A DNA stretch of 25,299 nucleotides from a virus: positions 1-25,299 of the IMG/VR virus record IMGVR_UViG_3300037485_002095; one strand, 5' to 3'. Positions 1-25,299 of the stretch are shown here, in pieces (position 1 is the stretch's first letter; every line of letters begins with the position of its first letter). The notes below the pieces were generated by a model. It was given only the letters and a program-made list of their open reading frames with translations, made no database searches and was not told where the DNA came from. Both the position numbers and the translations under genes were made by a program.

Positions 1-2162
1 CAGGTAGTTCAGGTAGTTCAGGTACTCAAGGCGCTGCTGGTAGTTCAGGAACTAGCGGTACTTCAGGTGCTAACGGTTCAAACGGTGATCGATACTTAAC
101 CACTTCATCGACTAACTTAACGATTGGTACTGGTACCAAAACCTTAACAATTGGAACAGGTCTTTCTTATTCTATAGCTCAAAGAGTCCTTATTGCTTAC
201 GATCCTCTAAATACAATGGAAGGAACCGTAATTTCTTATAATCCAGCTAATGGTTCTCTAGTTGCAAATATCACCACAATTTTAGGATCAGGCCCTTATT
301 CAGCATGGCAAGTAAATCTAGCTGGTGCATCGGGTGGAGATGGCAGTTCAGGAACCTCAGGTACTTCGGGTACTTCAGGTACAAGCGGAGCGGTTGGAGC
401 TACCGGGTCAAGCGGTTCTTCAGGAAGCTCAGGTTCCGATGGCACCTCAGGTAGTTCTGGAACAAGCGGTTCTTCAGGAGCAGACGGTTCTAGTGGTTCT
501 TCAGGCACATCAGGTGCGGACGGTTCATCTGGAACCAGCGGAGCTAATGGTTCTAATGGCACATCAGGTTCAAGTGGAACCTCGGGCCTCTCAGGAACTA
601 GCGGAACCAGCGGAATAGGTTATCCAATTAACGGTCAAATTCTTTCTCTTACTAATAATACAATAGGTAGTACTGGAACTTTCGTTTTCAATCTAGTCTC
701 TCCTTATGTTGCTAGCGATTTTGCTTTTCAAAGCGGTCAATACGTAAGAGCAATACAGCAAGTAAATGCAGGTCTTGATTGGATGGAAGGTATTTTACAA
801 GTAACAAGTTCAACTCAATACACCCTACTTGTTGATAATTATAGTGGTGGTGGAAGCTTTGATAAATGGTCATTCGCTATTGTTGGCAAAGCTGGTGCGG
901 CCGGTAGTTCTGGAACTAGTGGAATAAATGGTTCAAGCGGCACAAGTGGAGCCAATGGTTCGTCAGGATCAAGCGGCACAAGCGGTTCATCCGGTACAGA
1001 TGGTTCTAGCGGAACTAGCGGCGCAACCGGTAGTTCAGGTACAAGCGGAATAAATGGAACAGACGGAACTTCAGGTTCAAGTGGAGTTTCCTCAATTCCA
1101 GTAGTAATGTCAAGTAATACGGTCACTCAAGCAAGTTCACAATCAGTGAGTGGAGCAACAGGAGTAAATCGAAAGGCCCTTGGTCTTGGTGCAACCTATA
1201 CTCCAAATTCACAAGGTAAAATTTTAATAACCATTGCGGGTAATATTTTCATTAGTGGAACGCCCTTGGCAGTATTATCATATCGTATTGGTTACGGTAC
1301 TGGCTCGGTGCCAGCTAATGATTCAGTATTTAGCGGAACTCTTGCAGGACCAATCGGCTATTCATCAAAGCAAGATCCTTATGAGGAATTTAGCTTAACT
1401 GTAGTAATTAGCGGATTAACAGTTGGCGTGCAATACTGGTTTGACCTAACTGCACTTGGTGTTACAACCATTCCAGGAATTGGTGGAGTTACTGCAGCAA
1501 GTGCAGCAGATTTCTTTGGAATTCAAACCAATATTGTTGAATTAACTGGAGCAGCCGGTGCTAATGGATCAAGCGGCACAAGCGGAATCTCTGGCTCTAG
1601 TGGAACAAGCGGAGTTGGAACATCGGGTACTTCAGGTACAAGCGGTCAAACCGGTAGTTCGGGTACAAGCGGTGAAGCCGGCAGTTCAGGAACTAGCGGA
1701 ATAAACGGATCTAGTGGAACTTCAGGTATTAATGGTAGTTCTGGTACTAGTGGAACTTCCGGATTTAGTGGAACTAATGGATCTAGCGGAACTTCAGGAT
1801 TTGGTACCTCAGGCACTAGCGGAACTTCAGGTTCTAATGGAGCCGATACTTCAACGGTAACTTCAAACACGGTAGCAACGAATTACACCCTAGCTCTAAC
1901 CGATAAAGGCAATATGGTGATTGGTAATAGCGGTTCAACAATCACTATCACGGTACCTCTCGAGTCAAGCGTTGCATTTCCAACCGGTTCTCAGGTTTTA
2001 ATAACCAGAGCAGGAACAGGAGCTGTTACGGTAGCCGGAGACGGCGGAGTTACAATTAACTCTTCAAATGGTTATAAAACTCTTAACTATCAATACTCAG
2101 GAGCAACTCTAATTAAAACTGCAAGTAATACTTGGTACTTATTTGGAGACTTAAAAGCATAA
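1..2162 (+). CDS. Collagen-like tail fibre/appendage protein, 5' truncated
   Basis: The frame (codons starting at base 3) is open from the left edge to the TAA at 2160-2162, so the true start lies outside the window and the ATG at 216 is internal. Seen: four Gly-X-Y arrays rich in GSSGTSG (about 1-86, 336-617, 894-1094, 1551-1842) separated by globular segments. The segments at 87-335 and 618-893 look like diverged copies of one module, sharing a (T/W)MEG motif and a final G-x-W-x-hydrophobic stretch leading into the next array. The segment at 1095-1550 is a predicted beta-rich domain. The C-terminal segment (1843-2159) is a beta-rich tip ending in TWYLFGDLKA, a type I know from phage fibres. 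Family knowledge: collagen-like repeats form trimeric stalks in phage fibres. Inference: a host-contact fibre. The lectin-like gene follows after 6 bases, consistent with a shared appendage. Confidence 0.8.
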   Translation, partial: GSSGSSGTQGAAGSSGTSGTSGANGSNGDRYLTTSSTNLTIGTGTKTLTIGTGLSYSIAQRVLIAYDPLNTMEGTVISYNPANGSLVANITTILGSGPYSAWQVNLAGASGGDGSSGTSGTSGTSGTSGAVGATGSSGSSGSSGSDGTSGSSGTSGSSGADGSSGSSGTSGADGSSGTSGANGSNGTSGSSGTSGLSGTSGTSGIGYPINGQILSLTNNTIGSTGTFVFNLVSPYVASDFAFQSGQYVRAIQQVNAGLDWMEGILQVTSSTQYTLLVDNYSGGGSFDKWSFAIVGKAGAAGSSGTSGINGSSGTSGANGSSGSSGTSGSSGTDGSSGTSGATGSSGTSGINGTDGTSGSSGVSSIPVVMSSNTVTQASSQSVSGATGVNRKALGLGATYTPNSQGKILITIAGNIFISGTPLAVLSYRIGYGTGSVPANDSVFSGTLAGPIGYSSKQDPYEEFSLTVVISGLTVGVQYWFDLTALGVTTIPGIGGVTAASAADFFGIQTNIVELTGAAGANGSSGTSGISGSSGTSGVGTSGTSGTSGQTGSSGTSGEAGSSGTSGINGSSGTSGINGSSGTSGTSGFSGTNGSSGTSGFGTSGTSGTSGSNGADTSTVTSNTVATNYTLALTDKGNMVIGNSGSTITITVPLESSVAFPTGSQVLITRAGTGAVTVAGDGGVTINSSNGYKTLNYQYSGATLIKTASNTWYLFGDLKA
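3..86 (+). repeat. Collagen-like GSSGTSG array, left edge
   Basis: Tandem Gly-Ser/Thr triplets encoded by nine-base words such as ggtagttca repeat right at the window edge. The array is cut by the edge, so its real length is unknown. Confidence 0.8.
336..617 (+). repeat. Collagen-like GSSGTSG array, internal
   Basis: Gly at every third residue with Ser, Thr, Ala, Asp and Asn between. Serine codons vary among AGT, AGC, TCA, TCT and TCC, so the protein repeat is much stronger than the DNA repeat. Two similar arrays follow in the same gene, at about 894-1094 and 1551-1842. Confidence 0.8.
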
Positions 2163-2168
2163 TTTAAT

Positions 2169-2771
2169 ATGATATTAGCCGGATCAACCATGGAATTTAA
2201 TACTTCACCATTTAGCCCAGGTCAGGTTGCCTTAGGTGGAATTATTGCCTACATTTTACAACCTGGAGATCCAGGTTACCAGGTTGGCGAGCAACACGGA
2301 TTGGTAATTAGTCAATTTGGACCGGTCGCTGATGTTGGAGGAAATGATTTTGATAATTGGAGCCCAGCATCCAGTTATGTAACCGGTTTAAGTTCAACAC
2401 TTGGCCAAGGTTATAATAATACTAATCAGATCATAACGCAAACTGTGAATAGCATAATATATCCAGCCGGGTATTGTTGGAATTTGACCGAAAATGGATA
2501 TAGTGATTGGTTTTTACCAAACTATGCAGAAATGTATAAGGTATGGACCAATAGAAGTCTCCTAGGAGTCTGGAATACAACAACTCCTCCAATTGCTGAA
2601 GGTTATTGGGGTAGTTCACAATTTAACGATACTGGAATTCCAGCACCTGATCCAAATGGTAATGTGACTAATTTAAGATGGACCAATGGTATAAGTTTTA
2701 GTTACGCTAAAAGACTAAGTTGCCCTCTAGGTTGTGATAGACCTTGGGTAATGCCAATGCGATACTTTTAA
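2169..2771 (+). CDS. DUF1566/Lcl-C-like (C-type-lectin-fold) appendage protein
   Basis: A 200-aa protein starting 6 bases after the fibre gene. A second ATG at 2190 (residue 8) is an equally possible start. Seen: GYSDWFLPNYAEMYKVW at about residue 114, YWGSSQFND at about 147, and a basic, Cys-containing end (AKRLSCPLGCDRPWVMPMRYF spans the last residues). This W-x-LP...EM...YW-x-S...R pattern matches the DUF1566 family, which also forms the C-terminal domain of Legionella collagen-like protein Lcl, a glycan-binding adhesin. Inference: the adhesive head or partner of the collagen-like fibre encoded just upstream. No reverse transcriptase or template repeat is visible, so a diversity-generating element is not supported. 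An alternative is a structural protein with a related fold. Confidence 0.6.
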   Translation: MILAGSTMEFNTSPFSPGQVALGGIIAYILQPGDPGYQVGEQHGLVISQFGPVADVGGNDFDNWSPASSYVTGLSSTLGQGYNNTNQIITQTVNSIIYPAGYCWNLTENGYSDWFLPNYAEMYKVWTNRSLLGVWNTTTPPIAEGYWGSSQFNDTGIPAPDPNGNVTNLRWTNGISFSYAKRLSCPLGCDRPWVMPMRYF

Positions 2772-2788
2772 ACAACAATGACCAATCT

Positions 2789-2807
2789 TATACTTAAATA
2801 AAATAAA
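2789..2807 (+). promoter_or_regulatory. AT-rich 19-base leader motif, copy 1
   Basis: TATACTTAAATAAAATAAA, ending 7 bases before the portal ATG. The identical 19-mer occurs at 10010-10028 at the same distance from another ATG. It could be a phage promoter or an A-rich translation-start element; which one is not decided by sequence. Confidence 0.45.
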
Positions 2808-2814
2808 CGAGCTA

Positions 2815-3984
2815 ATGCAAAAACATTCATTTTACTCAGTCAATCCAATACAACCTAACATGCCTACATTCATTGAAAGAATGGATCGCAAATGGGTGCA
2901 ATACGGAGACGATAACTTATATCCTCAATTTATAGCAACTCTTTTCTATAAGTCTGCTATTAATCGTACTGCAATTCAATCTAAAATTGACGCAACCATT
3001 GGAGAAGGTCTCAAGACCATGAATCCAGAACAACAATATGTGCTACGTAGAGCAAATCCTACTGAATCATGGGATGAGGTATTTGAAAAATGCGCGCAAG
3101 ACTATATTACATTTGGTGGTTTTTCACTAAATATCATTTGGAATAATGAGGGTACAGGAATTGCAGAATTTTATCATGCAGATTTTACTAAAATTCGCGC
3201 AGGTCATATTCTACCAGAAGAGGACACTCCATCTAAGTACTATTACTGTCATGATTGGAGTAACTTTCGTAAAGTAAAACCAATTGAATACCCCTCGTAT
3301 GATCCTACCAAAGCTGAAACTGAACCTAGTCAAATTCTATACTTTTTTGATTATGAACCAGGAAACCTTTTTTATCCTATGCCTTCGTATGCTGGAAGCA
3401 TAAATGATATTCAAATTGATATTGAAGTAAGTAAATTTCATATTTCAAATCTAGCGAATTCCCTAAATCCAAGTCTTTTTATTGGCCTAAATAATGGAAT
3501 TCCTGAACCTGAAGAGCGTGAAGAAATCTATGACGAATTAACAATGGCGTACAGAGGTTCTGAAAATGCAGGTAAAGCATTTATTGCCTTTAGCCAGGAT
3601 AAAGAGCATTCACCTGACGTGATTCCAATTCAGTCGGCTAATGATACATATTACACGACATTAGAGTCACGTATAACCACTCGTATTCTTACTGGTCATC
3701 GTATCACAAGTCCTCTACTTCTTGGTCTTTATCATGAAGGAGCAGGTGGAGGTTTTTCAAGTAATGCTGATGAGCTTGCGGTAAGTTACAATCATTTTAT
3801 TGCAACGTGTATTCGTCCAATTCAAAAATCAATGTTGAAAGTATTCGATAAACTATACGGATATTACGGTTATGATTCAAATCTTTTTATTCAACCGCAT
3901 AATGTATTGGAAACTGGAGAAACTCTAGGTAAAACTGTAAACGATGAGGCTGGAGTTTCTAAACCAACTTCATCACTAACATAA
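2815..3984 (+). CDS. Phage portal protein
   Basis: A 389-aa protein, a usual size for HK97/PBSX-type portals. The N-terminus (WVQYGDDNLYPQFIATLFYKSAINRTAIQSK) and the run to GEGL are typical of Bacteroidota phage portals: a small stem domain followed by the segment that scans for non-returning residues. Mid-protein there are acidic and aromatic stretches, and toward the end ITSPLLLGLYHEGAGGGFSSNADEL, the clip/stem region usually seen in this family. The role is the dodecameric ring at the unique head vertex through which terminase pumps DNA. The start is the first ATG after the upstream stop, with an A-rich leader instead of a Shine-Dalgarno site. The connector follows after 16 bases. Confidence 0.85.
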   Translation: MQKHSFYSVNPIQPNMPTFIERMDRKWVQYGDDNLYPQFIATLFYKSAINRTAIQSKIDATIGEGLKTMNPEQQYVLRRANPTESWDEVFEKCAQDYITFGGFSLNIIWNNEGTGIAEFYHADFTKIRAGHILPEEDTPSKYYYCHDWSNFRKVKPIEYPSYDPTKAETEPSQILYFFDYEPGNLFYPMPSYAGSINDIQIDIEVSKFHISNLANSLNPSLFIGLNNGIPEPEEREEIYDELTMAYRGSENAGKAFIAFSQDKEHSPDVIPIQSANDTYYTTLESRITTRILTGHRITSPLLLGLYHEGAGGGFSSNADELAVSYNHFIATCIRPIQKSMLKVFDKLYGYYGYDSNLFIQPHNVLETGETLGKTVNDEAGVSKPTSSLT

Positions 3985-4000
3985 AAATTAAATGTAAATC

Positions 4001-4639
4001 ATGGCAGCTTATAATGTCTTAATGGTTTCTGAAGAGAAACTAAAATCTTACACCTCAATTCATCAATCAGTTTCGCCTGATGATCTACAACCCTATGTCT
4101 TACAAAGTCAAGATCTCTATTTGCAAAATTATTTAGGCGCAACATTCTATCAACAACTACAGGATCAAATTCTTGCAGGTTCGGTAACCGTTGCGAATCG
4201 TTATCTATTGGATAATTATATTGGAACTCTACTTTGTAACTATGCAATGTACCATGCACTTCCTTTCTTAAAGTATAAGATCTTTAATAAGTCAATCTTG
4301 GCTCCAAATTCAGAAACTGCACCTGGTGTAACAATTGATGAACTTAAATTTTTACAGAATGAGGTTCGTTCAGTTGCTGAAAGCTATACTAAACTAATGC
4401 AGATTTTTCTACAGAATAATCAAAATGATTATCCAGCATGGACAAGTCCAAATCCATTAGATGGAGTTACACCTGACAAAAAGACTCCCTACTTTGGTGG
4501 AATCCAAACCAATTCTAAATTCTTTAACTGGAAGAAATATCGCAATTATCCATACGGAACAGGCGAACGCGGTCCAGCCTATGGAGGATGGAATGGAAAC
4601 GATCAGTGTTACGGTTGCGGAGATTGGCCTGCAAATTAA
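4001..4639 (+). CDS. Putative head-tail connector (DUF6712-like)
   Basis: A 212-aa, largely helical protein. The N-terminus reads VSEEKLKSYTSIHQSVSPDD, followed by YVLQSQDLYLQNYLGATFY. This E-x-L-K...I...V-x-x-D-x-L...A-Q-D-x-Y-L-x-x-x-L-G pattern is the one I associate with DUF6712 proteins that follow the portal gene in many Bacteroidota phages. Inference from position and helical content: a gp6-like adaptor ring beneath the portal. The last 40 residues are rich in Gly, Tyr, Asn and Cys (NDQCYGCGDWPAN end) and look disordered or metal-binding, an addition I do not recognise. The stop is followed by an 84-base gap with a small hairpin. Confidence 0.6.
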   Translation: MAAYNVLMVSEEKLKSYTSIHQSVSPDDLQPYVLQSQDLYLQNYLGATFYQQLQDQILAGSVTVANRYLLDNYIGTLLCNYAMYHALPFLKYKIFNKSILAPNSETAPGVTIDELKFLQNEVRSVAESYTKLMQIFLQNNQNDYPAWTSPNPLDGVTPDKKTPYFGGIQTNSKFFNWKKYRNYPYGTGERGPAYGGWNGNDQCYGCGDWPAN

Positions 4640-4679
4640 AATACTCCTTATGGATAAGAAATTATCGAAAGAATACACC

Positions 4680-4702
4680 AAGACTGTTAAAAACTCAGTC
4701 TT
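4680..4702 (+). other. Small intergenic hairpin
   Basis: AAGACTG (4680-4686) pairs with CAGTCTT (4696-4702) across a 9-base loop, in the gap before the DUF5681 gene. No T tract follows, so it is a weak terminator candidate; it may be an mRNA processing or leader structure, or chance. Confidence 0.25.
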
Positions 4703-4723
4703 ACTTAAAACATATTTAGAAAA

Positions 4724-5020
4724 ATGTCAAAATCAGGAAATCCAGCCTGGGAAAAAGGCGTCAGTGCAAATCCAAATGGCCGACCAAAAGGTATCCCAAA
4801 CAAGGCAACCAAAGATATAAAACAGGCTTATGCCGATCTTATATCTAATAATTTAGATCGTATTCAAAGTCTCCTGGATAGAGTTGCACTAGATGATCCT
4901 AAAGGGGCGCTTGACCTACTTATTAGATTGAGCCCATTCGTTATTCCAAAGAATGTGAATCAAGAGATTACATTCGATTCACCAATTAAGATTATAATTC
5001 CACCAAAGGACGAAGGTTAA
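4724..5020 (+). CDS. DUF5681 protein, candidate small terminase/DNA-binding
   Basis: A 98-aa protein. The N-terminus holds GNPAWEKGVSANPNGRPKGI, the hallmark of DUF5681 (G-N-x-x-W-x-x-G-x-S-x-N-P-x-G-R-P-x-G), a motif widely found in phage and prophage proteins near terminase genes. The rest is helical (KDIKQAYADLISNNLDRIQSLLDRVA), ending in a short beta/proline tail. Family knowledge places such proteins with packaging, and some are annotated as small terminase; here the position three genes after the fibre and beside the portal supports that, but the large terminase lies about 3.7 kb away. The stop codon overlaps the stop of the convergent minus-strand gene by 4 bases (TTAA). Confidence 0.65.
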   Translation: MSKSGNPAWEKGVSANPNGRPKGIPNKATKDIKQAYADLISNNLDRIQSLLDRVALDDPKGALDLLIRLSPFVIPKNVNQEITFDSPIKIIIPPKDEG

Positions 5021-5526
5021 TGAATTAACTGACCTTTAAAGTGAGCAATTAATGTATCCCTAAGCTTATCAGTAGCTCGTGTCACGGTGCATTCTTCTCC
5101 GTGCTTTTTATCATAAATACCTCGTCTCACATAACGATTACACTTCTTACATAGAATAGCCACATTCCAATTTGGATCATCCGCGTACTTATCAAAAGTT
5201 TGACCAATTTTTTGAAACTCTCGATTCTTATTGATCTTTTTCTTGATAACGATATTAAAATCCTTAATGTACTTTCCTCTTTCAAAGTATTCATTCCAAA
5301 CTTGTCTTAGGGTGTTTGGGAGTAGAGCCAGGCCTCCTCTATTATAGGCTTTATAGTATTCTATTAGTTTCTCATGCGGAGGGTCGCCAGGGTCACGTAT
5401 GACGCATAGTACATGTAACCAATCTGGATGAGGTGTATTATTCTTAAGACCTTTATTTGTAGCAAGCACGAAATACTCTGCCTCTTTTTCATTATTTGGA
5501 TTAATGATAATGTATCCGTGTGTCAT
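5017..5526 (-). CDS. Unknown protein with C2HC zinc-binding motif
   Basis: I do not recognise this 169-aa protein. Start chosen: the ATG at 5526-5524, giving MTHGYIIINPNNEKEAEYF. An in-frame TTG at 5583 would add 19 hydrophobic residues, but it lies inside an inverted-repeat region and is less likely. Seen: an alpha/beta N-terminal half and, near the C-terminus, CKKCNRYVRRGIYDKKHGEEC, a C-x2-C...H-x3-C cluster that could bind zinc, followed by a basic helix. Lysine-rich stretches (KKKINKNREF) suggest nucleic acid binding. It is the downstream gene of a two-gene minus-strand island that interrupts the plus-strand structural genes. It could be a nuclease-like or regulatory cargo protein; neither is demonstrated. 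Confidence 0.6.
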   Translation of the reverse strand: MTHGYIIINPNNEKEAEYFVLATNKGLKNNTPHPDWLHVLCVIRDPGDPPHEKLIEYYKAYNRGGLALLPNTLRQVWNEYFERGKYIKDFNIVIKKKINKNREFQKIGQTFDKYADDPNWNVAILCKKCNRYVRRGIYDKKHGEECTVTRATDKLRDTLIAHFKGQLIH

Positions 5527-5550
5527 ACGATATTTTACTGAGAAAAAAGA

Positions 5551-5643
5551 AAGGGGTCTGAGTGAAAGATAGACGAATGGCAAAAAACGCTATCGATTTG
5601 AAATATGACAAAACTAAGAAGCAGTAAAGAACTCAGACCCCTT
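5551..5643. repeat. 13-bp perfect inverted repeat, 67-base spacer
   Basis: AAGGGGTCTGAGT (5551-5563) and its exact reverse complement ACTCAGACCCCTT (5631-5643) flank 67 bases in the gap between the two minus-strand genes. In the minus-strand transcript the second arm is followed by TCTTTTTTCTC, so it could act as a terminator or attenuator in the leader of the downstream gene. On the plus strand it encloses a 16-codon open frame (5577-5627). Confidence 0.6.
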
Positions 5644-5677
5644 AAGATTATATATCTTTAATTTTTAAAAAGTTTTG

Positions 5678-6328
5678 CTAGTTATCTTCTATCCAATCTT
5701 CTAAATAATCAGAAAGACTTGTTGAATTAGGAATTATTTGATGGTTGATCGCAGAGGTTGAATGACTTATGAACTCAGTCTGCTTTTTAATACTTAAATT
5801 ATTAAAAATAGAAAAAACCTGTTCCTCATTACCAATTCTCTTTGACCATACGTCTTTTACATTTTTAAAATTTTCTAGATTAGGATCTTCTGAAGCATCT
5901 GCTAAAGAAGATCCTAATTTATTATTTTTTATAGTATTAGGTAGACTTGTAGTATTACTGCTTGTACTATTATCTGTGTCATCCTTGACTATAGGGGTAT
6001 AATCATTTTTGACTATAGGTCTATTATCATCTTTAACAATACCTATATTCAAGAAAATCTTACGTTTCTCAACTTCCTTAGTCCCAGGTTTATAAATTAA
6101 TTTTCTAGTAATTAAACCAGACTCCTCTAATTCAAGAAAGCACCTTTGAATAGTCGATGCACTAGATTTCATTACTGTTTCGAAATATTGATTGAATGCA
6201 TAACAGTAACCATGTTTATTTGCTAATACTGAAATATGACCATATAGAATCATTGCCTTCGCGCTAATTTCTGAATCCCATACTTGAGGTGGGATCACCA
6301 TGTAATAACTTTGTTGCTTCTTTTCCAT
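5678..6328 (-). CDS. Winged-helix DNA-binding protein (HTH_36/replication-initiator-like)
   Basis: A 216-aa protein with a clear N-terminal winged helix-turn-helix: VIPPQVWDSEISAKAMILYGHISVLANKHGYCYA followed by FETVMKSSASTIQRCFLELEESGLITRK (recognition helix and wing, residues about 10-85). This is the arrangement of HTH_36 domains in phage replication initiators and plasmid Rep-like proteins. Next is a low-complexity linker with three copies of an IVK(D/N)D motif (about 96-117) and Ser/Thr/Asn runs. The C-terminal 70 residues form a small helical, acidic domain. The gene is more AT-rich than its neighbours and on the opposite strand. Roles possible: origin recognition or repression of the plus-strand genes from the divergent region upstream. 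No DnaD-type motif was clear. Confidence 0.65.
   Translation of the reverse strand: MEKKQQSYYMVIPPQVWDSEISAKAMILYGHISVLANKHGYCYAFNQYFETVMKSSASTIQRCFLELEESGLITRKLIYKPGTKEVEKRKIFLNIGIVKDDNRPIVKNDYTPIVKDDTDNSTSSNTTSLPNTIKNNKLGSSLADASEDPNLENFKNVKDVWSKRIGNEEQVFSIFNNLSIKKQTEFISHSTSAINHQIIPNSTSLSDYLEDWIEDN
5879..5934 (+). terminator. Terminator-like hairpin inside a minus-strand gene
   Basis: ATTAGGATCTTCT (5879-5891) pairs perfectly with AGAAGATCCTAAT (5906-5918) across a 14-base loop, followed on the plus strand by TTATTATTTTTTATAG. The shape fits an intrinsic terminator for plus-strand transcripts arriving from the portal operon, although the stem is AT-rich and it lies within coding sequence of the winged-helix gene. 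Confidence 0.4.
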
Positions 6329-6423
6329 TTTATTGCTGCTTTTTAATTATTTATCTAAGTACTATACGCAAAAAATCACGAGAGTTTTAAAACTTCCCAC
6401 AAACTTTAAATATAATATACTAC
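6329..6423. promoter_or_regulatory. Divergent promoter region with palindrome
   Basis: This 95-base AT-rich gap separates the minus-strand winged-helix gene from the plus-strand zinc-finger gene. Seen: a perfect 12-bp palindrome AGTTTTAAAACT at 6383-6394, a TATAAT at 6411-6416 facing right just before the ATG at 6424 (which would give almost no leader), and TATAGT on the minus strand at 6366-6361. The palindrome sits between them like an operator. No convincing -35 boxes were found. Confidence 0.4.
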
Positions 6424-6642
6424 ATGAGACAATGGAATGGTAAACGACCGACACTAGAACAAAATAGTAAAGGGGCTAAAATTGCATGGGCATCTGACCC
6501 TGAGAGAATGAGAGCAGGCGCAAAGAGCGGCGGACTTAAAACAGTTTCAATCGTTAGAAGTTGTCCACACTGTGCTCGCGAAATTAGAGGTAACTCATTT
6601 TTTCGCCATCTCAAAATTTGCAGCAATACCACAGATAAATAA
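6424..6642 (+). CDS. Small zinc-finger protein, homing-endonuclease-tail-like
   Basis: A 72-aa protein. Seen: a basic N-terminus with GAKIAWASDPERMRAGAKSGG, resembling NUMOD3-type DNA-binding repeats, then CPHC...FFRHLKIC, a C-x2-C...H-x3-C zinc finger. The same type of finger closes the GIY-YIG protein encoded 20 bases downstream. Family knowledge: this C-P-H-C/C-E-H-C...(R)(W/H)H...C tail is common at the ends of phage HNH and GIY-YIG homing endonucleases. Inference: either a stand-alone DNA-binding protein or a remnant of a homing endonuclease that lost its nuclease domain. It is the first plus-strand gene after the divergent region. Confidence 0.6.
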   Translation: MRQWNGKRPTLEQNSKGAKIAWASDPERMRAGAKSGGLKTVSIVRSCPHCAREIRGNSFFRHLKICSNTTDK

Positions 6643-6662
6643 CCATAAATACCTAAATTAAA

Positions 6663-7202
6663 ATGGCAAAACATAATCATGAAGGAAAAACTTGGTACGT
6701 TTACGAACTAATCGATGTTATGGGAACCGTAACTTATGTTGGATGTTCATATCGACCTCATTATAGATTTAAACAGCATACCCTTTGTAAAAAGGGTCGT
6801 GGAGTTGGCTACTTTCACGGTAGGCTTGATCTTACCTTAAATATCGTACAGGGTTACTCAACTCGTAAGGAGGCTCTCCGTGCTGAGGGAGCTCTTAAAC
6901 TTGAATACGGTATGGCTTGGACCGAAAGGGATCAGTTAAGGGCCAATGGTGCAAAGGCTAGAGATTCAGGTAGCTTAGCCGAGATTTCACGTCAAAATTG
7001 GAAACTTAATTGGAGAGAAATGACAGAGACCATGGTAAAGATTGGAGTAAAGCACAGGGAGTCAGGTCATATTCAACAAATTGGTGCGCAGTCAATGGCT
7101 CGTGAATTTCAATGTGAGCACTGCGGAGTGGTGGGTAAAGGTGCAGTATTCTTTAGATGGCATGGTGCCAAGTGTAAAAAAAATCCAGTAGCCAATGCCT
7201 AG
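6663..7202 (+). CDS. GIY-YIG homing-type endonuclease
   Basis: A 179-aa protein. The GIY-YIG core occupies residues about 8-90: WYVYELIDVMGTVTYVGCS (the two tyrosine-bearing strands), then the catalytic-arginine helix PHYRFKQHT, and the glutamate helix EALRAEGALKLEYGM. A linker with NUMOD-like repeats (AKARDSGSLAEISRQNW and a second similar segment) leads to a C-terminal finger CEHCGVVGKGAVFFRWHGAKC. Family knowledge: such free-standing enzymes cut DNA of related phages and spread with the flanking sequence; catalysis uses the Tyr, Arg and Glu with one metal. The canonical GIY is YVY here. It overlaps the next gene by 8 bases. The leader TAAATACCTAAATTAAA resembles the AT-rich motif seen before the portal gene. 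Confidence 0.85.
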   Translation: MAKHNHEGKTWYVYELIDVMGTVTYVGCSYRPHYRFKQHTLCKKGRGVGYFHGRLDLTLNIVQGYSTRKEALRAEGALKLEYGMAWTERDQLRANGAKARDSGSLAEISRQNWKLNWREMTETMVKIGVKHRESGHIQQIGAQSMAREFQCEHCGVVGKGAVFFRWHGAKCKKNPVANA

Positions 7203-7479
7203 AAAGAGGGTGGAGGAGCAAATAGATCCGGTTGTACAGTTTGCAATTGAAAATAAAGACTATTTTTCATGGCCGGTTGAGATGAAACGTGAAGCCTGTA
7301 CTCGACTTGCGGCTTGGATTACCAATTTAAGTTTTATGGGAACCCTAACTCGACAGGAGTTAATTGATTTACAAATAGAGGAGGCGGTTGCTGAAAATGA
7401 ATTTGAGTATTGTGCTTTTGTTCGTGATGTTGAAACCTTTTTTACCACAAAAAACTGGAATCACCTCAATGACCAATAA
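7195..7479 (+). CDS. Small protein of unknown function
   Basis: A 94-aa acidic, mostly helical protein that I do not recognise. It has no Cys cluster apart from single cysteines, no signal peptide and no membrane segment. Its ATG overlaps the end of the GIY-YIG gene by 8 bases and its stop overlaps the start of the sigma-like gene by 11 bases, so translation of the three is probably coupled. The tight nesting and shared strand argue that it is a real gene rather than a chance frame. It may be a partner or regulator of the sigma-like factor, which is inference from position only. Confidence 0.6.
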   Translation: MPRKRVEEQIDPVVQFAIENKDYFSWPVEMKREACTRLAAWITNLSFMGTLTRQELIDLQIEEAVAENEFEYCAFVRDVETFFTTKNWNHLNDQ

Positions 7480-7945
7480 CCAAATTATAGAATTAGAATA
7501 TCCAGAATTGGTAAAGGCCGCAAAAAAAATAACTGGAGGTCACCACCTACACCTAGATCTTCTACACTACGCAATCGAAGAGCTCTATAACAAGCCTAAT
7601 ATGAATGATATAATACAGAGTGGAGGAGTCCGATTTTACCTTGTAAGAATCATGATGACCCAATGGAGATCAGTAACTGGCCCTTTCTATAAACAGTTTG
7701 GCGATAAGTGGAACAAGGAGGTATCCAATAACCTAACCGAAGAGAGGATTGACCACTTAGACCTAGATAAGGTTAACGAGTTACTGGCACAATTACCATG
7801 GTACGATCAACTACTTTTCAAGACTTTTGCAGAGGGCGGTCACACTTATAGTTCGCTTAGTCGAGAAACCCGGATTCCTAGAACCTCAATCTCCCTAACC
7901 ATAAACAGAGTACGAGCTTACATTAAGCAAAACCTCTATACTTAA
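7469..7945 (+). CDS. Sigma-70-like RNA polymerase factor
   Basis: A 158-aa protein. Start chosen: the ATG at 7469 (MTNNQIIELEYPELVKAA); an upstream in-frame ATG at 7388 would add residues lying in the coding sequence of the previous gene. Seen: a region-2-like helical domain (residues about 10-75, with DLLHYAIEELYNK and FYLVRIMMTQWRS) and a region-4-like helix-turn-helix (about 108-155: LPWYDQLLFKTFAEGGHTYSSLSRETRI then PRTSISLTINRVRAYIKQNL). Short two-domain sigma-like proteins of this kind are common in Bacteroidota phages and probably redirect host RNA polymerase to phage promoters. Candidate targets are the AT-rich motifs before the portal gene and at 10010-10028. It could also be an ECF-like or purely DNA-binding regulator. 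Confidence 0.65.
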   Translation: MTNNQIIELEYPELVKAAKKITGGHHLHLDLLHYAIEELYNKPNMNDIIQSGGVRFYLVRIMMTQWRSVTGPFYKQFGDKWNKEVSNNLTEERIDHLDLDKVNELLAQLPWYDQLLFKTFAEGGHTYSSLSRETRIPRTSISLTINRVRAYIKQNLYT

Positions 7946-7966
7946 CCTAAAATAACACACACAACT

Positions 7967-8392
7967 ATGTTTAAATTTTTCAAAAACGGTCGCGAAATAA
8001 ACGCACCAAAAAGAATTAAATGGTACTTTAGTACCAAACCAGAAACTATTTTTGAATCAGCTCCAGAAAAATTAGAGACTAATGCCAACTTTTGGAGAAA
8101 AAAGCTAGAGATCGAAATAAGTTCCGAAATCCTCTTTGTCGAGTCAACTGAATGGACAATGGGGGTACCACAAATAACACCAATCACCGAAGATGAATGT
8201 ACAACAACTACTCGAAGCACTACTGCTCAGTCTAGTCATAGCGATGTCGACAGCAGCACTCCTCTTGAATGCGATCTATCTAAAGATCTTGAGGCTAGTA
8301 TCAATACTCCTAAGCCTAAATCTAGAAGGAAAGCCGCTGGCGTGTCCGACTTGCCTGCCGATCTATCTAGTGATGATAGTGCTTCCGCTTAA
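7967..8392 (+). CDS. Unknown protein with disordered, Ser/Thr-rich tail
   Basis: A 141-aa protein that I do not recognise. The first 75 residues (MFKFFKNGREINAPKRIKWYFS and on) look folded: basic, aromatic, with mixed strands and helices. From about residue 76 the chain becomes Ser/Thr/Asp-rich and low complexity (TTTTRSTTAQSSHSD), ending in a basic patch and an acidic SSDDSASA end. That tail is encoded by the same bases as the N-terminal two thirds of the membrane protein in another frame (8193-8392). The likely explanation is that the tail arose by reading over the membrane gene. The leader contains TATACTTAA followed by A-rich sequence, similar to the portal leader. Confidence 0.55.
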   Translation: MFKFFKNGREINAPKRIKWYFSTKPETIFESAPEKLETNANFWRKKLEIEISSEILFVESTEWTMGVPQITPITEDECTTTTRSTTAQSSHSDVDSSTPLECDLSKDLEASINTPKPKSRRKAAGVSDLPADLSSDDSASA

Positions 8393-8477
8393 TGGATATG
8401 GTCTACTCCACTCAATCCCATTTGCCCTTTGTGCAAGTTGGATGGGGGAATACTTTTATAAAAAGCTAACCGAATAA
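8193..8477 (+). CDS. Small membrane protein with CPTC motif, overlapping gene
   Basis: A 94-aa protein. Seen: a hydrophobic N-terminal helix (LLEALLLSLVIAMSTAALLL), a second segment leading to GKPLACPTCLPIYLVMIVL and a third hydrophobic stretch before a short Lys/Tyr tail (GEYFYKKLTE). The P-L-x-C-P-x-C-L-x-x-(Y/F)-hydrophobic pattern recalls small membrane proteins I know from Bacteroidota phages. Leucine codons are mostly CTA/CTC, as in the gene that follows, which supports real coding. The start overlaps the previous gene by 200 bases in another frame, and the stop overlaps the next start by one base (TAATG). Function unknown; holin-like or envelope-modifying roles are possible. Confidence 0.6.
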   Translation: MNVQQLLEALLLSLVIAMSTAALLLNAIYLKILRLVSILLSLNLEGKPLACPTCLPIYLVMIVLPLNGYGLLHSIPFALCASWMGEYFYKKLTE

Positions 8478-8698
8478 TGGAATTAAATATCGCAGAACAA
8501 GAAAGACTAGATCTCCTAGAACTAGCACCGCTCATTCGTACACCACGAGCCCACTACACCTCAATCGAACAGGACAAGCTCTATGCACTATCTAATCGTG
8601 TATTTGGGCAAAAGAAAACACCTAACGGTTGCGGAGCCTGTCTCCGAGCTACCTTACAAGGATTGAAAAAAGCCTTAAGCATTGCAGAAAGAGTTTAA
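8477..8698 (+). CDS. Small conserved-type protein with CxxC motif
   Basis: A 73-aa helical protein. Seen: an N-terminal acidic helix, a central YALSNRVFG segment and a C-terminal GCGACLRATLQGLKKAL with a C-x2-C pair and a basic helix. I recall similar small proteins ahead of terminase genes in Bacteroidota phages but cannot name a family. The start overlaps the previous stop (TAATG), and its last 17 bases overlap the start of the large terminase. Tight coupling to the terminase suggests a packaging or DNA-binding accessory role, possibly the small terminase; this is inference. Confidence 0.6.
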   Translation: MELNIAEQERLDLLELAPLIRTPRAHYTSIEQDKLYALSNRVFGQKKTPNGCGACLRATLQGLKKALSIAERV

Positions 8699-9962
8699 GA
8701 TACTCCAGCCCTATGCACCGCTCTTTTGGTCAGATAAGACCTATTTCTTGATCAGTGGAGGGCGTGCTTCTGGAAAGTCTACACAAGCGGCCGCTTACTT
8801 CTTAATGAAGTTAATGGGCGATGATTTCTTTAGAGGAGTAGTTGCGCGCTATACCCAAAAGTCTATTAAGTCCTCAATCTATAGGGATATCTTAGACTTA
8901 GCAGAGTCATGGGGCCTTCGTCCTTTTATCAAACTCGATGGAGATGAGATTATTAATATTGGCAATGGTAACATGATCCTTACCCATGCAATGCGCCTTT
9001 CAGATGGTTCAATGTCAGCTAAAGGTAAGGGTCTTTCAAAGGTAACTCACCTACTTATAGATGAAGCAACCGAACTGCCAAGTGAAGAGGAGTTTATTAA
9101 ATTAAATGACTCTTTCCGAACACCGGGAGTGGATCGAAAAATCTTGATCCTATTTAACCCAACCTCAACCCGACACTGGATCTACAGGCGCTGGTATCAT
9201 GACTCAAAGCCTAACCCTAGGTGGGCCGGCGATCACGAGTTTATTCATACCACATATCATATTAACAGCCACAATCTGGATCCCAAAAAGATTCAGGAGT
9301 GGGAGGCAATGTCTCTTATAGATGAGGACTATTATCGACACCATATCCTAGGAGAATGGTCAGACGGAGTAATGGGCCGGGTCTTTAAGGACTGGCTAAT
9401 GGATGGGCAACCAGACGGAGAGGCCAAGACGATATATGGTTTAGACTTTGGTTTTTCACAGGATCCAACTACGCTAGTAGAGGTTAAAAAGCACGGTCGC
9501 CGTATTTGGCTTAAAGAGTTAATATATGAGAGGGGCCTAACTAACCAAGACCTACACTCCATAATGGGGAGTCTAGGGGTACCCGCAACTGCCAGAATAA
9601 TAGCAGACTCAGCAGAACCTAAATCAATAGAAGAACTACGTAGACTAGGTTGGAGAAATATCTCAGGAGCAGCCAAAGGACCAGACTCTATTCGTAAAGG
9701 CATAGACACCGTTAAATCCCATATCGTTCATCTGGATCCTCATTCAACGAATCTAATAGATGAATATAACCTCTATAGTTGGGATCGCACGGGCCAACGT
9801 CCGGAGGATCAGCATAACCACTGTATGGATGCAATCAGATATGCTCTTAGTCAGGAAGGCGGCAACTCCCAATATGGTTTCTACTCTAAAAAGACTGGGC
9901 AGGTCGACGATGAGGGGTTACGGTTAGAGAGACCGAGCGGGTCCCTATACGGATACAAATAA
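8682..9962 (+). CDS. terL: Terminase large subunit
   Basis: A 426-aa ATPase/nuclease that pumps DNA through the portal and cuts concatemers. Walker A: GGRASGKST at residues 26-34. Walker B: HLLIDEATE with D127 and E128. The nuclease domain shows the three expected acidic sites: D255 in YGLDFGFSQDPTT, D309 in IIADSAEP and D383 in HCMDAIRYA. The layout matches the PBSX/Terminase_3 plus Terminase_3C type and a usual length. The start must be the TTG at 8682: an in-frame stop sits 6 bases upstream at 8676-8678 and the first in-frame ATG lies after Walker A. It overlaps the previous gene by 17 bases. Downstream is a 73-base gap with the AT-rich 19-mer. Confidence 0.93.
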   Translation: MQKEFKILQPYAPLFWSDKTYFLISGGRASGKSTQAAAYFLMKLMGDDFFRGVVARYTQKSIKSSIYRDILDLAESWGLRPFIKLDGDEIINIGNGNMILTHAMRLSDGSMSAKGKGLSKVTHLLIDEATELPSEEEFIKLNDSFRTPGVDRKILILFNPTSTRHWIYRRWYHDSKPNPRWAGDHEFIHTTYHINSHNLDPKKIQEWEAMSLIDEDYYRHHILGEWSDGVMGRVFKDWLMDGQPDGEAKTIYGLDFGFSQDPTTLVEVKKHGRRIWLKELIYERGLTNQDLHSIMGSLGVPATARIIADSAEPKSIEELRRLGWRNISGAAKGPDSIRKGIDTVKSHIVHLDPHSTNLIDEYNLYSWDRTGQRPEDQHNHCMDAIRYALSQEGGNSQYGFYSKKTGQVDDEGLRLERPSGSLYGYK

Positions 9963-10009
9963 TTGCAAACTACAAAAGAGGAACAACCAATTTCAAAGGG
10001 GACCCTCTC

Positions 10010-10028
10010 TATACTTAAATAAAATAAA
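10010..10028 (+). promoter_or_regulatory. AT-rich 19-base leader motif, copy 2
   Basis: TATACTTAAATAAAATAAA, identical to 2789-2807 and again ending 7 bases before an ATG (10036). It opens the tail gene block after the terminase. It is a candidate phage promoter or A-rich translation-start element. Confidence 0.45.
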
Positions 10029-10035
10029 ATAAAAG

Positions 10036-10521
10036 ATGCCAACACCACCAGTAGCAACAACCTATGGAGTCCTATGTAAAGTACTGCAGGACCTGTGCCT
10101 AAGTAACATGGCGATTAAGACAGTCCGTATTGGACCAGTAAGTTCAATCGAGATGCCCTATGCGGATGATGCCCAAACCCAAAACTCCTATAAGTATCCA
10201 GCGGTCCATTTTGTGCCAATGGCAGCAGACATGAACGGTCGCTCTACGGTATTTGAATTTAGCATGATCGTAATGGACCTTGCAAAAGATAACCTTGGAC
10301 TTGATACCACAGTACATTCAGAAACCTTAGAGATCACTAGAGATCTTATGTCAAAGTTTATCCTTACCGATTGGACCGAGTTTAGATATAATTTAGAGTT
10401 ACCAGCAACCGCAACTCCTTTTATTGAGAACTTTCAAAACTCAGTAGCCGGTTGGACTACAAGATTTCAGGTAGAGGCTATAACCCCACTAAATCTTTGC
10501 GACGCTCCATTTATACCATAA
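10036..10521 (+). CDS. Putative tail terminator/completion protein
   Basis: A 161-aa alpha/beta protein. Seen: YKYPAVHFVPMAADMNGRSTVFEFSMIVMDLAKDN, a strand-rich centre followed by a helix ETLEITRDLMSKFI and a final set of strands. The Y-P-hydrophobic...(F/Y)xFxMxVMD pattern matches a protein I know to sit just before HK97-gp10-like genes in Bacteroidota phages. From fold prediction by eye and position, it may cap the tail tube and join it to the head. This is inference; no catalytic motif is present. Its stop shares one base with the start of the next gene (TAATG). Confidence 0.45.
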   Translation: MPTPPVATTYGVLCKVLQDLCLSNMAIKTVRIGPVSSIEMPYADDAQTQNSYKYPAVHFVPMAADMNGRSTVFEFSMIVMDLAKDNLGLDTTVHSETLEITRDLMSKFILTDWTEFRYNLELPATATPFIENFQNSVAGWTTRFQVEAITPLNLCDAPFIP

Positions 10522-10964
10522 TGCCAACGCTACAAGAAAATATAAGCAGAGGAATCTACGATGCACTAGATGCAATGGGAGTAGAGATAGTTAATATACT
10601 AAAGGCCCAAGCACCTAGAGATACAGGTAAGCTCCAAGGCTCAATTCGTCATCGAGTTGTGGTCAAGGGCGGTGAGTGGGCCCTAAGCTTTTACTACATC
10701 TACTATGGAGTCTATGTTGACTTGGGAACCTACGATAATGCGGATACCGCCTCCTATGGCCTTTCAGCATTTGAGCTACCTCAATGGAATCCCAATCCAG
10801 GTAGAGGAGGTTTTGGAATAAGACCCAGATATTGGACTTCCCTATCAGAGGATGCGGTCGAACTGCAGGAGTTTTTAGCAAAAAAAGTCGAGGGTATTTA
10901 CGAGGAGAGTCTCTCTAACCTGGTAGAGACCATTCAAACACGAACACAACGTAACACAGCATGA
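10521..10964 (+). CDS. HK97 gp10-like tail completion protein
   Basis: A 147-aa protein. Start chosen: the ATG at 10521, which overlaps the previous stop as TAATG; an in-frame ATG at 10452 would extend it into the previous gene. Seen: GVEIVNILKAQAPRDTGKLQGSIRHRVVV, the family signature (helix, then A-P-x-D-T-G-x-L-x-x-S-I), followed by strands, YYGVYVDLGT and a Gly/Pro-rich segment RGGFGIRPRYW before a C-terminal helix. HK97-gp10-like proteins assemble at the head-tail joint and complete the tail. The next gene overlaps by 4 bases (ATGA). Confidence 0.75.
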   Translation: MPTLQENISRGIYDALDAMGVEIVNILKAQAPRDTGKLQGSIRHRVVVKGGEWALSFYYIYYGVYVDLGTYDNADTASYGLSAFELPQWNPNPGRGGFGIRPRYWTSLSEDAVELQEFLAKKVEGIYEESLSNLVETIQTRTQRNTA

Positions 10965-11659
10965 TAAAATTTAAAACAGGGAGCGGCCAATGGTCAATAG
11001 ACACTCCTACTATCGAGGAGTACTATCAGATTCAGGAGTTAATAATTCTTTCGGATCAACCCAATACTCAGGTTGAACTTATTTCGATCTTAAGCGGAGC
11101 TCCAGTATCCGAGATCAGGGCAATGGAAGAGTCAGAATTTACGAAACTTTGGAATAAGGCTGCGCTTGGACCACTAAGTTCCCTAACCCAAACCAAGTTC
11201 GAGACCAGAATCACAGTTGACGGGGAGGAGTATGGATTCATTAACCTCGCAAGGCTCACAATCGGTGAGTTAGCTGACATGGATACCCTAAAGAATAATC
11301 CACAAATCGATCGTCAATTACACAAGATGATGGCGATCCTATACAGACCGATAACCGAAGACGGTATTGAGCCCCATTCGGCTGACGGTTTCTCAGAAAG
11401 AGCCGAACTTTTCCTGAGGAGGATGCCAATCTCCAATGTAGTTGCAGCAATCGACTTTTTTTTTCATATTACCAAAGTCTCCTTAAACAATACGATGGAC
11501 TCTTTGGTTCCTCTGATGATGGAGATGATCGAGGAGCTGACGGAGACTCAGATGAAAGAGCTGACACTAAAATTGCAAGAGGATGGAGTAGACTTATCTT
11601 CTTTCTTGCCGACGACGACCTCCTTAAAACAGATCAGTGCTCAAGACTTGGAGTCATAA
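10961..11659 (+). CDS. Tail assembly chaperone, short (gpG-like) product
   Basis: A 232-aa helical protein, ending at the TAA at 11657-11659. Position between tail completion genes and the large tail proteins, and its acidic helical character, fit the tail assembly chaperones that coat the tape measure. Seen: an N-terminal beta-like segment (MIKFKTGSGQWSIDTPTIEEYYQ), helices through LTIGELADMDTLKNNPQ and DRQLHKMMAILYRPI, and IDFFF encoded over a run of nine T. After the T run the zero-frame continues for 64 residues of acidic helix. The same mRNA has a second open frame one base back that continues past this stop. The chaperone assignment is inference; the overlapping frames are seen. Confidence 0.65.
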   Translation: MIKFKTGSGQWSIDTPTIEEYYQIQELIILSDQPNTQVELISILSGAPVSEIRAMEESEFTKLWNKAALGPLSSLTQTKFETRITVDGEEYGFINLARLTIGELADMDTLKNNPQIDRQLHKMMAILYRPITEDGIEPHSADGFSERAELFLRRMPISNVVAAIDFFFHITKVSLNNTMDSLVPLMMEMIEELTETQMKELTLKLQEDGVDLSSFLPTTTSLKQISAQDLES

Positions 11660-11751
11660 AGGTATTTAACTTCTTAGCCTACAAAAAGGATCAAGCCAAG
11701 AGGCAAAGATTAGAATTAGAAAAGATAAAAAATTCATATAAAACAAAATGA
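10961..11751 (+). CDS. Tail assembly chaperone, long -1 frameshift (gpGT-like) product
   Basis: Joining 10961-11464 to the -1 frame from 11464 gives about 263 aa, ending at the TGA at 11749-11751, which overlaps the ATG of the next gene. The -1 frame is open from 11386 to 11748 and contains no ATG, GTG or TTG after the T run, so it cannot start by itself. Its 95-residue product has a Ser/Asp-rich linker and then a folded-looking segment, GWSRLIFFLADDDLLKTDQ and GVIKVFNFLAYKKDQAK, that resembles the second half of tail chaperone fusions in Bacteroidota phages. Without the shift, 11660-11747 would be an unexplained gap in a tightly packed operon. The exact slip point is inferred. Confidence 0.7.
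11456..11464 (+). other. Nine-T slippery site for -1 frameshift
   Basis: GAC followed by TTTTTTTTT and CAT: three zero-frame TTT codons. T TTT TTT fits the X XXY YYZ rule for tandem -1 slippage, and nine identical bases are also enough to allow RNA polymerase slippage. It is the only long homopolymer in the window where the two chaperone frames overlap. Confidence 0.65.
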
Positions 11752-13265
11752 TAACTACCGTATACTACAAACCAAGTTACCTACAAGGAGCCTACAATCC
11801 AATTGTCTGGTCGGTGCTTAGCGATAAGACCAATGAGGTTGACTTTAAATACGTATTTGATCTCTATATCGATGGAGTATTTGAGGTTCGTTTTAAACAA
11901 CGCGCAAATCCTAGCGGTGCAGGTATGATCGATGTTGGTACTGCCGTACAGGCATTCCTTGTTTCAGGTCCTCCAAACTCCTCATGGACTCAAGGTGAAA
12001 CCGTAATTAACCCAACCATTGGTCAAGCCTACTTAAATAATGGAACCTTAAGTTGCCATGTCCATCTTCAAGTTGGCGAAGAATATTCAACCGCTGGAGT
12101 CTCTGACATCTATAATGGTGTTACCAATGTAGTTGGAGAACCTGCATACCTACTCTATTCTGATGTGATCTCAACCACACCAAATATTCCAGTTCATGCA
12201 TGGCCAAGTTCAGTAGAATACCAAAAGCAACAGTGGGCAATGTCAAATGCAACAGAATACTCAGGAGCCTATGGAGTCAATCCGGTTGATGGAGTCTATT
12301 ACGATTGGGCTCAAGCCTATTTTGTAGATTCAACAACCGCTCATGCACTAAATCATGCACCAAACTCGCAAGACCTCTATGCATTCGATAAGATGACCCT
12401 AAGTTACATCAACTGGACTCCACTCTCCTCTGACTTAAATCGTCGTACAATTTACGGGTTTCGTTATCGCGTTAAGAACTCTGCTGGTACCACGCTATAT
12501 ACGCTTGATCTACCGGTTATCATTGCCAATGGTTCCGGTCCAAGAACAGCATGCTCTACTAGTATCACCCTGGCTCAACTTAGTCCACAATACGATCTTC
12601 TACATGTCATTGCTGGACCTGACGATGTTGCTAAGCTCTTGGCTTATCACCAAACGGTCGACTACGCTCCACAACCTGGAGACACTATAGAGATTCAAGG
12701 TCATACGCCAGGAAACACATGGCCCAGCTCTTGCGCATTTGGAGACCCAGTAACAGATAAGGTTACGATCACGGTCAAGGAGTACTGTGCAAATTCGCTA
12801 TACCAACGAGTTCGTCTCTCTTGGCTAAACGACCTAGGTGGTCGAGACTACCTAAATTTTACCCAATTTCTAGAAAAAGAGATAAGCACCACAAACGATA
12901 CCTATTCTCAAGAGCAGGTTAACTGGTCAGACACAACGCCGGTCCCAATTGGAGTTACGGATCCTGCTGGTTACTTAACTCTACAGGGTGGTAATAAAGT
13001 TTATAATAAGATGGCCAATACAAGTTGGTCAATTCAAACTGACTGGTTAAGTCAAGCTCAAGTAGATCTACTCGAAGGTTTACAAAAGAGTCCTCAAGTC
13101 TTTGCATACATTCATGTTGACGGTCGCTCTTGGTCGGACTACGCACCATTTCCAGTAACGGTCAAACAGACCTCATATAGAGTTAAGAATGTTAGACAAA
13201 ACAAACTCACTCAAGGAGAATTCCAAATAGACCTCGCACTTCCTCAAAAATTACAAAATACCTAA
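11748..13265 (+). CDS. Tail/baseplate-associated structural protein, beta-rich
   Basis: A 505-aa protein. Seen: an N-terminal beta domain (VYYKPSYLQGAYNPIVWSVLS, then YVFDLYIDGVFEVRFKQR and AGMIDVGTAVQAFL), a Trp/Tyr-rich middle with loops such as YYDWAQAYFVDS, and a C-terminal beta domain ending SYRVKNVRQNKLTQGEF. There are few charged helices and no enzyme motif. I recognise the arrangement from Bacteroidota phages, where such a gene lies between the tail chaperone and the large tail/baseplate gene, but no function is proven; a distal tail or baseplate role is inferred. The start overlaps the frameshift stop and the next gene begins 3 bases after its stop. Confidence 0.5.
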   Translation: MITTVYYKPSYLQGAYNPIVWSVLSDKTNEVDFKYVFDLYIDGVFEVRFKQRANPSGAGMIDVGTAVQAFLVSGPPNSSWTQGETVINPTIGQAYLNNGTLSCHVHLQVGEEYSTAGVSDIYNGVTNVVGEPAYLLYSDVISTTPNIPVHAWPSSVEYQKQQWAMSNATEYSGAYGVNPVDGVYYDWAQAYFVDSTTAHALNHAPNSQDLYAFDKMTLSYINWTPLSSDLNRRTIYGFRYRVKNSAGTTLYTLDLPVIIANGSGPRTACSTSITLAQLSPQYDLLHVIAGPDDVAKLLAYHQTVDYAPQPGDTIEIQGHTPGNTWPSSCAFGDPVTDKVTITVKEYCANSLYQRVRLSWLNDLGGRDYLNFTQFLEKEISTTNDTYSQEQVNWSDTTPVPIGVTDPAGYLTLQGGNKVYNKMANTSWSIQTDWLSQAQVDLLEGLQKSPQVFAYIHVDGRSWSDYAPFPVTVKQTSYRVKNVRQNKLTQGEFQIDLALPQKLQNT

Positions 13266-13268
13266 TCT

Positions 13269-16200
13269 ATGGCACAATCCGCAATAGTTGCAAGCGTCCA
13301 GTTATGGGCAAAGAAAGACGGGGACATCGATTATACAAGAATTGACTTGTACAGTGAGGAACCAATTAAGCTTACGCTGTCCGTTACCAATATTATAGAT
13401 CCTCTATCGACAACCTCGATATTTTCAAGAAGCTTTAGAGTGCCCAATACTCAGGCCAATAACGCTTTCTTTAAGGCGGTTTTCAATGTGAACTCGGTCT
13501 CCTTTGATGCAAGTAAGAAAGTCTCTGCCTATCTTAACGATAGCGGTAGTTTCTATACCAACGGTAATATTCGACTCTCTGCGACCTATCAAAATGACCG
13601 TGATGGTAATGTGGACTACGAGATTATTTTTATGGGTGAAACCTCAGACTTTGCAAGTCAAATTGGTGGAGGTTTTTTAAGCGATGTTAATCTAGAAAGG
13701 TACAATCACGAACAAAACTATCTTAATATTGTCCGCAGTTGGGATACCGATGGTGCAGGCATGGCAAATGGACTTTTTGGTGGAGATATTGTATGTCCAC
13801 TAATAAATTGGGGTTACGATTACGAGGGTGGAGTCCCAGTTCAAAACACGACCGCTCTCTATACTGGTTTAACCGGTGGTCTTTCGGGTTTTACCGATGT
13901 GGCTAAGCCCCTAAAGCAGAGTCAACTTAAACCTACTATTCGCGCAAAGGCCCTATGGGATGCTATTTTTAGTGAGACCGAATACACCTATGAAAGCGAG
14001 TTTCTCGATTCTAACTTTTTTAGAAAAATGTATATCATTGCTGAAAAACAGTCAAGAGCAGAGCTTGAGGTTAGACTCCTAATGAATGCAAATAATACTG
14101 CACCTCAATCATTTAGCTCAACTGGTTCGGTCCCAGTCCTCTTTCCAAATGAAGTAAGCGATCCACAAGGGGTTTGGGATGCAACAACCTCAATCTATAC
14201 GGCTGAGGCCAGTAGCGGTACCAACTACGTCTTTACCGTCACATGGACCGATCGACTTGCAGGAAGTCCGGCTCCAGGCTCTGGTCAACTCTATATTATT
14301 CGATTGCGCAATGCGGTTACCGGTGCCTCACTAGCTGCTAACTTTTACTCAGCAGGGACCTTGCCTACCCTAAGGACTCGTACTTGGTCGGTACCCTTAT
14401 CGATTGGTACAAAGGTTAGAGTAACGGTTGAACTTGTTTCAAGCTTTCCATCTCCAACCCTAACCGTTAATTTTGGCGGTGCTCAATTGATTCAGAGTGC
14501 AGGTCCTGAGATTGTTAACATGTCAGGCTTAATGCCAGATAATATTCGTAAGCTTGACTTCATGAAATCCATTATTAATCGTTTTAAATTGGTATTTGTA
14601 CCAAGTAGAGATAATGAAAAAAAGTTTACAATAACTCCTTGGAAAGATTGGATCCTAGAGGGAACCTCTTATGATTGGAATCACCTACTCGATACCTCAA
14701 AGGATATTAAGTCAACTCCACTATTCTATGGTCAAAACCGGTTTCAGGTCTATGCTGACCAAGAGGATGCTGACTTTCCTAACTATAACTATCAATTAAG
14801 TTACAAACAAACCTATGGGCAACTTAACCTAGATTCAGACAATGAATTACTAACTGGCAGCATAACCGTTAAGGATCAATTTGCACCAACTCCAATTTTT
14901 CCAATTGGTGGAGCAATACCAGGGGCAAGCGGCACAACTCTTCAAAATAGACAAGGGCTCTCTGCTGAGTTCTTAATTCCTTGGATCTCTAAGGCTGACT
15001 TTACGGCAGTGCAGAATAATCCAATTCAACCTAAATTAAGACTTGTGTTCTATAATGGAAAACAGTTTGTACCTGGTTATGGAACCCCGGATGCCTTAAC
15101 TTGGTATCTACAAAATGATGCAGGGACCGCGGTTGGTCAAGGAGTTTGGCCTTTAATGAGCGAATATTCTTTTTGGCCAGTTTCAAGTTCAAATTACGAC
15201 TTGTCTTGGCAAAATATTCCACCGCTTTACAATACTGAAATAACGAATAACCCACTCTCTCGTACCCAGTACGATACGTTTAACGTGTATTGGAAGAGTT
15301 GGTACGATACAAACTTTGACCCCTATTCGCGAAAGGTTGAGGCCAACTTAATCCTAGATTACACACAAATGCTTGATCTTAAATTTAATGACTACTTTTT
15401 CATTAAGGATGCATGGTACTTTGTCAACAAGGTAACCGACTATATTGCTGGTCAAACCACCAGTTGTCGAGTTGAACTTATTAAATTAGGTAACAATATA
15501 GGTATCACAATTCCACCGACTAGCGGTGCAGGTTTTCCACATGGTCTTTGTTACGTATTCGCATCGTTTGGAGAGGGTGCAACTTTCTGCGATGCCTATT
15601 GTTGCGCAGTCTATGGAACAACCTTAAGCGGTGTATACTATACCGATAGTGCAGTCCTATCCACCAGTACAATCGTTTATGATGACCCTTATCGAACAAA
15701 TCCTGCAAATCCAGGTTTCTATGCTGCGGCAGACGGTACGGTATTTGAAGTTGGTCCAGGCGGTTTTATCATTGCCTTTTTCGATGGATCAAGTTGCGAA
15801 CCTTGTGAAGAATCGGTCTTTTACGAATACGAAGATGTTTGTTTTTCACCAGCAGCTTGTGGAGCCTGCTGTTGCGATGGCAGTTCTAGTCTCGTCACAA
15901 TATGGGGAAACTCAGCCACCTTTGATCAATCAACCGTATTTTGGCTTAATTCAAATGGCACAGGTATTCCAGCAAACGGTTGGTATTCTGCACCAGGTAG
16001 CGGGGTAGCGGTGTTATTGCAAAACGGGGTCGTTATGGCAGTCGCAACTTGTGATACTTGTGCATGCAGTGGTGAAGTCTATGAAAGAAGTGCTGCATTT
16101 AGTGAGGTATCAGAACCAGTATGTACTTCATGTACAAGTCCAATAATTGAAATTAGCGTTTGGTTGGATGCTCCAACCTTTGCTGAAGCAACCGTGATTT

Positions 16201-16925
16201 GGAGCGATTCATCAGGTACTACCACAGTAGGCGAAGGAACTTGGAGAGCGATTGAGGAGATTGGAACCCCAGTCTATGTAACTGACGAGGACGGAGTTAT
16301 CATCGGAACTCTAGACTGTACTGGTTGTACAGGTCTCTTTTATTATGAAGCCTCTAACTGTGAATCACCAGAACTTTTACAAACTTTCTCTAGTGAAGTA
16401 CCAATTGTACTTGGTCAAGTTGTAAGTTCAATACTATTTCCAGGTCAATGTTGGACCGTGGTTGGCCCAGCCTTTGATGGTCCGCCAATCGATATTATTC
16501 ATGATAACTGCCCTTCATGTCTTGAGACTTGGATCTGTAACTGTATTGAATACGAAGTAGCCGCAACCGGTCCAACCGATAGCACAGTCTCTTATAGCGA
16601 TTGCGCAGATCAGACTCCTCTATTCCAAACGGTTACCGCTGGTGATATTGCTAATATTTGTGCATGTGAAGACTCAATTGGTATTGTTTCAGGTGCTCCA
16701 ATCATAACCGCAATTGGCTCTTGTGCCACCCCACCATGTTACGTATTTGAATTGGATGCTACTGCCCAGATTGGAGGAGTTGTCCAATATGAAGAATGTG
16801 TTAGCGACACGGTCCAAACAATCACGGTTGAACCAGGTGGAATATACGAGATTTGTGCAAATCTTTCAACCGTAACCGTTCTATCAGGCTCGGTCACGGT
16901 CACACAAGGAGCTCTATGCGGATAG
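13269..16925 (+). CDS. Large tail/baseplate protein with Cys-rich repeat modules
   Basis: A 1218-aa protein. Residues 1-160 (DLYSEEPIKLTLSVTNIIDPLSTTSIFSRSFRVPNT and on) match the N-terminus of large baseplate-type proteins I know from Bacteroidota phages: a strand-rich domain starting with 'E-x-I-x-L...I-x-D...S...F-x-V-P'. A central region to about 750 is beta-rich with Trp/Tyr loops. From residue 760 come tandem Cys-rich modules: three copies of about 85 aa (about 760-1022), each with C-x2-C ends, a TIVYD/TVFWL/TVIWS strand and a late DGVI/NGVV-type strand; then a diverged segment and two copies of a 62-65 aa module (about 1090-1218, G-x-I-x-x-ICA core). The N-terminal part is probably structural, and the tail probably an exposed adhesion or stabilising extension. 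Confidence 0.6.
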   Translation: MAQSAIVASVQLWAKKDGDIDYTRIDLYSEEPIKLTLSVTNIIDPLSTTSIFSRSFRVPNTQANNAFFKAVFNVNSVSFDASKKVSAYLNDSGSFYTNGNIRLSATYQNDRDGNVDYEIIFMGETSDFASQIGGGFLSDVNLERYNHEQNYLNIVRSWDTDGAGMANGLFGGDIVCPLINWGYDYEGGVPVQNTTALYTGLTGGLSGFTDVAKPLKQSQLKPTIRAKALWDAIFSETEYTYESEFLDSNFFRKMYIIAEKQSRAELEVRLLMNANNTAPQSFSSTGSVPVLFPNEVSDPQGVWDATTSIYTAEASSGTNYVFTVTWTDRLAGSPAPGSGQLYIIRLRNAVTGASLAANFYSAGTLPTLRTRTWSVPLSIGTKVRVTVELVSSFPSPTLTVNFGGAQLIQSAGPEIVNMSGLMPDNIRKLDFMKSIINRFKLVFVPSRDNEKKFTITPWKDWILEGTSYDWNHLLDTSKDIKSTPLFYGQNRFQVYADQEDADFPNYNYQLSYKQTYGQLNLDSDNELLTGSITVKDQFAPTPIFPIGGAIPGASGTTLQNRQGLSAEFLIPWISKADFTAVQNNPIQPKLRLVFYNGKQFVPGYGTPDALTWYLQNDAGTAVGQGVWPLMSEYSFWPVSSSNYDLSWQNIPPLYNTEITNNPLSRTQYDTFNVYWKSWYDTNFDPYSRKVEANLILDYTQMLDLKFNDYFFIKDAWYFVNKVTDYIAGQTTSCRVELIKLGNNIGITIPPTSGAGFPHGLCYVFASFGEGATFCDAYCCAVYGTTLSGVYYTDSAVLSTSTIVYDDPYRTNPANPGFYAAADGTVFEVGPGGFIIAFFDGSSCEPCEESVFYEYEDVCFSPAACGACCCDGSSSLVTIWGNSATFDQSTVFWLNSNGTGIPANGWYSAPGSGVAVLLQNGVVMAVATCDTCACSGEVYERSAAFSEVSEPVCTSCTSPIIEISVWLDAPTFAEATVIWSDSSGTTTVGEGTWRAIEEIGTPVYVTDEDGVIIGTLDCTGCTGLFYYEASNCESPELLQTFSSEVPIVLGQVVSSILFPGQCWTVVGPAFDGPPIDIIHDNCPSCLETWICNCIEYEVAATGPTDSTVSYSDCADQTPLFQTVTAGDIANICACEDSIGIVSGAPIITAIGSCATPPCYVFELDATAQIGGVVQYEECVSDTVQTITVEPGGIYEICANLSTVTVLSGSVTVTQGALCG
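15546..16332 (+). repeat. Three tandem Cys-rich protein modules of about 85 aa
   Basis: The three copies share spacing more than identity: a C-containing entry strand, a central (T)(I/V)(V/F)(Y/W) strand, a G-x-(Y/W) turn, a hydrophobic DG/NG strand and a C-x2-C exit. The DNA identity is low, so the duplication is old. Confidence 0.6.
16536..16922 (+). repeat. Two tandem Cys-containing modules of about 62-65 aa
   Basis: Both copies run C-x-x-(F/Y)E(V/L)-x-ATG/ATA, then V-x-Y-x-(D/E)C, a TV-x-x-G-x-I-x-x-ICA core and a final SG...T...G-x-C strand. I know this module as a repeated C-terminal decoration of Bacteroidota phage structural proteins. Confidence 0.6.
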
Positions 16926-16957
16926 TTCAACGAATGAAAAATGGATATCTGATATAA

Positions 16958-17125
16958 ATGGAAGACATAACCACATTAACGCAGGGAGTAGAGGCAGCAA
17001 AGTCTCTACTCTCAATAGAAATAAATGATAATGAGTCCCTTAGGCCGGATCTTGCTAAGCTCCTAGCGGAAAGTTTCGAAATGGCTCATAAATCATTAAC
17101 CAATACAAGTAATATAACCGATTAA
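16958..17125 (+). CDS. Small 55-aa protein before the tape measure
   Basis: ATG at 16958 to TAA at 17123-17125 gives 55 residues beginning MEDITTLTQGVEAAKSLLS and ending NTSNITD. It is acidic and helical, with no Cys and no membrane segment. It fills almost exactly the gap between the big tail gene (33 bases upstream) and the tape measure (2 bases downstream), and its codon use resembles its neighbours, which is why I accept it. Function not recognised; by position it could be a minor tail or chaperone-like accessory. Confidence 0.6.
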   Translation: MEDITTLTQGVEAAKSLLSIEINDNESLRPDLAKLLAESFEMAHKSLTNTSNITD

Positions 17126-17127
17126 AG

Positions 17128-19389
17128 ATGGCCAAAGATGTAGAAATTAAATTTAGGGTCAAGACCGAGGGTGGCGAAGAGATTGAAAAAGTCGCCAAGT
17201 CGCTTGATGACCTTGCCGAAGCCCAAAAACAGACCCAGCAGGCGCTTGGTAAAGTTGACGTAAAGTCAGAAGAATACAAGAAACTATCTGGAGAATTAAA
17301 GACGATTGATAAAGCCATGGGTGCTGCCAAAACAAGCACAATGTCTTTAGGCGAGAAGCTTGGATCAGTAGGTGGACCAATTGGTGGAGTCATTCAAGGT
17401 TTCCAAGGAATGGGTAAAGCGGCTACGGCCTTTATTGCTAATCCAATTGGAGCAGTTATTGCTGCATTAGGAGTTATCTTTGCTGCGGTTACCAAAGCAA
17501 TCAAGAACTCAGAGGAGGCAATGGACGCAGTTACCAAGATTACTGCAATCTTTGGAGGTATTGTAAGACCCGTTTTTGAATTCCTAGAAACCGTAGCAGT
17601 CGCTGCACTTGATGCAGTTGCCTCTGGGCTTGAAGCCGTTGCGAGTCTTTTTGGAGATGCAGGTAAAGCTGCTGGAGACTATGCGGATGCACTAGACAAC
17701 GCAGAAGATTCTGAAAAGGACCTTGCTGTTACTAGAGCTCAAACCAATAAGCAATTAGCTGAATCTCGAGAAATTCTTTCAGACACAAATGCAACTTATG
17801 AACAACGAGTTGCAGCCTTAAAAAAGGTACAAGCAGTTGAAGGTGCACAAAGTGCGCAAGAGGTTGCTAACCGTAAGGAGTTACTTCGTCTTGCTAATGA
17901 AAATATTAAAATAAACGGTAGATCAGAAGAGGCCGTCCAAAAGTTAAGAGACGCTCAAATTGCTCTAGCTAATGTTGAACAAGATGCTGCCGCAAAGCAA
18001 CGTCAATTCAATAAACAACAAAAAGCACTAGATTCTGAAAAGGAAGCTGCGGCTAAGGAGGCCGCAGCAAAGGCAAAAGCGGCTGCAGATAAAGCAGCGG
18101 CCGATGCAAAGACCAGAAATGATGCTGCCTTAGCATCACTTAAGGAAGGCCTTAAAAAGGCGAAAGACGAAAAGGATGCAGCATATTTACTCAGTATAAA
18201 AGATGATGCAGAACGTGCACGAGAAGCTCTCAGAATTCAACAAGAAAACCAAGATGCAGATATCCAGGCCAAGATCAAAGCCTATACTGATAAAAAGAAG
18301 TTAACCTCAACTGAGGAAAAGGCTTTACAAGCGCTAAGGGATTCTGCGGCTGCACAAGATCTACGTCAAGCGGCTGAGACCATTAAATTAAAGGAGGATC
18401 AAGACAAAGCCGCTGCTGACAAGAAGAAAGCAGACGAGGCCAAAGCATTCGCCGATAAGAACGCAGCGCTTGATGAACAATACAAGCAAGAGACCCTAAA
18501 ATTACTTCAACAGGGTTTAACTGCTGAACAGCTAAGAGCCTCTCAAGATCAACTTGAGTTAGCTGCTATTCAAAGGAAAATCGATGCAGCAAAAGCTGCT
18601 GGCCAGTCAAGTATAGATCTTGAGATTCAACTTGCAACCAAAAAGAAGGAAATACTCGATGCCGACGTAAAGGCAACTGAGGACGCTGCAAAAAAGAAAG
18701 CAGAGATCCAAATGCAGCAATTCAACGGTATCATGACCGCTGCAAGCTCAGTTGTAAACGCAGTTGCTGCAGTTCAAGAGGCTCAACAGGCAAGGGAATT
18801 AAAGAGCGCTGGTGATAACCTACAAAAACAGGAGGAGATTAAAAAGAAGTACTTTGAAAAGGGTAAGAAAACTCAAATCGCAAATGCAATTATCGGCACC
18901 ATTCAGGGTGCGGTACAGGCATTCACCTCATTGGCATCAATTCCAGTAGTTGGTCCAGCCCTTGGAGCGGTTGCTGCGGCTGCCGCACTTGTTGCAGGTT
19001 ACGCAAACGTTGCCAAGATTAAGGCTACCGAATACGAAGGCGCAGGAGATGCCGGCGGCGGAGGCGGAGGCGGAGGCGGAGCACCTACTCAAGCACCAAG
19101 CATGTTTGCAGGCGGCGGTATTGTAACTGGACCGGGTACAGGAGTTTCTGACTCTATTCCAGCCCGACTCTCTAATGGAGAATCGGTAATCAATGCTCGC
19201 AGCACCTCAATGTACAGTGGACTCCTATCGCTAATCAATGAAGCCGGCGGAGGTAAATCTTTTGCGGATGGTGGAGTAGCTGGCCAAACACCTCCTCAAA
19301 CACCAATAATTAAAACCTATGTAGTTGCATCTGAGGTAAGCTCTCAACAAGAAGCTGATTTTAGAATTCAACAAGTAGCAAGACTATAA
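17128..19389 (+). CDS. Tape measure protein
   Basis: A 753-aa protein. Seen: an N-terminal helical coiled coil (EIEKVAKSLDDLAEAQKQTQQALG), a hydrophobic stretch at about 100-131 (FIANPIGAVIAALGVIFAAVTKAI), a long Ala/Lys/Glu/Gln-rich coiled coil at about 180-560, a second hydrophobic segment near 590-635 (IPVVGPALGAVAAAAALVAGY), a run of glycines and a C-terminal GGGIVTGPGTGVSDSIPARL followed by NGESVINARST, a block frequent at tape measure C-termini. Family knowledge: it sets tail length and is threaded through the tube; at about 1.5 Å per residue this gives a tail near 110 nm. No lysozyme or peptidase domain was recognised. The neighbouring chaperone pair upstream supports the assignment. 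Confidence 0.88.
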   Translation: MAKDVEIKFRVKTEGGEEIEKVAKSLDDLAEAQKQTQQALGKVDVKSEEYKKLSGELKTIDKAMGAAKTSTMSLGEKLGSVGGPIGGVIQGFQGMGKAATAFIANPIGAVIAALGVIFAAVTKAIKNSEEAMDAVTKITAIFGGIVRPVFEFLETVAVAALDAVASGLEAVASLFGDAGKAAGDYADALDNAEDSEKDLAVTRAQTNKQLAESREILSDTNATYEQRVAALKKVQAVEGAQSAQEVANRKELLRLANENIKINGRSEEAVQKLRDAQIALANVEQDAAAKQRQFNKQQKALDSEKEAAAKEAAAKAKAAADKAAADAKTRNDAALASLKEGLKKAKDEKDAAYLLSIKDDAERAREALRIQQENQDADIQAKIKAYTDKKKLTSTEEKALQALRDSAAAQDLRQAAETIKLKEDQDKAAADKKKADEAKAFADKNAALDEQYKQETLKLLQQGLTAEQLRASQDQLELAAIQRKIDAAKAAGQSSIDLEIQLATKKKEILDADVKATEDAAKKKAEIQMQQFNGIMTAASSVVNAVAAVQEAQQARELKSAGDNLQKQEEIKKKYFEKGKKTQIANAIIGTIQGAVQAFTSLASIPVVGPALGAVAAAAALVAGYANVAKIKATEYEGAGDAGGGGGGGGGAPTQAPSMFAGGGIVTGPGTGVSDSIPARLSNGESVINARSTSMYSGLLSLINEAGGGKSFADGGVAGQTPPQTPIIKTYVVASEVSSQQEADFRIQQVARL

Positions 19390-19402
19390 AATAAAGACTA
19401 TT

Positions 19403-21415
19403 ATGAAACCACAAAAACAAGAATTAATTGAACTTGGTATTCTACCGGATCTAGAAGAATCTGGTGTACAAAAAATATCGTTAGTAGAAAATCCTGCAAT
19501 TGAGGCAGACTTTCTCTATTTCAAAAAGGAGGAGTTTGTAACTCCTAATGCCGGAGAATCTAAGAGTGAGTTCTTAGATCGTTGTATACCTATCTTAATT
19601 AAAGAAGGTAAAGATCAAGATCAAGCAGTCGCAATTTGCTATTCATATTTAGAAGAAGAGTTTGCTGAAGCTTGTCCTCCAGCAACTCAAGATATTTCAA
19701 TTAACCTAAAAAATAGACAAAATGCAATTGATGTTGCAAAATATGGTCCTTTAAATCCAAACTTACCAAATGAAGAATATTGGACAGCAAAAGCAGACCA
19801 ATTTAATACTACTCCAGAAGAGGCAAAAAAATCTCTTTGCGGTAATTGTGCATTTTTTGTTGTTACTAAATCTATAGAAGACTGTATTGCAAAAGGAATA
19901 GGACCAGAAGGTGGAGACCCAATGGATATTATAAATGCTGGTCAATTAGGTTATTGTGAAGCCTTTGATTTTAAATGTGCAAGCAAAAGAACATGCGATG
20001 CATGGGTAGTCGGTGGACCTATTACCGAAAAGTTTGAATCTTATAATGATTATCCTGAATCTGCTAAAGCTGCTGCTAAGCGCGCTCTCGAATGGAGAGA
20101 TAAAAATCCTGATCAAGGTTGCGGTACTGCAGTTGGTTGGGCAAGAGCTAATCAATTGGCTAAAGGTGAGATGATTTCAGAAGAGACAATTGCCAGAATG
20201 GCTTCATTTGCTCGTCACTTACAATACAAAGATGTTCCATATACCCAAGGTTGCGGTGGCTTAATGGTTGATGCATGGGGCGGACAAGCAGGTATTGAAT
20301 GGGCAAGTAATAAGTTAAAAGAGATTAGGGACAAAGCCTTTGATATTGACCCCAGTGGTCTTCCTCAATATATCGATGAGGTTCCAAAGAGTCTTAAGGA
20401 TCAAGTTGAAACTCCGGTACCCACTTGGAGATTCTCAGACGAATTCTTAATTGCTCTTGAAAAGTTAGGTTCTCAACTTGGTTTTTCAGATGCCGATGTT
20501 GACCATACTGAACAATTCGCAGACGCTCAAGCAATTAAAAACTCTGACTATACGCCGATTAGAAAACAAACCTCGGCTGATCCGGAAGAGTTTGTTTGGA
20601 AGTTTTCAAGTTCTCGAGCATCAACTTCAGGGTCTAGAGATTTTTGTAGAACAATGATGTCGCTTAATCGTTACTATTCAAGAGAAGAAATAACTATGCT
20701 AAATAACCTAAATACTGAATTTGGTCCAGGTGGAGGTACAAATTATTCAATCTTTATGTACAAAGGTGGAGCAAATTGCCAACACTTTTGGAGAAAGTAT
20801 AGCGTTAAGAGAGAGGGTTCTCGACTCCGAGTTTCACCGGTTGATATTGACTCTTCATACGAAGAGAGAATGGCCGCTACTGCGATTAGAACACTTACCG
20901 GCAGAGGATTTCTTAAGTCTCCACAAAACTCTTTACCGGGGTTAAGCGGTAAATCAGAATTTTCAAGCATACTTAAATTTGCAGACGAAGAACAAAAGAT
21001 CTTAGTAGGTCCTTGCATGATTCCAAATATTAAGATTCCAAGACTAGACGATAATGGTCAAGCCTATGAGGTTACCTTTTCTGGAGAAACAATTGCAGAG
21101 ATTGCAAAAAAGTACATGAAAGAAGCACGTACCAATGATGTTAATCAGGATCATAAAGAAAAAGACGCTGGTACCTATGTGTTTGAGACCTGGTTAATTG
21201 AAGATCCAGAGACTGACAAAGCAAATACGGTCTATGGTTTTAATTATCCTAAAGGAACTTGGATGGTCAAGATGCAGGTAGAAGACCCAGAAGTATGGAA
21301 GCGAGTAAAGGCTGGCGAACTTAAAGGTTTTTCAGTCGAAGGTCTTTTTTCAGACATGGAAGAGATTGCTGCAGTAAAACGCTACATGAAGATTAAAAAG
21401 ATCCTAACTGCCTAG
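19403..21415 (+). CDS. Multidomain prohead protease, XkdF-like
   Basis: A 670-aa protein. Order seen: an N-terminal VQKISLVENPAIEADF motif, often found at the start of XkdF-like proteins; a helical SEFLDRCIPILIKEGKDQDQ / AVAICYSYLEEE segment (about 50-90); a Cys cluster (CGNCAFF at 146, YCEAFDFKCASKRTCDAW at 184-201) like the iron-sulfur or zinc motif of phage head proteins; a CGTAVGWARANQLAKGE / SEETIARMASFARH domain (about 215-315); a SRDFCRTMMSLNRYYSREE...GGANCQHFW domain (about 410-475); and a C-terminal protease domain (about 523-655) with H584 in NQDHKEKDAG and S644 in LKGFSVEG. XkdF-type (Peptidase_S78_2) enzymes mature the prohead. Normal family members are much shorter, so this is an unusual fusion. 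It precedes the scaffold and capsid genes. Confidence 0.8.
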   Translation: MKPQKQELIELGILPDLEESGVQKISLVENPAIEADFLYFKKEEFVTPNAGESKSEFLDRCIPILIKEGKDQDQAVAICYSYLEEEFAEACPPATQDISINLKNRQNAIDVAKYGPLNPNLPNEEYWTAKADQFNTTPEEAKKSLCGNCAFFVVTKSIEDCIAKGIGPEGGDPMDIINAGQLGYCEAFDFKCASKRTCDAWVVGGPITEKFESYNDYPESAKAAAKRALEWRDKNPDQGCGTAVGWARANQLAKGEMISEETIARMASFARHLQYKDVPYTQGCGGLMVDAWGGQAGIEWASNKLKEIRDKAFDIDPSGLPQYIDEVPKSLKDQVETPVPTWRFSDEFLIALEKLGSQLGFSDADVDHTEQFADAQAIKNSDYTPIRKQTSADPEEFVWKFSSSRASTSGSRDFCRTMMSLNRYYSREEITMLNNLNTEFGPGGGTNYSIFMYKGGANCQHFWRKYSVKREGSRLRVSPVDIDSSYEERMAATAIRTLTGRGFLKSPQNSLPGLSGKSEFSSILKFADEEQKILVGPCMIPNIKIPRLDDNGQAYEVTFSGETIAEIAKKYMKEARTNDVNQDHKEKDAGTYVFETWLIEDPETDKANTVYGFNYPKGTWMVKMQVEDPEVWKRVKAGELKGFSVEGLFSDMEEIAAVKRYMKIKKILTA

Positions 21416-21506
21416 CCACCAAAAATTGGGTCGAGAAATGTCAATGGGTGATCTTACCCTATTTAAGAATACAGAGTCAAAACTCTGCTAAAAAAAATCT
21501 AACGGA

Positions 21507-22079
21507 ATGTCAAACTACAAGTTAAAGCTTAACCAAATCCGCGAGGTCCTTAACATGCCAATCAAATTTGAAACGGCAAAGTTGAAAGACGGCACAGTGG
21601 TAGAGGTTGAAAAACTAGAAGTTGGATTTCCTGTAGTAATCGTTAATGAAGACGGTTCTAAAACCCCTGCTCCTGAAGGAGAACACGTTTTAGAAGACGG
21701 TAAAACAATTGAAGTTGATGCAAACGGTGTCATTTCTGAAATTTCTGCTCCAGAAGTAGAAGAGTCAGTAGAAGAAACCGTTATTCCAGCAGCAATGGCT
21801 GAAGAAACGATAGTTACAGAGGAAACCCCAATCGAGGACGAAATGACCGCTAAGATCGAAGAAAAAATGGCCATGTTGTTTCAAGCAATTGAAGAATGTG
21901 CTGCTGAAATTTCAAAGGTTAAAGAGGAAATGGGAGCCATGAAAACAAAGATGGAAAAATTTGCTAAAGCCCCTGCTGCTGCAAAGATTTCTAAAACAGC
22001 CGAGGTAACCGGTGCAATCGATACAATCGAGGCAAGAGTTGCTGCACTTAAAAACTTACGATCAGAATTCGTTAAGTAA
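21507..22079 (+). CDS. Putative capsid scaffold/assembly protein
   Basis: A 190-aa protein. Seen: an N-terminal beta segment, KLKDGTVVEVEKLEVGFPVV then PAPEGEHVLEDGKTIEV, a small domain typical of proteins encoded just before Bacteroidota phage capsid genes; a very acidic middle; and a coiled coil (EEKMAMLFQAIEECAAEISK to MEKFAKA), then a basic C-terminus. Position between protease and capsid, acidity and coiled coil fit a scaffold that the protease cleaves. The start may be 21507 or the ATG at 21555 (MPIKFETAKLKDG), which begins right at the conserved part. The 91-base gap before it holds only a short hairpin (21472-21487) followed by an A run. Confidence 0.6.
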   Translation: MSNYKLKLNQIREVLNMPIKFETAKLKDGTVVEVEKLEVGFPVVIVNEDGSKTPAPEGEHVLEDGKTIEVDANGVISEISAPEVEESVEETVIPAAMAEETIVTEETPIEDEMTAKIEEKMAMLFQAIEECAAEISKVKEEMGAMKTKMEKFAKAPAAAKISKTAEVTGAIDTIEARVAALKNLRSEFVK

Positions 22080-22110
22080 AAACTAAAAACTAAAAAAATT
22101 AACTTAAATT

Positions 22111-23055
22111 ATGTCATTTAATTTATCAGGATTAGCCCCTTATACTGACCAATTGTCTACGGACTTGATCAGTGCTGCTCTATTGAAGAGCTACTCAGTT
22201 CAAATGTTGACTCTACGTGCTGGCTTAACTGCTGGAACTACTGCAATCAACGTTTTAAACTCTACTGTTGACATCTTGGATTCCACTTGTGGATTCGGAG
22301 CTGGTCAAGTTGGAGACAACTCTACTAACTTTTCTCAAATCGATCTAGTAGTACAGTCAAAAATGTTGAAAGAGCAACTTTGCCCAGAAGATCTAAGAAC
22401 TTACTGGTTGTCAAGTCAACTTTCTCCATCTGCTTACTTGGAATCAGTTCCATTTGAAAAAATGATTGCTGACAACAAAGTAAACAATATTGCTCAATAC
22501 GTTGAGAACACAATTTGGCAAGGTGACGGCGCAAACCTAGACGGTTTGTTAGACCAAATCACTATTGCGAATGGTGCTACTTGGTCAGGTAACTCTGGTT
22601 CTACTCCAGCTGTTACTGTTCCTTTGACCGTTGCTACTGCAGATGCTACCATCTGGGCAATCATAAGCAAATTGTCAAATGCTCTTAAGCAAGAAGACGA
22701 TCTAGTTATGTACATGTCGTACTCTAACTACGCTATCGCTGTTCAAGCTCTTCAAGCTAAAGGTAATGCAATTATCGCTCAATACCCTAACATGTCTAAC
22801 GCTGCTGGTGTTACTGGACCTTCTTCATTCGTATGGCCAGGAACTAACGTAACGATCTATGCTGCTGGTGGTATTAACACCAACGATCACATTATCTTAG
22901 GCCCTAAGAAATATGTGTTCTTTGGAACTGGCTTGCTAGACGATCAAGATAAGTTCAAGTTCTACTACGATCCTTCACAAGACGTTGTAAACTTTATGGC
23001 TAAATTCCGTTTAGGAACTGCTGCTTACGCTTCTCAATTCGTTTCAACACTCTAA
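22111..23055 (+). CDS. Major capsid protein
   Basis: A 314-aa protein, a usual size for HK97-fold capsids of this phage group. Seen: an N-terminal helical segment, KSKM-like mid helices, and a C-terminal beta-rich part with WPGTNVTIYAAGG, HIILGPKKYVFFGTGL and FMAKFRLGTAAYASQFV, the strands and final domain expected of the fold. No N-terminal scaffolding extension is fused, consistent with a separate scaffold gene upstream. Codons shift to a narrow set (GCT, ACT, TCT, TTG), unlike the tail genes, as expected for the most abundant phage protein. A stable hairpin follows 12 bases after the stop. Assignment rests on position, codon bias and overall pattern. Confidence 0.8.
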   Translation: MSFNLSGLAPYTDQLSTDLISAALLKSYSVQMLTLRAGLTAGTTAINVLNSTVDILDSTCGFGAGQVGDNSTNFSQIDLVVQSKMLKEQLCPEDLRTYWLSSQLSPSAYLESVPFEKMIADNKVNNIAQYVENTIWQGDGANLDGLLDQITIANGATWSGNSGSTPAVTVPLTVATADATIWAIISKLSNALKQEDDLVMYMSYSNYAIAVQALQAKGNAIIAQYPNMSNAAGVTGPSSFVWPGTNVTIYAAGGINTNDHIILGPKKYVFFGTGLLDDQDKFKFYYDPSQDVVNFMAKFRLGTAAYASQFVSTL

Positions 23056-23067
23056 TAAAATCGAGAA

Positions 23068-23089
23068 AGGGGAGTCGCAAGACTCCCCT
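23068..23089 (+). terminator. Nine-bp GNRA-capped hairpin after the capsid gene
   Basis: AGGGGAGTC (23068-23076), loop GCAA, GACTCCCCT (23081-23089). The stem is perfect and GC-rich, but no T tract follows (CTATCAAAC). It is therefore more likely a stabiliser or partial terminator that sets the capsid:tube mRNA ratio than a full stop. Confidence 0.6.
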
Positions 23090-23119
23090 CTATCAAACTA
23101 AAAATAATCTTAAAACACA

Positions 23120-23653
23120 ATGTCTTGTTTAATTAATGATATTATAGCACTTGACTGTATTAACGGTCTTGGTGGTGTGAAAGAGATGTATGTATTTGCT
23201 GGAGATTGGAACGGTATTACCGTAACTGAAATTGCTGGAGAAATATCTGTTCTTTCTGGAGCTGGTACTTTCTATCAATTCTATCTTCCAAAAGATACTG
23301 CATCTACTACTGAATCCATTAACGTTTCAAACGTTAACGGTACTGTTTTCTACCAACCAGAATTGACAGCAGTCTTTCAAAAATTGGATGCTGCTAAGCG
23401 CAATCAAATCCTACTTCTTGCTCAAAATCGTGATCTACGTGTTGTCTTTGTTGACAACAATAACGTTAACTGGTTAATGGGTATTGAAAGAGGTTGCGTA
23501 ATGTCTGCTGGTTCTGGTGCTACTGGAACTGCAGTTGGTGATCTTAACGGATACACTATTACTCTACAAGGTCAAGAGCCTGCTCCTATGATTCCACTAG
23601 CTGATGCTTTAGCTAGCTGTATCACTGGCGGTTTGACCATCGTAACTTCATAA
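23120..23653 (+). CDS. Major tail (tube) protein candidate
   Basis: A 177-aa, mostly beta protein. Seen: an N-terminal DCINGLGGVKEMYVFAGDW, then YQFYLPKDTASTTESINVS, a central QPELTAVFQKLDAAKRNQILL helix, and VVFVDNNNVNWLMGIERG with GDLNGYTITLQGQEPAPM. This sequence order (GG-x-K-E-hydrophobic entry, KLDAAKRN helix, NGYT-hydrophobic-x-GxE end) is the one I associate with tail-tube-like proteins in Bacteroidota phages. It uses the same restricted codons as the capsid gene, so it is probably very abundant. Only one such protein is seen and it sits after the capsid, far from the other tail genes. A strong terminator follows. A second head protein is the alternative. Confidence 0.6.
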   Translation: MSCLINDIIALDCINGLGGVKEMYVFAGDWNGITVTEIAGEISVLSGAGTFYQFYLPKDTASTTESINVSNVNGTVFYQPELTAVFQKLDAAKRNQILLLAQNRDLRVVFVDNNNVNWLMGIERGCVMSAGSGATGTAVGDLNGYTITLQGQEPAPMIPLADALASCITGGLTIVTS

Positions 23654-23677
23654 TCTTAGTCGTAAAAATCGAAGAGG

Positions 23678-23704
23678 AAAAGCCTGCGAAAGCGGGCTTT
23701 TTTT
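23678..23704 (+). terminator. Strong intrinsic terminator
   Basis: AAAAGCCTGC (23678-23687), loop GAAA, GCGGGCTTTT (23692-23701) with one G-U pair, then more T to 23704. It ends the capsid/tail-tube transcript and separates it from the fibre genes downstream. Confidence 0.88.
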
Positions 23705-23767
23705 CTGTGAAGTGAGCAGTGTCAACTTTATCGGTTTCTATATCTAACTACAAATAAGGTACTTTGC

Positions 23768-24265
23768 TTGATTAATTTAAACAACCTCCAACTCAATTCG
23801 ATTATCATCTACGTTAATACGTTAGCGCCAGAGAATAATCCATGGAATACCAATAATTTTCTATTCAGATTCAAAAACGGTTTCGCTAGAGAATGGACAC
23901 CTGTTGTTCCAACCATTGGTATACAAAATTCTAGATACACAGAATTTAGAGTCAACTTGACTTTAGTAATAAATGAGGATCCAATTAATGGAGACGTTGC
24001 TCTTTCCCCTTCAGGTAACTGGGATTATGAACTTTGGGCAGTCAATGCCAAATCATTAGACCCAGTTCCAGGTGTGCTCATTAATCGTGGGCAAATGTAC
24101 CTAGAAAATGGATTCGAAGAGATTCCAAATGTGACCTATATTAGTGATAATGAAGAAAGTCAAAGCGTTGTTTACTTAACACGAACACCCAATGAATGTG
24201 CAGTTTGGAGTACATATCCGGATGTTTGGAATCTTAGCACCCTAGTTTGGAATAACTGTATATAA
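23768..24265 (+). CDS. Structural protein of unknown function, TTG start
   Basis: A 165-aa beta-rich protein. The frame is open from 23711 but holds no ATG or GTG before the conserved part, so TTG at 23768 is the likely start, giving (M)INLNNLQLNSIIIYVNTL. Seen: FLFRFKNGFAREW, strand-loop repeats with RYTEFRVNLTLVINED, NWDYELWAVNAKS, a GQMYLENGFEEIP turn, and a Trp-rich end (VWSTYPDVWNLSTLVWNNC). I recall similar proteins beside fibre or capsid genes of Bacteroidota phages, with the same W-x5-7-W end, but cannot assign a role. It follows a strong terminator, so it needs its own promoter in the 114-base gap (an A/T-rich stretch at 23735-23767). The fibre gene starts 15 bases later. Confidence 0.55.
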   Translation: MINLNNLQLNSIIIYVNTLAPENNPWNTNNFLFRFKNGFAREWTPVVPTIGIQNSRYTEFRVNLTLVINEDPINGDVALSPSGNWDYELWAVNAKSLDPVPGVLINRGQMYLENGFEEIPNVTYISDNEESQSVVYLTRTPNECAVWSTYPDVWNLSTLVWNNCI

Positions 24266-24280
24266 AATTAAAGATCAAAG

Positions 24281-25299
24281 ATGGCTAATTTAACCGGAAA
24301 AACAATATACCAAACCTATCCCTCAGTTGTAGGAATAGGTTCTTCAGGTACAAGCGGAGTCTCAGGTGCTCCACAAAAATTAACCGATGGATTGGGAGTA
24401 GAAATTCCAATCGAGGTTTCAAGCGGTTCAGTTCATATCACTGCTCCTACCCTAGATGCAGTTTCCTATTCAGTAGATGGATATGGAGAAGTAATCAATT
24501 CTCAAGGTCAATGGGTAGGACCGGGCGGTACTGGATCAGCAGGAACAGCTGGTACTTCAGGAACTAGCGGTTCATCAGGAACATCCGGAGTTGCTGGTAG
24601 TTCAGGAACTAGCGGTTCATCAGGAACATCCGGAGTTGCTGGTAGTTCAGGAACATCCGGAGTTGCTGGTTCTAGTGGAACTTCAGGCACTACTGGAGAT
24701 TCTGGATCAAGCGGATCAAGTGGAACCTCAGGTGGAACAGGTAGTTCAGGTTCAAGTGGAACCTCAGGTGCTACCGGAGCTCCAGGAGCTACAGGTTCAA
24801 GCGGAACCTCAGGTACAGATGGCCAAACTGGTTCATCGGGCACAAGCGGTTTAGATGGTTCTAGTGGTACATCAGGACAAAATGGCTCTAGTGGAACTTC
24901 TGGTATAGCAGGTTCATCTGGAACCAGCGGTAGTGATGGTTCTAATGGCACAGCCGGTTCTAGTGGAACCTCGGGCACGACAGGAACTAGTGGAACCAGC
25001 GGTAGTGATGGTAGTTCAGGAACCTCAGGCTCAAGCGGTACAAGTGGAATAAACGGGTCAAGCGGAACTTCAGGTGAAGCTGGCAGTTCAGGTACTTCGG
25101 GTACAACCGGTACTAGCGGTACAAGCGGAAGCACTGGAACTTCAGGTACTAACGGTTCTTCTGGAACCTCAGGAATTGGAACTAATGGTTCTTCTGGTAC
25201 TTCTGGATCTTCTGGTACTTCTGGAATCGATGGATCTTCTGGTACTTCAGGAATTGATGGATCATCTGGTACTTCTGGAGCTGCTGGATCATCTGGTAC
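24281..25299 (+). CDS. Collagen-like fibre protein, 3' truncated
   Basis: ATG at 24281 preceded by TATAAAATTAAAGATCAAAG. The frame is open to the right edge with no stop (339 whole codons). Seen: an N-terminal non-repeat part of about 80 residues (MANLTGKTIYQTYPSVVGIG and a strand-rich segment up to NSQGQWVGPGG) with a first short GSSGTSGVSG inside it, then an unbroken Gly-X-Y array to the edge. The N-terminus is probably the virion-binding end and the array a trimeric stalk; the tip is outside the window. It may be a paralogue of the fibre whose end is at 1-2162, or, if the genome is circular and the contig broke in the repeats, the same gene. Confidence 0.8.
   Translation, partial: MANLTGKTIYQTYPSVVGIGSSGTSGVSGAPQKLTDGLGVEIPIEVSSGSVHITAPTLDAVSYSVDGYGEVINSQGQWVGPGGTGSAGTAGTSGTSGSSGTSGVAGSSGTSGSSGTSGVAGSSGTSGVAGSSGTSGTTGDSGSSGSSGTSGGTGSSGSSGTSGATGAPGATGSSGTSGTDGQTGSSGTSGLDGSSGTSGQNGSSGTSGIAGSSGTSGSDGSNGTAGSSGTSGTTGTSGTSGSDGSSGTSGSSGTSGINGSSGTSGEAGSSGTSGTTGTSGTSGSTGTSGTNGSSGTSGIGTNGSSGTSGSSGTSGIDGSSGTSGIDGSSGTSGAAGSSG
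24521..25299 (+). repeat. Collagen-like GSSGTSG array at the right edge
   Basis: About 260 residues of Gly-X-Y with Ser/Thr dominating. Two exact 45-base tandem copies lie at 24556-24600 and 24601-24645, with a shortened third from 24646. From 25205 to the edge there are 27-base tandem units (25205, 25232, 25259, 25286). The codons near the edge are nearly uniform (TCT, ACT, GGA), whereas the middle uses mixed synonyms. Confidence 0.85.

Follow-up and report, generated by a model that had tools for sequence, protein, structure and literature searches.

Which machine changes the reading frame at a run of nine T's in a viral tail gene, the ribosome or RNA polymerase, is the question raised by the locus described here. 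The window, meaning the whole stretch of DNA analysed, is the virus record IMGVR_UViG_3300037485_002095 with 25,299 bases. It carries a siphophage structural block that includes portal-like, terminase, HK97-gp10-like and tape measure genes. The window appears to represent a virus of Bacteroidota-type bacteria, in which two versions of a tail-building helper protein appear to be made via the T run. We lean towards the view that RNA polymerase slippage, and not ribosomal frameshifting, sets the product ratio of the tail chaperone in a large group of Bacteroidota-type siphophages.

The locus and its genomic setting

The 0-frame gene, named G here (10961 to 11659, plus strand), encodes 232 amino acids and ends with a TAA at 11657 to 11659. 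The G domain comprises about residues 1 to 168 of the product and is followed by the 0-frame tail. The locus lies among the tail genes, with the HK97-gp10-like gene (10452 to 10964) just upstream and the tape measure gene (17128 to 19389) downstream, separated from it by two large genes. The T9 run (11456 to 11464, plus strand) is read in frame 0 as GAC TTT TTT TTT CAT. It fits a slippery heptamer, as an earlier note on this DNA had claimed, with T TTT TTT, the portion needed for a ribosomal -1 slip, in frame at 11458 to 11464 (plus strand).

The same note had described a -1 frame open from 11386 to the TGA at 11749 to 11751, and these coordinates are correct. A TGA at 11383 to 11385 (plus strand) closes this frame upstream, so it can be reached only via a shift after that point. 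The claimed lack of ATG, GTG or TTG in the -1 frame past the run was borne out as well. Beyond the slip, the -1 frame encodes the T domain (11464 to 11751, plus strand), with 95 amino acids running from SYYQ to KTK before the TGA. The fusion GT, consisting of the G domain and the T domain, has a length of 263 amino acids, and its predicted junction peptide in the window reads ...AAIDFFFSYYQSLLK. The 0-frame tail of G (11465 to 11659, plus strand) overlaps the T coding sequence, and both frames are constrained in the window's group. Between the 0-frame stop and the next gene lie the expected 88 nt (11660 to 11747). The next gene (11748 to 13265, plus strand) starts with an ATG at 11748 that overlaps the -1-frame stop as ATGA. 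The +1 frame ends shortly past the run with a TAA (11484 to 11486, plus strand), where translation of transcripts one U short would stop. In most relatives, a +1-frame stop also follows right after the run; it was considered as a designed feature and rejected, as it is a byproduct of coding in the other two frames (TTTAGG). Runs of T8 or longer are not rare in the window (5 found, 6.3 expected for its composition), and the significance of T9 therefore comes from its position and conservation.

Further features of the window were noted in passing. Both contig ends (3 to 2162 and 24281 to 25297) contain open collagen-like ORFs of GSSGTSG repeats, which may both belong to a single tail-fibre-like gene region that was interrupted by a repeat-limited or circularly permuted assembly. 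The product of the ORF at 6663 to 7202 starts with a GIY-YIG-like motif (WYVYELIDVMGTVTYVGCSYRPHYRFKQH), judged by eye only, and is possibly a homing endonuclease. In one relative (L003:1474-3665), the stretch from the terminase to the neck genes contains three ORFs that are absent from the window; they are found on both strands, and two resemble glycosyltransferases by eye.

Homologous loci

The main table comprises 205 homologous loci, some of which are overlapping fetches of one contig. They represent 133 distinct run contexts and form 85, 49 and 19 clusters at 90%, 70% and 50% amino acid identity of the G domain, respectively. Beyond these loci, at least several hundred further relatives were confirmed by search. 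A single-sequence search for G relatives in viral contigs found none, nor did a first scan of genome contigs for relatives. Relatives were reached via the terminase and then by iterated alignments. The search patterns were amino acid patterns containing at most FF with degenerate codons, and a T9 run was not required.

Named members include the Nonlabens phages P12024S and P12024L. Prophage-like members occur in Flagellimonas onchidii and Galbibacter pacificus, and T9 is also present in two more genomes of the same bacterial family (L210, L211). Four loci (L120, L125, L126, L127) come from MAG contigs assigned to Epsilonproteobacteria, Euryarchaeota and Pseudooceanicola; these are probably mis-binned phage contigs.

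Two coding frames joined at the T run

A T-domain profile matched the -1 frame in 204 of the 205 loci and frames 0 and +1 in none; at the single exception, L115, the -1 frame is cut by the contig end. In the T alignment, a single Trp is invariant and a region of the form LAxxD...LAYxKD is conserved, and conservation of the -1 frame extends right up to the T run. Substitutions in nine pairs of related loci, counted at 0-frame codon positions 1, 2 and 3, amount to 243, 110 and 574 before the run and to 86, 186 and 132 after it. Such a switch of the wobble position at the run is what a change of the coding frame from 0 to -1 would produce. Conserved coding sequence is present in both frames, which are joined at the run. 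The -1 frameshift at T9 put forward in the earlier note thus has its counterpart throughout the family: the -1 domain is joined to the upstream gene in all relatives, and constraint changes frame at the run. From these alignments, recoding at this locus is close to certain.

Constraint acts on both frames of the overlap in the window's group, with 0-frame position 1 being the slowest overall. The 0-frame tail of the window is open for 63 codons, compared with 18.7 expected from the -1-frame protein (P 0.003), and tails are longer than expected (P under 0.05) in 17 of 49 representatives. The constraint on the tail together with its excess length indicates that the tail of G is probably functional in its own right in the window's group. 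Short tails without a length excess are found in the L026, L051, L125 and Nonlabens groups. At three loci (L005:1289-2095, L017:3001-3834 and L021:2310-3140), the 0-frame outlasts the -1 frame by 4 to 10 nt, so that the whole T domain is overlapped and dual coding extends over about 300 nt. At L207:1608-1639, the 0-frame stop follows 7 codons past a T10, the tails of its relatives being about 54 codons long.

Identity of the encoded products

The pair is likely a tail assembly chaperone, an assignment derived from its position, its G/GT layout, and weak family and fold matches. The layout corresponds to the lambda-type G/GT: two overlapping frames in -1 relation are fused at the slip site, and the second has no independent start. 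Pfam Phage_TAC_7 was matched below the cut-off by 4 of 25 members (best E 0.0037). AlphaFold gave a good model of G (pLDDT 84); against the PDB, this model scores best with the HK97 tail assembly chaperone 2ob9, at a non-significant E of 1.2 and probability of 0.18, which is a hint at most. The model of the T domain is poor (pLDDT 64), and a fold search with it gave no meaningful match. The name tail chaperone given in the earlier note is thus carried by G/GT architecture and synteny, as a likely identity rather than a demonstrated one.

Distant homologues of G occur in a single frame of about 280 to 300 codons in the Flavobacterium phages 23T and 2A, in the Cellulophaga phage Ingeline, and in two bacterial genomes (L212 and L213), the latter two having no T9. 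The G domain is related to that of L212 and L213 (probability 96, E 2e-9). Comparison of the T domain with their C-terminus yielded an hhalign probability of 0.3, i.e. no significant kinship. Sequence comparison nevertheless suggests that G and T may be fused in one frame elsewhere, as in the L212/L213 type. In Flavobacterium phage 6H (L215:10086-10927, minus strand), the distant G homologue is in two pieces owing to a disrupted frame, and there is no long T run at the break. The homologue is one open frame in 23T, 2A and FPSV, which are near-identical to 6H, and the disruption is interpreted as a sequencing indel or a recent mutation.

Conservation of the run and the probable level of slippage

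The run at the site is T9 in 173 and T10 in 32 of the 205 loci, with no other length and no interruption at any of them. When the coding strand of 20 representative loci was scanned for T8 or longer, all 20 had such a run at the site, and there was one other instance in 134 kb. Among 85 representatives (419 kb, coding strand), T9 or longer is found at the site in all 85 and in 16 instances elsewhere. Frame relations at the T10 loci are the same as at the T9 loci, which indicates that T10 has arisen by a substitution beside the run and not by an inserted T. Relatives lacking the -1 frame and a sequencing error merging both frames had been named as grounds for doubt. No family member lacks the -1 frame, and T9 or T10 stands in 133 distinct contexts. 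Since these contexts come from many metagenomes as well as from phage isolates and the genomes of bacterial isolates, sequencing error is excluded as the source. A check for T9 and both frames in relatives, also proposed beforehand, found T9 or T10 at 205 of 205 loci and the T profile in the -1 frame at 204.

The frame switch itself is probably transcriptional slippage by RNA polymerase on T9 or T10, judging from the comparison of the loci. The criterion used for this mechanism is an A/T homopolymer of roughly eight or more without interruption; one is present at all 205 loci, and run length is conserved independently of codon register. The E. coli RNA polymerase slips at seven or more T's, with a preference for T over A (PMC6260861). 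Across the loci, the run falls in three different codon registers, and the maximum-likelihood tree of the G domain shows 14 register changes, yet the run is never below nine. The flanking residues vary with the register (e.g. DFFFH, SFFL, LFFYH), which makes the nucleotide run, and not the peptide, the constant. With independent flanks, 7.7 runs shorter than nine would be expected among 49 clusters, or 13.2 among 85, and 0 were observed. None of 20,000 permutations was free of short runs, although such P values are nominal because the loci share ancestry, and the tree count of register changes is the better guide.

A purely ribosomal -1 frameshift at T TTT TTT, i.e. a tandem tRNA-Phe slip as in lambda G/GT, is considered unlikely. 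The ribosome requires no more than the heptamer T TTT TTT. This heptamer lies in frame in every run (205 of 205), as it must in any T9, and is itself a good ribosomal slip site. U_UU.U_UU.U is efficient in E. coli (PMC4066793), and the characterised tail-chaperone shifts in the open-access literature are all ribosomal (PMC5009743). The T's beyond the heptamer are placed two before it, one on each side, two after it, or three in total, their sum never falling below two. Under the ribosomal explanation, they would stem from amino acid constraint and AT-rich codon usage. The run does sit in a conserved hydrophobic helix, and amino acid constraint therefore contributes. However, this leaves unexplained why the total never drops below nine despite changes of register and flanking residues. 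It also does not account for the absence of TTTTTTC, found at the site in 0 of 205 loci though TTC makes up 28% of the upstream Phe codons. A ribosomal site should tolerate T TTT TTC, as this is an efficient slip motif in E. coli (PMC4066793). In the window, a hairpin (z -2.1) lies 6 nt downstream of the run, a suitable distance matching the spacing of a ribosomal stimulator. It was rejected as a family-wide stimulator, as it is not present even in the nearest relative, L007, and no conserved downstream RNA structure was found in 49 representatives (mean folding z 0.02). The lack of a conserved stimulator is likewise left unexplained by a ribosomal origin, but some proven -1 ribosomal frameshifts have none, and its absence does not exclude that mechanism. 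Taken together, the retained run length, the missing TTTTTTC and the lack of conserved structure favour transcriptional slippage. Of the two levels named in the earlier note, translational or transcriptional, the comparative evidence thus favours the second, short of proof.

Still less probable is a dual origin, in which RNA polymerase slipping on T9 and ribosomes slipping on U UUU UUU both feed GT. One sequence suits both machines, and their interchangeability is known for dnaX (PMC3711429), but nothing observed here requires two mechanisms. Phase variation at the DNA level, with replication slippage altering the genomic T run and switching GT on or off, is highly improbable: tracts like T9 do serve this purpose (PMC3711429), but G and T share one frame at the site in 0 of 205 loci, and the T10 loci with their unchanged frame relations derive from neighbouring substitutions, on which grounds this explanation was ruled out. 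That T is a separate, unfused protein with its own start codon or reinitiation can practically be dismissed. In its favour, an ATG overlapping the 0-frame stop exists in the -1 frame of P12024S (annotated as the separate gene gp39). Against it, the window has no ATG, GTG or TTG past the run, such codons are missing from the first 30 codons at 193 of 205 loci, and conservation of the -1 frame reaches up to the run itself.

Proposed mechanism

Under transcriptional slippage, the region from 10961 to 11751 would act as a G/GT-type tail-chaperone gene with a programmed switch of frame. The majority of transcripts would carry U9 and yield G (232 amino acids). RNA polymerase would slip on the weak rU:dA hybrid, giving a fraction of transcripts with one additional U (or two fewer), whose normal translation would produce the fusion GT (263 amino acids). 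Transcripts lacking one U would reach a stop within a few codons. Nine to ten T's would be retained because the length sets the slippage rate and hence the ratio of G to GT. By analogy with lambda, G may bind the tape measure protein, while T may recruit tail tube subunits. We infer the occurrence of slippage, its level in transcription and the role in tail assembly. Full GT synthesis from TTTTTTTTC in a reporter would favour the ribosome.

If slippage takes place in transcription, selection would hold the ratio of the two products and not the machine producing it. The family would also provide a natural series, T9 versus T10 in three registers, in which to test the tuning of a protein ratio by homopolymer length.

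Comparison with known systems

The frameshift in tail chaperones is a standard example of conserved ribosomal recoding. The -1 shift of the lambda type is the classic case (PMC5009743). As in lambda gpG/gpGT, an abundant upstream-frame product would be accompanied by a rarer -1-frame fusion (PMC5009743), the amounts being predicted here, and the gene belongs to a siphophage tail block with a shift in the -1 direction. In contrast to the GGGAAAG-type heptamers of lambda, the site is a T9 to T10 homopolymer of fixed length, with a run length conserved beyond ribosomal need and a long overlap with a constrained 0-frame tail. The proteins cannot be aligned with lambda G and T using the tools applied. 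The HK97 chaperone (2ob9) is the best PDB fold match of the G model, without significance (E 1.2, probability 0.18), and an HK97-like chaperone cluster is contained in GeneTack (PMC3711429).

Single-frame annotation was expected to lose the long product, and this has happened: in P12024S, the two halves are annotated as gp38 and gp39. Proteins related to the G part and to the T part are likewise filed in two separate PHROG families of unknown function, 32199 and 38404, respectively, whose descriptions contain no link to a frameshift.

Transcriptional slippage on homopolymers is known from mxiE and spa13 of Shigella, dnaX of Thermus and many IS elements (PMC5009743, PMC3711429, PMC4066793). These systems resemble the present locus in that a run of about nine A or T gives access to a second frame and in that length matters more than codon phase. 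They differ in serving type III secretion, replication and transposition, none being a phage tail chaperone, and slippage at the present locus is predicted. The open-access literature yielded no account of a tail chaperone that uses transcriptional slippage. What would be new here is the joining of two otherwise known devices, a G/GT-type pair and transcriptional slippage. If this holds true, the same kind of protein pair would be controlled at a different level of gene expression.
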